DNA of 64,000 bases from Jatrophihabitans sp. (GTDB taxonomy: Bacteria; Actinomycetota; Actinomycetes; Mycobacteriales; Jatrophihabitantaceae): positions 18,759-82,758 of the forward strand of contig DASWNX010000028.1 of NCBI GenBank assembly GCA_036399055.1, read 5' to 3'. This document shows positions 1 through 64,000 of this stretch, one piece after another (positions within the stretch are counted from its first letter, which is position 1; each line of letters opens with the position of its first letter). Made by a program: the position numbers and the translations under genes. Below the pieces are notes generated by a model. That model did no database searches. It saw nothing but the letters and a program-made list of their open reading frames with translations, and was not told the origin of the DNA.

Positions 1-440
1 AGCCGCCAGGCGCCGGCGGTCAGGTCTAGCGGGGTCGACCAGATGCCGGCGGAGCCCAGAGCCGGGTGCACGTGCTGGTAGCCGCTCAGGTCGCGGCGGA
101 CCGCGATCAGGTGCAGATCCTCCTCGTGAGCGGTGTCGTAGGCGGTGACCGGGCGGCCGTCAGGGCCGAGGACCCGAAATGACACCCGGGTTGCGGCGCC
201 GGCCGGAAGGCTGTCGTCCACGTCGAGGGTGTAACCGTCCTGCGAGACCTGCAGGCCGCCGGGCAGGTGGGCGTTGGCGGCGCCGCCTGGCGCGGTGGTG
301 TCCCTCGCGGGTTCCCTGTGCGTGTCGTGGGAGGCGGCGGGCGGGCCAACGGGTCCGACGGCGGCGCCGACGCCGGTCGCACCGGCGAAAACGGCGAGCA
401 GGCCAAGCGCGTAGGCGCCGAGTTTGACGGGCGTGTTCAT
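1..440 (-). CDS. Secreted/membrane protein of copper operon (partial)
   Basis: Reading leftward from ATG at 440, the frame stays open to the window edge, so the C-terminus is missing. The N-terminus has a short basic start followed by a hydrophobic stretch (about residues 8-32), which looks like a signal peptide or membrane anchor, then a Pro/His/Asp-rich linker. The visible globular part (about residues 60-146) is beta-rich and contains His residues (DLHLIAVRRDLSGYQHVHP) like those in small metal-site proteins found beside copper chaperones in actinomycetes. The start codon overlaps the stop of the CopZ-like gene by 4 bp (ATGA), so the two are translationally coupled. The exact function is unknown; an extracytoplasmic metal-binding role is inferred from context only. 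Confidence 0.6.
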   Translation of the reverse strand, partial: MNTPVKLGAYALGLLAVFAGATGVGAAVGPVGPPAASHDTHREPARDTTAPGGAANAHLPGGLQVSQDGYTLDVDDSLPAGAATRVSFRVLGPDGRPVTAYDTAHEEDLHLIAVRRDLSGYQHVHPALGSAGIWSTPLDLTAGAWR

Positions 441-685
441 GAAGCTGCCTTTCTGGCGCCGGCGTCAGAGGACGCAGGGCGTGGAGTGACCTGGTAACCG
501 GCCTCTTCGACGGCCTCGGCGATCGCGCCGTCGGGCACCGCCTCGTCCGCCTCGACAGTCACGCGGCCTGCCTTCACATCGACCCGCACGCCGATGACGC
601 CGGTAATCTTGTTGATCTCCGCGGTCACCGATCCGGCGCAGTGGTCGCAGGTCATGCCGCGGACGGTGTAGTCCTTCTTGCTCAC
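437..685 (-). CDS. copZ: CopZ-like copper chaperone (HMA domain)
   Basis: An 82-residue single heavy-metal-associated domain protein with the copper-binding motif MTCDHC near residue 12. It fills the whole HMA fold (about 70 residues) with a short Ala/Ser-rich tail. The family carries Cu(I) to CopA-type ATPases or regulators in the cytosol. I chose the GTG at 685 because AGGAG lies 5-6 bases upstream; a longer reading frame to 766 would run through the operator sites. It is the first gene of a two-gene unit with the secreted protein at 440. Two near-palindromic TACC/GGTA sites lie just upstream, so copper-responsive control by a CsoR-type repressor is likely. No CsoR or copper ATPase gene is inside the window; they may lie to the left. 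Confidence 0.88.
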   Translation of the reverse strand: MSKKDYTVRGMTCDHCAGSVTAEINKITGVIGVRVDVKAGRVTVEADEAVPDGAIAEAVEEAGYQVTPRPASSDAGARKAAS

Positions 686-708
686 GGTCTCTCCTTCGAG
701 GTTGCCAA

Positions 709-723
709 TACCTCCGGGGGGTA
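709..723. promoter_or_regulatory. CsoR-like operator, proximal copy
   Basis: The 15-base site TACCTCCGGGGGGTA is an inverted repeat around position 716 with one mismatched pair. TACC...GGTA arms around a GC core are the shape of known CsoR operators. It lies 23 bases upstream of the GTG start of the chaperone gene. Confidence 0.55.
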
Positions 724-742
724 CCGGCACCCTACACCACCG

Positions 743-757
743 TACTCCCTGGGGGTA
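743..757. promoter_or_regulatory. CsoR-like operator, distal copy
   Basis: The 15-base site TACTCCCTGGGGGTA is an inverted repeat around position 750 with one mismatched pair, the same architecture as the site at 709-723. The centres are 34 bp apart, a little over three helical turns. Confidence 0.5.
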
Positions 758-803
758 TACCTCCACGCGAGACTAGTTGCGGAATGGGCACCAGGACCTG
801 CTC

Positions 804-829
804 GGCCAGCGGCGCATGCGCCGCTGGCC
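804..829. repeat. 26-bp perfect palindrome
   Basis: Positions 804-816 (GGCCAGCGGCGCA) are exactly complementary to 817-829. There is no loop and no T-run, so it is more like a protein-binding site or cruciform than an intrinsic terminator. It sits in a stretch (770-1340) where I see no convincing gene. Confidence 0.6.
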
Positions 830-869
830 GCGCCGCCGCTGGGAGCGCTGTCGCAGGCCGACGCCACCT

Positions 870-910
870 GGTCGACCCGGCGCCGCTTCCCACGGCGCCG
901 CTGGTCGACC
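870..910. repeat. Large imperfect stem-loop
   Basis: Arm GGTCGACCCGGCGCCG (870-885) pairs with 893-910 across a 7-base loop, with a 2-base bulge (CT at 901-902). No T-tract follows. Its role is unknown; it may be a transcription end or a remnant of a mobile sequence. Confidence 0.5.
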
Positions 911-953
911 GACGGTGGCTGAATGGATTCGCGCGCGGTTCTGGCCGGCCTGA

Positions 954-981
954 CCTGCGTGAGCCGGCCTGCGTGAGCCGG
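954..981. repeat. Tandem 14-bp direct repeat
   Basis: The unit CCTGCGTGAGCCGG occurs twice back to back, exactly. It lies in the same gene-poor stretch as the palindromes at 804 and 870. Nothing else recognisable is seen between 985 and 1348. Confidence 0.7.
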
Positions 982-1348
982 AGGAGGACATGTCACCGGC
1001 GCAGATGCCGAGCTAGAGCACCTACGTCAACAGCACGAAGCTGACCATCATCGGCCGGCCGCAGCCGGCGAGTGGGGAGGTTCGACCTTCTAAGCGCCCG
1101 CGGCGACGCTCACTTCGCTTTCGCGCCGCACTACAGCGATCACCGCTTGGTAGCCGCTGTCGACGCGACGCGGCGGGGCGTGGGCGCTCGGTCGGGTTAA
1201 GGACCTACACGAGCGGCGCGCGTCGCTGACCGGGCCCGAGCCGATCGACATAATGTGGAGTCGTCCTAGCGCTGACGACTGACAGCGATGCCTTGTTCTC
1301 GCTGCCATCACCGGACCAGCGAAGGTCAGTCCTTCGCCGGTTGCTCCT

Positions 1349-1486
1349 TTACGCTCTCGGCGACCGAACCCGCCCGCGGACTTGCCCACAGGCGGCGCAG
1401 TCCTTGTAGTAAGGGCCGCTGCACGCGCACTGCGTGATGAGCTGATCGGCCGGACAGTCACAGATCCCCCGACAGTTGCTGCACAT
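1349..1486 (-). CDS. Small Cys-rich protein, candidate metal-binding peptide
   Basis: A 45-residue ORF with eight cysteines at residues 2, 5, 9, 11, 20, 22, 30 and 33, arranged as CxxC, CxC, CxC and CxxC. The middle (residues 20-34, CACSGPYYKDCAACG) resembles a SEC-C zinc motif (CxCGSGxxYKxCC) with altered spacing. The start is ATG 1486; upstream bases GGGGTGA are only a weak ribosome site. There is no in-frame start further upstream before a stop. The C-terminal 10 residues are Arg-rich. Alternating Cys pairs this dense are rarely accidental in GC-rich DNA, but no homolog is recognised. Its closeness to the copper genes suggests metal storage or sensing, as with the small mycobacterial metallothionein MymT. 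That is inference; it could also be a decayed fragment of a larger SEC-C protein. Confidence 0.38.
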   Translation of the reverse strand: MCSNCRGICDCPADQLITQCACSGPYYKDCAACGQVRGRVRSPRA

Positions 1487-1750
1487 GTCATCACCCCATT
1501 CTTGACGGCGGTCAGCCGACCGCTGGGCATTTGTCGATCATGATCGGGGGAATGTAGCCGAATTCAATCGTCGCTTCTCAGTGTTTGGCCACCCGGCTTT
1601 CTGTCGTGCCGAACAACGGCGCCGCTGTCCACCAACTGAGCCCGAGGCGTGACTCCTCAAGCTGCACAAGCCAATCCGCACGTGGATTTAGCGATCATTT
1701 GTCCAAACACGGCCGCGAGGCGCCAGCCCGGGCCACGTAGAGTTCTGGCC

Positions 1751-2971
1751 ATGGGAGCCGACGTCGTACGAGCGTGCGCCGAGGCCGCGCACGCCGCATC
1801 CGGCAGCCTGGCCGCTGCCACTCCGGAGGCCATCGACGCCGCTATCCGCGCGATCGCCGACCGGCTGACTGACGACAAGGCTGCCGACGCGGTGCTTGCC
1901 GCCAACGCCGAGGACATGCGGACCAGCGGGCTGGAGAGCGCGATGCTCGACCGGCTCCGGCTGGACCGGGACCGGCTGACCGGCATGGCCCATCAGCTGC
2001 GCGTGCTGGCCGAGGTGCCGCACCCGCGATGGTCCCGGGTGGTCCGCGAGCTGCCCGGCGCTCTGGTGGAAGAGCGGCGCAAGCCGGTCGGGGTGATCGG
2101 CGCCAACTTCGAGGCCCGGCCCAACGTGGTCATCGACATGGCTTCCCAGCTGCTCAAGTCCCGCAACGCCGGGGTGCTGCGCACCGGTTCGGCGGCGATC
2201 GGCTCGGCCGCCGCGCTGGTCGACGAGGTGCTCGCGCCGGCGCTGTCCGGCGCCGGGCTGGACCCGGCCGCGGTCCAACTGGTCCGAGCGCCGGGCCGCG
2301 ACACCGCCCGAGCACTGGTCGCCCAGCCCCACCTGATCCCGCTGGTCATCCTGCGGGGCAGCGGAGACAGCACCCGTGAACTCACCGCGGAGGCGGCCCG
2401 GCACGGCGTCCGCACGCTGGCGCACGCCGACGGCGGCGGCGTGCTCTACCTGGACCGCGCGGCCGACGAGGGCAAGGCGCTGGAGTTGGTGCGGACCAGC
2501 CTGGACCGGCTCGGCGTGTGCAACCGGCTCAACCTGCTGCTGATCGCCCGGGACCGGTGGGACGAGCTGCTGCCCGGCGTGCTCGGCGTGTTGGCTGACC
2601 TCGGCATCGAGGCCGACCTGCCGCCGCACGAGCACCCCCTCGGGCTGGAGTGGGCGTTGCAGGACGGCAGGGAGGCCACGATCACCGTGGCGCAGGTGGA
2701 CGGACCGGCCGAGGCGGCCGCGCTGGCCGATTCGCAAACCTCCGGCCTGGCCGCCTGCATAGCCACCGAGGACCCGGCCGCGGCCGCTGCGTTCCTCGAC
2801 GCGTACTCGGGCACCGGCGCGTTCTGGAACGTGACCACCCGACTGCTGGACGGCTTCAAGCTGCTCGGACTGCCCGAGACCGGCATCAACGTGGACCGGG
2901 TGCCGGGTCCACGCGGCCCGGTCACCTTTCTCGACCTGCACCTGCGCCAGTTCGTGGTGACGCCCCGCTAA
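1751..2971 (+). CDS. Glutamate-5-semialdehyde dehydrogenase-like protein (ProA family, divergent)
   Basis: A 406-residue aldehyde dehydrogenase superfamily protein closest to ProA (gamma-glutamyl phosphate reductase), which uses NADPH in proline synthesis. Family marks are GVIGANFEARPNVVIDMASQ in the middle and the catalytic-Cys block GVCNRLNLLLI. It departs from typical ProA: the usual LDGICHVYVD block reads ADGGGVLYLD, and the normally conserved C-terminal FGLGAEIGISTQ-type segment is replaced by LLGLPETGINVDRVPGP. There is no proB next to it. It may therefore be a paralog acting on another acyl-phosphate or aldehyde. The start ATG 1751 fits the family N-terminus; the open frame extends to 1649 but the extra residues look non-coding. 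It is convergent with the GH3 gene. Confidence 0.8.
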   Translation: MGADVVRACAEAAHAASGSLAAATPEAIDAAIRAIADRLTDDKAADAVLAANAEDMRTSGLESAMLDRLRLDRDRLTGMAHQLRVLAEVPHPRWSRVVRELPGALVEERRKPVGVIGANFEARPNVVIDMASQLLKSRNAGVLRTGSAAIGSAAALVDEVLAPALSGAGLDPAAVQLVRAPGRDTARALVAQPHLIPLVILRGSGDSTRELTAEAARHGVRTLAHADGGGVLYLDRAADEGKALELVRTSLDRLGVCNRLNLLLIARDRWDELLPGVLGVLADLGIEADLPPHEHPLGLEWALQDGREATITVAQVDGPAEAAALADSQTSGLAACIATEDPAAAAAFLDAYSGTGAFWNVTTRLLDGFKLLGLPETGINVDRVPGPRGPVTFLDLHLRQFVVTPR

Positions 2972-3003
2972 GCCGGTGTCTCACCGCACTGCGGCGTGCG
3001 CCT

Positions 3004-4854
3004 CTAGTACGGCGAGCGGCCGTAGCCGAAGGCGAACAGCGGCGTCTTGCCGTCGCCGAGGTTGATCGGCTCGTCGGTGACCGCGCTCGGCCAGCTCACC
3101 GGCAGCTTGCCGGTGTAGCCGCTGCCGAACAGGTTGTCGACCAGGCCGGCGCCCTCGGTGCCGGGCAGCCACGCCGCGACGAACGCGTGGGCTTTCACCA
3201 GTTGGTCCTTGATGATCACCGGCCGGCCGGACTCGAGGATCGCGATGCACTTGGTGACCCGCGCGCAGATGTCGCCGAGCGCGGCGGAGTTATCACTGCC
3301 GAACGCCAGGGTCGAGCTGTCACCCTGGCCTTCGGCGTACGGTGTCTCGCCGCCCACCCAGATGCCGATGTCGGCCTTGTAGTTGCCCTTGGTCCTGGTG
3401 CCGACGTTGGTCACGGTGATGCCGGTACCGGCAGTTTGCTGTTGCAGCGCCTGCCAGAACGTGGTGCCGCCGGTCGTGGTCGCGCCGCTGGCGCCCTGCC
3501 ATGAGATCGACCAGCCACCCATCTGGTTGCCGATGTTGTCGGCGTGCTTGCCGCCGACCACGAGCTTGTACGTGCCCGTCTTTGCCAGCGGCAGCACACC
3601 GTCGTTCTTCAGCAGCACCTGCGATTCCCGGACCGCCTGCCGGGCCACCGCCCGGTGCGCGGCCGAGCCCACCCCGGCGGTGTGGCTGCTGTCGGTGTAT
3701 GGCGTGTTGAACAGGTCCAGCCCGAACTTGACGGTGAGGATCCGCAGCACCGCGTCGTCAACCCGCGCAAGGGGAATCTGGCCGCCGTTCACGCCGGACA
3801 CGATGGCGTTGATGGTCGCCACGTAGACGTCGGGCACCATGATCATGTCGATGCCGGCGTTCACCGCGCGCGCCACCTGGGCGGCGTAGGTCGAGTCGGG
3901 CAACTGCTTGACTCCGGCCCAGTCGCTGACGACGAGGCCCGTGAAGTTCTGCGCGCCCTTGAGCTTGTCGGTGATCAGGTACTTGTGGCCATGAGCTTTC
4001 ACACCGTTCCAGCTGGAGTAGCTGACCATCGCCGAGCCCACCCCGGCGGCGATGGCCTGCGTGTACGGCGGGACGTGAATCGCGTCCAGTTCGGCTTCGG
4101 TGATGCGGGCGTCCCCCTGGTCGATCAGGTAACCGCTGCTGCCGGTGCCGAACGTCGTGCCGCCGTCGCCCACCCAGTGCTTGGCCGTCGCCAGCACCGA
4201 CGTCGAGCTCAGGCTGGCGCCCTGCAGACCGGTGACCGCGGCGCCGGCGAGGGCGTTGCCCACCGACGGGTCCTCGCCGAAGCTCTCGTAGGTTCGGCCC
4301 CACCGGTCGTCGCGGGCGACGCACAGGCACGGCGCGAAGGCCCACCGGATGCCCGAGCCGAGCACCTCCTGGCGGGTCACGTCCTCGACCTGCTGAACCA
4401 GCGCCGGGTTGCGGGTGGCGCCCAGTCCGATGTTGTGCGGAAAGACGACGGCGCCGTTGATGTTGTTGTTGCCGTGCACCGCGTCGATCCCGTAGAGCAG
4501 CGGAATGCCCAGGCGGGTCTTGAGCGCGTAGCTCTGGAAGTCGTCGACCATCGCCTTCCACTGCGCGGCGGTGCCGCCGGCGCCGGTCGGGCCGCCGCCG
4601 CCACCGCTGAGCACCGAGCCCAGGCCGTAGGTGGTGATATCGGTCTTGCTCGCCAGGGAGTCCCACGACGGCTGGGTCATCTGGCCCGCTTTCTCGGCCA
4701 GCGTCATCTTGGACAGGCAGTCCGTGGGCGAGACGCATCCGGCGGCGGCGTCGGCGGTGCGGGCGGGCGTCAACGCCAGCGCGCCGGCGCACAACACCGC
4801 GGCCGCCGTCCCAGCCATCTGTCGCTTCAGCCGAGTGAGCCTCATCAGCGGCAT
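3004..4854 (-). CDS. Secreted glycoside hydrolase family 3 (beta-glucosidase-type)
   Basis: A 616-residue GH3 enzyme. The N-terminus has a basic stretch, a hydrophobic core (residues 13-30) and an Ala-rich cleavage zone ending near residue 38, so it should be exported. The (beta/alpha)8 domain has the family marks AKHWVGDGGT (residues 224-233) and the nucleophile block GLVVSDWAGV with Asp311. The second alpha/beta sandwich domain follows (VLLKNDGVLPL onwards). GH3 enzymes remove terminal beta-linked glucose or related sugars from oligosaccharides with retention. The start ATG 4854 has GGAG 7 bases upstream; upstream in-frame ATG 4923 would add a non-signal extension. No sugar transporter or regulator is adjacent. 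Confidence 0.88.
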   Translation of the reverse strand: MPLMRLTRLKRQMAGTAAAVLCAGALALTPARTADAAAGCVSPTDCLSKMTLAEKAGQMTQPSWDSLASKTDITTYGLGSVLSGGGGGPTGAGGTAAQWKAMVDDFQSYALKTRLGIPLLYGIDAVHGNNNINGAVVFPHNIGLGATRNPALVQQVEDVTRQEVLGSGIRWAFAPCLCVARDDRWGRTYESFGEDPSVGNALAGAAVTGLQGASLSSTSVLATAKHWVGDGGTTFGTGSSGYLIDQGDARITEAELDAIHVPPYTQAIAAGVGSAMVSYSSWNGVKAHGHKYLITDKLKGAQNFTGLVVSDWAGVKQLPDSTYAAQVARAVNAGIDMIMVPDVYVATINAIVSGVNGGQIPLARVDDAVLRILTVKFGLDLFNTPYTDSSHTAGVGSAAHRAVARQAVRESQVLLKNDGVLPLAKTGTYKLVVGGKHADNIGNQMGGWSISWQGASGATTTGGTTFWQALQQQTAGTGITVTNVGTRTKGNYKADIGIWVGGETPYAEGQGDSSTLAFGSDNSAALGDICARVTKCIAILESGRPVIIKDQLVKAHAFVAAWLPGTEGAGLVDNLFGSGYTGKLPVSWPSAVTDEPINLGDGKTPLFAFGYGRSPY

Positions 4855-4976
4855 GGGAAGCTCCGATCCCTTGATCCGATCCTTCGAGGGGCGCTGCGCG
4901 ACCCTTCGACCTACCTCGGTCACTCCCCTTGGCCAGCGAGAGCCAGCGAAGGCCCTCTGACGCTTGGAATGGCGTG

Positions 4977-5171
4977 CTACGACCGTACGGCGGGTTTCTG
5001 GAATTGGTCAATAGCGGGCAGAACGTGACGCCTGCAGCTAGCTGACCGCCTCTGCAGCTTGACGACCTTGATCTCGTGATCGTTGAGCCGAGCGACCACC
5101 TTCGGCGCCCACTGCTCAGAGAACGAGGAGAGTTTCTGCCCGAGATCGACGGGTGCGTTGGCCATGCTCAC
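4977..5171 (-). pseudogene. Truncated cupin-domain protein
   Basis: The first 40 or so residues (KLSSFSEQWAPKVVARLNDH, then EIKVVKLQ) match the opening of a common small cupin family. The expected metal-binding GEFVWHxHxxxDE segment is missing. Instead the frame runs after KVVKLQ into about 23 unrelated residues and a stop. The break falls close to two CTGCAG hexamers about 20 bp apart (5029-5056), which may mark the junction. It starts only 34 bp after the stop of the RHS gene, where an immunity gene would be expected. It may still be translated, but a functional cupin barrel is not possible at this length. Confidence 0.6.
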
Positions 5172-5205
5172 AGCGTCGCATGGATGTGGTCAGCGCTGCT
5201 CCGGC

Positions 5206-8200
5206 TCAGTTGTACCACCACCTGGTCCACAGCCTGTACTCCGTCGAGATGTGGACGTAGACGCCTCCTGTGACGCTGTAGCACAACGTGCCGAAGACCG
5301 AACATGCCCAGATCTTCTGCCCGTATTTGATCTTCACCTTGTGCTGGACGCCGCGCAGGTTTCCTGTCCTGCTGTCGTAGATGCCGCGGACCTTTTGGTA
5401 GTACTTGACCTTCCACTTGACCTTGTACGTGATTCCCAAGCTGAAGATCCTGCCGAGGATCTTTCTCATGATCTTGCTTGCGATGTTCGCGAACGCACGG
5501 GCGATTTTGGACTTGTGCACCTTGTGTTTGCCGCTGTACAGCGTCTTGTACCACTTGTAGGCGCCCCATCGCCCGTACTCGAGCCATTCACCGCTGAGGT
5601 CGTAGGCATTGACCGGGTCGACGGGATAGGTATAGGCGTTGTCATTGCCTCCGGGCACGGGATCCATCGACAGGAACCGCCCGGTTGCCGGGTTGTAGAG
5701 GCGGGCGCCCATGAGGGTGAGGCCACCGCCGGTGTCGCTGGAGCGGCGCTCGGCGCCCAGCCAGCCATAACCCTGGCCCAGCGACGTCGAGCCAACGCGC
5801 TCACCGCCGTATTCGGTGGACTCGGCGTAGTTGGTGAGCCCGCTGAAGACCGTCGCGTTTTCCAGGGTCGACACCACGTCGCCGTGCATGTTCGTGACCT
5901 GGACGCTGGACGTGCCGTCTGACCTCTGGATCAGACCCAGATCCCCATCGGGACTCAGCACATTGCGGGTCCACGTGCCGGTCCAGCTCGTCAGCCCGTT
6001 GGGCCGAGTCTCCTTCGCGATCCACGCAGGTGAGTCGGAGCTGTCGGAGTAGTGGTTCGTGGTTCTGCGTAGCTCGACGCCTTCGGTGGTCTCGCTCAAG
6101 GTCGACAAGCGTTGATAGGCGTCCAGGCCATAGGTCTGGGTGTGGAGTTCTCCGTTCGCGGCCGGGAACCTCTGGGCGGTGCTGGCGACCATGTCGTTGG
6201 CGAAGTACCTCACCGCCAACCCGCTTCCGCCACTGTGCGCGGTGTCTGCAGGCGGTACGGACCGGGTGCGACCGAAGTAGTCATAGCTATAGCCGGAGTC
6301 CATGATCCGATCCGCGATGTCGAACGCGCTCGACTTGACTGTCGGATTCGACGTGGAGCACGCGCCTGCCGCTCCGGGAGGCGCCGTGGCGAGCGCTGTG
6401 CGGTTGGAGTCCAAGCTGAACGTGTAGTCGCGCGTGGTGCACTGCCCACCCATGTAGTCCCTGACCTGAACAAGCCGGCCCCTGGGGTCGTAGCTGTAGC
6501 CGAACTTCGACAACGGCGAGTCCTCGAACCGGACGCGCGAGTGCGGATCGATCAAGCGGTTGAATCCAGCGACCTTGCTCGAACCGACGACGTAGGACAG
6601 CGCTGTCTGATCGCCTCCTTCGTTGAAGGTGGAGGTCGCGATCAGGCCATTGGGATACACGAGTCTGGTGTTGGCGCCATTGGCGTCATAGGCAACGCTG
6701 AACTCGTCCGGCCCGGACGGGAGGCCGACGTCGACCTTGGTGACAAGTCCACGGCGTTCGGCGTTTCCGGCGGCGTCCGTTCCATCGTAGGTGTAGGTGT
6801 AAGTGCCTTTGCCGTCGTGGAAGGTCTTCGTCCGACCGGCGGAGTCGTAGGTCGTCGTGGCGGTGTTGCCGGTCCCGTCGTTCTCGGTGAGCAGCCGCCC
6901 CCAACTGTCCTGGGTCTGAGAGATGGTCTGACCCGCGACCGTGGTTGAGGCCAGGGCGCCGGTCGTCGGCGAATACGTGATACTGGCGTCTGCGACTGGT
7001 TGATCGCCCGCGAGCGCGCCCGCCATGCTGAGCGCTCGTGCGGTCGGCCGTCCGGCGATGTCGTAGGAGACCACCGTCGTCCGAGCCATGGGCGTCGACG
7101 CCTCTTCCAAGCGCGTCGGATTCATCAGGTAGTCGTAGCCGGTGACTCGCTCCGTGGGAATGGTGGCGTAACTTGCCGCCTGCGACGTGGCGCACACCTG
7201 GTCTGCCCACTCGGGTCGATTGCGGCACTCGGGGTCCGGCGACGAGGCGTCAGCGGTGTAGTACTTGGTCATCGTGGAGCGCACGTCCGACCCGGCCCCG
7301 TCGGTGGTCGACACTCCTTGAGGCGTCCGGGTCTCGATGATCTTTCCGGCCGAGTCAAAGCGCGTCAATTGAGTGGACCAAATACCACCGCCCATATCCG
7401 TTGACACCCGGGTAGGCGTCGTGAGAGCCCAGCCGTCGCCGTCTGTCGGGACGACCTTGTCGTAGCGGTACCGAGTCCGCTGCAGGTCGTAGCCGATGGT
7501 GTCGTCTGTGTTCGCGAGGAACTTTCGAGTCTCGACCAAGAGGTTCTGGGGTGGCTCGGCAGGGTCAGGCACCGGCCTGCCGGGCACCAGGCTCGGGTCA
7601 ACCTCGTCGTCATAGACGTTGACCGTCTTAGGTCGGCCAGATATCTGGGTCCCGTTGGCGAGCATCACGCTGCGGGCGGGTTCCCATACGGCCCAGACCC
7701 GAGTGCCATTGGCGGCATAGAGCGTCTTGGTGGACAGCAAGTTCGCGGCGACGGCAGTGTTTCCGCCGGCGGCCAACGCTCTGTTGCGGTTGCCCTCATC
7801 AAGTTCCCACACGGTGTTGCCGACGCTGTCGTAGCCCATGGTGTCGATCTGCCAGGCGCCCGCACCGTAGCTTGCCGTGTTCGTGGTCCGGCCCTCGGCG
7901 GTGAAATAGGAGATGTCGGCGTACGTCATGTCCACAGTGCCGGGTGCTCCGGGCTCAAAGACCGCGGTGCCCTGGACCGGAACCTGAAGCTGTCCCCAGG
8001 CCGAAGCCGCGCCAGGACTGAGGTCGGGAAGTCCAGTACCCGACGTCGGCACTGCGTAAACGACCGCCCAGGTCGCATCCCCTGAGCCGATCGCGGCGTC
8101 GTGCGCGCGCTTGACGGTCTCGATCCGCGCGAGGGAATCGAAGCCGAAGCGCCAGGCCTTCTCGCCCGGCGAAGTCAAGCTGGCCAGCATCGTGTGGGTG

Positions 8201-11200
8201 CCGACGCTCTGGTAGGTATAGGTCCTCTTCAGTGCCGAGGCTCCGTCTCCGACCCGGGGATCCCACGCCGCGGTCAGCTTGCCTGCGGAGTCATAGGAGT
8301 ACTTCTGGACAGGGATGGTGCTCATCGCCGCGCTCGATCCGGGCAGCCCGTTCGACGCGGGCTTGGGATCCCAGGTCCGCAGATCGACCTGCGTGAGTCG
8401 CTTGTCGGCTCCGACCGTGGAATAGGTGAGCTGCAACGCTCGGCAGCCCTTGTCCTGGATAGTGGCGTTGCAGGTCACTCCTGCTGGCGCAGGGACGTAG
8501 ATGCCTGTGACACGACCGGCAGTGTCCAGTGTGTAGGAGGTCAGCCCGCCTTCTCCGGGTTCATCGACGCGGTCGATGGACCACGTCGCTGAGCCCAGGT
8601 GACGCCACACCGTCCGGGTGCCGTCCGGGTCTGAGAGCGTCAGATACTTGGCGCCGGAGACGGTTGTGATAGCCAGCCTGTTGTTGCTCAGCGCCGCCTC
8701 GCCTTGCGCGAGGTACGTGCCGTCCTTCTGAGCACCCTTGACCTGTGTCGAGTGCAGGTAACTGAACGAGCTTCCATCGGAGTCGGTAAGCGTGATCGAG
8801 GCGTTGCTCGCCGTCGAATCCGACACGGTGGCCGATGAGAAGCCACCATCCGGTCCTTGGATATTCGCGACCCATCCCGGGCCGAACACACCGCCCTGCA
8901 CCGAAGGCGTGGATCCGAGCGACTGGAAGGAACGACCCACCGTCAGGCTCTCGCCGTAGCCGGCAACGCTGACGTCGCTCTGGTCCAGCACATACTCACC
9001 CGTCATCAGGGCTGCCTGCCCCGGGCCAAGGTCGGAGGTGGGGAAGGAGCCGCCGATGGCGTGGGGCAGCATGTTCAAACTCCTGGACGCGGTGCACCGC
9101 TGCGTCGGGCTCACCGTGTAGTTGAAGCAGAAGCGCGCCTGGAGTACCGAAGGTGACTCGACGCCCGGCTCGGCGGAGGCGTTCCAGGTCAGGGGGCCGG
9201 TGCTGGCGGTGTCACCGAAGGTGGTGGGCACACCAGACCACACGGCCGAACCTGCCCTGACTTCGGTGGCTTGGGTCCAGGCGCCGCTGCTGTCACCGGC
9301 GAGGCGCCACTGCAGCAGGGCGCTGGACGCGCCTGCCTTTGACTTACCGGCGACGGTGAACGAATCGGTGGAGCGGTCCTGGTCGTTGGGGCTGACCATG
9401 GCTCCGGCGCCCATGCCGGTCTTGAAGGAAGCCATGGACGCGTTGCCCACCTTGTCCTTGGCGATGACGTTCAGCTCGAAGACGCCGTTGTCGGGGACGA
9501 TGAACGACTTCGAGGTGGCGCCTGCCGACAGGCTGGGGAAGGTCACCGCGTCGCCGTTGAAGGTGGTCTCGAGGGTGTCGACTCCGCTGGCAGCGGTGAT
9601 GGTGCAGGTGGACGACGAGACCGGTTTGGTGTTGTACCAGGTTCCGCCTGCCAGGCCGCCACACGCGATGCTGGGCGCCGTCGGCGGCGACGTGTCGATG
9701 ATGAAGGTCGTCGGGTCTGACCAATCGGAGTCGAGGGTCGCGTCGGATGCTCGCCACTGGGCTGTGTACGTGCCATCGGCCAAGCTGGGTGGTATGCGGT
9801 AGACCGATGAACCGGAGGCGACTGTTCCCAGCGTCGGGCTCTCGATGACCGTCGAACCCTGCAGGATCTTGAAGGTGACCGTGACCTGGCCGCCGTCCGG
9901 GTCCTCGACGCTGGAGGTGAAGGTCGGCGCGCTGGACGAGGTGATGAAGGCCCCGCCGTCGCTGATGGCGGGCGACACTTGAGAGGCGGCCGGCTTCTTC
10001 GGGTAGGAGTTGTAGTTCACGATCAGCTTGGGCGACTTCGAGTACGTGCCGTTATCGCCTGAGCGGAACTTCCGCGATCCCGACGCCGCGATGTCACTGT
10101 CGGCCGCGATCCGCACACCAGCGTTCGGCGCGCCGGCTGACCAGTCCTTCACGATCTGGGTGGCATCGAAGGAGACGACGCCCTCGGCGGGGCAGCCGGC
10201 GGCTCCATAGGACTGGGAGGATTGGCTGGCGCCAGCTGAGGTGACGGCAGGTTGGCTCGCCCACGTCACCGTGCCGGTGTACCAACCGCCGGTGATCCGC
10301 GACATCGTCAGTGGGGACCCTGAGCAAGCTCCCGTCTCGAAGTTGGACAGGTTCACCTGAGCCGAGTTGACGTCGAACGCTGACATCTTCGACATGTTCG
10401 CCAGGTCGAAGAACAGATACGACCTCGCTGTGGTCACGCCTGCGTCAGTTGAGCCGACGCGCAGTTCAGGTGAGATGATCTGACTGGAGGTGTCACCCGC
10501 GCTTTGAACCCAGGTGTCAGAGGTGGCACTCACAATGAACGTAGGGTCGATCGTGACCGGGTACTGCGTGCCAGCAGCTGTCAGCAAGGACATATCCGGC
10601 CGCAGGACCAGTGTCGGGACGCCGCCTGAGACCTCAACCGCTGTCGCGATCTTGGTGACTGTCCCCTGGCCGTCCTTGTTGGCGTCCGCGCCGTCCCACA
10701 TCACCGGGCTCGGCGCCGAGGCCACCCTCGTCTTGCCATGCGAGATCTCGATTCCGCCGGCGTCGGTGACGCGCGCCGTTGCCCCATCCAGGCTGAGCGG
10801 AAACGAGAACTCCACCGGGCCGGCGCCGGCCGCTGGCGCTTGGCGCAGGATCACCGAGTAGCTGAACCCGTTGGGACGCGACGTGACCACCAGGTCGCCG
10901 TTCTCGGTGACGTCGGGATAGGTCAGCGTGCCGGCCTCGACTGTGGGCGTCGGCAGCTTGCCTGGCCAGCCCACCTTGAGGTCGTGGCCGTCGCCGGTCT
11001 TGACCGCCGCGATGGTCGTGTCGCCTCCGTCTGAGAACGACATCTCATAAGCGGACGTCGTGGGAGCGTAGGCGCCGCTCCGCTTCGACAGCTTGGAGTT
11101 CAAGCCGATCCAGTCGCCACTCTTGTTCTGAGCGCGGACAGGCCCCGAGTAGGACTCCACGGTCCACGAGCCGTTCGGTTCTGCGAACGTCGAGGCCTCC

Positions 11201-11442
11201 GGGGTTCTCGCCGACAGGTCTTCAACCCGCGATTTCTGGGCTTGCGCTGTGGACATGGCCGACACCCGATCGGGCCTGGTTGTCACCAGCCCCGTCGCAG
11301 GTCGAGCTTTCGTCTGTTCCGCGTGACCGGGGGCGGGAAGAACCACGATGCTCAGGCCCGTCGCAGTCAAGGCCGTCGTGGTCACCAGGATGACGAGCGC
11401 TTTCGAGGTGGTGTGGCGCGCGCGAGGAACAGCCAGGCTCAT
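5206..11442 (-). CDS. Large secreted RHS-repeat protein with novel basic C-terminal domain
   Basis: A 2078-residue protein with a signal peptide (hydrophobic residues 15-36, AxA-type end near 42). A DNRLRE-like beta-sandwich domain lies at about 302-478 (from [14 protein letters not shown] to [10 protein letters not shown]), followed by Ig-like segments, then many RHS/YD repeats from roughly residue 1000 to 1900. The RHS-associated core ([17 protein letters not shown], then [17 protein letters not shown]) ends near residue 1953. RHS proteins form a shell around a variable C-terminal effector. Here the last 125 residues carry 17 Lys and 9 Arg against 3 acidic residues, plus 7 Trp, and match no toxin fold that I recognise. 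The ATG at 11442 has GGAGGT 6 bases upstream. The AT-rich stretch upstream (11470-11520) is the likely promoter region. The 3' end is less GC-rich than its neighbours. No immunity gene is visible downstream. Confidence 0.88.
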
Positions 11443-11581
11443 GGACGACCTCCAGTCGATGCCGAGAAGTCTGCCCTATTTATAACTGTTTTACACTGAA
11501 ATAGAAGATCAGTTAAGAATCAGGGCTGGCTCGGCATGGAAGGTCTGGCTGTACGCGAGAGGGCTGTCTGCGCGCGAGCGA

Positions 11582-11992
11582 TCAACCGCCCTTGAGCCAG
11601 TCGCCGACCACCTTGCTCATGCCGCCGACCTGCGGCCGAAAGCCGAGCGTCGCGTAGAACGCCTGCATGTCGTCGGTGAACAGCCCGACGTGTTGGCCCG
11701 GCACGGTGGCCAGCAACCGGTTGACCACTTCTCGCCCGACGCCGCGGCGGCGGTAGGGGGTCGCGGTCCAGATGTCGACCAGGTAGGCGTTGCAGACCCC
11801 GTCGCTGAGGATCCGGCCGTTGGCGACGAACTCCCCGTTCCAGCGTCCGAAGACGACTGCGTGGGAGTTCTCGTGCGAGCGCCGGTACTGCTCGGGGCTG
11901 CGGAGGTTGTCGAAGTCATCGGCCACCAGGGCCCGTTTGAGCGCCGACCAGTCCACGTCGGCCAGCTCTGCGGAGAACACGATCTCAGTCAC
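11582..11992 (-). CDS. GNAT family N-acetyltransferase
   Basis: A 136-residue single-domain acetyltransferase of the GNAT fold. The acetyl-CoA pyrophosphate-binding motif A is RRRGVGREVV (about residues 81-90), followed by FYATLGFRP typical of the last helix-strand pair. The substrate cannot be told from sequence; small amines, antibiotics or protein N-termini are all possible. The start is GTG at 11992 with no clear Shine-Dalgarno site. It is divergent from the ACC deaminase gene across about 120 bp. Confidence 0.82.
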   Translation of the reverse strand: MTEIVFSAELADVDWSALKRALVADDFDNLRSPEQYRRSHENSHAVVFGRWNGEFVANGRILSDGVCNAYLVDIWTATPYRRRGVGREVVNRLLATVPGQHVGLFTDDMQAFYATLGFRPQVGGMSKVVGDWLKGG

Positions 11993-12115
11993 CGGCTGAG
12001 CATCTCATCCGCCCGCACGCCGCGTCCGGCCGCCGGCGGGGCGCCTAGGCTGGAGCGGTAGCTCATGACACGCCAGCCGCCCGGCGTCGATCGCCCTAGA
12101 CCAGGAGTCCAGAAA

Positions 12116-13126
12116 ATGCCCTTGAGCGACTTCCCCCGCTATCCGCTGCTCTTCGGCCCGAGCCCGGTGCACCCTCTGGAGCGGCTGAGCGCCCATCTCG
12201 GCGGCGCCCAGATCTGGGCCAAGCGGGAGGACTGCAACTCCGGCCTGGCTTACGGGGGCAACAAGACCCGGAAGCTGGAGTACCTCGTTCCCGAGGCGCT
12301 GGCGCAGGGCGCGACTCACCTGGTCTCGATCGGCGGCGTGCAGTCCAACCACACCCGCCAGGTCGCGGCAGTCGCGGCCAAGCTCGGCCTGCAGGCCCGG
12401 CTCGTGCAGGAGAGCTGGGTGGACTGGCCGGACTCGGTCAACGACCGGGTCGGCAACATCCTGCTGTCGCGGATCATGGGCGCGCACGTCGAGCTGGTCG
12501 AGGCCGGTTTCGGCATCGGCTTCAAGCAGAGCTGGGAGAACGCCCTGGCCGAGATCACCGACGGCGGCGGCGTGCCCTATCCGATTCCGGCCGGCGCCTC
12601 CGACCACCGGCTGGGCGGCCTGGGTTTTGCGAACTGGGCCTATGAGGTGCAGCGGCAGGAGGCTGAGCTGGGCGTCTTCTTCGACACCATCGTCGTCTGC
12701 AGCGTGACCGGCTCCACCCACGCCGGCATGATCGCCGGGTTCGCCGGGCAGGACCGGCCGCGCCGGGTGCTGGGCATCGACGCCTCCGCCAAGATCGCCG
12801 AGACCAGGTCGCAGGTCGAGCGGATCGCGCGGAACACCGCCGAGCTCATCGGCCTGGGACGGGAGCTGGGCGATGAGGAGATTACCGTGCTGGAAGGCTG
12901 GGCCGGGGACTACTACGGCATCCCGGTCCAGTCCACCCTGGACGCGATGCGGCTCACCGGCAGCCTGGAGGGCATGATCATCGACCCGGTCTATGAGGGC
13001 AAGTCGATGGCCGGGCTCATCGACCTCGTCAGCACCGGTGAGATCGCGCGCGACTCGACCGTGCTCTACGCCCACCTCGGCGGCCAGCCGGCCATCAACG
13101 CCTACAGCGCGCTTTTCAGGTCCTGA
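12116..13126 (+). CDS. acdS: 1-aminocyclopropane-1-carboxylate deaminase
   Basis: A 336-residue fold-type II PLP enzyme, the usual length for AcdS. The PLP lysine is Lys50 in GGNKTRK. The two residues that separate true ACC deaminases from D-cysteine desulfhydrases are both of the deaminase type: Glu in DPVYEGKSM and Leu in YAHLGG (equivalents of Glu295 and Leu322 of the Pseudomonas enzyme). It converts the plant ethylene precursor ACC to 2-oxobutyrate and ammonia in the cytosol, a trait of plant-associated bacteria. I chose ATG 12116 because AGGAG lies 8 bases upstream and the protein then begins like the family ([15 protein letters not shown]); ATG 12065 would add an odd 17-residue leader. 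Confidence 0.92.
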
Positions 13127-13196
13127 CGACTGGTCAGATCTTGACGGCGCCGCTGCCCCCGCAGCCAAAGCGCCGTCACCCGGTTACCGTCTGGAC

Positions 13197-14858
13197 ATGA
13201 CCTTCGCACCCTTCACCAAGCTCGCTGACGACGCCGTCGCGTCGTTGTGCGCGCACTACCCCGAGCAGGCCACCTATCTCGGTGACCACAGCCATGACGA
13301 TCAGCTCAGCGATCCGTCGGCGGCCGCCGGGCAGCGGCGCAGCGCCGAGCTCCGCTCGCTGATCGCGCGGCTGGACGAGCTGCCGGCAGAGCGGCTGGAC
13401 ACCGCCGACGCGGTTGACCGCGACATCCTGCGGACGGCGGCCGAAGGCGAGCTGCTCGAGCTGAACGAGCTTGACGAGGCCAGCTGGAATCCGATGCTGC
13501 ACAACCCGGGACAGGCGCTGTACGGCTTGCTCTCGCGGGACTTCGCCCCGTTGCCGGAACGGTTGTCAGGGGTGGCCGGCCGGTTGCGCGCGATTCCGGA
13601 CTACCTGCAGGCCGCGCGGAGCCGGTTGGGCGAGATGTCCCGGGTGCACGTCGAGACTGCCGTCGGGCAGCTGGAGGGCACCCTGGCCCTGATCGAGGGC
13701 GAGGTCCCCGCGGCGGTGGCCAAGGCCGGAGGCGTCGGCCCGGACCTGTCGCAGGAGGTCAGCCGGGCGGCGGCGGCGGTACGCGAGCACCAGGACTGGC
13801 TGCGTGGCGAGCTGCCCGGCGCCCGGCGGCCGGCCAGACTCGGCCCCGACCTCTTCGCCGACAAGCTGGCGCTCACCCTGGCCACCCCGTGGCAGCCCAC
13901 GACGTTGCTGGAACAGGCCTATCGCGATCTGGAGCGGGTCGAGCGCGAGCTGGCCGAGCTGGTCGGGCAATCCACCAAGTCGGCCGACGTCGACCGGGCC
14001 GTGATCGCCGCCGAGTTCGACCGGCTGGCCGCCGACGCGCCCACCAGCGACACCATCCTGCAGCTGTGCCGGGACGCGCTGACCGAGACGACCGAATTCG
14101 TGCGCGAGCACGACCTGCTCACCCTGCACGAGGACCCCGTGGACATCATCGAGATGCCCGAGATCGATCGCGGCGTGGCAGTGGCCTACTGCGTCGCGGT
14201 CGGCGCGCTGGAGACCGCGCCGCTGGCCACCCAGTTCGCGGTCTCTCCCACTCCGACGGACTGGCCGGCAGAACGGGTGCGCTCGTTCTACCGCGAGTAC
14301 AACATCCACATGCTGCACAACCTCACCATCCACGAGGCGATGCCAGGTCATGTGGAGCAGCTGTCGCACAACCACCGTTACCAGGGCGCCAACCCGGTCC
14401 GCGGCGTGTTCGGCAGCGGCTCGTTCATCGAGGGCTGGGCGGTCTACGCCGAGGAGCTGATGGCCGGCCTGGGCTACCGCCGCAAGATCTCCGCCGAGGC
14501 GGCCGCGGCGGTGCGCATGCAACAGCTGAAGATGCAGGTGCGATCCATCCTGAACACCATCATGGACGTGTCCTTCCACACCGGCGAGCTCGACCAGCGC
14601 GAGGCCATGGAGCTGATGACGGTTCGCGGGTACCAGGAGGAGGGCGAGGCCACCGGCAAGTGGCGTCGGGTGCAGCTGAGCTCGACCCAGCTGTCCACCT
14701 ACTACGTGGGCTACCTCGAGGTCCGCGGGCTGGCCACCGACCTGCGCCAGGCCCGGCCCGCCTGGTCGGACCGGCAGCTGCACGACTCGATGCTGAGCTA
14801 CGGCTCCCCGCCGGTCCGCTACCTGCGCCAGCTGCTGGAACTGCCGCCGGCCGCATGA
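13197..14858 (+). CDS. DUF885 family metallopeptidase-like protein
   Basis: A 553-residue mostly helical protein of the DUF885 family. The key motif HEAMPGH (in LTIHEAMPGHVEQL) matches the HExxPGH zinc-site signature of the family, and GSFIEGWAVYAEELM supplies the downstream glutamate. The family is related to M32/M3-like zinc peptidases. There is no signal peptide, so a cytosolic peptidase is likely, substrate unknown. The ATG at 13197 begins MTFAPFTKLADD, the normal start of the family; the longer open frame to 12993 overlaps acdS. Its stop overlaps the next gene by ATGA, so the two are coupled. Confidence 0.85.
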   Translation: MTFAPFTKLADDAVASLCAHYPEQATYLGDHSHDDQLSDPSAAAGQRRSAELRSLIARLDELPAERLDTADAVDRDILRTAAEGELLELNELDEASWNPMLHNPGQALYGLLSRDFAPLPERLSGVAGRLRAIPDYLQAARSRLGEMSRVHVETAVGQLEGTLALIEGEVPAAVAKAGGVGPDLSQEVSRAAAAVREHQDWLRGELPGARRPARLGPDLFADKLALTLATPWQPTTLLEQAYRDLERVERELAELVGQSTKSADVDRAVIAAEFDRLAADAPTSDTILQLCRDALTETTEFVREHDLLTLHEDPVDIIEMPEIDRGVAVAYCVAVGALETAPLATQFAVSPTPTDWPAERVRSFYREYNIHMLHNLTIHEAMPGHVEQLSHNHRYQGANPVRGVFGSGSFIEGWAVYAEELMAGLGYRRKISAEAAAAVRMQQLKMQVRSILNTIMDVSFHTGELDQREAMELMTVRGYQEEGEATGKWRRVQLSSTQLSTYYVGYLEVRGLATDLRQARPAWSDRQLHDSMLSYGSPPVRYLRQLLELPPAA

Positions 14859-15661
14859 GTGAAGATCGCAGCGAGCGCCAGCGAGCGAGGACCGGGGCGA
14901 AGGCGGCAGTGAGCCCACCGGTCCGCCCGGCGATCGGAATCGCGCATCGCGGCTTCTCCCCCGACGGCGCCGAGAACTCGATGGCGGCATTCCAGGCCGC
15001 GGTCGATCTGGGCTACCGCCACCTGGAGACCGACGCGCGGGTGACCGGTGACGGGGTGGCGCTCGCCTTTCACGACGCGATCCTGGACCGGGTGACCAAC
15101 TCCCGCGGGCAGTTGCGGCAGTTGAGCTGGCGAGAGGTCAGCGCGGCCCGCATCCTGGGCCGCGAGCCGATCCCCCGGCTGGAAGAGGTGCTGTCGGCCT
15201 TCGGCGAGGTCAGCGTCAACATCGACGTCAAGTCCGACGCCGCGGTCGGACCGACGCTGGACGCGATCCGGCGCACCAACTCCTGGCATCGGGTGCGGCT
15301 GGCGGCCTTCTCCCCCGCCCGGCTGCTGCAGCTGCGCCGCACCGCCGGACCGGCGACCCCTAGCGCGCTGACCGCCACCGAGGTGGCCGCGCTCTCCCAT
15401 GACCGGTTCGGCCTGCTGGCCGGCCCGCCCAGACGCGCCGGCCTGGCCGCTCAGGTGCCGCCGCGGATCGGCCCGCTGCAGGTGGTCCAGCCTCGTCTCA
15501 TCGCCACTGCCCGGGCGCGCGGCATCGAGGTGCACGTCTGGACGGTCAACCTGCGCGCCGAGATGGTCAGGCTGCTCGACCTCGGCGTCGACGCGATCAT
15601 GACCGACCGCGCCGACCTGCTGCGTGAGGTCCTACGCGAGCGTGGCCAGTGGCAGGCCTGA
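14855..15661 (+). CDS. Glycerophosphodiester phosphodiesterase
   Basis: A 268-residue GDPD-domain protein. Catalytic and metal residues are visible in order: HRG (IAHRGFSP), the Glu/Asp pair in HLETDARVT, the second His in ALAFHDAILDR, and the Glu/Asp-bearing VNIDVKSD segment. The enzyme cleaves glycerophosphodiesters to glycerol-3-phosphate and an alcohol. With no signal peptide it should be cytosolic. The ATG at 14855 overlaps the preceding stop. The end overlaps the following MFS gene by 13 bp, so DUF885, GDPD and the MFS gene form one transcription unit. Confidence 0.88.
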   Translation: MSEDRSERQRARTGAKAAVSPPVRPAIGIAHRGFSPDGAENSMAAFQAAVDLGYRHLETDARVTGDGVALAFHDAILDRVTNSRGQLRQLSWREVSAARILGREPIPRLEEVLSAFGEVSVNIDVKSDAAVGPTLDAIRRTNSWHRVRLAAFSPARLLQLRRTAGPATPSALTATEVAALSHDRFGLLAGPPRRAGLAAQVPPRIGPLQVVQPRLIATARARGIEVHVWTVNLRAEMVRLLDLGVDAIMTDRADLLREVLRERGQWQA

Positions 15662-17013
15662 ACGGCGACGTCGCCGGCGAGGGCGTCGACGCGGCCGCTG
15701 CCCTGCGATTGCGGCAGCGGCGCGGCTGGTACTTCTACGGCTGGGCCAGCCATGTCTTCCCGACCATCGTCGTCACCGTCTTCATGGGCCGTTACCTGAC
15801 CTCGCTGGCTGAGAACGCGGTCGGCAAGACCGGCCGGGTGTCGGTGTTCGGGATACCGGTGGCGCCCGGGAGCTTGTTCGCCTACACCGTCTCATTCGCC
15901 ACGGTGCTGCTGCTGGTCGCTATGCCGGTGGTGGGCGCGGTCGCTGACCGGACCGGCGCCAAGCGCGAGATCCTGCTGGGCTTCGGCTGGCTCGGGGCGG
16001 CCTCCTGCGTGGCCATGTTCGCCGTCCGGGGAGCGAATTGGCAGCTGGGAGCGGCGCTGTTCGTGTTGGCCTTCGTCGGGTACTCGTGCGCCACGGTGGT
16101 CAATTACGCGCTGCTGATCGAGGTCGCCGACGCCGCCGAGCGCGACCGGGTCTCCTCGATGGGCTGGGCGCTGGCCTACGTCGGCGGCGGGTTGCTGCTG
16201 GCCGCCGACTTCGCCCTCAGCCTGTTTCTGCGGGACAAGGCGTTGCTGGCCCGGATCTCGCTGTGCTCGGCAGGGGTGTGGTGGGCGCTGTTCAACATCA
16301 AACCGTGGCAGCTGCTGCGTGGCCTGCCCAAGCCGGCGCACGCGCCGGCTGCCAGCGCCGAGCCGGTGCTGCTGGCCGGCTTCCGGCAGCTGCGCCGCAC
16401 CATCGCCGAACTGCGCCGTTACCCGCACAGCCTCGCCTTCCTGGTGGCGTTCCTGGTCTACAACGACGGCATCCAGACCGTCACCACGCTCGCGGCGCAG
16501 TACGGCGACAAGGAGCTGCGTCTCAACGACACCGTGCTGCTGTCGGCCATCCTGATCGTGCAGTTCGTGGCCTTCGGCGGCGCCATCTGGCTGGGCCGGC
16601 TCGCCGAGCGCTTCGGCGCGAAACCGGTGGTGCTCGGGTCGCTGGTGGTGTGGCTGCTGCTGGTGCTGGCCGCCTACTTCGTGCAGGCCGGAGCGGCCTG
16701 GCAGTTCTACCTGCTGGCGATCGCCATCGCCGTGGTGCTCGGCGGCAGCCAGGCGCTGTCCCGCTCGATGTTCTCCCGGCTGATCCCGAGAGGCTATGAG
16801 GCGGAGTACTTCGGCTTCTACGAGATCAGCGACTCCGGCACGTCCTGGCTGGGTCCGTTGATCTTCGGACTGGCCTATCAGTTCAGCGGCTCCTACCGCA
16901 GCGCGCTGGTGTCGCTGGTGGCTTTCTTCGTCCTCGGTTTCGTGCTGCTGCTGCGGGTGCCGCTGCGCGCGGCCATCGAACAGGCCGGCAACGTCGCGCC
17001 GGAGCGGGTCTGA
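15649..17013 (+). CDS. MFS transporter, UMF1/Atg22-like
   Basis: A 454-residue polytopic membrane protein with about 12 hydrophobic segments, beginning RGWYFYGWASHVFPTIVVTVF, which is typical of the UMF1 (Atg22-like) branch of the major facilitator superfamily. The loop between helices 2 and 3 carries VVGAVADRTGAKREIL, the MFS signature. The substrate of bacterial UMF1 proteins is not established. The start is GTG 15649, overlapping the GDPD gene by 13 bp, so translation is coupled. Co-transcription with GDPD suggests, but does not show, a link to glycerophosphodiester or amino-acid export. Confidence 0.82.
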   Translation: MAGLNGDVAGEGVDAAAALRLRQRRGWYFYGWASHVFPTIVVTVFMGRYLTSLAENAVGKTGRVSVFGIPVAPGSLFAYTVSFATVLLLVAMPVVGAVADRTGAKREILLGFGWLGAASCVAMFAVRGANWQLGAALFVLAFVGYSCATVVNYALLIEVADAAERDRVSSMGWALAYVGGGLLLAADFALSLFLRDKALLARISLCSAGVWWALFNIKPWQLLRGLPKPAHAPAASAEPVLLAGFRQLRRTIAELRRYPHSLAFLVAFLVYNDGIQTVTTLAAQYGDKELRLNDTVLLSAILIVQFVAFGGAIWLGRLAERFGAKPVVLGSLVVWLLLVLAAYFVQAGAAWQFYLLAIAIAVVLGGSQALSRSMFSRLIPRGYEAEYFGFYEISDSGTSWLGPLIFGLAYQFSGSYRSALVSLVAFFVLGFVLLLRVPLRAAIEQAGNVAPERV

Positions 17014-17129
17014 GCCCGCCACGGCGAGTAACCTCGCCAGTCGTGCCTGACACCCGTGCCGACCTGCCCCCGGGCCGCGGCAGCGCCCTTGCCTCGGTGC
17101 CTGCTTCCGGTAACCGTCGTGAGATTCCG

Positions 17130-17768
17130 ATGCCCGCCCATTTGAAGTTCTTCTACGGGCCGATGGACTGCGGCAAATCCACATTGGCCCTGCAGGTCGA
17201 TCACAACCACGCTCGGCAGGGCCGGTCAGGACTGATCCTGACCCGCTATGACCGCTCCGGCCGGGCGCGGGTCACCACCCGGGTCGGGCTCAGCCACGAC
17301 GCCATCGAGGTCACCGACGAGCTCGACCTGTGCAAGCTGGTCCGTCAGAACTGGGCGCAGGGCCGACGGGTCGACTACCTGATCGTCGATGAGGCCGGCT
17401 TTCTCAACCCCGAGCACGTCGACCAGCTCGCCGAACTGGTGGATGAATACCACGTCGACGTCTACTGCTTCGGCCTGTCGACCGACTTCCGCAGCTTTTT
17501 GCTGCCTGGCGCCAAGCGGCTGATGGAGCTGGCCGACGAGATCTCCGAGATCCAGGTCGAGGTGCTGTGCTGGTGCGGCTTGCCCGGCAAGCACAACGCC
17601 CGCGTCATCGCCGACCGGGTCACCCGAGAGGGCGACACGGTGCTGGTGGCCGACACCGTCGCGACCGGCGGGAACGACGTCAGGTACCAGGTGCTGTGCC
17701 GGGCTCACTACCGGCGCGGCGATCTGGGACTGGCACCTTCGTTGGGTGAGCAACTGACGCTGGACTGA
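17130..17768 (+). CDS. tdk: Thymidine kinase (TK1 type)
   Basis: A 212-residue type II thymidine kinase. The Walker A motif is GPMDCGKST (near residue 9), the catalytic/Walker B segment is VDEAGFL, and the lasso loop follows. A zinc site is formed by Cys pairs EVLCWCG and QVLCRAHY. It phosphorylates thymidine with ATP in the salvage pathway in the cytosol. I chose ATG 17130 because the protein then begins just before the first strand (MPAHLKFFYGPMD). A GTG at 17043 would add a 29-residue unstructured leader. The ribosome site before 17130 is weak (GAGA), so the longer form cannot be excluded. Confidence 0.88.
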   Translation: MPAHLKFFYGPMDCGKSTLALQVDHNHARQGRSGLILTRYDRSGRARVTTRVGLSHDAIEVTDELDLCKLVRQNWAQGRRVDYLIVDEAGFLNPEHVDQLAELVDEYHVDVYCFGLSTDFRSFLLPGAKRLMELADEISEIQVEVLCWCGLPGKHNARVIADRVTREGDTVLVADTVATGGNDVRYQVLCRAHYRRGDLGLAPSLGEQLTLD

Positions 17769-17924
17769 GCGTCAGGCGCCGGCGGACGGCTCACGCCCAC
17801 TCGTCAGCTGCCCAGCGTCTGGGCGCGTCAGAGAGATGAGTCTCAGTCTGCCCGTGGAAAAGGACGAATGCCGCGACGTGCTCGGTTGACCCGCCGACGC
17901 TCGACCTACGGTCGCTAGGCTGTC

Positions 17925-17951
17925 GGGAATCATCTGCCGGGACTGTTCGTT
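17925..17951 (+). promoter_or_regulatory. SigR-type promoter of rbpA
   Basis: GGGAAT (17925-17930) and GTT (17949-17951) are separated by exactly 18 bases, the SigR/SigH consensus. In Streptomyces rbpA is a known SigR target induced by disulfide stress. Initiation would fall near 17957-17960, leaving a leader of about 30 bases that contains the ribosome site. Confidence 0.75.
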
Positions 17952-17990
17952 GGAAACTCGGTACCCAAGCATGGGTGAGGAGTGATCATA

Positions 17991-18356
17991 ATGGCCGATC
18001 GTGTACTCCGGGGCAGCCGCCTCGGCGCTATCAGTTACGAGACCGAATACGCTGCCGAACCGGCGCCGCGTCAACTCATCAGATTCAAGTGCGAACGCGA
18101 GCACGAGTTCAGCGTTCCTTTCGCTCATGACGCCGAATTGCCCGCGACGTGGGAATGCCGGCTCGACGGCACCACCGCCAAAGCCGTGGACCTGCCGGAA
18201 CCGGAGCCCAAGAAGGTCAAGGCCCCGCGAACCCACTGGGACATGCTGATCGAGCGGCGCACCATCGCCGACCTCGAAGAGGTGCTCGCCGAGCGCCTGG
18301 ACGTGTTGCGTGCCCGCCGTGGCGGCCCTGGGGCGAAATCTCCCAAGACCGCCTGA
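17991..18356 (+). CDS. rbpA: RNA polymerase-binding protein RbpA
   Basis: A 121-residue protein starting MADRVLRGSRLGAISYET, the invariant opening of RbpA. The core domain follows (residues about 25-70, with the FKCEREHEF and WECRLDG strands carrying two Cys), then the basic linker EPKKVKAPRTHWDMLIERR and the sigma-interacting helix. RbpA binds RNA polymerase with the principal sigma factor and stabilises the open complex. The ATG at 17991 has GAGGAG 9-10 bases upstream; an ATG at 17982 is less well placed. It stands alone between a SigR promoter and a strong terminator. Confidence 0.96.
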   Translation: MADRVLRGSRLGAISYETEYAAEPAPRQLIRFKCEREHEFSVPFAHDAELPATWECRLDGTTAKAVDLPEPEPKKVKAPRTHWDMLIERRTIADLEEVLAERLDVLRARRGGPGAKSPKTA

Positions 18357-18393
18357 GCCACACCCCTGACCCCACCACCGGGGTCGACCAAGC

Positions 18394-18432
18394 AACCGGC
18401 CCGACTGCTCAGTCGGGCCGGTTTCTTCTTTG
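18394..18432 (+). terminator. Intrinsic terminator after rbpA
   Basis: A perfect 13-bp stem (18394-18406 with 18411-18423, AACCGGCCCGACT arm) with a 4-base loop is followed by a T-rich tract (TTTCTTCTTT). It ends rbpA transcription. The convergent ppm1 gene ends about 80 bp further on. Confidence 0.88.
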
Positions 18433-18512
18433 ACCCGAACTCTGCCCCCGGACGCCCCCTCAGCCGGGCGATCCCGGTCGGCCCCGGTCTCAGGTCCCGG
18501 TCGGCCCCGGTC

Positions 18513-19319
18513 TCAGCGCGAGCGGGAATCCGCGGCCTCTCGCGTCCTGCCCACCAGCCTGCGCAGCTGAGCCGCCCGGTGCGCAGCACCCCATTCGGTG
18601 ACCCGCAGCAGGGCCTCTCGGACGATGTTCCCGCTCATCTTCGACTCGCCGCGCTCGCGCTCGGCGAAGGTGATGGGAACCTCGGTGACCCGGAAGCCGG
18701 CCTGCACGGCGCGCCAGGCCAGGTCGACCTGGAAGCAGTAGCCCTCTGAGGCTATCGAGGACAGGTCGATCGTCTGCAGCACCGAACTCCGGTAGGCCCG
18801 GTACCCGCCGGTGGCGTCGTGCAGCTCGATGCCCAACGCCAGGCGGGTGTAGAGGTTGCCGCCCCGAGAGAGCAGCTCGCGAGACCGGGGCCAGTTCAGC
18901 ACCTGGCCGCCGGGCACCCACCGCGAGCCCAGCACCAGGTCCGAGTGCGCGATGGCCGCCAGCAACCTGGGCAGCTGCTCCGGGGCGTGCGAGCCGTCGG
19001 CGTCCATCTCGACCAGCACCTCATAGCCGGCGGCCAGGCCGACCCTGAAACCGGCCACGTAGGCAGCTCCCAGACCCGCCTTCTGGTCCCGGTGCAGCAC
19101 GGTGACCTGGCTGTCCTGGGCGGCGATCCCGTCGGCGACCGCGCCGGTTCCGTCCGGGCTGCCGTCATCGACCACCAGGACGTCCACCTCAGGCACCGCG
19201 GCCCGAACCCGGTCCAGGATGAGCGGCAGGTTCTCGCACTCGTTATAGGTCGGGATGATCACCAGCGTCCGAAGTCGGTCCCCCGGTCCTGCTGCCGACC
19301 TGCGCTCGGCCTCGGTCAC
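18513..19319 (-). CDS. ppm1: Polyprenol monophosphomannose synthase
   Basis: A 268-residue family 2 glycosyltransferase resembling dolichol-phosphate mannose synthase. Visible marks are [11 protein letters not shown] at the nucleotide-binding start, [10 protein letters not shown], the DxD-type VEMDADGSH, and the acceptor loop ATGGYRAYR. It transfers mannose from GDP-mannose to polyprenyl phosphate at the inner membrane face, supplying lipomannan synthesis and protein O-mannosylation. The start is GTG 19319. The lnt gene is 63 bp upstream on the same strand; in mycobacteria these two activities are fused or neighbouring, which supports both calls. There is no C-terminal membrane domain here, so this is the stand-alone form. 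Confidence 0.9.
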
Positions 19320-19382
19320 CCGTACCCCTCTCCTGTGGTCCCACCGTGCTGCGGCTCGATGCCGGTGCGCCTGGCGCGCTTG

Positions 19383-20990
19383 TCACTGCCTGGAAAGCGT
19401 CGGCCGCGGGCGCGGCCCGTCGGCCGCCGGCGTCGCATCGCGCCTGAGCCGCGCCGGACGCCGGCTGAGCCAGCCGCCGACCACCAGGCCCAGCAGCCCG
19501 AGGGCGACCAGAGTCCATTCGGCAGCCGCGCCGGTCCGAGTGGCCAGCGTAGTCGAACCACTCAGCGGCACCGTCCGAACCAGCACGTCAGCGGTGAACA
19601 GCGGCCCGGATTCGGCCATCATCCGCCCGTCGGCCCCGATGATCGCGCTCTTGCCGCTGGTGGCCACCTGCACCACCGTGCGGGCGTGCTCGACGGCGCG
19701 CAGTTGGGTCATCGCCAGCTGCTGGTAGGTCTCGGCGCTGCGGCCGAAGGTGGCGTTGTTGGTCTGCACCACCAGCAGCTGGGCGCCGGCCCGCACCGAT
19801 GAGGTGACCAGCGAGTCGTAGGCGATCTCGAAGCAGATCACGTCACCGACCGGGAACGGGGTCTGGGTCAGCAGGCCGTCGCCGCCGCCGGCCACCATGT
19901 CCCGGCCCACCAGATCCACCTTGCTGCTGACGGCGCGGGCGAGCGAGCGCAGCGGGATGTACTCCCCGTAGGGCACCGGATGCCGCTTCACGTACCGCTG
20001 TCCGGGTCCGGGCGCGGCAGAGTCCGAAGGCATCCACACGATGCCGGCGTTGCTGACGTGAGTAGGCCCGGGGCCGTCGATGAGGGCGCCGACCAGGATC
20101 GGCACGCCCACCGCGTCGACCGCGCGCTGGATCACCGCCGCGGCGTCGGCGTTGGTGGTCGGGTCGATGTCGGAGGCGTTCTCTGGCCACAGCACCAGGC
20201 TCGGCCGGGGCAGCCGGCCCGCCTTGACCTCGGCCGCCAGCTTGAGGGTCTGAGCGACGTGGTTGTCCAGCACCTGGCGCCGGCGGGCGTTGAACTCCAG
20301 CCCCCGGTCGGGCACATTGCCCTGGATGGCGGCCACGGTGGCGCTGCGGCCGGGCTGGGCGCCCGGGCTGTCCTGGGCGCTCTGGCTTGGTTGCTGGGCC
20401 GGGCGCAGCGGGTAGGCCAGCGAACCGGCGACCAGCACCACCAGGGCCGCGACCACCAGTTGGCCACCGCGTCGTGCCAGGCCCTTGTCCAGGACCGCGG
20501 CCGCCAGCAGAGCGCCGACCAGAGCGACCGCGAAGCTCACCAGCGGCGCTCCGCCCAGCGCGGCGAACCACTTCAGCGGCGACTGGGCCTGGCTGAACGC
20601 CCAGCGCCCCCAGGGAAAACCACCGAAGGGCACTCGGCCCCGCAGCGCCTCCTGGGCCACCCACAGCGCCGCGGTCAGCACCACGCCGAACCGCCTGCGC
20701 TGCACCACCGGCAGGGCGGCGCCCAGCAGCGCCAGGAACCAGGTCTGGGAGAACACCAGCGCCAGCCACGGCGCCGAGCCGACGTAGGTCGCCGTCCAGT
20801 GCAGCATCGGCAGGAACAGCCCGGCCCCGTAGATCAGGCCGAGCAACGCCCCGCGGCGGGATCGCTGGCCCGAGACCGCGATCGACAGGCCGGCCACGGA
20901 CAGGAAGGCCAGCGGCCAGATCCCGACTTTCGGAAAGGCCGCCGCCCCGAGCAGCCCGGCCCCCGCGGCCAGCAGCGAGCGGTAAATCAT
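19383..20990 (-). CDS. lnt: Apolipoprotein N-acyltransferase
   Basis: A 535-residue membrane enzyme. About six hydrophobic segments fill residues 1-200, followed by a periplasm-facing nitrilase-like domain. The catalytic Glu (LVLWPENASDID), Lys (RYVKRHPVPYGEYIPLR) and Cys (VICFEIAYD) are all present. It adds the third acyl chain to the N-terminal cysteine of lipoproteins. A C-terminal helix follows near residue 500. Its start overlaps the stop of the upstream amidohydrolase gene by ATGA. The window also encodes a lipoprotein candidate (the Rieske protein). Confidence 0.92.
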   Translation of the reverse strand: MIYRSLLAAGAGLLGAAAFPKVGIWPLAFLSVAGLSIAVSGQRSRRGALLGLIYGAGLFLPMLHWTATYVGSAPWLALVFSQTWFLALLGAALPVVQRRRFGVVLTAALWVAQEALRGRVPFGGFPWGRWAFSQAQSPLKWFAALGGAPLVSFAVALVGALLAAAVLDKGLARRGGQLVVAALVVLVAGSLAYPLRPAQQPSQSAQDSPGAQPGRSATVAAIQGNVPDRGLEFNARRRQVLDNHVAQTLKLAAEVKAGRLPRPSLVLWPENASDIDPTTNADAAAVIQRAVDAVGVPILVGALIDGPGPTHVSNAGIVWMPSDSAAPGPGQRYVKRHPVPYGEYIPLRSLARAVSSKVDLVGRDMVAGGGDGLLTQTPFPVGDVICFEIAYDSLVTSSVRAGAQLLVVQTNNATFGRSAETYQQLAMTQLRAVEHARTVVQVATSGKSAIIGADGRMMAESGPLFTADVLVRTVPLSGSTTLATRTGAAAEWTLVALGLLGLVVGGWLSRRPARLRRDATPAADGPRPRPTLSRQ

Positions 20991-22606
20991 GTCAAGTCAC
21001 CCGAGTCATAGATGTGCCGTCCCCGCAGGACCGTGCGCAGGCATCGCGGCAGGTCACGCCCTGGCGCCAGGTCGGGCAGGCCGGGCACGCCGGAGCGCTC
21101 GTCGGTGCTCCACTGCGACAGCCGCTCGTCCGCGGCGCCCACCCCCAGCGGCCCGGCCTCGAAGACGGCGTAGCTGGCCGGCGAGCCCGGAGTGAGCACG
21201 CCCGAGCCGTCGGACTCGGCGCGGGCGGCTCGCCAGCCGCCGCGGGTGTGCGCCGTCAGGGCCGCGCGTGGGCTCAGGGCATGGGCGGGGTTGCTCGGAT
21301 GGACCGCTGCGCGCACCGCGCCCCACGGGTCCACCGGCGTGACCGGCGAGTCCGCGCCGAAAGCCAGCGGCGCCCCGGCCGCGGCCAGCGCGGCCAGGGG
21401 GTTGAGCCGACGGGCTCGCTCGACGCCCAGCCGCTGGGCATACATCCCGTGGTCGCCGCCCCAGGTGGCGTCGAAGGCCGGTTGCGCCGAGACGATCAGG
21501 CCGGCGCCGGCCAGCGCCGCCACGTCGGTGATCAGCTCGGCGTGCTCGATCCGGTGCCCGGCGGTGGAAAGGCGCGAGCCCAGCCGCTCGGCGGCCATCC
21601 GCATCGCCGCCACCACCTGGTCGGTGGCGGCGTCGCCGATGGCGTGGAAGCCGCCCTGCAAGCCCGCTTCGGTGCACTCGACGAGGTGCTCGGCCAGCTC
21701 AGCGGTGTCATAGCGCAGGTAGCCGCACCCGGCTTCCCCGGCCGGCAGGTCGCCCAGGTCGGCATAGGGCTGCAGCAAGCCGGCGGTGTGCGAGCCGATC
21801 GAGCCGTCACAGAACAGGTCACCGCCGGCGCCGATAGCGCCCAGTTCGGCAGCCGTCCTGGCGCCGCGCAACTCGCCCCAGTACCCGAACACCTGCGGAT
21901 AGGGCTCGGGCGCCGACCCGTCCGCCACCAGAGCCAGCAGGCCGGCGAGGTCCTCGGCGCTGGAGATCTCCGGGCCGGCCATCTCGTGGACGGCGGCCAC
22001 TCCGAGTGAGGCCGCGTGCCGCAGCGCGATCCGCTGCAGCTCGGCCCGCTGACCGGCCGTGATGGCCGACCGGGCGACCGCCCGCGCGGCGTGGTGGGCT
22101 GCCTTGGTGAGCCGGCCGTCGGCGGAGTAGCCGTCCATGCCTGCGATGCCCGGGACCGAGGCCAGCAGCGCCGAGGACGCCACCGCCGAATGGGCGTCGG
22201 TGCGGGCCAGATAGACCACGCCGCCATAGCTGGCGCGGTCAAGTTCGGCGGCAGTCGGCGCCCGCCCCTCCGGCCAGCGGGTCTCGTCCCAGCCCGAGCC
22301 CAGCAACGGCCGGCCGCCGCTGGAGCGGGCGGCTCGCTCGACCGTCCGCAGCGCCTGGGCGAGCGAGCCGGCCGATCGGAGCTCCAGCCCGCTCAGGGCC
22401 AGGCCGGTGTCGGTGGTGTGAAAATGCGCGTCGACGAACGCCGGGATCACCAGCGCTCCGTCCAGATCCACGGTGGTCTCGGCCGACATGGTCGCGGCCG
22501 AGACGTCATCGCCGAGCCAGGCCACTTCTGAGCCTGAGATCAGCAGCGCGCTGGCGTCACGGGCCCACGGGCTGTAGATCCGTCCGTTGAAGAGCAGAGT
22601 GCGCAC
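20987..22606 (-). CDS. Amidohydrolase family 3 (YtcJ-like)
   Basis: A 539-residue metal-dependent amidohydrolase of the YtcJ/DUF6282-like branch. The N-terminal beta-sandwich is followed by the barrel start with metal-binding FVDAHFHTTD, then GFHAIGDAATDQ and HRIEHAELI (further ligands), and the late Asp in AFGADSPVTPVDPW. The substrate is unknown; family members hydrolyse N-acyl or cyclic amides. It begins at ATG 22606 with no strong Shine-Dalgarno site. It is the first gene of the operon with lnt and ppm1 (4-bp overlap with lnt), although no functional link is known. Confidence 0.85.
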   Translation of the reverse strand: MRTLLFNGRIYSPWARDASALLISGSEVAWLGDDVSAATMSAETTVDLDGALVIPAFVDAHFHTTDTGLALSGLELRSAGSLAQALRTVERAARSSGGRPLLGSGWDETRWPEGRAPTAAELDRASYGGVVYLARTDAHSAVASSALLASVPGIAGMDGYSADGRLTKAAHHAARAVARSAITAGQRAELQRIALRHAASLGVAAVHEMAGPEISSAEDLAGLLALVADGSAPEPYPQVFGYWGELRGARTAAELGAIGAGGDLFCDGSIGSHTAGLLQPYADLGDLPAGEAGCGYLRYDTAELAEHLVECTEAGLQGGFHAIGDAATDQVVAAMRMAAERLGSRLSTAGHRIEHAELITDVAALAGAGLIVSAQPAFDATWGGDHGMYAQRLGVERARRLNPLAALAAAGAPLAFGADSPVTPVDPWGAVRAAVHPSNPAHALSPRAALTAHTRGGWRAARAESDGSGVLTPGSPASYAVFEAGPLGVGAADERLSQWSTDERSGVPGLPDLAPGRDLPRCLRTVLRGRHIYDSGDLT

Positions 22607-22712
22607 CAGGCGAGTGTGCCAGCCTTGTCTGTGGGCGGGTTGAGGCGCTAACGCTGGCTCTGGTGTGTCCCATGGAATACGGTGCCGTAAAGACTTTCAG
22701 GAGGCTTGCCCC

Positions 22713-23744
22713 ATGTCAGCCAGTATCGAGGACGTAGCAAAGCTGGCAGGCGTCTCGATAGCCACCGTGTCGCGCTCCCTGCGGGGATTGCCCGACGTCG
22801 CGACGGCGACCAGGGACAAAGTCCTGCTGGCGGCCCAGGAGCTGGACTACGTCGCCTCGCCTTTCGCCGCCCGGCTGGCCAGCGGCCGGTCCTCGACCCT
22901 CGGCGTGGTCGTGCCGTTCGTCAACCGGTGGTTCTTCGCGGAGGTGCTCGGCGCGGTCGAGTCGGTGCTCAGCGCCGCCGGTTACGACCTGTTGCTGCAC
23001 AACCTAGGCGACAGCAAGGGCCGGGAGCGGTTCTTCTCCGTGCTGCCGATGCGCAAGCGGGTCGACGCGGTGCTGGTGGTCAGCCTGGCGCTGACCGACG
23101 ACGAGGTCGCGGCGCTGAACACCCTGCAGCTGCCGGTGGGCGTGCTCGGCGTCAAGCACCCCGGCCTGTCCTCGGTCCGGATCGATGACAAGGCTGCGGC
23201 CCGAACCGCGGTGGAGCACCTGTTGTCGCTGGGTCACCGCCAGATCGCGCTGATCGGCGGCGACACCGATGACCCGATGCGCTTCACTCCCCCGCATCAC
23301 CGCGGCATCGGCTACCGGGAGGCGCTGCTGGCGGCCGGCGTGACGCCGCCGGAAGGCATGGAAGTCCTGGGTTACTTCACGGTCGCCGGCGGGGAAGCCG
23401 CGATGCTGGACCTGCTGCGGGGCAGCCAGCGGCCGACCGCGGTGTTCGCCGAGTCCGACGAGATGGCCTACGGCGCCATCCGCGCCATCAGGCGCTCCGG
23501 CCTACGGGTGCCTGAGGACATCGCGGTGATCGGTTTCGACGACCACGCCACCGCCGACCTGATGGACCTGACCACGATGCGCCAGCCCGTCGGCGAGCAG
23601 GGTGCGCTGCTGGCGCAGTCGCTGCTGGCGGCTCTGGTCAAGGAGGCTGAGCCGAGCGACGTGGTGCTTGCCACCGAGCTTGTGGTCCGCGGCAGCACGG
23701 TGGCCTCGGCCAGCGCGTACGCCGGCTCGACCGGCTCGGCCTAG
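22713..23744 (+). CDS. LacI family transcriptional regulator
   Basis: A 343-residue LacI/GalR regulator. The N-terminal helix-turn-helix and hinge are textbook (SIEDVAKLAGVSIATVSRSL, then LDYVASPFAARLASG), followed by a periplasmic-binding-protein-like effector domain (TLGVVVPFVNRWFF to the C-terminus). The ATG at 22713 has AGGAGG 8 bases upstream; ATG 22665 would extend past this ribosome site. It is convergent with a PfkB sugar kinase and the two stop codons share bases (CTAG). A sugar or sugar phosphate is the likely effector. I could not identify a convincing operator palindrome in the 100 bp upstream. Confidence 0.92.
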   Translation: MSASIEDVAKLAGVSIATVSRSLRGLPDVATATRDKVLLAAQELDYVASPFAARLASGRSSTLGVVVPFVNRWFFAEVLGAVESVLSAAGYDLLLHNLGDSKGRERFFSVLPMRKRVDAVLVVSLALTDDEVAALNTLQLPVGVLGVKHPGLSSVRIDDKAAARTAVEHLLSLGHRQIALIGGDTDDPMRFTPPHHRGIGYREALLAAGVTPPEGMEVLGYFTVAGGEAAMLDLLRGSQRPTAVFAESDEMAYGAIRAIRRSGLRVPEDIAVIGFDDHATADLMDLTTMRQPVGEQGALLAQSLLAALVKEAEPSDVVLATELVVRGSTVASASAYAGSTGSA

Positions 23745-24739
23745 ACAGCCGCCTGCGCGGCGGCCAGCTCGGCCGCGGTCGGCGGGTTCGCTCCGGCCCT
23801 GGCGCAGGTCAGCGCCGCCACCAGGATCGCCTCTTCGACCGCGGCTGCCACGACTGCCTGCCCGGCCGGCCCCAGGGCGGCGTGACCGGCTGGGCCCACG
23901 GCGGCGTGACCGGCTGGGCCCACGGCGGCGTGACCGCCGGCCGCGAGCGCGTTGATCAGCCCGGCCATGAACGCGTCGCCGGCGCCGACGGTGTCCACCA
24001 CCCGCACCGGACGGGCCGGCGCGGCGCCGATCTCATCGCCGGCCAGAAAGCGCGCTCCCCGGCCGCCGTCGGTCACCACCACGACCGAGGCCCCGAGCCG
24101 CTGCCACCGGCGCAGCACGTCGTCGACGCCCTGGCCGGGGTAGAGCCAGTCCAGGTCCTCGGCCGAGGCCTTGACGACGTCGGCGAGGCAGACCATCGCC
24201 TCGACCTGGCTGACCGCGGACGGGTGGTCGGGCAGCAGCGCGGGCCGGATGTTCGGGTCGTAGCTGATCACCACCGGTCGCCGCTCCCGCCGCCGGCGCA
24301 GCTGGTCGGAGATGACGCCGGCCCCCGGCTGGGTCCAGGAGGCCAGCGAGCCGGTGTGGATCCAGGAGGTGTCAGCCGGCATCCGGTCCAGCTCGGCGGC
24401 GCTCCACTGCCAGTCGGCCGTGCCGGTCCGGTAGAAGTCGTAGCCGGCGTTGCGCTGAGCGTCCAGGCTCACCACGGCCACCGTGCTGGATTCGGCGGCG
24501 TCGACGGCGTAGGACAGGTCCACCCCGTTGGCCTCGGCGTGCGCCCGCAACTGCCTGCCGAAGGCGTCACCGGACAGCCGGGCCAGCAACTGCGCCGGCC
24601 GGCCGAGCCGGGCCAGGCCGATCGCGACGTTGAACGGGCTGCCGCCCGGATGAGCCAGGTAGGCCTTGGGCCCGGGCGAGGCCGCGGTCGCCGGATCCAT
24701 CACCAGGTCGATCAACGCCTCGCCGATCACGCACACCAT
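23741..24739 (-). CDS. PfkB family carbohydrate kinase (fructokinase-like)
   Basis: A 332-residue ribokinase-fold kinase. PfkB signature 1 is seen as GGSPFNVAIGLARLG and signature 2 as DTVGAGDAFMAGL, with the catalytic Asp in GAGD. The start MVCVIGEALIDLV and length fit bacterial fructokinases or 2-keto-3-deoxygluconate kinases; the sugar is not fixed by sequence. An odd insertion of 8-residue repeats (GHAAVGPA, three copies plus a partial) follows helix 1 after the catalytic site, encoded by a 24-bp tandem repeat. The gene is convergent with a LacI regulator, which may control it or a partner. Confidence 0.88.
   Translation of the reverse strand: MVCVIGEALIDLVMDPATAASPGPKAYLAHPGGSPFNVAIGLARLGRPAQLLARLSGDAFGRQLRAHAEANGVDLSYAVDAAESSTVAVVSLDAQRNAGYDFYRTGTADWQWSAAELDRMPADTSWIHTGSLASWTQPGAGVISDQLRRRRERRPVVISYDPNIRPALLPDHPSAVSQVEAMVCLADVVKASAEDLDWLYPGQGVDDVLRRWQRLGASVVVVTDGGRGARFLAGDEIGAAPARPVRVVDTVGAGDAFMAGLINALAAGGHAAVGPAGHAAVGPAGHAALGPAGQAVVAAAVEEAILVAALTCARAGANPPTAAELAAAQAAV
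23876..23936. repeat. 24-bp tandem repeat inside the PfkB kinase gene
   Basis: Two exact 24-base units (23876-23899, 23900-23923) and a partial third (23924-23936) are followed leftward by a degenerate copy. In frame they encode GHAAVGPA repeats. The unit length is a multiple of three, so copy-number change would keep the frame. Confidence 0.85.
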
Positions 24740-24778
24740 GCCACGACGCTATCGCGCGCGGAAGTTATCGTGTGCCGG

Positions 24779-25714
24779 GTGACCCGCGTGATGCTGCTTG
24801 ACTCGGCGAGCCTGTACTTTCGCGCCTTCTACGGCGTGCCCGACACCGTGACCGCGCCGGACGGTATGCCCGTCAACGCCGTCCGCGGCTTCACCGACAT
24901 GGTCTCGACCCTGATCACCCGCTATCAGCCGACCGACTTCGTCGCGTGCCTGGACTACGACTGGCGCCCGGCGTTCCGGGTGGCGCTGCTGCCCTCGTAC
25001 AAGGCGCACCGGGTGGAGTACACCACCAGCAGCGGCACTCCGGACGTGGAGACGGTGCCCGACCTGCTCGAGCCCCAGGTGCCGGTGCTGCTGGCGGTGC
25101 TCAAGGCGGCCGGGCTGTGCTCGGTGGGCGCCGACGGCTTCGAGGCCGACGACGTGATCGCGACGCTGGCCCACCGCTACGGCGAGCAGGGCGTCGAGGT
25201 GGACGTGGTGTCCGGAGACCGCGACCTGATCGACCTGGCCACCGACCGGGTGCGGGTGCTCTACACCGGCAAGGGCATCAGCAACATCGTGGTGTTCACC
25301 CCCGAGGAGGTGCAGGCCCAGTACGGCGTGCCGGCCGGTCACTACGCCGACTTCGCGATGCTGCGCGGGGACCCGTCCGACGGGCTGCCCGGGGTGGCCG
25401 GCATCGGCGCGAAGGGCGCGGCGACGGTGGTGGCTCAGTTCGGGACGATCGAGCAGATCGTGGCGGCGGCGAAGTCCGGCGACAAGGCGATGAGCAACTC
25501 GGTGCGGGCCAAGGTGCTGGCGGCGCTGGACTACCTGGCTGTCGCCCCGGCGGTGGTGCGCGGGCGCACTGACGTCCCGGTGGCCGAGCTCACCACGGCC
25601 ATTCCGGCCACACCCGCGGACCCGGAGATGCTGGCCGCTCTCGGCGAGCGGTTCGGCGTCCAGAGCTCGGTCGACCGGCTGAAGACCGCGCTGGCCAAGG
25701 TCGGCGGGGCCTGA
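24779..25714 (+). CDS. 5'-3' exonuclease (FEN/PolI-N type)
   Basis: A 311-residue stand-alone 5'-nuclease similar to the N-terminal domain of DNA polymerase I. Metal-site motifs are visible: LLDSASLYFRAF (N-region Asp), DGFEADDVIATLA, VSGDRDLIDLA, and the helix-hairpin-helix region LRGDPSDGLPGVAGIGAKGA. It removes 5' flaps or RNA primers in DNA repair and replication. The start is uncertain: GTG 24770, GTG 24779, GTG 24788 and ATG 24791 are all in frame within 21 bp and no ribosome site decides. It is convergent with the helicase gene, with one base between the stops. Confidence 0.88.
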   Translation: MTRVMLLDSASLYFRAFYGVPDTVTAPDGMPVNAVRGFTDMVSTLITRYQPTDFVACLDYDWRPAFRVALLPSYKAHRVEYTTSSGTPDVETVPDLLEPQVPVLLAVLKAAGLCSVGADGFEADDVIATLAHRYGEQGVEVDVVSGDRDLIDLATDRVRVLYTGKGISNIVVFTPEEVQAQYGVPAGHYADFAMLRGDPSDGLPGVAGIGAKGAATVVAQFGTIEQIVAAAKSGDKAMSNSVRAKVLAALDYLAVAPAVVRGRTDVPVAELTTAIPATPADPEMLAALGERFGVQSSVDRLKTALAKVGGA

Positions 25715-25715
25715 G

Positions 25716-28490
25716 TCACAGCTGCTGGGCGATCACCCCGCGCCGCAAAGCCGTGCAGGCCGCCGCCGCGGTGGCCCTGATGCCGGGGTCGATCGCGTCG
25801 GCGCGGGCGAGTTGCTCGAGCAGGTCGAGCAGCTGGCGCATCCAGCGCACGAAGTCACCGGCCGGCAGCCCGGCGCCGTCGTCGGACATCGAGCTCAGCA
25901 CCCGGTCCAGCGAGTCGCCCTTGGCCCACCGGTAGCTGGCCCAGACGAAGCCGAGGTCCGGCTCGCGTGAGAGCGGCAGGCGGTGGTCGGCCTCTCGCTC
26001 GCTGACCTCGGCCCACAGCCGCAGGGTGTCGCGCAGCGCGTCGCGCAGCGCTCCGCTGGGAAGCTTCGGCGCGGTCGGCTCGTCCCGGCGGGTCTCATAG
26101 ACCATCGCCGAGCACACCCCGGCCAGCTCGGCGGCGTTCAGACCCGACCAGGCGCCGGCGCGCAGGCACTCGGCGATCAGCAGGTCTGCCTCCGACCAGA
26201 TCCGTGACAGCTGCCGTCCGGCCGTGGTGATCGTGTCACCGGTCTCGGCGGCCGGGCTCATGTAGCCGAGCTCGGTGAGCAGCGCGCACACCTGGTCGAA
26301 GGTCCGCGACAGCGAATGGGTGCGTCCCTCGGCCCGCTGGCGCAGCGCGTCGTTCTCCCGCCGCAACCGGCTGGCCCGCTCGGCCCACCTGGCGTGTTCC
26401 TCGCGGTCGTCGCAGCCGTGGCAGGGATGGGCGCGCAGCGCCGCCCGCAGGTCCGACAGCTCTGGATCGTCGGCGGCGCCGTTGCGATCGCGCCGCCGGC
26501 GTGAACCCGGGTCGGCGATCCTGAGGTTGCGGATCGAGGAGGCCACGTCCTTGCGGGCGCTCGGGTTGCGGTGGTTGAAGTGCTTGGAGATCGGCAACCG
26601 CCCGAGCACCTCGACGACGTGCGGAAAGTCCAGCAGGGTGACCGGCCCGGCCCAGTGGTCCTCGGTGACGACCAGGGGCCGGGGGTCGGCCAGCGGCGAG
26701 GTCCCGGGGTCCACCACCACGGCCAGGCCCGCGCGGCGCCCGGACTGGATCCGGATCACGTCGCCGACCGACAGCGCCTCCAGCGACTGCACGACTGCGG
26801 CCCGGCGATCGGAGACTCCCTTGCGCGACAGCGACTTCTCCCGCTCCGAGAGCCGGGTGCGCAGCTCCTGGTACTCGGCGAAGTCACCCAGATGGCAGTG
26901 CATCCGGCTCTCGTAATCGGCCAGCGACTTCTCGTTGCGGGTGATCTGGCGGGTCAGGCCGACCACCGAGCGGTCGGCCTGGAACTGCGCGAACGATGAC
27001 TCCAGCAGCGCGCGAGCGGTGTCGCGGCCCACCTGGGACACCAGGTTGATCGCCATGTTGTAGGACGGGCGGAACGACGAGCGCAGCGGGTAGGTCCGCG
27101 TCGAGGCCAGGCCGGCCACTCGCGCCGGGTCGATCTCGGGGCTCCACTGCACCACCGCGTGACCCTCGATGTCGATGCCCCGGCGGCCTGCCCGGCCGGT
27201 CAGCTGGGTGTACTCCCCCGGGGTCAGGTCGGCGTGGGCCTCGCCGTTGAACTTGACCAGCCGCTCCAGCAGCACCGTCCGGGCCGGCATGTTGATGCCC
27301 AGCGCGAGGGTCTCGGTGGCGAAGACGACCCGCACCAGGCCCCGGACGAACAGCTCCTCCACGACCTCCTTGAACGCCGGGATCATGCCTGCGTGGTGGG
27401 CGGCGATGCCCCGCTGCAGCCCCTCGGAGAACTCCCAGTAGCCCAGCACGTCGAGGTCCTCGGCGGCCAGGTTGGCCGTCCGGTTCTCGACCAGCAGCCT
27501 GATGTCCTCGCGCTCGTCCTCGGTGGTCAGCCGCAGATTGGCCGCGACGCACTGCCGGACGGCGGCGTCGCACCCGGCTCGGCTGAAGATGAAGTCGATC
27601 GCGGGCAGCAGCCCTTCCCGGTCGAGCCGGCCGATCACGTCAGGGCGCGAGGGCGGACGCCATCGCGGTCCCGGCCCGCCGCGGTAGCGGTCCCTCCCGG
27701 GCCGGCTGCGGTTGGCCAGCTCCGTGGTGCGCATCCGCTCCCGGACGTAGCGCAGCAGCGTCGGGTCGACCCGGACGCCGTCGGGCCCGCCAGCGCCGGT
27801 GTGCGGTGACTCGGTGTCCTCGGCGAACAGGTCGAACATCCTGCTGCCCACCAGCATGTGCTGCCACAGCGGCACCGGCCGCTCCTCGTGGACGATCACC
27901 CGGGTGTCGCCGCGGACCTCGACCAGCCAGTCGCCGAACTCCTCGGCGTTGGAGACCGTCGCCGACAGCGACACCAGCCGCACCGAGTCGGGCAGGTGGA
28001 TGATCACCTCTTCCCAGACCGCGCCCCGGAACCGGTCGCCGAGGTAGTGAACCTCGTCCATCACCACGAAGCCCAGGCCCGCGAGGGCGTCGCTGCCGAC
28101 GTAGAGCATGTTGCGCAGCACTTCGGTGGTCATCACCACGATCGGCGCGTGCGGGTTGATCGCGTTGTCGCCGGTCAGCAGGCCGACGTTGGCAGGGCCG
28201 TAACGCTGCAGCAGGTCGTTGTACTTCTGGTTGGACAGCGCCTTGATCGGCGTGGTGTAGAAGCATTTCTGCCCGACGGCCAGGGCGAGGTAGATGGCGA
28301 ACTCGCCGACTACCGTCTTGCCCGCGCCGGTCGGCGCGCAGACCAGCACGCCGTAGCCCTCTTCCAGAGACTGGCACGCCTGAATCTGGAAGTCGTCGAG
28401 CTCGAAGCTGTAACCGGCCTGGAACTCGGTCACCCTCGGGAACTTCGTCCGCTGACGGGATTGGGCATACCGCTGCGCCGGCGAGGACAT
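25716..28490 (-). CDS. DEAD/DEAH RNA helicase, Ski2/Mtr4-like
   Basis: A 924-residue superfamily 2 helicase. Motif I is APTGAGKT, motif II is MDEVHYLGD (DEVH type), motif III is SLSATVSN, and motif VI is QLTGRAGRRGID. The long C-terminal part after residue 500 matches the Dob1/Mtr4-type arch and helical domains. Family members unwind structured RNA for decay or rRNA processing. Actinomycetes commonly keep this gene just downstream of tatC, as here but with an MFS gene and an SOS site in between. ATG 28490 gives the usual start (MSSPAQRYAQSR); a GTG at 28520 in the same frame is an alternative. Confidence 0.9.
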   Translation of the reverse strand: MSSPAQRYAQSRQRTKFPRVTEFQAGYSFELDDFQIQACQSLEEGYGVLVCAPTGAGKTVVGEFAIYLALAVGQKCFYTTPIKALSNQKYNDLLQRYGPANVGLLTGDNAINPHAPIVVMTTEVLRNMLYVGSDALAGLGFVVMDEVHYLGDRFRGAVWEEVIIHLPDSVRLVSLSATVSNAEEFGDWLVEVRGDTRVIVHEERPVPLWQHMLVGSRMFDLFAEDTESPHTGAGGPDGVRVDPTLLRYVRERMRTTELANRSRPGRDRYRGGPGPRWRPPSRPDVIGRLDREGLLPAIDFIFSRAGCDAAVRQCVAANLRLTTEDEREDIRLLVENRTANLAAEDLDVLGYWEFSEGLQRGIAAHHAGMIPAFKEVVEELFVRGLVRVVFATETLALGINMPARTVLLERLVKFNGEAHADLTPGEYTQLTGRAGRRGIDIEGHAVVQWSPEIDPARVAGLASTRTYPLRSSFRPSYNMAINLVSQVGRDTARALLESSFAQFQADRSVVGLTRQITRNEKSLADYESRMHCHLGDFAEYQELRTRLSEREKSLSRKGVSDRRAAVVQSLEALSVGDVIRIQSGRRAGLAVVVDPGTSPLADPRPLVVTEDHWAGPVTLLDFPHVVEVLGRLPISKHFNHRNPSARKDVASSIRNLRIADPGSRRRRDRNGAADDPELSDLRAALRAHPCHGCDDREEHARWAERASRLRRENDALRQRAEGRTHSLSRTFDQVCALLTELGYMSPAAETGDTITTAGRQLSRIWSEADLLIAECLRAGAWSGLNAAELAGVCSAMVYETRRDEPTAPKLPSGALRDALRDTLRLWAEVSEREADHRLPLSREPDLGFVWASYRWAKGDSLDRVLSSMSDDGAGLPAGDFVRWMRQLLDLLEQLARADAIDPGIRATAAAACTALRRGVIAQQL

Positions 28491-28630
28491 GGCTCCAGCG
28501 TACTTGCGCCTCACGAGCACCTGGCCGTTCTCACGTTCTCAGCCGTTCTGCCGTGCCCAGCGGCGCGCCCAGCGGTCCCCCGCCGTTCCCAGCGGGCCCC
28601 CGTCGTCCTCAGGGTTCTCAGCCGTCCTCG

Positions 28631-28680
28631 GCCGGACCGCGACGCGCCGGACCGCGACGAGCCGGACCGCGACGAGCCGG
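28631..28680. repeat. 15-bp tandem repeat, three copies
   Basis: The unit GCCGGACCGCGACGA occurs at 28646-28660 and 28661-28675, with a one-base variant at 28631-28645 and a partial fourth copy. It lies just after the stop of the small SOS-linked ORF and before the helicase gene. The rest of 28500-28700 shows nothing else recognisable. Confidence 0.75.
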
Positions 28681-28700
28681 ACCGGGTCAGCCGGAGCGGG

Positions 28701-28877
28701 TCAGCCGACCAGATCAGCGGCCTCCTCGCACTGCAGCAGGATCGTGGCGGCGTCGGCGCTGGGCAGCAGCACCGTCAGGGTGAACCTGCCCGGCTCGCTC
28801 GGGCTGAGCGTGGCGCATCGGTCAGACCTCGCCCGCCGCCGACGGGCCGCGGTCAGGCTCGGCGCGAGTTCGGTCAT
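28701..28877 (-). CDS. Small SOS-linked protein, unknown (58 aa)
   Basis: A 58-residue ORF beginning MTELAPSLTAARRRRARSDR and ending LLQCEEAADLVG. The N-terminal third is basic (six Arg between residues 12 and 20); the C-terminal part (residues 31-58) is hydrophobic then acidic and contains Cys21 and Cys50. I recognise no family. Support is contextual: it is the third and longest ORF in a chain of ATGA-overlapped ORFs (7, 14 and 58 codons) that starts right after a LexA box with a good -10 hexamer. The ribosome site before ATG 28877 is weak, so coupling from the 14-codon ORF would be needed. No in-frame start lies upstream before a stop. It may be an SOS-induced small protein, or the signal could belong to a transcript reading on into the helicase. 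Confidence 0.4.
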   Translation of the reverse strand: MTELAPSLTAARRRRARSDRCATLSPSEPGRFTLTVLLPSADAATILLQCEEAADLVG

Positions 28878-28918
28878 CGGGTGCTGCCGGTCGGGAGCGG
28901 GTTCACGGGGGTCTTCAT
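28874..28918 (-). CDS. 14-codon leader ORF, coupled
   Basis: The ORF reads MKTPVNPLPTGSTR. Its ATG is preceded by GTGAAGGT and its stop overlaps the ATG of the 58-residue ORF (ATGA). Its own start overlaps the stop of a 7-codon ORF (28915-28938, MTPTVKV). It probably serves translational coupling or has no peptide function. Confidence 0.25.
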   Translation of the reverse strand: MKTPVNPLPTGSTR

Positions 28919-28945
28919 ACCTTCACTGTCGGCGTCATGGGCCAG

Positions 28946-28951
28946 ATCCTA
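28946..28951 (-). promoter_or_regulatory. -10 hexamer of SOS promoter
   Basis: On the minus strand the hexamer TAGGAT lies just downstream of the LexA box. It is followed by seven bases and then ATG (28938), so transcription would begin at or next to that ATG, a leaderless start of the kind common in actinomycetes. Confidence 0.5.
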
Positions 28952-28952
28952 A

Positions 28953-28968
28953 TCGAACATATGTTCGA
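28953..28968. promoter_or_regulatory. LexA (SOS) box
   Basis: TCGAACATATGTTCGA is a perfect 16-bp palindrome containing the GAACN4GTTC core, an exact match to the mycobacterial/Bacillus-type SOS box. It lies between the 3' end of an MFS gene and a set of small minus-strand ORFs, next to a minus-strand -10 hexamer; LexA bound here would block that promoter. Confidence 0.85.
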
Positions 28969-28993
28969 CTGATGCCCCGACCCGCCGAAACCC

Positions 28994-30505
28994 TCAGGCT
29001 GCGGCCCGCGCGCTGCCCTCCCCCGTGAGATCGGCGCCGGTGGCGCGGTCGCGCAGCAGCGCGTCGCCGACCGCCAGCGCCAGGGCGAGCACCAGGAACA
29101 CCACCGCGACGAGCAGCCCGTGTTGCAGGGCCCGGCCGTAGTCTCCCCGGCTGGCCGACAGCTGGGCGTAGAACACCGAACCCACCGCGGCGATGCCGAT
29201 CGCGGCCCCGATCCGCTGACCGACCTGGATCAGGCCGCCGGCCGTGCCACCCTGCTCGACCGGCACCTCTGACAGCGTCAGCGTCTGGTTCGGCGAGATG
29301 ACCAGGCCCGAACCGACGCCACCCACCAGCAGCGGGGCGATCAGGGCCCAGCCGGTGAGGTCGGCGGGCACTTCACGGACCACCAGGATCACTCCGAGAT
29401 AGCCGGCCACCACCAACCCCAGCCCGGTCACCACCAGCCCCCGGCCGAACCGGTGCACCACCCGCCCGGCCAGCCCAGCGGCCAACCCCGAGCCGACGGC
29501 AAAGGGCAGCGTGACCAGGCCGGCCAGCAGCGCCGAGTAGCCCAGGCCGAACTGCAACAGCAGGGTCAGGACGAAGAACAGCGAGGTGAAGCCGGCGAAG
29601 TAGATGGTGATCATCGAGCTGCCGAAGGAGAAGGACCGCCGGCGAAACAGCGTCAGGTCGACCAGGGCGTCGCCGCCCCGGTTGCGATACCGCACCTCCC
29701 AGGCCAGGAAGCTGGCCAGCAGCAGCGCCGCCAGGGGCACCAGCAGCCATTTGGCGTTGCCCTTCCACTGCTGCTCCTGCACGAAGGGAAGCAGCAGCAC
29801 CACCACGCCGAGGCCTAACAGCAGCACCCCGACCGGGTCGAGGTCATTCCGCCGGGCTCGCTGCTCGGCCGATGCCTGCGGCAGCAGCCGCATCGCGAAC
29901 GGCACGGCGAGCAGGCCGATCGGCAGGTTCACGAAGAACACGTACCGCCAGCCGTGGGTCTCACCGAAGACCTCGATCAGCAGGCCGCCGATCAGCGGCC
30001 CCAGCGCCGTCGAGATGCCGACCATGGCGCCGAACAGGCCGAATGCCTTGGCTCGCTCCCGGCCGCGGAACAGTTGCTGGATGAGCGCGCTGATCTGCGG
30101 CGTCAGCAACCCCGCGGCCAGCCCCTGGCTCAGCCGGGCGATCACCAGCCAGGTCGGGTTCGGCGCCACCCCGCAGAGCAGGCTGGCGAACGTGAACGCC
30201 AGCATGCCGAAGATGAACAGCCTGCGCCGGCCGCGGGCGTCACCCAGTCGGCCGGCCGGCACCAGCAACAGCCCGAAGGTCAGCGAGTACCCCGAGAGCA
30301 CCCACTGGATGGCCTCGCCGGAGGCGTGCAGGCCCACGTCGATCGAGTGCAGCGCGACGTTGACGATCGAGACGTCCAACAGCACCATGGACCCGCCGAC
30401 CAGGCAGACTGCCAGCGCCTTCCAGCGGTTGGGGTCGGGCACGAAACCGTCCTCGACTCTGGCCGGTGAGCTGTCGGGGACCTGCGGCGCGGGAGAAGCT
30501 GACAC
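28994..30505 (-). CDS. MFS drug exporter, DHA2 (EmrB/QacA) type
   Basis: A 503-residue transporter with about 14 hydrophobic segments. The DHA2 mark in the first helix is GGSMVLLDVSIVNVALHSI, the loop 2-3 motif is GRLGDARGRRRLF, and motif C GISTALGPLIGGLLIE (antiporter motif) is clear. It exports drugs or metabolites using the proton gradient. There is no TetR or MarR regulator beside it. It lies between tatC and the helicase gene, an unusual insertion in this otherwise conserved actinobacterial order. The C-terminal tail is short and cytosolic. Confidence 0.9.
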   Translation of the reverse strand: MSASPAPQVPDSSPARVEDGFVPDPNRWKALAVCLVGGSMVLLDVSIVNVALHSIDVGLHASGEAIQWVLSGYSLTFGLLLVPAGRLGDARGRRRLFIFGMLAFTFASLLCGVAPNPTWLVIARLSQGLAAGLLTPQISALIQQLFRGRERAKAFGLFGAMVGISTALGPLIGGLLIEVFGETHGWRYVFFVNLPIGLLAVPFAMRLLPQASAEQRARRNDLDPVGVLLLGLGVVVLLLPFVQEQQWKGNAKWLLVPLAALLLASFLAWEVRYRNRGGDALVDLTLFRRRSFSFGSSMITIYFAGFTSLFFVLTLLLQFGLGYSALLAGLVTLPFAVGSGLAAGLAGRVVHRFGRGLVVTGLGLVVAGYLGVILVVREVPADLTGWALIAPLLVGGVGSGLVISPNQTLTLSEVPVEQGGTAGGLIQVGQRIGAAIGIAAVGSVFYAQLSASRGDYGRALQHGLLVAVVFLVLALALAVGDALLRDRATGADLTGEGSARAAA

Positions 30506-30609
30506 CCATCCATCGTGCCTGAGCCGCCGACCACCGGTGTCCCCTGCGCCGACGCCGGTCTCGTGGGCTGCTGGCTCCCGGCTACTGGCTACCGGTTACC
30601 GGCGCCGGC

Positions 30610-31518
30610 TCAGGGCAGGTCGCTCCATCCGGAGTCGGCGCGGGCCGGGCCGGGCAGCTTCTCAGGCAGCGGGTCCACCGTCGAGGCCACGTCGTCGGGA
30701 AGCTGCTCGGCCTCGGCCGCGGCCTCGCGCCGGGCCAGCCGCCGGTCGTGCAGGAAACACCACAGCACGGCCAGCTCGAAGAGCAGGCACATCGGCAGCG
30801 CCATCGCGACCATGGTGAACGGGTCGGCAGACGGGGTCGCCACCCCGGCGAACAGGAAGATCAGGAAGATCCCGAGCCGCTGGCCGCGCTTGAGCAGCGA
30901 GAACGGCAGCACCCGCACGGCGTTGAGCATCACGATCAGCAGCGGCAGCTCGAACGAGGCCCCGAAGACGGTGAGCATCAAGATCACGAACGAGATGTAG
31001 TAGTTGACGTCCAGACCGGCCTGGGTGCCACTGCCGGCCTGGGTGATCAGCACGTCCAGGCCCTTGTACAAGGTCAGGTAGGCCAGGCTCATCCCGAGGG
31101 CGAACAGCACCGTGGAGATCGCGACGAAGGCGACCGTCCAGCGCTTCTCGTGCCGGTGCAGGCCGGGCGTGACGAAGGCCCACAGCTGATAGAGCCACAG
31201 CGGGGCGGTCAGGACAGCGCCGGCCACCACCGAGACCTTGAGCCGGATGGTGAACCCGTCCAGCGGCGCCCGGAACAGCAGCTTGCACTGCTCTGGGCTC
31301 TGGTCGAGGGCTCCGAGGCGGTGCTCGAAGGAGATGTTGCAGTACGGCTGCTTCAGCAGCGCCAGCAGCGGGTTGTAGATGATCCACCCGACGATCGCGC
31401 CCAGAGCGACGATGACCATGACGATGATCAGGCGCCTGCGCAGTTCGCGCAGGTGGTCCAGCACCGACATCCGGCCCTCGGGATTGGCCTTGGTCGAGCG
31501 CTTGAGCGACCGGGTCAT
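30610..31518 (-). CDS. tatC: Sec-independent translocase TatC
   Basis: A 302-residue membrane protein with six hydrophobic helices. The N-terminal signature MSVLDHLRELRRRLI (residues 18-32, with the functional Glu) and TAPLWLYQLWAFVTPGL in the first periplasmic loop region are diagnostic. It forms the receptor for twin-arginine signal peptides. A Tat-type lipoprotein candidate (Rieske) is encoded 5 kb away. Its ATG overlaps the stop of the small membrane gene upstream (ATGA). The position downstream of pafBC is the standard actinobacterial arrangement. Confidence 0.95.
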   Translation of the reverse strand: MTRSLKRSTKANPEGRMSVLDHLRELRRRLIIVMVIVALGAIVGWIIYNPLLALLKQPYCNISFEHRLGALDQSPEQCKLLFRAPLDGFTIRLKVSVVAGAVLTAPLWLYQLWAFVTPGLHRHEKRWTVAFVAISTVLFALGMSLAYLTLYKGLDVLITQAGSGTQAGLDVNYYISFVILMLTVFGASFELPLLIVMLNAVRVLPFSLLKRGQRLGIFLIFLFAGVATPSADPFTMVAMALPMCLLFELAVLWCFLHDRRLARREAAAEAEQLPDDVASTVDPLPEKLPGPARADSGWSDLP

Positions 31519-31709
31519 CGCAGCCTGTCCGCCGCGGCCTGCAACTGGGCGCCCAGTCGGGTCAGCTCGGCCATCTGCTGCTCGAGCCTGGCGCGTTCAG
31601 CGACCAGCCGCCGTGACTTCCAACTGATCTCATAACTGGCGAAGCCGAGCACGACCACGGCCAACAGGACAGCGAAGCCCCACGCGCCGGCGACAATCCA
31701 ACCCTGCAT
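31515..31709 (-). CDS. Small single-pass membrane protein in the tatA position
   Basis: A 64-residue protein: one N-terminal helix (residues 3-25), a short basic turn (WKSRRLVAER), then a heptad-like amphipathic or coiled-coil helix rich in Leu, Gln and Glu. It sits exactly where tatA normally lies (between pafC and tatC, 4-bp overlap with tatC). It lacks the TatA hinge FGP/FGxKKLP and the charged GxWE entry. It may be a very divergent TatA/TatB-like subunit or an unrelated accessory protein. The true tatA would then lie elsewhere in the genome. Confidence 0.7.
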   Translation of the reverse strand: MQGWIVAGAWGFAVLLAVVVLGFASYEISWKSRRLVAERARLEQQMAELTRLGAQLQAAADRLR

Positions 31710-31720
31710 GACTGGGCAGC

Positions 31721-32665
31721 TTACTGTTCGCGGTAGGCGGCCAGCGCCTGTGTGGCCGAGGCCTCGACGTCACGGGCCAACCAGTCCGGGGCCAGCACGG
31801 TGACCGCGCCGCCCGAGCGCCGGGCCAGCGCCGCCACCCAGGCCGGATTGGCCACCCGCAGCGTCACCCGCAAGGCCGCGCCCACCTGCTGCACCGTCTC
31901 GCACGGGTAGTAGTCACTGACCCATTCCCAACCCGGGCCCAGCCGCAGCTCGACCAGCAGATGCTCCGGCGCGGGCCGGTAGACCCCGGCGCTGACGTCG
32001 GTCAGGGTCACAGTGGCCGGCACGTCGGCCGGCTCGTCGAGCAGCGTCGCGTCCTCGATCCGGTCCACCCGGAAGATCCGCATGCCCTCGGCCCGGCGGC
32101 ACCACGCCTCCAGGTACCCGATCTCCTCGGCGACGAAGACCCGGACCGGGTCGATGACCCGGCGGGTCGTCTCGTCGCGGTTGGCGGAGTAGTAGTCCAT
32201 TTCGATGGCGCGCTTCTGCTCGACCGCCTGCCGGGCCAGGTTGAGCCAGCGATCACGCCCGGCCAGTCGGATGTCCACCGCGTCGGCGTCCAGGTGCTGG
32301 CCGGCCGCTGCCTCGATCTTGGTCAGGGCTCGCTCGGCCGCGCCGCCCTGGGTAGCGCCCGGGACGTCGGTCAGGGCGCGCAGGGCGACCGCCAGCGTCA
32401 TCGCCTCGGTCGCGGTCAGCTTCAACGGCCTGCTCAGGCCGCCGTCGTAGGTGACCGACACCGTGTCCCCGTCGAACATCAGGTCGATCAGGTCCTCGGG
32501 CCCGGAGCTGCGTCCGCACAGCCACAGCATCTCCAGCTCCTTGCGCAGCTGCTCCTCACCGATCCCGAACGTGCGCGCGGTCTCGCTGATCGAGGCCACT
32601 CCCTGCGACAGGATGTAAGGCACCAGGGCCAGCAACCGGGACACCTTGTCGCTGGTGTCGGTCAC
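31721..32665 (-). CDS. pafC: PafC, WYL-domain transcriptional regulator
   Basis: A 314-residue protein with an N-terminal winged helix (LVPYILSQGVASISETARTFGI) and a central WYL domain (YYSANRDETTRRVIDPVRVFV, then GYLEAWCRRAEGMRIFRVDRI). With PafB it forms the activator of the LexA-independent DNA-damage response, known from mycobacteria. The ligand-sensing residues of the WYL domain are in place. It overlaps pafB by ATGA and follows in the same operon as pafA. Confidence 0.93.
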   Translation of the reverse strand: MTDTSDKVSRLLALVPYILSQGVASISETARTFGIGEEQLRKELEMLWLCGRSSGPEDLIDLMFDGDTVSVTYDGGLSRPLKLTATEAMTLAVALRALTDVPGATQGGAAERALTKIEAAAGQHLDADAVDIRLAGRDRWLNLARQAVEQKRAIEMDYYSANRDETTRRVIDPVRVFVAEEIGYLEAWCRRAEGMRIFRVDRIEDATLLDEPADVPATVTLTDVSAGVYRPAPEHLLVELRLGPGWEWVSDYYPCETVQQVGAALRVTLRVANPAWVAALARRSGGAVTVLAPDWLARDVEASATQALAAYREQ

Positions 32666-33777
32666 CGGCCACCGCCGGTCAACGCCGTGCCTCCGGCCAC
32701 CGCCGCAGGCTCGGCGCTCTCGGCACCCGGTCGGCCGCCGGTGACGCCGCTGAGCAACCCGATCACCGCGGTCACCAGCTCCGGCGGCTCGAGCGCGACG
32801 GCTTCGGCCCCGGCGCCGGCCACCAGCCCGGCAAGCCGGTCGAGGTCGCGGTAGTCCAGGGTCAGCACATCTCCCTCGGCGGTGCTGCGCACCTGCCGCG
32901 CCTGGCGCCGCAGCTGGCCGCCGCGGCCCGGAGCGACCCGCACACTGGCCAGCTGGTCGGGTTGGTGGTTGGCGCCCCGGACCAGCTCGAGCATGTCCAG
33001 GTCCTCAGGACGGCTGGTCTCGGCGGCGGTGGCCAGTGTCCTGACCTCGCCGACGATCCGGTCCAGCCGGAAGCTGCGCACATCGCCACGGCCTCGGTCA
33101 TAGCCGACCACGTACCACCGGCCACGCCAGGACAGCACTCCCCACGGCTCGAGAACCCGTTTCTGCGGCGCGGGGGCCGACTGCTTGCGGTGGGCGAACT
33201 GCACCACCCGGCGCTCGGACACCGCCGCGACCAGGCCCGGCAGCGCCGGCTCGTTGCCCGGCAGCGGGGGCAACGCGTCGGCGCCGGGCGGCTCCTCGAT
33301 CTCGATTCCGGCGGCGCGCAGCTTGATCAGCGCGGTCCGGGCCTCGGTGGCCAGCGACGCGGTGCTCCAGAGCCGGCCGGCCAGTCCCACCGCGGCCGCC
33401 TCGTCGGCGGTGAACTCGATCGGCGGCAGCTCGAACTGGTGCCGGGCGATCCGGTAGCCGTCCTCGGTGTCGAAGACGGAGTTGCGCCCGGTCTCCAGCG
33501 GGATCCCGAGCTCGCGCAGCTCGGCCTTGTCGCGCTCGAAGCTCCGCTTGAAAGCCTCGTCGGGATTGGTGGAGTCCTCTGACACCTCATAGCCCTCGAC
33601 GGTGTCGCGGATGCGGTCAGCGGTGATGTACTGCCGGGTCGAGAGCAGGCACAGCACCAGAGACACCAGTCGTTGCTGTCGACGCGCCGCCATGTCCGAC
33701 AACGGTAGGCGACGCCGACGCCCGCGCGGCGCGCCACCCCGGGCGGGCTGCGTGGTTCGTCGGGCCCCGGCGTTCAC
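32662..33777 (-). CDS. pafB: PafB, WYL-domain transcriptional regulator
   Basis: A 371-residue partner of PafC with a winged-helix start ([25 protein letters not shown]) and a WYL core ([36 protein letters not shown]). The GTG start at 33777 overlaps the pafA stop (ATGTGA), which favours it. It adds a 28-residue Arg-rich leader, and ATG 33693 would give the usual family N-terminus. PafBC activates repair genes on DNA damage. The link of this regulator with Pup ligase (PafA) in one operon is conserved across proteasome-bearing actinomycetes. Confidence 0.93.
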
Positions 33778-35132
33778 ATCGAGGCAATCAGCTTCTCGAC
33801 CCGGTCATCGACCGCTCGGAACGGGTCCTTGCACAGCACGGTCCGCTGGGCCTGGTCGTTCAGCTTGAGGTGGACCCAGTCCACCGTGAAGTCACGCCTG
33901 GTCTCCTGCGCGCGCTTGATGAACTCCCCGCGCAGCTTGGCCCGGGTGGTCTGGGGCGGCACGCTCTTGGCCTCGAACACCGCCAGGTCAGAGGTCGTCC
34001 GGGTGACCGCGCCGCGGTTGGCCAGCAGGTAGTACAGACCCCGGTCCCGCCGGATGTCGTGATAGGTCAGGTCGAGCTGGGCGATCCGCGGCGAGGACAG
34101 CGGCAGGTCGTAGCGGTTGCGGTAGCGCTCCAGCAGCTGGTACTTGGTGGCCCAGTCGATCTCGCGGTCGATCAGGCTGAGGTCGCCGGACTCGACCGCC
34201 TTGAGGGTCCGGCCCCACAGGTCGAGCACCTGCTCGGTGACCGGGTCCGAGCCCGTGGCGTCGACGAACGTCCGCGCCTTCTCGAAGTACTCCCGCTGGA
34301 TCTCGCTGGCACTGGCCTGCCGGCCGTTGGCCAGCTTCACCTGCCGGCTGCCGGTCAGGTCGTGGCTGATCTCGCGGATCGCCCGGATCGGGTTCTCCAG
34401 GGTCAGGTCCTTGAAGGTGATGCCCTGCTCCATCATCCGCAGCACCAGGTCGGCGCTGCCCACCTTGAGCAGGGTGGTGGACTCGTTCATGTTGGAGTCG
34501 CCGACGATGACGTGCAGCCGCCGGTAGCGCTCGGCGTCGGCGTGCGGCTCGTCCCGGGTGTTGATGATGGGCCTTGACCGGGTGGTGGCCGAGGAGACGC
34601 CCTCCCAGATGTGCTCGGCCCGCTGGCTGAGGCAGTAGACCGCGCCCCGGGGGGTCTGCAGCACCTTTCCCGCGCCGCAGATCAGCTGCCGGGTGACCAG
34701 GAACGGGATCAGCACGTCGGCCATCCGGCTGAACTCGCCGTGCCGGGCGACCAGGAAGTTCTCATGGCAGCCGTAGGAGTTGCCGGCCGAGTCGGTGTTG
34801 TTCTTGAACAAGTAGATGTCGCCGGCGATGCCCTCGTCGTTGAGCCGCTTCTCGGCGTCGATGAGCAGGCCCTCCAGGATCCGCTCACCGGCCTTGTCGT
34901 GGGTGACCAGGCTGAGCAGCGAATCGCACTCGGGGGTGGCGTACTCGGGATGGCTGCCCACGTCGAGGTAGAGCCGGGCGCCGTTGCGCAGGAAGACGTT
35001 GGAGGACCGGCCCCAGCTCACCACCCGGCGAAACAGGTAGCGGGCCACCTCGTCAGGGCTGAGCCGGCGCTGACCCTCAAAAGTGCAGGTCACACCGTAT
35101 TCGTTCTCGATACCGAAGATGCGTCGCTGCAC
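33774..35132 (-). CDS. pafA: Pup-protein ligase PafA
   Basis: A 452-residue glutamine-synthetase-like ligase. The ATP/Mg site residues are seen in [16 protein letters not shown] (Glu at residue 9) and [16 protein letters not shown], with the catalytic-base Asp in LYLD. Further family blocks are [19 protein letters not shown] and [19 protein letters not shown]. It phosphorylates the C-terminal Glu of deamidated Pup and ligates it to target lysines. The length equals that of the mycobacterial enzyme. It leads the pafA-pafB-pafC-tat operon; prcA and the ECF/Rieske genes lie upstream. Confidence 0.97.
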
Positions 35133-35199
35133 GAACCCAGCCTAGTCAGCGTTGGAGCCGGATGCGCCTTGTGTGGCGTCATCGGCATGCATTTGTCGC

Positions 35200-35913
35200 C
35201 TACAAGCGCAATCGCAGCACGGGCTCGCCCCGGTCGTCGAACACCTCGATCCGGCTGATGCTCGACCGCGGCCACGGGCTGGTGCGGGTGATCTGGACGT
35301 CCTCGTCCGGCTGCGGGGTCCAGCTGCCGAGATCGACCCTCTCACCCCGGTGATTGAAGATCATCATCCGGTAAGAGGTGTCGGCGCGGCGCGGGTAACC
35401 GCCGCTGCCGCCGGCGTAGCCGCAGGCCAGCTTGACCCGGGGGCTCGAGTCGGACCCGACCAGCTGCACGGTGGCGTGCACTCCGACGGCGTTCGACCCG
35501 ACCGGCTGCATCGCCAGGGTCTGCGGCCGGTGCGCGTTCTGCCAACCAAGCACTGCGCCGGTGGCCAGCAGGGCGAGCAGGCAGGCCGCCGCGGCCGCGA
35601 GCGAGCCGATCCGCCAGGCCCGCCGCCGGCGGCTGGCCGTGACCTGGCGCAGCAGCCTGGGCAGCAGCGTGTCCGGCGGGGACTCCGGAACCCAGGCCGA
35701 GATGTCGGCCCGAGCCAGCACCCGCGGCAGGTCCCCGAACTCGGCCACCCGGTCACGGCAGACCGGGCACCGGCTGAGGTGGCCCTCGAAGGCCTCGCGC
35801 TGCTCAGGTTCCAGCGCGTCCAGCAGGTAGGCGGCGTCGTCGAACTCGAAGCGGGCGTGCTCGTCGGCGAGCTCGCGCTCGGCGGCGCCCTCCCCTGCGC
35901 CCGGGCCGGTCAC
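35200..35913 (-). CDS. Zinc-type anti-sigma factor, membrane bound
   Basis: A 237-residue protein with an N-terminal ZAS domain: HLSRCPVC (H-x3-C-x2-C) near residue 50 after an acidic helix. One membrane helix follows (about residues 107-130, LAAAAACLLALLATGAVLGW), then an exported domain of about 105 residues. It binds and holds the partner ECF sigma factor. Oxidation of the Cys pair or loss of zinc would release it, as for RsrA/RslA. The GTG start overlaps the sigma stop (GTGA). The extracytoplasmic half has no recognised fold. Confidence 0.88.
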   Translation of the reverse strand: MTGPGAGEGAAERELADEHARFEFDDAAYLLDALEPEQREAFEGHLSRCPVCRDRVAEFGDLPRVLARADISAWVPESPPDTLLPRLLRQVTASRRRRAWRIGSLAAAAACLLALLATGAVLGWQNAHRPQTLAMQPVGSNAVGVHATVQLVGSDSSPRVKLACGYAGGSGGYPRRADTSYRMMIFNHRGERVDLGSWTPQPDEDVQITRTSPWPRSSISRIEVFDDRGEPVLRLRL

Positions 35914-36443
35914 GGCAGAGCCCCGATCTCGTTGAGGGCCAGCTTGAGAGCCCGTAGGGCGTAATGCGAGCGAGACTTCACGGTCCCCTCCGCGATCTGA
36001 AGGTGGTGGGCGGCCTCGCGCACGCTCGAGCGCCGGTAGAACAACTCGACCAGGACGGCCCGGTGCTCGGCACTGAGCCGCAGCAGCGCGTCGGCGAACA
36101 GCCGGGACTCGACGAGGGCGTCGGTGTGGTCGGCGACCGCGGGCTCGGGGACGGCTGAGACCAGCTTCTCCGGACGCACGCTGCGCGCGCGCCACTCATC
36201 GATCACGATTCGACGGGCCACCGTGTACAGCCAGCCGCGGGCGGCGCCGGACTGCTCAGCCGTGAAGGCCGGGCTGTCGGGGTTGCGCCAGGCCCGTAGC
36301 AGGGTCTCCTGCACCACATCCTCGGCGGCCTGCCGGTCACCGCCGGTCAGCCGGACCGCGAAGGCCCACAGCGCCGCGGCGTGCTCGTCATGCAGGGCCT
36401 GCATGAACTCACGCTCATCGACCGCGCCGCGATCGGCTGGCAT
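35910..36443 (-). CDS. ECF RNA polymerase sigma factor (SigL-like)
   Basis: A 177-residue ECF sigma factor. The region 2 helices contain DRQAAEDVVQETLLRAWRN and GWLYTVARRIVIDEWR; the region 4 helix-turn-helix is VREAAHHLQIAEGTVKSRSHYALRAL. The ATG at 36443 has AAGGAG about 7 bases upstream. The gene is coupled to the anti-sigma factor and resembles mycobacterial SigL, whose promoters read TGAACC-N16/18-CGT. Exactly such an element stands upstream of this gene, and another drives the divergent Rieske gene. Auto-control is therefore likely. Confidence 0.93.
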   Translation of the reverse strand: MPADRGAVDEREFMQALHDEHAAALWAFAVRLTGGDRQAAEDVVQETLLRAWRNPDSPAFTAEQSGAARGWLYTVARRIVIDEWRARSVRPEKLVSAVPEPAVADHTDALVESRLFADALLRLSAEHRAVLVELFYRRSSVREAAHHLQIAEGTVKSRSHYALRALKLALNEIGALP

Positions 36444-36522
36444 TCAGGCTCTCCTTGCGTGCTGGTTGCTTACACGGTGCGCGGTCAGTGGCTGGTGAGT
36501 GGGAGCGCCGTCCCGAACACAT

Positions 36523-36547
36523 ACGGCGGAGCTGTCCGGACGGTTCA
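36523..36547 (-). promoter_or_regulatory. Predicted ECF promoter of the sigma/anti-sigma operon
   Basis: On the minus strand TGAACC (36547-36542) is followed after 16 bases by CGT (36525-36523), the SigL-type consensus. It lies about 80 bp upstream of the sigma-factor ATG. Confidence 0.65.
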
Positions 36548-36560
36548 ATCCTGCTCCACC

Positions 36561-36585
36561 TGAACCGATCGCGCGCCGCATCCGT
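36561..36585 (+). promoter_or_regulatory. Predicted ECF promoter of the Rieske gene
   Basis: TGAACC (36561-36566) is followed after 16 bases by CGT (36583-36585). With the minus-strand element it forms GGTTCA-N13-TGAACC back to back. Initiation would fall near 36593, about 45 bases before the ATG at 36640. Confidence 0.65.
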
Positions 36586-36639
36586 TCAAGTGTTTGAGCG
36601 AGCAATGACTTCTGACGAACGCAGACCTGGAGCCGGTGG

Positions 36640-37182
36640 ATGATGAGAGAGCACGACGAGAGCCATTCGACACCGGCGGGCCTCAGCCGCCGCAGCCTGC
36701 TGGCGGTCGGGGCCGTCGGCATACCGGGGATCGCCCTGATCGGCTGCTCACAGGCCAAGGCGCCCGCCAACCAGCCGGCCGCGGGGTCGAACACCCCTGG
36801 CGCCGGTTCCAGCTCGGCTGCCGCCGGGTCTTCTAGCGCGGCCGCGACCGGGTCTTCCAGCGCCGCTGCTCCCAGCTCCAGCGCCGCCGCGGCGCAGGCG
36901 CTGGCCAAGCTGTCCGACATCAAGGTGGGCGAGGCCATCTCGGCCAAGGGGCCCGACGGCGCGGAGATCATCATCACCCGGCCGACCGAGACCACGGTCG
37001 CGGCCTACAGCGCGATCTGCACCCACCAGGGCTGCACGGTGAAACCGGCGGGCAAAGAACTCGACTGCCCGTGTCACGGCTCGGCCTTCGACCTCAAGGG
37101 CGCGGTGCTCAGCGGCCCGGCTCGCAGTCCCCTGGGCACGGTGAAGGTCGCGCTGTCCGGCGACGACGTGGTGGCCGGCTGA
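36640..37182 (+). CDS. Rieske [2Fe-2S] lipoprotein, Tat-exported
   Basis: A 180-residue protein. The N-terminus has a twin-arginine motif LSRRSLLAVG followed by a hydrophobic stretch and a lipobox-like IALIGCS, so it should be exported folded by Tat and lipidated at that Cys. A linker of repeated GSSSAAA/TG units (about residues 50-85) leads to a Rieske domain with CTHQGC and CPCHGS: two Cys and two His bind the cluster, and the other two Cys form the disulfide. It is an extracytoplasmic electron-transfer protein; its oxidase or redox partner is not in the window. An ECF promoter lies upstream and the sigma factor is divergent. Confidence 0.9.
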   Translation: MMREHDESHSTPAGLSRRSLLAVGAVGIPGIALIGCSQAKAPANQPAAGSNTPGAGSSSAAAGSSSAAATGSSSAAAPSSSAAAAQALAKLSDIKVGEAISAKGPDGAEIIITRPTETTVAAYSAICTHQGCTVKPAGKELDCPCHGSAFDLKGAVLSGPARSPLGTVKVALSGDDVVAG

Positions 37183-37234
37183 GCTCACGCCAGCGGCCGG
37201 AAGCTGCCACTGGCGTTCGCCGGCTCCGAACGGG

Positions 37235-38137
37235 TCAGGACCCGTCCGGGTTAGCCGACGTCGGCGGCGTGTCGGCGCCGGTGGCCTCGTCAGCGGTGCC
37301 GAGGCCGCCGGTCCCGGCAGGTTCGGCGGTCGCGGCCGTGCCGCCTTCGGCCGTCGTGGCCGTGCCGCCGCCGGCGGTGTCGACCACAGTGCCGTCCGGC
37401 GCGGCGGTCTGGTCCTGCGCTCCGGCAGCGCCGTTCACGCTGGCCGGCAGCAGGCTGCTCAGCGCGGGGCCGACGATCCGGCGGAACTTGCGCTGGCCCC
37501 GGTTGCGGTCCAGCACCGCGACCTCCAGGCTGTCGGCCACCAGCACCCGGTTCGCGCCGGCTTCGCCGCCGACTGAGCCCAGGGCCTGGACCGCGACCGA
37601 CACCGCTTCGGCCAGCGGCAGATTAGAGCGGAAGGAGTTCTTGAGCGCGCCCGCGACCGTGTCGGCCTGGCCGCCCATGACCAGGAACTCCGGCTCGTCG
37701 ACGATGGTGCCGTCATAGGAGAGCCGGTACAGCTGGTCCTGCCCCGCCACCGAGCCCACTTCGGCCACGCACAACTCGACCTCGTAGGGCTTCTGCTGCT
37801 CGGTGAAGATCGAGCCCAGGGTCTGGGCGTAGGCGTTGGCCAGCGCTCGAGCGGTGACGTCCCGGCGGTCGTAGGAGTAGCCGCGCAGGTCGGCCAGCCG
37901 GATGCCGGCCACCCGGAGGTTCTCGAACTCGTTGTACTTGCCTACGGCGGCGAAGCCGATCCGGTCATAGATCTCAGAGACCTTGTGCAGCGCCGAGCTG
38001 GTGTTCTCAGCGACGAACAGCACGCCGTCGGCGTAGGTCAGCACCACCACGCTGCGGCCCCGGGCGATCCCCTTGCGGGCGTACTCGGACCGGTCGCGCA
38101 TGATCTGCTCGGCCGAGGCGTAGAACGGCATCGACAT
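37235..38137 (-). CDS. prcA: Proteasome alpha subunit, with extended C-tail
   Basis: A 300-residue alpha-type 20S subunit. The N-terminal [25 protein letters not shown] forms the H0 helix and gate region, and no propeptide Thr is present. The core ends near residue 240, followed by a tail of about 55 residues made mostly of Ala, Gly, Thr and Pro ([20 protein letters not shown]). Tails occur in some actinomycetes but the mycobacterial subunit is about 248 residues. The ATG at 38137 has GGAG 8 bases upstream. The gene is 56 bp downstream of prcB in the pup operon. Confidence 0.96.
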
Positions 38138-38193
38138 GAGGTGTTCTCCGGTTCGTAGGGTTCGACGGCTGGCGGCGGGCTCGTGCGGGTGGC

Positions 38194-39051
38194 TCAGGAA
38201 CCCGGCGCGAGCGCCCGTCGCTCCAGCAGCGCCCGCACCACGGTGTCCAGGCTGCTGTCAGCGACCCGACGGGTGCCGTCGGCGGTGGCGGCGTACACGA
38301 CCGGGTAGATCCGCCTGGTCAGGTCCGGCCCGCCGGTGGCCGAGTCGTCGTCGGCGGCGTCGTACAGCGCCTCCACGACGACCGAGACCGCTTCTTCCTC
38401 GCTCAAGCCCGGACGCCAGAGCTTCTTCAGCGCGCCCTTGGCGAACACCGAGCCCGAGCCCACCGAGTGGTAGTACTGCTCGGGATAACGCCCGCCGGTG
38501 ACGTCGTAGCTGTAGATGCGCCCGGCGGTGGCCGAGCCCTGCACGGCCGCGCTGTCGACGTCGAAGCCCGCGAACAGCGGCACGACAGCCAGGCCCTGCA
38601 TGGCCGCGCCCAGGTTGCCCCGGATCATCGTCGCGAGCCGGTTGGCCTTGCCGTCGAGGGTGAGCGCGGTGCCCTCGATCTTCTCGTAGTGCTCGAGCTC
38701 GACCTGAAAGAGCCGGACCAGCTCGATCGCGATGCCCGCGGTGCCGGCGATGCCGACCAGGGAGTGGTCGTCGGCGGCGAACACCTTCTCGATGTCGCGC
38801 TGGGCGATCAGGTTGCCCATGGTGGCCCGGCGGTCACCAGCCATGATCACGCCGCCGTTGAAGGTCGCGGCCACGATCGTGGTGGCGTGCGCGGACTGCG
38901 GCATGGTCGTAGGGTGCCCGGTCACGGCATGCGCCCGGTGGCCCGGCAGCAGCTCAGCGGCGGCTGCCGACATGAATTCGACGAAGGACGACGAGCCGGG
39001 AGCCGTCGCGTACCGCAGCAGTCCATGAGCCTTATCGCCGTGACCGCTCAC
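38194..39051 (-). CDS. prcB: Proteasome beta subunit
   Basis: A 285-residue beta subunit precursor. The propeptide (residues 1-56) ends HA, and the catalytic Thr57 begins [21 protein letters not shown], where the Asp and Lys-equivalent positions of the N-terminal hydrolase site follow. After self-cleavage the mature subunit forms the central rings of the 20S core. The GTG start at 39051 overlaps the pup stop (GTGA), giving the conserved pup-prcB coupling. Confidence 0.97.
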
Positions 39052-39254
39052 TGGCCGCCCTTTTGGACGAAGCTCCGGACGAAGTCCTCAGGGTTGGTCT
39101 CGAGCACCTCGTCGATGTCGTCCAGGATCGCGTCGACGTCGTCGCTGAGCTTCTCGTGGCGCTCGGCGACATCGGTGCTGGTCTCCTCGGCTACCTCATC
39201 GACGTCCGCGCGCTGCTTGGCGGGCCGGGACTGCCCACCCTCGTGACTGGCCAT
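39048..39254 (-). CDS. pup: Prokaryotic ubiquitin-like protein Pup
   Basis: A 68-residue disordered, acidic protein ending GGQ. The Gln end means Dop must deamidate it to Glu before PafA can ligate it. The coiled-coil-forming middle ([20 protein letters not shown]) binds the Arc/Mpa helix and the C-terminal [11 protein letters not shown] binds PafA. GGAGGT stands 5 bases before ATG 39254. The 110 bp upstream to the dop stop hold no gene. Confidence 0.97.
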
Positions 39255-39365
39255 GATTACCTCCGCAGACCCGCCAGGCGGCGAGTACCTCTCGACACTA
39301 GTAGCTCACCCGGCGCGGTTGCCGCGCGGACCGGGAATTAGCTGTGAATGTTGGCATACCGGAAC

Positions 39366-40883
39366 TCAGTGACCCAGCAACTCCTGCACTAGGGACTGCG
39401 CGGTCGGGCACCGGTCCAGCAGCTCCTGCACGTGCGCCTTGGACCCGCGCAGCGGCTCCAAGGTCGGCACCCGGACCAGCGACTGCTGCCCGACGTCGAA
39501 GATCACCGAGTCCCAGGACGCCGCCGCCACCGCGTCGGGGTATCTGCGCAGGCACTCGCCGCGGAAGTAGGCCCGGGTGTCGGTCGGCGGCTCGTTCATC
39601 GCGGTGACGGCCTGGTGCGGCTCGATCAGGGTGCGCATCGAACCTCGCTGGACGAGCCGGTGGTACAGGCCCTTGTCCGGCCGGATGTCGGCGTACTGCA
39701 GGTCGATGGCATGCAGCCGGGGCGAGGACCAGTCCAGGCCGTCGCGCTCGGCGAAGCCGCGAAGCAGCCGTAACTTGGCCACCCAGTCCAGCTCGCCGGC
39801 CAGCTGCATCGGGTCCTCGGCGAGGCGGGTCAGCACCGACTCCCACTCGGTGAGGACCTGCGCCGTCTGCGGGTCGATGTCGCTGCCGAAGCGGTCATCG
39901 ACGTATTTGCGGGCCCGGTCCAGGTATTCGCCCTGCAGCTGCAGGGCGGTCACCGTCCGGCCGTCGGCCAGCCGCATGGCGTGCTTGAGCGAGGGGTCGT
40001 GGCTGACCGCGCGCAGCTCCCGCACGGGTTCGATGATCCTGAGGTCATCGCCCAGCCAGCGGTTCTCGATCATGGCCAGCACCAGGGACGTGGTGCCGAC
40101 CTTGAGGAAGGTCGACAGCTCGGCGAGGTTGGCGTCGCCCAGGATCACGTGCAGGCGCCGGTACTTCTCCGCGTCGGCGTGCGGCTCGTCGCGGGTGTTG
40201 ATGATCGGCCGCTTCAGGGTGGTCTCCAGCCCGACCTCCACCTCGAAGAAGTCCGCCCGCTGGCTGATCTGGAAATCGTGCTGGTGGCCGTCCTGCCCGA
40301 TGCCGACCCGGCCGGCCCCGCAGACGACCTGCCGGGTGACGAAGAACGGGGTGAGCTGGCTGACGATGGAGGCGAAGGGGGTCTGCCGGCTCATCAGGTA
40401 GTTCTCGTGCGCGCCGTAGGAGACGCCTTTGTTGTCGGTGTTGTTCTTGTAGAGCGTGATGGTGGTGCCGCTGAGCCGCTCGACCTGTCGAGCCGCCGCC
40501 GACATCACCAGTTCGCCGGCCTTGTCGAAGCGGACGATGTCCAGCGGGGAGGTGACCTCAGGCGTCGAGTACTCCGGGTGGGCGTGGTCGACATAGAGCC
40601 GGGCGCCGTTGGGCAGCACCACGTTGGCCAGGCCGGCGTCCTCCTCGTCGTCGAGGAACTGCTCGGCGACGTTGTTCGGGCCGGACAGGTCAAAGCCCCG
40701 GGCGTCGCGAAGCGGGGACTCCTCCTCGAAATCCCAGCCCGGGCGCCGGCGGCGACCGCCGGGCAGCAGCGAGGCGTAACCGTTGACCACCTGGGCCGAG
40801 AGCAGCATCGCGTTGGCGTTGGGGTTGGCCGGCAGGCTGATCCCGTACTCGACCTCGGCGCCCATCACCCGGATCACACTCAT
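39366..40883 (-). CDS. dop: Pup deamidase/depupylase Dop
   Basis: A 505-residue relative of PafA. The start [16 protein letters not shown] carries the Glu of the nucleotide site, followed by the Dop-specific loop region (residues about 40-80, [26 protein letters not shown]) and [15 protein letters not shown] with the catalytic Asp. It deamidates the Pup C-terminal Gln and removes Pup from substrates. It is upstream of pup in the same strand order as in other actinomycetes. An MFS gene separates it from arc. Confidence 0.96.
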
Positions 40884-40912
40884 GCGGTTCCCTTACTGCT
40901 CATGGAGCAAGG

Positions 40913-42238
40913 CTACGTGCTCGGCCCACCCGGCGGAGTGTGACTGCCAGCTCCCGGCGCGCTGCGGCGTTGCCGTTCGGCCAGCGCGAACTCGTCCGTG
41001 CGGGTGTCGTAAGCACGAAAGCCAGGCAGCGCCGCGGCCGCGGCGCCGACACCCAGCACGCACAGCAGGCCGCCGCTGGCGATGGCGAACCGCACGCCGC
41101 CGACCGCCATGAAACCTGCCCGGGCATTTCCCAGCGTCGGGCCGATCGAGTAGGACAACAGCTCGATGCCGGCGAGCCGGCCGCGGAGCTCATCGGGGAT
41201 CGTCTGGTCCCAGATCACCGCGCGGAAGGTGCCCGACACCATGTCGGCAGCGCCCGCGCAGGCCAGGAACAGCAGCACCAGGCCGAGGTTGGGCATCAGG
41301 CCGGCCAGCCCGATCGCCGCGCCCCAGCACAGCGCGGCCACGATGATGGCAAGCCCGTGCCGGTGCACCCGACGGATCCAGCCGGAGACGGCGCCGGCCA
41401 GCAGCGCGCCCACCGAGTCCGCCGCGTACAGCAGCCCGACGGCGTGCGGGGCATGCAGCTCAGCGGCGAAGAACGGGAACAGCGCCATCGGCATCGCCAT
41501 GGCCATCGCGATGGTGTCGATCAGGTAGGTGCCCAGCAGGTCCTTGCGCCCGAGGGCATACCTGACGCCCTCGCCGACGCTGGCCAGCGTCGCCCGGACC
41601 CCGGGAACGACCGTGCTGAGCGTGCGCGGCAAGGGCGTCAACCGCAGGAACACCAGCAGGGACAGCGCGAAGCTGGCGACGTCGACGGCGTAGGCCAGGC
41701 TGATGCTGGTGCTTGCCAGCACCCCGCCGAGCGTGGTGCCGGCGATGCCTGCCAGTCCCCAGGCCTGGTTGTTCACCATGCTCGCCGCGGGGATCTCGGC
41801 GTGTGGCACGTACCGGGGCAGCATCGCGTCCAGGCTGGGCCGCTGCATGGCACTGGCCGAGACGGCGCCGGCGGCCATCAGGTAGATCACCCACAGCCTG
41901 GGCTCGGGCAACAGCGAGTTGCCCAGCAGCGCCAGCGTGCAGCCCAGCGCGCCCAGCTCGGAGATCAGCACCACCTTGCGCCGGTCGAAGCGGTCAGCGA
42001 CCGCCCCGCCGAGCAGGCCCACCGCGATGATCGGGAAGAACTCAGCCGCTGCGACCAGGCCGACCGCCACCGTCGAACCGGTGAGCCGCATGATCTGGAT
42101 CGGCACCGCGATCATGGTGAAGTACGCGCCGAAGGCCGAGACGCTGGCAGCGATGGTGCGCAGCCTGAAATCGCGGTGACGGCGCAGCGGTCCCAGGTCG
42201 ATAGCCAGGGACCGCAGCCGCGTCCGCCAACCGCTCAC
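40913..42238 (-). CDS. MFS transporter (MFS_3/EntS-like)
   Basis: A 441-residue transporter with about 12 hydrophobic segments. The start RRHRDFRLRTIAASVSAFGAYFTMIAVPIQ and the loop motif GGAVADRFDRRKVVLISE match the MFS_3 group, which includes the enterobactin exporter EntS and macrolide exporters. The substrate is unknown. It lies between arc and dop, separated by 34 and 29 bp on the same strand, so it is probably co-transcribed with the proteasome genes; this is not a usual member of the locus. Confidence 0.87.
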   Translation of the reverse strand: MSGWRTRLRSLAIDLGPLRRHRDFRLRTIAASVSAFGAYFTMIAVPIQIMRLTGSTVAVGLVAAAEFFPIIAVGLLGGAVADRFDRRKVVLISELGALGCTLALLGNSLLPEPRLWVIYLMAAGAVSASAMQRPSLDAMLPRYVPHAEIPAASMVNNQAWGLAGIAGTTLGGVLASTSISLAYAVDVASFALSLLVFLRLTPLPRTLSTVVPGVRATLASVGEGVRYALGRKDLLGTYLIDTIAMAMAMPMALFPFFAAELHAPHAVGLLYAADSVGALLAGAVSGWIRRVHRHGLAIIVAALCWGAAIGLAGLMPNLGLVLLFLACAGAADMVSGTFRAVIWDQTIPDELRGRLAGIELLSYSIGPTLGNARAGFMAVGGVRFAIASGGLLCVLGVGAAAAALPGFRAYDTRTDEFALAERQRRSAPGAGSHTPPGGPST

Positions 42239-42272
42239 CCGAGAATCATCGCGGGCGCCTCAAGCGATATCG

Positions 42273-44015
42273 CTACAGGTACTGCCCGGTGTTGGAGATG
42301 GTGTCGATCGCCCGCCCGGACTCACTGCCCTTGCCGCCGGAGATCAGCGTGCGGATGTAGACGATCCGCTCGCCCTTCTTGCCGGAGATCCGGGCCCAGT
42401 CGTCGGGGTTGGTGGTGTTGGGCAGGTCCTCGTTCTCCCGGAACTCATCGACGCAGGCGGCCAGCAGGTGCTGCATCCGCAGGCCGCGCTGGCCGGTCGT
42501 GAGCAGATCCTTGATCGCCATCTTCTTGCCCCGGTCGACGATGTTCTGGATCATCGCGCCGGAGTTGAAGTCCTTGAAGTACAGGGTCTCCTTGTCGCCG
42601 TTGGCGTAGGTCACCTCGAGGAAGCGGTTGTCCTCGCTCTCGGTGTACATCCGCTCCACGGTGTGCTGGATCATCGCGTTCACCGTGGCCTCGGCCGAGC
42701 CGCCGTGCTCGGCGAGGTCCTCGGCGTGGATCGGCAGCGAGGTGAGGATGTACTTGGCGAAGATGTCGCGGGCGGCCTCGGCGTCGGGACGCTCGATCTT
42801 GATCTTGACGTCCAGCCGGCCGGGACGCAGGATGGCCGGGTCGATCATGTCCTCGCGGTTGGACGCGCCGATCACGATCACGTTCTCCAGGCCCTCGACA
42901 CCGTCGATCTCGCTCAGCAGCTGCGGGACGATGGTGTTCTCCACGTCGGAGGACACCCCCGAGCCGCGAGTCCGGAAAATCGAGTCCATCTCGTCGAAGA
43001 ACACGATCACCGGAGTGCCCTCGCTGGCCTTCTCACGGGCCCGCTGGAACACCAGCCGGATGTGGCGCTCGGTCTCGCCGACGTACTTGTTCAGCAGCTC
43101 CGGGCCCTTGATGTTGAGAAAGAACGACCGGCCCTTCTCGGTGTCGCCGCGCACCCGGGCGACCTGCTTGGCCAGTGAGTTGGCCACCGCCTTGGCGATC
43201 AGGGTCTTGCCGCAACCGGGCGGGCCGTAGAGCAGGATGCCCTTGGGTGGCCGCAGCTGGTGCTCACGGAACAGGTCGGCGTGCAGGAACGGCAGCTCCA
43301 CCGCGTCGCGGATCTGCTCGATCTGCTTGCTGAGGCCGCCGATGTCGGTGTAGTCGATGTCGGGGACTTCCTCCAGGACGAGTTCCTCGACCTCGCTCTT
43401 GGGAATCCGCTCATAGACGTAGGAGGACCGCGGCTCCAGCAGGAGCGAGTCCCCGACCCGCAGCGGCGAGCCGCGCAGGATGTCGGCGATGTGGACGATC
43501 CGCTCCTCGTCGGTGTGCCCGATCACCAGTGCCCGGTCGCCGCCCTCGAGGATCTCCTTGAGCATCACGACCTCGCCGACCCGCTCGTGGCCGCGGGCCT
43601 GGACGATGTTCATGGCCTCGTTGAGCATGACCTCCTGGCCGTGCTCGAGGGTGTCGATGCCGACCTCGGGAGAGACCGCGACCCGCAGTTTGCGGCCGCC
43701 GGTGAAGATGTCGACGCTGTGCTCGTCCACGGCTTCGAGGAAGATGCCGTAGCCCGAGGGCGGCTGCGCCAGCCGGTCGATCTCCTCCTTGAGGGTGACC
43801 AGCTGGTCGCGGGCGTCACGCAGCGTGTCGGCCAGCCGCTCGTTGCGGTCGGTCAACGAGGCCACCCGTGCCTGGGTCTCGATCAACCGGTCTTCCAAAG
43901 CGCGCATCTGGCGAGGGGATTCGGCGATACGGGCGCGCAGGATCTGGATCTCGTACGCGAGTTCCGCCGCATTCGACTTGTCGGAGCCTCGATCGTTGCC
44001 GAACTCTTCCGCCAT
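42273..44015 (-). CDS. arc: Proteasomal ATPase Arc/Mpa
   Basis: A 580-residue AAA+ ATPase. The N-terminal coiled coil (residues 15-85) binds Pup, two OB folds follow, then the AAA domain with Walker [12 protein letters not shown], Walker [11 protein letters not shown] and the arginine-finger region RPGRLDVKI. It ends GQYL, the C-terminal docking motif for the 20S core. It unfolds pupylated proteins and threads them into PrcAB. AAGGG precedes ATG 44015. The 170 bp to the divergent ferredoxin gene should hold both promoters; a TAGGGT hexamer lies there on the minus strand. Confidence 0.96.
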
Positions 44016-44185
44016 CTAGGTACCCTTTCGATGGACCTGCCGAGCAGGTGGGGGCGCTGCTCGATTTTTACCCTACACACGGGGTGAGAAATCGCGAGGC
44101 AACTACTCTGAACTGCGGTTGCACATCCATCACGCTTCGGCCGAGGACGGCGAAGCGGCAGACACTGACGCAGTGAGGACCGAGG

Positions 44186-44473
44186 GTGACAGAGGGCGGC
44201 ACGGACTCCGAAGTGCTCGAAGTGTGGATCGACCAGCAGCTGTGCACCGGTGACGGCCTGTGCGTGCAGTACGCCCCGGAGGTCTTCGAGTTCGACGTCG
44301 ACGGCCTCGCCTATGTCAAGGACGCCGAGGGCGATCTCAAGCAGAGCGACGGCGCCCGGGTCGACGTGCCGGCCAACCTGCGGCTGGACGTCCTGGACTC
44401 GGCCAAGGAGTGCCCGGGCAACTGCATCCACGTGGCCCGGGCCGCCGACGGCGTGCTGGTGGCCGGCCCCGAC

Positions 44474-44479
<6 letters not shown>
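44186..44479 (+). CDS. Ferredoxin, [3Fe-4S]-type
   Basis: A 97-residue ferredoxin with CTGDGLC (C-x5-C) and CPGNC, the three/four-Cys pattern of small actinobacterial P450-type ferredoxins. In several actinomycetes such a gene is found next to arc. The start is GTG 44186; upstream bases GTGAGGACCGAG contain GAGG. It passes electrons in the cytosol, partner unknown. Confidence 0.88.
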
Positions 44480-45495
<1,016 letters not shown>

Positions 45496-45546
45496 TTAAA
45501 GTAGACGGTTAGTAGAGGTAGCGCGGAACGGTTCAGTAGTGCGGTC

Positions 45547-46743
45547 TCACTTCGGCGACTGCTGCCGCAGCTTAGGTCGAGGAAGGCCCAGCGCTCGCGC
45601 GAGGTCGACCGCCGTGACGATCCCGCGAGCCACTCCGTCCTTGCCGACCACCAGGTACTGCGAGGCCGGGTGCGCGCGCAGCGTGTCGATGAGCTGCTCC
45701 CCGCACAGGTCCTCGGCCAGGAGCATGCCCGGTTGAAGCTCGTGGGCGACCTGGGCCAGCGAGGTCCACGGCCGCCGGTCCGCCGGGATCTGCGCGATCT
45801 GATCCTCGTCCACGATCGCCCGGCTGCGGCCCTGCCCGTCGATCACGACGACGCCGGTGGCGCCGGTGACCGCCGCCTGCCGGACTGCCTCGGACACCGG
45901 CGTGTGGGAGGGCAGGTAGAGCGAAGCCCGCAGCAGCTGGTCCAGTCGCAGCTTGGCCGCCCGGGCGCTGAGCTGCGCCATCCGCAGCGCCTGGCTGGCG
46001 CCGAGCCACAGGAACGCGGCTATCGCGAACCCCATGACGGTCGATCCCACCGTGGCCAGGTCAGCCGGGGTGTCACCACCCAGGAACGCGTTGCCGAACA
46101 CGACGGCCAGGCCGAGCAGCGCGGCCACCGCGCGGCCGGACCAGGCGGCGATCCGGATGGCGGTCAGCCGGGAGCTGCCCAACATCCAGAGCAGCGCCTG
46201 CACCAGCCGGCCGCCGTCCAGCGGCAGCCCCGGCAGCACGTTGAACACCGCGATCACCAGGTTGCTCCAGGCCAGCAGCAACAGCAGCACCGCGACCGCC
46301 GACTGCTCCGGCGGCAGCAGGCTCACCGCCCAGCAGGCAACAGCGAGCAGCAGCGACACCAGCGGCCCGGCCGCCGCGATCGCGAACTCGTCCCGGGGCC
46401 GGGTGGCCTCCCCTTCGATCTCGGACACCCCGCCCAGCAGGAACACCACGATCCGGCGGACCGGCAGGCCGACCACCTTGCTGACCACCGTGTGGCCCAC
46501 CTCGTGCAGCAGCACCGAGGCCGCCAGCGCGGTGGCGAACAGCAGGCTGAGGACGTAGGAGAGGGCGTGGGAGGCCCCGGGGATCTGCTCGCGGAGGAAG
46601 CCGGCGTAACTGACGGTGATGAAGCCGGCCACCAGCACCCAGCTCGGGGTGAGGAAGATCGGCACGCCCAGCACCGAGCCGATCCGGAGCAGCCAGCCGC
46701 CTGCCTCGCGTCGCTGGTCAGGCTTCGACCGTGGGCTGCTCAC
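45547..46743 (-). CDS. Site-2 protease family (M50, Rip3-like) with CBS domains
   Basis: A 398-residue intramembrane metalloprotease. About six hydrophobic helices carry the zinc motif LLHEVGHTVV and the second metal ligand NVLPGLPLDGGRL (NxxPxxPLDGG). Two CBS-type segments form the cytosolic C-terminus (LYLPSHTPVSEAVRQAAVTG to the end). Such proteases cut membrane anti-sigma or regulatory proteins. The GTG at 46743 has AGGA 7 bases upstream. It is 69 bp upstream of trmI. The membrane anti-sigma factor in this window is a conceivable target, but there is no direct evidence. Confidence 0.9.
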   Translation of the reverse strand: MSSPRSKPDQRREAGGWLLRIGSVLGVPIFLTPSWVLVAGFITVSYAGFLREQIPGASHALSYVLSLLFATALAASVLLHEVGHTVVSKVVGLPVRRIVVFLLGGVSEIEGEATRPRDEFAIAAAGPLVSLLLAVACWAVSLLPPEQSAVAVLLLLLAWSNLVIAVFNVLPGLPLDGGRLVQALLWMLGSSRLTAIRIAAWSGRAVAALLGLAVVFGNAFLGGDTPADLATVGSTVMGFAIAAFLWLGASQALRMAQLSARAAKLRLDQLLRASLYLPSHTPVSEAVRQAAVTGATGVVVIDGQGRSRAIVDEDQIAQIPADRRPWTSLAQVAHELQPGMLLAEDLCGEQLIDTLRAHPASQYLVVGKDGVARGIVTAVDLARALGLPRPKLRQQSPK

Positions 46744-46843
46744 CGCCTGATCCTACGAGGTCGCGAGCCCGGCCCGGCCTCGCCGACCACGCCGACCGGC
46801 CGTCGGCCAGCCGCTGACCCCGCACCGGTTAGCCTGTGCGACT

Positions 46844-47575
46844 GTGGCAGAGCGTGAGCAGCCGACGGGTCCAGGCCCTGAACCGGACCTGCGCGCCCGC
46901 ATCCAAGCCCGGGTGGCCGAGCGTCGAGCCGATCGGGCAGCTGAGCAGGAGCGGGCCGGGACGCCGGCAGCTCAGCAGCCGGCTGCCGACGGTTCGACGG
47001 GCGAGCCCGCTGCGCCAGCCAGTCGCAGCCGGCCGGTGACCTGGGTCGGCCGGCTGACCCACACGCTGGCGTTCCTGCTCGCCGTGACGGTCACCGTCGT
47101 GGCGATGCGAAGCTTCGTGATCAGCTCCTACTACATCCCCTCGGCCTCCATGGAGCCCACGCTGCACGGCTGCCAGAGCTGCCAACCGGACCTGGTGCTG
47201 GTCGACAAGCTCTCCTACCGGTTCAGCTCCGTGGCCCGGGCCGACGTCGTGGTCTTCGACCGGCCGCCGCTGGCGCCGCCCGAGGCCGCCGAGCTCATCA
47301 AGCGGGTGATCGGCCTGCCGGGTGAGACGATCAGCGGCCGCGGCGGCAAGGTGTTCGTCGGAACCAAGGCGCTGGCAGAGCCCTACGTCAATCCGGCCTG
47401 CGGCCCGATCGCCGACTTTGCCGCCGTCAAGGTGCCGGCCGGCACGTACTTCATGATGGGTGACAACCGCTGCGACTCCCTGGACTCGCGGATCTTCGGC
47501 GCGATCCCCGGTTCGAGCATCGTGGGCCGGGCAGTGGCAGTCAGCTGGCCGGTCAAGCACCTGCGCTGGCTGTGA
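46844..47575 (+). CDS. lepB: Signal peptidase I
   Basis: A 243-residue leader peptidase. A cytosolic Ala/Arg-rich N-terminus (about 68 residues) is followed by one membrane helix (LTHTLAFLLAVTVTVVAM), the catalytic Ser in SASMEPTL and the catalytic Lys in ELIKRVIGLPG. The box GDNRCDSLDSR (usually GDNRxxSxDSR) closes the fold. It removes signal peptides of exported proteins such as the GH3 and RHS proteins here. It is divergent from the M50 gene. GTG and ATG starts before 46844 are not supported. Confidence 0.93.
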   Translation: MAEREQPTGPGPEPDLRARIQARVAERRADRAAEQERAGTPAAQQPAADGSTGEPAAPASRSRPVTWVGRLTHTLAFLLAVTVTVVAMRSFVISSYYIPSASMEPTLHGCQSCQPDLVLVDKLSYRFSSVARADVVVFDRPPLAPPEAAELIKRVIGLPGETISGRGGKVFVGTKALAEPYVNPACGPIADFAAVKVPAGTYFMMGDNRCDSLDSRIFGAIPGSSIVGRAVAVSWPVKHLRWL

Positions 47576-47610
47576 GGGAGGTGGGCGGTGAGAGCGTTGC
47601 GCCGGCTGTC

Positions 47611-47662
47611 TCATCGTGGCCCTCGATTTCATCGTGGCCCTCGATTTCATCGTGGCCGTCGA
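47611..47662. repeat. 18-bp tandem repeat upstream of the RecB-like gene
   Basis: The unit TCATCGTGGCCCTCGATT occurs at 47611-47628 and 47629-47646, with a third partial copy (one mismatch) to 47662. It lies between lepB and the next gene, about 58 bp before the ATG. Confidence 0.85.
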
Positions 47663-47719
47663 GCCGACGCGCGGACCGGTTCGGCAGTTCTGTCGGCGCC
47701 CCCACCTAGTCTTGCGACC

Positions 47720-48640
47720 ATGACCCAGACAGAGTTGCTGGACGCGCCGCCGGCCGAGCAGACCCCGCTGCCGCCAGCCATCCTCGGCTCGCTCTCGCCG
47801 TCGCGGGCCGCCGACTTCAAGACCTGCCCGCTGCTCTACCGGTTTCGCAGCATCGACCGGCTTCCCGAGACGCCGAGCCGCGCCGCGACCCGCGGCACCG
47901 TGGTGCACGCGGTGCTGGAGCATCTGTACGACCTGCCCGCAGGCGAGCGCACCGTCGAGCAGGCCCAGGCCGACGTGGCCCCGTCCTGGCAGCGACTGCT
48001 CGAGGCCCGGCCCGAACTGGCTCAGCTGTTCGACGACGACCAGCAGGGCGCGGAGTTGGCCGCCTGGCTCGAGTCAGCCCGTGATCTGGTGAAGAACTAC
48101 TTCGCGCTGGAAGATCCGCAACGGCTGGAGCCGGCCGCCCGCGAAGAGCTGGTCGAGGTGGTGCTGAACGGTCTGCGGCTGCGCGGCTACGTCGACCGCC
48201 TCGACGTCTCGCCGGCCGGTGACCTGCGGGTGGTGGACTACAAGACCGGCTCGATTCCCCGTGAGGCCTTCGAGGCCCGGGCGCTGTTTCAGATGAAGTT
48301 CTATGCCCTGGTGCTCTGGCGCACCCGCGGCGTGGTGCCCCGCCAGCTGCGGCTGATCTACCTCGCCGACACCGACACCCTCAGCTACCAGCCCGAGGCC
48401 GAGGAGCTGGCCCGCTTCGAGGGCACCCTGCAGGCCATCTGGAAGGCGATCGCGGCGGCCAGCTTGACCGGCGACTTCAGACCGAGCCCGTCCAAGCTGT
48501 GCGACTGGTGCAGCCACCAGCAGCTCTGCCCGGCCAAGGGCGGCACCCCGCCGCCATTCCCGTTCGACGCGCTGGCCACGCTGACCGCCGACCGGGTTGC
48601 GGTGGCCTCCCCCAGCGTCGAGGTCAGCGTCGACACCTGA
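47720..48640 (+). CDS. RecB-family PD-(D/E)XK nuclease, Fe-S type
   Basis: A 306-residue nuclease-like protein. The active-site motif RGYVDRLD...LRVVDYKTG supplies the Asp, the Asp of VVDYKTG and its Lys. One Cys in the N-terminal FKTCPLLYRFR and three in the C-terminal CDWCSHQQLC give a likely 4-Cys iron-sulfur cluster as in AddB/Cas4-type enzymes. There is no helicase domain. It is common in actinomycetes near metH/lepB-type regions and is thought to act in DNA repair. I chose ATG 47720 because MTQTELLDA starts just before the conserved domain; the upstream frame (from 47588) runs through the 18-bp repeats. Confidence 0.87.
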   Translation: MTQTELLDAPPAEQTPLPPAILGSLSPSRAADFKTCPLLYRFRSIDRLPETPSRAATRGTVVHAVLEHLYDLPAGERTVEQAQADVAPSWQRLLEARPELAQLFDDDQQGAELAAWLESARDLVKNYFALEDPQRLEPAAREELVEVVLNGLRLRGYVDRLDVSPAGDLRVVDYKTGSIPREAFEARALFQMKFYALVLWRTRGVVPRQLRLIYLADTDTLSYQPEAEELARFEGTLQAIWKAIAAASLTGDFRPSPSKLCDWCSHQQLCPAKGGTPPPFPFDALATLTADRVAVASPSVEVSVDT

Positions 48641-48692
48641 GCCTCCGAGCGTCAGGGCCTGAGAGCCTCCGAGCGCCAGGGCCTGAGAGCCT
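48641..48692. repeat. 24-bp tandem duplication between convergent genes
   Basis: The unit GCCTCCGAGCGTCAGGGCCT plus GAGA occurs at 48641-48664 and again with one change at 48665-48688, then four bases of a third. It lies immediately after the stop of the RecB-like gene and before the end of the HAD gene. Confidence 0.8.
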
Positions 48693-48734
48693 TCACAGCC
48701 CGAGCGGGCCGGGCCTCTAGCCTCAGGAGCCGGC

Positions 48735-49423
48735 TCAGAGCTCGGCGTAGTCGGTGACCAGCGCCTTCAGGTCGGCCACGGTCACCGCGCTCAACTCGGT
48801 GAGCAAGGTCCGGCCAGGAGCGGGGGCCAGCGGCACCTGGTTCTGCACCGCCAGCACCACGCACCCCGCGGCCTCAGCCGAGGCGACGCCGGCCGGCGAG
48901 TCCTCGATCGCCACGCACCGCGACGGCTCGACGCCGAGCCGCTGGGCCGCGGTCAGATACGCCTCAGGGTCGGGTTTGCCACGGGCGACCTGCTCGCCGG
49001 TCACCAGGGTGGAGAAGGTTCCGGCCGGCAGCTGGCGGGCGACGGTCTGCGCCAGGGACTGGTAGGACATCGTCACCATGGCGCATGGCAGCCCCGCCGC
49101 TCGCACTTCGGCCAGCAGCCGGCGCACCCCCGGACGCCAGACGACCTCACGCTCGACGGCGGCGACCACCTCGGCCAGCAGCCGGTCCACGATGTCCTCC
49201 AGCGGCAGATCGACGCCGCCGTGCTCACGCAGGTAAGCAGCCGACACCAGCAACGGGTTGCCCACCAGCGCGTGAGCGTGCCGGTCGTCCCAGACGCCAC
49301 CGAAGGACTCCACCAGCCGGTACTCGGCCGCGATCCAGGACGGCTCGGTGTCGACCAGGGTTCCGTCCAGGTCCCACAGCACGGCCTGCAGGCCATCCAG
49401 CGCCGCAGGGTCGGCCGATCTGC

Positions 49424-49427
<4 letters not shown>
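48735..49427 (-). CDS. HAD-family phosphatase/beta-phosphoglucomutase-like
   Basis: A 230-residue HAD hydrolase. Motif I is VLWDLDGTLVD (nucleophile Asp and acid/base Asp), motif II is CAMVTMS, motif III Lys is in ARGKPDPEAY, and motif IV is AIEDSPAGV. A helical cap (residues 27-90) makes it subfamily I. It hydrolyses a small phosphoester, or isomerises a sugar phosphate, in the cytosol; the substrate is unknown. The GTG start at 49427 overlaps the metH stop (GTGA), so it is coupled to metH. Confidence 0.87.
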
Positions 49428-53008
<3,581 letters not shown>

Positions 53009-53145
53009 AGGCCGAGCTTACCGGGCGTCGCGGGCGCAGGAGCCCTGTACGCGCGGCGGGGACGGCGGTGTCGCGGTGCGATCGTCTCACCCGGCTCCGG
53101 CCTGTTGCCGCTCCGGCCGCAGGCATGGAGTCCTAAGCTGGGCAG

Positions 53146-54009
53146 ATGACGGAATTCGAGAACTGGCCGGAACTCAAGGACCCGGTTCTCGTCGCGGCCT
53201 TCGAGGGCTGGAACGACGCCGGTGACGCCGCCACCGGCGCGGTCGAGCACCTGGAGTTGACCTGGTCGGCGACCCCGCTGGCCGCGCTGGACCCGGATGA
53301 CTACTACGACTTCCAGGTCAACCGCCCCACGGTCTCACTGGTGGACGGGGTGTCCCGCCGGATCAGCTGGCCGACCACCCGGCTGTCGGTGTGCCGGCCG
53401 GCCGGCGCGGACTTCGACCTGGTGCTCGTCCGCGGCATCGAGCCCAACATGCGCTGGCGCGGCTTCTGCGAGGAGCTGCTGGAGATCATGCGCGAGCTGG
53501 GGGTGCGCACCGCGGTCACCTTGGGCGCGCTGCTGTCGGACTCCCCGCACACCCGGCCCACCCCGGTCACCGGAACCTCCTATGACCCGGCCAGCGCCAC
53601 CAGGTTCGGCCTGGACCGGTCCCGCTATGAGGGCCCCACCGGAATCGTCGGCGTGCTGCAGGAGGCGTGCGTGCGGGTCGGCATTCCGGCGATCTCGTTC
53701 TGGGCGGCGGTTCCGCACTACGTGGCCCAGCCTCCCAATCCCAAGGCCACCATCGCCCTGCTGCACCGGGTCGAAGAGGTGCTCGACATCGCGGTGCCGC
53801 TGGGTGAGCTGCCGACCCAGGCCGACGACTGGCAGAAGCTGGTCGATGAGATGGCCGCCGAGGACGAGGACGTGCGCGACTACATCCGCAACCTCGAAGA
53901 GCGCGACGACGACGGTGAGATGCGCGAAGCCTCCGGCGATGCCATCGCCAAGGAGTTCGAGCGCTACCTGCGCCGGCGTGACAAGGGCGGTCCGCCTGGC
54001 TCGATGTAG
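53146..54009 (+). CDS. PAC2 family protein
   Basis: A 287-residue member of the PAC2 (proteasome assembly chaperone-like) family. Typical blocks are LKDPVLVAAFEGWNDAGDAATGAVEHL near the start and the GTSYDPAS and GPTGIVGVLQEAC segments. The C-terminus is acidic then basic. PAC2 proteins are common in proteasome-bearing actinomycetes, but their role there is not established. The ATG at 53146 begins MTEFENWPELKD. It is followed 185 bp later by the PP2C gene. Confidence 0.88.
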   Translation: MTEFENWPELKDPVLVAAFEGWNDAGDAATGAVEHLELTWSATPLAALDPDDYYDFQVNRPTVSLVDGVSRRISWPTTRLSVCRPAGADFDLVLVRGIEPNMRWRGFCEELLEIMRELGVRTAVTLGALLSDSPHTRPTPVTGTSYDPASATRFGLDRSRYEGPTGIVGVLQEACVRVGIPAISFWAAVPHYVAQPPNPKATIALLHRVEEVLDIAVPLGELPTQADDWQKLVDEMAAEDEDVRDYIRNLEERDDDGEMREASGDAIAKEFERYLRRRDKGGPPGSM

Positions 54010-54194
54010 GCCGGCGCCAAGGCAGCCGGCCACGAGGCGGGGCACGGGCCGCTGTCCTGAACCGGCGGGCGAGCGCGTCGGCCCATACACTGCCAACTCC
54101 ACCAGCCGCACGACGGGAAACTGTGATCGCGCGCCAGAGCGGCGTCGAGCCGCTTAGCGCGCAGATGACCGCTACGAAGGGACGTCGCGCACCG

Positions 54195-55088
54195 ATGCTC
54201 ACCTTGCGCTGGGGTTCGGCCACCGATGTCGGCCGGGTCCGCACGCTGAACGAGGACAGCCTGCTGGCGGTGCCCGGCCTGTTCGTGGTGGCTGACGGCA
54301 TGGGCGGGCACGCGGCGGGCGAGGTGGCCAGCCAGCTGGCGGTCACCGAGTTCGCCCGGCTGGCCGAGCAGGAGCGGATGCGGGCCGAAGACCTCACCGA
54401 GACCGTCCGGCAGGCCAATCAGCACATCCTCTCGGCGAGCGCCGAGCGCGACGACCGGCTCGGAATGGGCACCACCCTGACCGGGATAGGCGTGGTGGGC
54501 TCAGAGCACGGTGAGCAACTGGCGGTGTTCAATGTCGGCGACTCGCGGGTCTACCGGTTCACCGGGGGGCAGCTCGGCCAGCTGACCGTGGACCACTCGG
54601 CGGTCCAGGAGCTCGTCGACGCCGGCCGCATCACCGCCGAGGCCGCCCGCTCGCATCCGCGACGCAACGTGGTGACCCGGTCGCTGGGCTCTGACCCGGC
54701 CCCGGCGCCGGACGTGTGGCTGGTGCAGCCAGTGCCCGGCGACCGCTTCCTGGTGTGCTCGGACGGGCTGACCGGCGAGCTGGAGGACTCCGTCATCGCC
54801 GAGTTGCTGAGCGCGACCCCCGACCCGCAGGCAGCGGCCGATCAGCTGGTGCGCCGGGCGCTGGACGCCGGGGGCCACGACAACGTGACCACGGTGGTCC
54901 TCGACGTCGTGGAGGTGCGCGACGCCGAGCCGGCGCTGGAGCAGACCGCGGCGATGCCGAGCACGAGCGCCCGAGCAGGCGCCACCGCGGTGATGCCGTC
55001 CGCCGAGCTGAGATCACCGGCGACCACGCCGATGCCTACCGCCGTCCTGCCGACCGCCCCGCAGGCGAGGACGCCTGGCGCGGAATGA
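54195..55088 (+). CDS. PP2C-family serine/threonine phosphatase
   Basis: A 297-residue phosphatase. Metal-site motifs are RTLNEDSLLAV, VVADGMGGHAAGE, CSDGLTGELED and GGHDNVTTVVLD. The last 65 residues form a Pro/Ala/Thr-rich tail (TAVMPSAELRSPATTPMPTAVL) of unknown role. It removes phosphate from Ser/Thr of proteins in the cytosol, the counterpart of Pkn-type kinases, none of which is in the window. The start is uncertain: ATG 54195 fits the family; ATG 54165 and GTG 54123 are in frame, and no ribosome site is decisive. Confidence 0.92.
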   Translation: MLTLRWGSATDVGRVRTLNEDSLLAVPGLFVVADGMGGHAAGEVASQLAVTEFARLAEQERMRAEDLTETVRQANQHILSASAERDDRLGMGTTLTGIGVVGSEHGEQLAVFNVGDSRVYRFTGGQLGQLTVDHSAVQELVDAGRITAEAARSHPRRNVVTRSLGSDPAPAPDVWLVQPVPGDRFLVCSDGLTGELEDSVIAELLSATPDPQAAADQLVRRALDAGGHDNVTTVVLDVVEVRDAEPALEQTAAMPSTSARAGATAVMPSAELRSPATTPMPTAVLPTAPQARTPGAE

Positions 55089-55200
55089 GGCTGACCAGCG
55101 TCGGAGCGGTCAGCGCGGTGTTGTCGATGACGACGTCGGCTCGTTGCCAGGGCCGGCAGCTGGCAAGGTAATGGCGCTGGGCGCGCACGTAGCGCGCCGA
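55036..55200 (-). pseudogene. Uridine-kinase C-terminal remnant
   Basis: After the mshC stop, an open frame reads ARYVRAQRHYLASCRPWQRA then DVVIDNTALTAPTL. This matches the last part of uridine-kinase-like P-loop proteins of actinomycetes (RYVxGQRLYLxxCxPxxxADVVIDN). No start or P-loop lies upstream because mshC occupies that place in another frame. It also overlaps the end of the PP2C gene on the opposite strand. It is a fragment, not a functional gene. Confidence 0.45.
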
Positions 55201-55205
55201 AGCGG

Positions 55206-56438
55206 CTACAGCTTGACGCCGAGCAGCGCGTCCACCGCGCGGGCGACCAGAGCCGGCGCCGCCGGGTCAGCCGCGTCGGCGGTCTGCTCCAAGGTCAAGC
55301 GAGCCCACCGGTCGACGGCCGCCATCGCCCCGCTGGTGTCGAGGTCATCGCACAGCCGGTCACGCATGCGATCCAGCACCGGCAGGGCGTCCGGGCCGGC
55401 CGCTGCCGAGCTGGCCTGCCGCCAGCTGGCCAGCCGCCGCTCGGCCTGCGGCAGCCGGCCGCCGGTCCATTCCCGGTCAGACCGGTAGTGCCCGTCCAGC
55501 AGCGCCAGCCTGAGCGCCATCGGATCGACGCCGGCTCCGCGCAGCTTGGAGACGAACACCAGGTTCCCCCGGGACTTGCTCATCTTCTCGCCGTCCAGGC
55601 TGATCATGCCGGCGTGCACGTAGTGCCGGGCGAAGGGCCACTGGCCGCTGAGCGCCTCGGCGTGCGCGGCCGAGTGCTCGTGGTGGGGGAAACGCAGGTC
55701 CGAGCCACCGCCCTGCACATCGATGCCCATCCCCAGCCGGTTGCAGGCGATCACCGAGCACTCGACGTGCCAGCCCGGCCGGCCTGCGCCCACGGCGGTG
55801 TCCCAGAACGGCTCGCCGTCCCGGCGACCGCGCCACAGCAGCGCGTCCAACCGATCGCGCTTGCCCGGCCGGTCGGGGTCCCCGCCGCGCTCGGCGAACA
55901 GCGGCAGCATCTGCTCGCGGGAGTACCTCGACTCGTATCCGAAACGGCCGTTGGTCGACGTCCGGGCGTAGACGTCGTCTTCGAGCCAGTAGGCGTGGTC
56001 GTCGGCCAGCAGCTTGGCCACCGCCTCGGCGATCTCGTCCACCGACTCCACCACGCCGACGTACTCGCTCGGCGGCAGCACCCGCAGGGCGGTCATGTCC
56101 TGGCGGTACAACTCGGTCTCGCGCTCGGCCAGCTCCGACCACGAGATGCCCGTCGCCGCGGCGCGCTCCAGCAGTGGGTCGTCGACGTCGGTGACGTTCT
56201 GCACGTAGTGCACCCGGTGACCGGCGTCCAGCCACATCCGCTGCACCAGGTCGAAGGCCAGGTAGGTCGCGGCGTGCCCCAAGTGGGTCGCGTCGTACGG
56301 GGTGATCCCGCACACGTAGATCTTGGCGGTCTGACCCGGGGCGGTGGCTCTGACCTCGTCGGCCGCGGTGTCGTAAAGCCTGAGAGGTCGCGGGTCACCC
56401 GGCAACGCCGGCACGTCGATGGTGGGCCAAGATCGCAT
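55206..56438 (-). CDS. mshC: Mycothiol ligase MshC
   Basis: A 410-residue class I aminoacyl-tRNA-synthetase-like enzyme. The zinc/HIGH region reads [18 protein letters not shown] and the KMSKS loop reads [10 protein letters not shown]. MshC joins cysteine to GlcN-Ins in mycothiol synthesis using ATP. It differs from CysS by lacking the tRNA-binding end, consistent with its short length. ATG 56438 begins [15 protein letters not shown], the family start; the frame to 56516 adds residues that overlap the divergent SRPBCC promoter. It is convergent with PP2C. Confidence 0.95.
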
Positions 56439-56505
56439 GCCAGTACGGTAGCCGCCGCTCAGCCGGATGCCATTCGGCGGGCGGCCTCGCGGTAGAACTT
56501 GAGGG

Positions 56506-56955
56506 GTGACTACCACTTCGCGTTACCTGGTCTCGGTGAGCAAGGTGATCGCCGCCGACCGGCAATGGCTGTTCGACATCCTGGCCGACCCGGCCCAGCA
56601 TCCGCTGATCGATGGCTCCGGCTCGGTGAAAGCCCTCCGCCCGGGCGGTCCCGGCCGGCTCAGCCTGGGAGCTTCCTTCTCGATGGACATGCACCTGACG
56701 GCGGACTACAAGATCCGCAACACGGTGGTGGAGTTCGAGGAGCCGGCGCTGATCGGCTGGCGGCACTTCAACGGCCACATCTGGCGGTACCGGCTCACCG
56801 AGGTGGCCGGCGGCACCGAGGTCACCGAGGAATGGGACGCCCGCGGCGTGCCGAACCGGCTAGGCCTGGTGCTGCTGCGATTTCCGCAACGCAACCGGGC
56901 CGGCATGACTGCCACCCTGGAGCGGATGGCCGAGCTGGCCGCCGCGCGCGGCTGA
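56506..56955 (+). CDS. SRPBCC family (polyketide cyclase/dehydrase-like) protein
   Basis: A 149-residue START/Bet v 1-like lipid-binding fold. The opening [23 protein letters not shown] is typical of the Polyketide_cyc2 family. GTG 56506 has GAGG only a few bases upstream, so the start is not certain. The function is unknown; it may bind a hydrophobic ligand. It is divergent from mshC and lies just before the peptide cluster, but a terminator hairpin separates them. Confidence 0.82.
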
Positions 56956-56992
56956 AACCCGAGCCACGCCGCTTCCAGGACCAGCACCCGAC

Positions 56993-57012
56993 CGGCCGGT
57001 GACAACCGGCCG
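56993..57012. terminator. Hairpin between SRPBCC gene and peptide cluster
   Basis: An 8-bp stem, CGGCCGGT (56993-57000) with ACCGGCCG (57005-57012), has a 4-base loop. There is no T-run, so termination is only likely. The rest of 57013-57240 holds no gene and should carry the cluster promoter. Confidence 0.5.
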
Positions 57013-57240
57013 ACCGCTGGCGCGACCAGCCCCGCTCGGCCGGACTCGGATCAGGTTCGGGCAGGGCCAACGCACGTCGAGCCTGTCCGAAGCTGCTGGC
57101 GGGCACAGCCGTCGAAGCTGCCGCTAGATTGCCGCAGCGGCTGCCGGAACCAACTCGGCAGGCTGATTAGCGTTCGACCTGTCGAGACCCGGTGGTCGCT
57201 GTGGCACCGCGGCGAAGTACCCCTCGAAAGGGTCAGTGTG

Positions 57241-58272
57241 ATGAGCATCTCTGCTGCCAGTGAAATCGTGCCGCTCGAATGGGTGGTTTCCCCTGGGGCG
57301 CCGGCCACCGCTGAGCCTCCCGCGTTGACCGAGATCGAGGCCGCGGTCGAATGGCTGACGGCGGCCGCCCCGGCACTGCGCAGGGCGCTGCATCAGCACG
57401 GTGCCATCTACCTGCGCGGCCTGCCGATCACCGGCGTCGAGGAGTTCGGCCGCGTTCGGGACGCGCTGATGCCCGCTCGCACGCCCTACCGCGAGAAGGC
57501 CACGCCGCGCAGCGACTTCGGCAACGGGGTCTTCTCCTCCACCGATCTGCCGCCCGCACAGCGGATCCAGATGCACAACGAGAACAGCTACACCCTGACC
57601 TTCCCCGGCCTGCTGATGTTCGCCTGCCTGGTGGCGCCGCCCGAGGGCGGCGCCACACCGGTCGCGGACTGCCGCCGGGTGCTGGCGGAACTGCCGCCGC
57701 ATCTGGAGGCAAAGGTGCGTGCGACGGGCTGGCTGCTCAACCGCAGCTACTCCGAGCACATCTCCACCAGCTGGAGCACGGCATTCGCGGCCGAAACGCC
57801 GCTTGAGGTGGAACGGTACTGCGCGGAGAATCTCATCTCCTGCCGATGGCAGGCCGATGGCCATCTGCGTACCAGCCAACTGCGGCCGGGCATCATCAGC
57901 CACCCGGCGACCGGTGACGAGGCGTGGTTCAACCATCTGGCGTTCTGGAACGAGTGGGCCCTTGACGATGAGCTGCGCGAAACCCTGATCGACGAGTTCG
58001 GACGCGAGGACCTGCCCTTCAACACCGCGCTCGGAGATGGCAGCTCGCTGGCCCGGGAGGAACTCCAGGCACTGTGCGCCGCCTACGACGCAGCAACCGT
58101 CCGGCAGCGGTGGCAGCCCGGCGACCTGATGCTGGTGGACAACATTCTCTGCGCACACGGACGCGATCCGTTCCGCGGCGACCGCAAGATCGTGGTGGCG
58201 ATGGGTGAGCCGGTGAACGTGCTGGACTGCGCACCCACCGTCGCGCCGGCTATCCCGGCCGAGGAGAGCTGA
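57241..58272 (+). CDS. TauD/SyrP-like Fe(II)/2-oxoglutarate oxygenase
   Basis: A 343-residue oxygenase of the TauD/TfdA superfamily, SyrP-like branch. The first metal motif is HNE (QMHNENSYT, His-x-Glu rather than His-x-Asp, normal for SyrP relatives). The distal His is in NILCAHGRDPF, followed by the Arg that binds 2-oxoglutarate (GDRK). SyrP-type enzymes hydroxylate an aminoacyl group on a carrier protein. The neighbouring A-PCP gene starts at the last base of its stop (TGATG), so the two are coupled. ATG 57241 has AAAGGG 9 bases upstream; GTG 57238 is possible. Confidence 0.86.
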   Translation: MSISAASEIVPLEWVVSPGAPATAEPPALTEIEAAVEWLTAAAPALRRALHQHGAIYLRGLPITGVEEFGRVRDALMPARTPYREKATPRSDFGNGVFSSTDLPPAQRIQMHNENSYTLTFPGLLMFACLVAPPEGGATPVADCRRVLAELPPHLEAKVRATGWLLNRSYSEHISTSWSTAFAAETPLEVERYCAENLISCRWQADGHLRTSQLRPGIISHPATGDEAWFNHLAFWNEWALDDELRETLIDEFGREDLPFNTALGDGSSLAREELQALCAAYDAATVRQRWQPGDLMLVDNILCAHGRDPFRGDRKIVVAMGEPVNVLDCAPTVAPAIPAEES

Positions 58273-60002
58273 TGAGCGACCTGTTGGGCCGGTTCGCGGA
58301 GGTGACGAAGCGCGAGCCGCACCGCACCGCGGTGATCGGCACGGACGGTCGGCTCAGCTTCGCCGACCTGGACGAGCGCACCGCCGGACTGGCCGCCGCC
58401 TTGACCGAACGTAATATCGGCCGGGGTGCCCGGGTGGGCATCAGCCTGCCACGCGGAGCCGAACTGGTCGTCGCGCTGCTGGCGGTGTGGCGCTCCGGCG
58501 CGGCCTACGTCCCGTTGGATCCGAGCTATCCGGCTGACCGGCTGGACTACCTGGCGACCGACTCGGGTTTGAAGGCATTGCTCTCCTGCGATGCCCCTGC
58601 CTGGTGCCCGCCCGGCGTGCAGGTGCTGGCGCCGAGCGCGACCGCCGGCACCGCGCAGCCCGTCGCCCCGAATTCGCCACTGGATCCTGCCTATCTGATC
58701 TATACCTCCGGCTCCACCGGGGTGCCCAAGGGCGTGGTGGTACGCCATGGGGCGGTTGCCGGTCTGGTCGGTGCGCTCGAGCGAGTCGGCATGTACGCCG
58801 CCGAGCCACGTGTGGTGGCCTGGAACGCCAGTATGTCCTTCGATGCCTCGGTGCAGCAGTGGGCACGGGTGTGCCGCGGCGACACCGTGGTGGTGCTCGA
58901 TTCCGAGCACCGCACCGATCCAGCCAATCTGATGGCATGGCTGGACGAGTGCGGCGTGACCGACCTGGACCTGACCCCGTCGCACTACGCGGCGCTGCGC
59001 GAACAGCTGCTGGCGGGCTGCCCGGGCGGCCGCAGGCTTCGGCTGTTCATCGGCGGCGAGCCGATTCCGGCCAGCAGCTGGCGGGAGTTGGCCGAAGCAG
59101 GATCTCACGGAGTGCTCGAGGCACTGAACCTCTACGGTCCGACCGAGTGCACAGTCGACGCGACCGCCACCTGGATCATCGGTCCGGGTGATCCGCAGAT
59201 CGGCGTGCCGCTAGCGGGCATCCAGGCTCGGGTCCTGGACGGGCAGCTGTCCCCGGTCCGACCGGGCACCCCCGGCGAGCTGTATCTGGCCGGCGCCCGG
59301 CTGGCCGACGGCTATCACAACCGTCCAGGCCTGACCGCGCAGCGGTTCGTGGCCGACCCGTTCGGCGCACCCGGCACCCGGCTCTACCGGACCGGTGATG
59401 TGGTGCGCTGGTCGGACGATGGAGTGCTGGAATTCATCGACCGAGCTGATCGGCAGGTCAAGTTGCGCGGCTTTCGGATCGAGCTGCCTGAGATCGAGTC
59501 GGTGCTGCAGGGCCAGCCCGGCGTGGTCGCGGCCGCCGTGCTGGTGCGTGAGGACGGGCCGCTGGGAAAGCGGTTGGTCGCGTACCACGTCAGCCCGGAC
59601 TGCTCCAGCGAGCAGCTGAAGGCCGCGTGCGGTGCGGCGCTGCCGGAGTTCATGGTGCCCACCGAATTCGTGCAGCTGACCCAGTTGCCCCGCACCGTGA
59701 ACGGGAAACTAGACGTTTCCGCGCTGCCCGCGACTGCGGACACCGGCGCCGTGGGCGCCGCGCCGAGCGGCGAGTTCGAGCAGTTGATCGCCGACGTCTG
59801 GTCGGAGGTCCTGGGCCGCGGCGAGGTCAGCGCGGATGACGACTTCTTCGCCCTCGGTGGCCATTCGCTGGTCGCGCTGCGGGTGGTGGCCCGGCTGAAG
59901 AAGGACTTCGGGCTGCTGATGCCGACCAAGGACGTCTATCGCCATCCGCGGTTGTCCGATCTCGCCCGGCACGTCGAGTCGCTGGCCAGCCAGGCCGGCT
60001 GA
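58272..60002 (+). CDS. NRPS adenylation-thiolation protein (A-PCP)
   Basis: A 576-residue two-domain peptide synthetase with no condensation domain. The adenylation domain (1-490) has A3 LIYTSGSTGVPKG, A5 LYGPTE, A7 YRTGD, A8 RFRIELPEIE-like (GFRIELPEIE) and A10 NGKLD. The carrier domain (about 500-570) has the Ser site in GGHSLVAL. Reading the specificity positions against GrsA by eye gives D-A-Q-D-F-G-L-V-D-K, close to known glutamine codes (DAQDLGVVDK). It should load an amino acid, probably glutamine, for the SyrP-like enzyme to hydroxylate. It is followed by a type II thioesterase 45 bp on. Confidence 0.93.
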   Translation: MSDLLGRFAEVTKREPHRTAVIGTDGRLSFADLDERTAGLAAALTERNIGRGARVGISLPRGAELVVALLAVWRSGAAYVPLDPSYPADRLDYLATDSGLKALLSCDAPAWCPPGVQVLAPSATAGTAQPVAPNSPLDPAYLIYTSGSTGVPKGVVVRHGAVAGLVGALERVGMYAAEPRVVAWNASMSFDASVQQWARVCRGDTVVVLDSEHRTDPANLMAWLDECGVTDLDLTPSHYAALREQLLAGCPGGRRLRLFIGGEPIPASSWRELAEAGSHGVLEALNLYGPTECTVDATATWIIGPGDPQIGVPLAGIQARVLDGQLSPVRPGTPGELYLAGARLADGYHNRPGLTAQRFVADPFGAPGTRLYRTGDVVRWSDDGVLEFIDRADRQVKLRGFRIELPEIESVLQGQPGVVAAAVLVREDGPLGKRLVAYHVSPDCSSEQLKAACGAALPEFMVPTEFVQLTQLPRTVNGKLDVSALPATADTGAVGAAPSGEFEQLIADVWSEVLGRGEVSADDDFFALGGHSLVALRVVARLKKDFGLLMPTKDVYRHPRLSDLARHVESLASQAG

Positions 60003-60047
60003 GCCGGTCGAACCCAGTTTCATCCGAAGCCGGAGGAAGAGTGACGA

Positions 60048-60818
60048 ATGCAGAACCTTGACAACATCGTGGTGCGCGCCCGACCGAACCCGCAGGCACG
60101 CCGGACGCTGGTCTGCCTCAGCTTTTGCGGCGGCGGCTCCAGTGGCTACCTGCAGTGGTTGGACGTCGTCCCCCCGGATGTCGAGCTCGTCACCATCTGC
60201 TACCCGGGCCGGGACGGCCGGTTCCTCGAGGACTACGCCGAGGACTGGGACGGGCTGGCCGACGATGCCACCGATGCGGTGGCGGTGGCCGGCGCGTTGC
60301 GTCCGTATGTGTTGTTCGGGCACAGCATGGGAGGCTGGATGGCCTTCGATGTGGCCGGTCGGTTGGAACGCCGCGGTGGCCCGCTGCCCGAGGCGCTCGT
60401 GGTCTCCTCCGCCAACGCGCCCAGCCGAGGCCTCACTTCCCGGGACATGTTTCCCGCGCAGCAGGACAGCGACGAGCAACTGCTGGACTGGATGGGCGGC
60501 AACGGCCTGATGCCCGGGTCTGTGCTCGACAGTCCCGAGTTGTGCCAGATGGCTGTAGAGTTGATGAGGGCCGATATCCGGGTCCGCGACACCTTTCACT
60601 ATTCCGGGGAAAGCGGCGTGAGCGTGCCGCTGCAGGTGCTCACCGGCGACCGCGACGACGTCATCGAAACCACGGCCGCCGAGCGGTGGCGAGCCCTGGC
60701 CCGATCGTCGTACGAGCATCTCGAACTGCCGGGCGGCCACTTCTACACGCCGGAGATCTGGGCGACGCTGCCTGACCACCTGACCGCATTGAAGGCGGTA
60801 ACGGCCAACGGCTCCTGA
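60048..60818 (+). CDS. Type II thioesterase
   Basis: A 256-residue alpha/beta-hydrolase of the GrsT/TesA family. The nucleophile motif is FGHSMGGW, with Asp in LTGDRDD and His in LPGGHFYTPE, and the start LVCLSFCGGGSSGY is typical. It removes wrong or stalled acyl groups from carrier domains. It closes the plus-strand arm, with GGAGGAAGAG 5-10 bases before ATG 60048. A perfect hairpin lies downstream. Confidence 0.92.
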   Translation: MQNLDNIVVRARPNPQARRTLVCLSFCGGGSSGYLQWLDVVPPDVELVTICYPGRDGRFLEDYAEDWDGLADDATDAVAVAGALRPYVLFGHSMGGWMAFDVAGRLERRGGPLPEALVVSSANAPSRGLTSRDMFPAQQDSDEQLLDWMGGNGLMPGSVLDSPELCQMAVELMRADIRVRDTFHYSGESGVSVPLQVLTGDRDDVIETTAAERWRALARSSYEHLELPGGHFYTPEIWATLPDHLTALKAVTANGS

Positions 60819-60986
60819 CCCATCTGCCTATCCCGCCTGCCTGGCACATGAGTGAGGAGAAGCACCTGATGGCCCAAGGGTGGGGTGGAATCGTCATGTG
60901 TCCCGGGCCCCTCGCATTCCGGAAGGTTGCGCGGTTACCCGCTCGACGCCTTTCTGCTATGGGCAATGCGAGATGATGCGCACCGG

Positions 60987-61021
60987 CCGGAGTGGCGCGG
61001 GGATCGCCGGCGCCACTCCGG
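60987..61021. terminator. Bidirectional terminator-like hairpin
   Basis: A perfect 12-bp stem, CCGGAGTGGCGC (60987-60998) with GCGCCACTCCGG (61010-61021), and an 11-base loop lie between the convergent thioesterase and aminotransferase genes. There is no T-run. Confidence 0.7.
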
Positions 61022-61028
61022 CGCGGGA

Positions 61029-62123
<1,095 letters not shown>

Positions 62124-62133
62124 GGCGGTTTCC

Positions 62134-62541
62134 TTAGACGAGAGGTGCGAAGAAGTAGGTGTCGCGCCGGGTGAACCGGTCGTCCGCACCGACGGTGAAG
62201 AAATCGGAGAACCGCAGGTCAACCGAGCGGCCGTCACGCAGCACACCGGCGAAGGTGCCCTGCACCGCGACCTGCTGGCTGTTCGCGACGACCGCGTTGA
62301 TCGTGTGCTTGCCTTCTCTGATCACCCGCTGGTCGAGGTAGAAAGCGGTCAGCGCAGCGCTACCTCCGATGGGCTGGTAGCCAGGACGGTGGTAGGTGGC
62401 ATCCGGCGCGAACAGCGCGACCAGGCCGGGCACGTCGCCCTGGTCGACGAGTGCGTAGTAGCGCAGCACGGCGGCGACGGCCGGCGTCTGGAAGTCGCCA
62501 TCCACCTCGGGGGTAACGCTGGGGGTTGTCGCAGTGGACAA
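62134..62541 (-). CDS. SnoaL-like (NTF2-fold) protein
   Basis: A 135-residue cone-fold protein. AVAAVLRYYALVDQGDVPGL and LVALFAPDATYHRP are typical SnoaL/NTF2 segments. Family members act as cyclases, isomerases or hydroxylases in secondary metabolism. The start is an unusual TTG at 62541: AAGGAG lies 7 bases upstream and no in-frame ATG or GTG is better. It lies between the NRPS and aminotransferase genes with 19- and 10-bp gaps, so it belongs to the same operon. Confidence 0.82.
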   Translation of the reverse strand: MSTATTPSVTPEVDGDFQTPAVAAVLRYYALVDQGDVPGLVALFAPDATYHRPGYQPIGGSAALTAFYLDQRVIREGKHTINAVVANSQQVAVQGTFAGVLRDGRSVDLRFSDFFTVGADDRFTRRDTYFFAPLV

Positions 62542-62560
62542 GGTCGTTCTCCTTTCGGGG

Positions 62561-64000
<1,440 letters not shown>

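Follow-up and report, generated by a model that had tools for sequence, protein, structure and literature searches.

What is made from a LexA (SOS) box that is followed by a chain of tiny, overlapping open reading frames (ORFs), the longest of only 58 codons? This question is raised by a locus on the minus strand of the window analysed here, a stretch of 64,000 nucleotides from a Jatrophihabitans genome. Our best reading is an SOS-controlled, shortened DUF222 gene: a domesticated microprotein, or else a relic that is fading. More precisely, the locus probably descends, in shortened form, from a 13E12-type DUF222 gene, and is probably repressed by LexA and leaderless.

The LexA box and the chain of small ORFs

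The box, TCGAACATATGTTCGA, is a perfect palindrome of 16 nucleotides, located by pattern match at 28953–28968. A putative −10 hexamer, TAGGAT (28951–28946), lies 2 nt past the box core, and 7 nt past the hexamer there is an ATG at 28938, all on the minus strand. This ATG, a putative leaderless start, opens a leader ORF of 7 codons (28915–28938, minus strand). A second leader ORF of 14 codons (28874–28918, minus strand) and the 58-codon ORF (28701–28877, minus strand), hereafter the mini-ORF, complete the chain, with the second leader ORF overlapping the ORF on either side by 4 nt (ATGA). The first-pass annotation of this DNA had described the box, the hexamer, the ATG and the three ORFs joined by ATGA overlaps, and each is found where it had placed it. 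It had also named the box as the mycobacterial LexA consensus, in agreement with the SOS box TCGAAC-N4-GTTCGA given in the available portion of PMC4181829. The locus thus carries at its putative promoter the consensus box that characterizes the LexA regulon. The 16-mer is found at a single site in the window at 0 mismatches, and at two sites when up to 3 mismatches are allowed, compared with a mean of 0.06 in 100 shuffles. A LexA-like site with 3 mismatches at 32472–32487, within pafC, probably occurs there by chance.

The LexA reading of the box is well supported, since the same core precedes recA (PF00154), lexA (PF01726, PF00717), ruvC (PF02075) and an imuB-like cluster with an IMS-family polymerase (PF00817) in the same genome. 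Across this 4.53 Mb genome, the core CGAACNNNNGTTCG occurs at 21 sites, against one for the reversed pattern; by reading, several of the 21 are inside long ORFs, hence not all are at promoters. A second box identical over all 16 nucleotides is present at G000:C2:172893 (L039:1500–1515); reading of its surroundings revealed no SOS gene next to it. Another LexA core (L053:1440–1455) stands immediately ahead of a frame that encodes release-factor domains (PCRF, RF-1). The prediction of an SOS-controlled leaderless transcript, made in the first-pass annotation, is supported by the anatomy of the locus together with the LexA-type sites at the known SOS genes of the genome. From the box and the known biology of LexA, we infer repression by LexA, induction by DNA damage and a leaderless mRNA.

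Scans of the locus for promoters and terminators returned nothing, and no terminator-like site is present in 28450–29100. It is very improbable that the transcript serves as a regulatory leader RNA or a leader-peptide attenuator with incidental peptides: a chain of tiny ORFs with stop-start overlaps would suit such a role, but Rfam gave no match at gathering score in the locus, a terminator-like element is missing, and the 58-codon ORF is better conserved than the leader sequence ahead of it.

The immediate neighbours, both on the minus strand, are a gene for an MFS transporter (28994–30505), which ends 25 nt ahead of the box, and a co-directional gene for a helY-type DEAD-box/DSHCT helicase (25716–28490). 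The earlier statement that no known SOS gene is adjacent is true of these two. The statement that pafBC is near is also correct (pafC at 31721–32665, pafB at 32662–33777). A position of pafBC in this neighbourhood is ordinary for actinomycetes, and its proximity is incidental. Tandem repeats of 15 nt, G+C-rich and in about five copies, span the last part of the mini-ORF and continue into the gap before helY (28631–28718).

Resemblance of the 58-residue product to a DUF222 segment

The 58-residue product had been described as belonging to an unknown family; we find instead that it resembles a segment of DUF222 proteins. A tblastn search with the 58-mer, blind to DUF222 and covering 61 whole genomes, returned the ORF itself and its homologues in the two sister species, at 69% and 54% identity, as well as five matches in four genomes outside the three that hold the mini-ORF. 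Three of these five matched proteins are DUF222 by Pfam (L004, L006 and L007), and the other two, L005 and L008, both from G014, had no Pfam match even at E ≤ 10. A profile built from the three mini proteins was then run on 298 genomes of the order. Among the best 22 candidates per genome, it gave 52 rows, comprising the three minis, 48 segments in open frames of 255–1111 codons, and one broken frame of 114 codons with a stop. A further mini may have been missed because just 22 candidates per genome were scored. Pfam recognised DUF222 in 28 of 31 distinct proteins taken from the profile-search rows with a fetched locus, a few of them with HNH too. The three misses were L005, L008 and L116, the last of which has HNH_5.

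About 54 of the 58 residues align without a gap to one DUF222 segment, at profile positions of about 192–248. A profile-profile comparison of the mini with this segment gave 97.4% (E = 1.5e-11), with the rows in it chosen by the match. As a control, 25 DUF222 proteins of the genus were collected via PF02720, independently of the match; a profile built from them reached the mini only at E = 0.19 and in third rank, below two unrelated frames. The Pfam DUF222 model itself matched none of the three minis at E ≤ 10, so that the model does not count them as members, and the mini had no Pfam hit of any kind at E ≤ 0.001. As both the control profile and the Pfam model miss the mini, the relation is to a DUF222 subgroup. 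The full DUF222 architecture with a C-terminal HNH part is absent: the mini has just the module corresponding to residues 199–247 of a DUF222 model. The 58-residue protein looks like one helix-hairpin-helix module of a DUF222 (13E12-type, HNH) subgroup.

Collections of plasmids and phages contained no tblastn match to the mini at E ≤ 0.01. A search of genome contigs with the mini profile found two loci, one of which is the contig of the sister genome G008 itself (JAVEEO010000345.1, MAG Pseudonocardiales bacterium BP_201). The other, from a MAG labelled Bacillota (L097), was dropped, as a longer ORF runs on that strand and the match is in a different frame from it. The genome of the window has eight DUF222 matches, two of them cut at contig ends.

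AlphaFold2 predicts for the mini a helix (residues 6–18), two β-strands (21–26 and 32–37) and a second helix (40–57), with a mean pLDDT of 82.3 and a pTM of 0.50. The same order of elements appears at residues 199–247 in the model of a DUF222 protein from the same genome (L063; pLDDT 81.2, pTM 0.66). Foldseek searches of the PDB with the mini and with this DUF222 model returned nothing at E ≤ 0.001. The DUF222 model had weak matches to ParB/Noc-like folds (probability up to 0.85, TM 0.17, E about 0.3), at most a lead on DNA binding. A search of PDB sequences with one DUF222 protein gave a single irrelevant weak match (E = 0.063).

The first-pass annotation had suggested a damage-response regulator or division inhibitor, and we found no support for this. 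Small SOS proteins such as SulA, YneA, SidA, DivS and TisB are known from other bacteria, and the mini is like them, by description, in being a small product behind a LexA box; its apparent origin is different. We give very little credence to the idea that the mini is an SOS-induced regulator or division inhibitor with no relation to DUF222. The failure of Pfam and of the profiles of other DUF222 proteins to detect the mini would fit such a protein, but the resemblance to the DUF222 segment extends over nearly the whole length of the mini, no membrane stretch is seen by reading, and the structure searches offered no match at the threshold used.

Conservation of the locus and selection on the mini protein

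The mini-gene is located between the MFS gene and helY in three of nine genus genomes: that of the window (G000) and two others (G002 and G008). Conservation of the 58-codon frame had been proposed as a check on the locus; of the eight other genus genomes, two keep the frame, while searches of the remaining six (two of them <90% complete), where other genes precede helY, did not find it. In all three species that have the mini-gene, the MFS gene is its upstream neighbour. The box core is exact in G000 and G002, and has two mismatches in G008. The hexamers are TAGGAT, TAAGGT and TAGACT, each 2 nt past the core, with an ATG 7, 7 and 6 nt further on, respectively. The presence of a box, a −10-like hexamer and an ATG in the two sister species also supports the predicted SOS-controlled leaderless transcript. 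The leader ORFs are of 7 (then 14), 16 and 15 codons, and in each sister just one leader ORF is present, sharing 4 nt (GTGA) with the start of the mini. Because these overlaps are conserved, we infer that the leader is translated and that translation restarts on the mini by coupling. The stretch that begins 2 nt ahead of the box core and runs up to the first aligned codon spans 104, 90 and 86 nt. The mini itself has 58 codons in each species, of which 54 align without a gap.

Could the box instead serve helY, with SOS induction of the helicase and the tiny ORFs a mere leader? The two are on the same strand with no terminator-like site in the interval scanned, and the distance from the mini stop codon to helY, 213 nt in the window, is only 73 and 53 nt in the sisters. 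However, helY has a start of its own (TACGCT-N6-ATG in the window), and a TA[CG]NNT-N6-ATG start is present in 9/9 genus genomes, including six without the box. When 30 helY upstream stretches were scanned, exact cores were found only in G000 and G002, with six others showing a look-alike with one mismatch or weaker. Regulation of helY by the box is therefore improbable, and the helicase gene is probably independent of the mini-gene.

Is the mini protein under selection? The three pairwise NG86 dN/dS values for the mini are 0.23/0.49, 0.38/0.51 and 0.29/0.48 (ratios of 0.48–0.75). Over the 495 codons of the MFS gene, the corresponding values are 0.085/0.28, 0.093/0.39 and 0.096/0.33; helY, compared over its first 222 codons, has 0.018/0.15, 0.022/0.33 and 0.029/0.30. 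The dN of the mini (0.23–0.38) is thus close to the dS of its MFS neighbour (0.28–0.39) and above the dN of helY (0.018–0.029). In a simple neutral simulation, 2.1% of 20,000 runs came up to the protein similarity that the three minis show, and 1.0% did so when the frame was also to be free of stops. Twelve family-consensus residues are retained in all three minis. Selection on the mini protein is supported only moderately by these comparisons, because it evolves fast and other DUF222 profiles miss it, which also limits the homology to a subgroup.

The same data bear on a pure relic, in which the common ancestor of these species lost most of a DUF222 gene, and chance alone has preserved the box and the 58-codon frame, with a product that has no role. 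We consider this close to an even prospect, a probability that overlaps with that of the shortened-gene explanation, as the relic is a sub-case of it. A relic would account for the dN/dS ratios, with the mini changing faster than its neighbours, for the decayed box in G008, and for the loss from all three minis of D5, V22, D29 and M31, which are conserved in ≥70% of DUF222 segments. Against it, the 54 aligned codons are free of gaps and stops in three species despite ~68 changes inferred on the three branches, while the flanks vary in length; the length of the mini and the 4-nt overlap are the same in all three; and A22, S40, L48 and C50 are fixed in the minis, although each is present in only 0–2 of 29 DUF222 segments.

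LexA-type boxes ahead of related DUF222 genes

Are related longer genes also preceded by LexA boxes? After repeats of the same genes (L099, L101, L103, L109 and L113) were excluded, an exact LexA core was found 400–1200 nt upstream of the matching segment in 8 of 31 mini-matching genes and was absent there in 23, compared with 0/31 in the equal downstream stretch. Allowing one mismatch, the core was upstream in 12/31 and downstream in 3/31. The 25 other DUF222 proteins had exact cores in 0/25 upstream and 0/25 downstream stretches, and in 2/25 of each with up to one mismatch. The difference between 8/31 and 0/25 has a Fisher value of 0.006 in a test conceived after the boxes had been seen. The eight boxed genes are from six genomes, with two each in G014 and G033, and six of the eight are Pfam-confirmed DUF222.

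An exact promoter match is present in the same genus. Searched at 0 mismatches in 200 genomes, the string CGAACNNNNGTTCGATTAGGAT (CGAACN4GTTCGATTAGGAT) occurs in two places, the mini locus and upstream of a DUF222 gene in G007 (L032); its reversed control had no match in 200 rows. The G007 gene has exactly the same GTTCGATTAGGAT string, which continues with GGGTTTATG, and an ATG follows 6 nt further on. Its DUF222 domain is nearly whole (profile positions 2–305 of 306), in a frame cut by the contig end, and its protein match to the mini is weak (13.1 bits).

In the available portion of PMC4181829, some of the ten 13E12-family HNH genes of M. tuberculosis are under LexA. The accessible part of PMC8151990 lists five putative HNH endonucleases among RecA-dependent genes, with 13E12 not named there, while that of PMC10589994 writes REP13E12/HNH endonuclease/DUF222 as a single category. 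The titles and abstract openings listed in the literature searches make no mention of a standalone 58-codon ORF of such a kind. The mini is therefore like the 13E12/REP13E12-type DUF222-HNH proteins (PF02720) in its gap-free alignment to one segment, in the LexA core shared with a fraction of related genes, and in the box-plus-TAGGAT string identical to that of a genus relative. It is unlike them in having 58 residues, as against frames of roughly 255–1111 codons, in lacking the helical head and the C-terminal half, in the four lost family residues, and in escaping the Pfam model.

How might such a shortened gene work? Without damage, LexA on the box beside the −10 hexamer would block transcription. 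After damage, RecA-driven cleavage of LexA would release a leaderless mRNA starting at or near the first ATG. The short leader ORF or ORFs would be translated; after terminating there, ribosomes would resume at the overlapping start codon, within ATGA in the window and GTGA in the sisters. The product would be a 58-residue helix–β-hairpin–helix module, which in the DUF222 model follows an N-terminal helical part; the mini would lack both that part and the C-terminal (HNH) half. If the mini protein acts, pairing or competing with full-length DUF222 proteins is the likeliest way; otherwise, the mini is a relic that retains its promoter. A more specific proposal, which we regard as rather unlikely, is that the mini is a domesticated SOS microprotein cut from a DUF222-HNH gene with the LexA promoter kept, and that, made after DNA damage, it docks on full-length DUF222 nucleases or their partners via the common helix-hairpin-helix module, damping or steering their activity.

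The DUF222/13E12 proteins are a poorly understood nuclease family, repeated in many actinomycete genomes and in some cases SOS-controlled. An isolated module of 58 residues with a predicted fold and an SOS-type promoter may help in a small way to show where in DUF222 an activity resides, and it suggests a route by which a gene of a repeat family could shrink into a regulated microprotein.

Four of the boxed DUF222 genes (L006, L007, L104 and L121) have an ATG within the box itself (CGAACAC-ATG-TTCGA). A long frame whose product starts with MFE or MFD begins at this ATG, with TAGTAT, CATAAT or TAGAAT 7 nt before it. In these four genes the operator itself may therefore contain the leaderless start codon.
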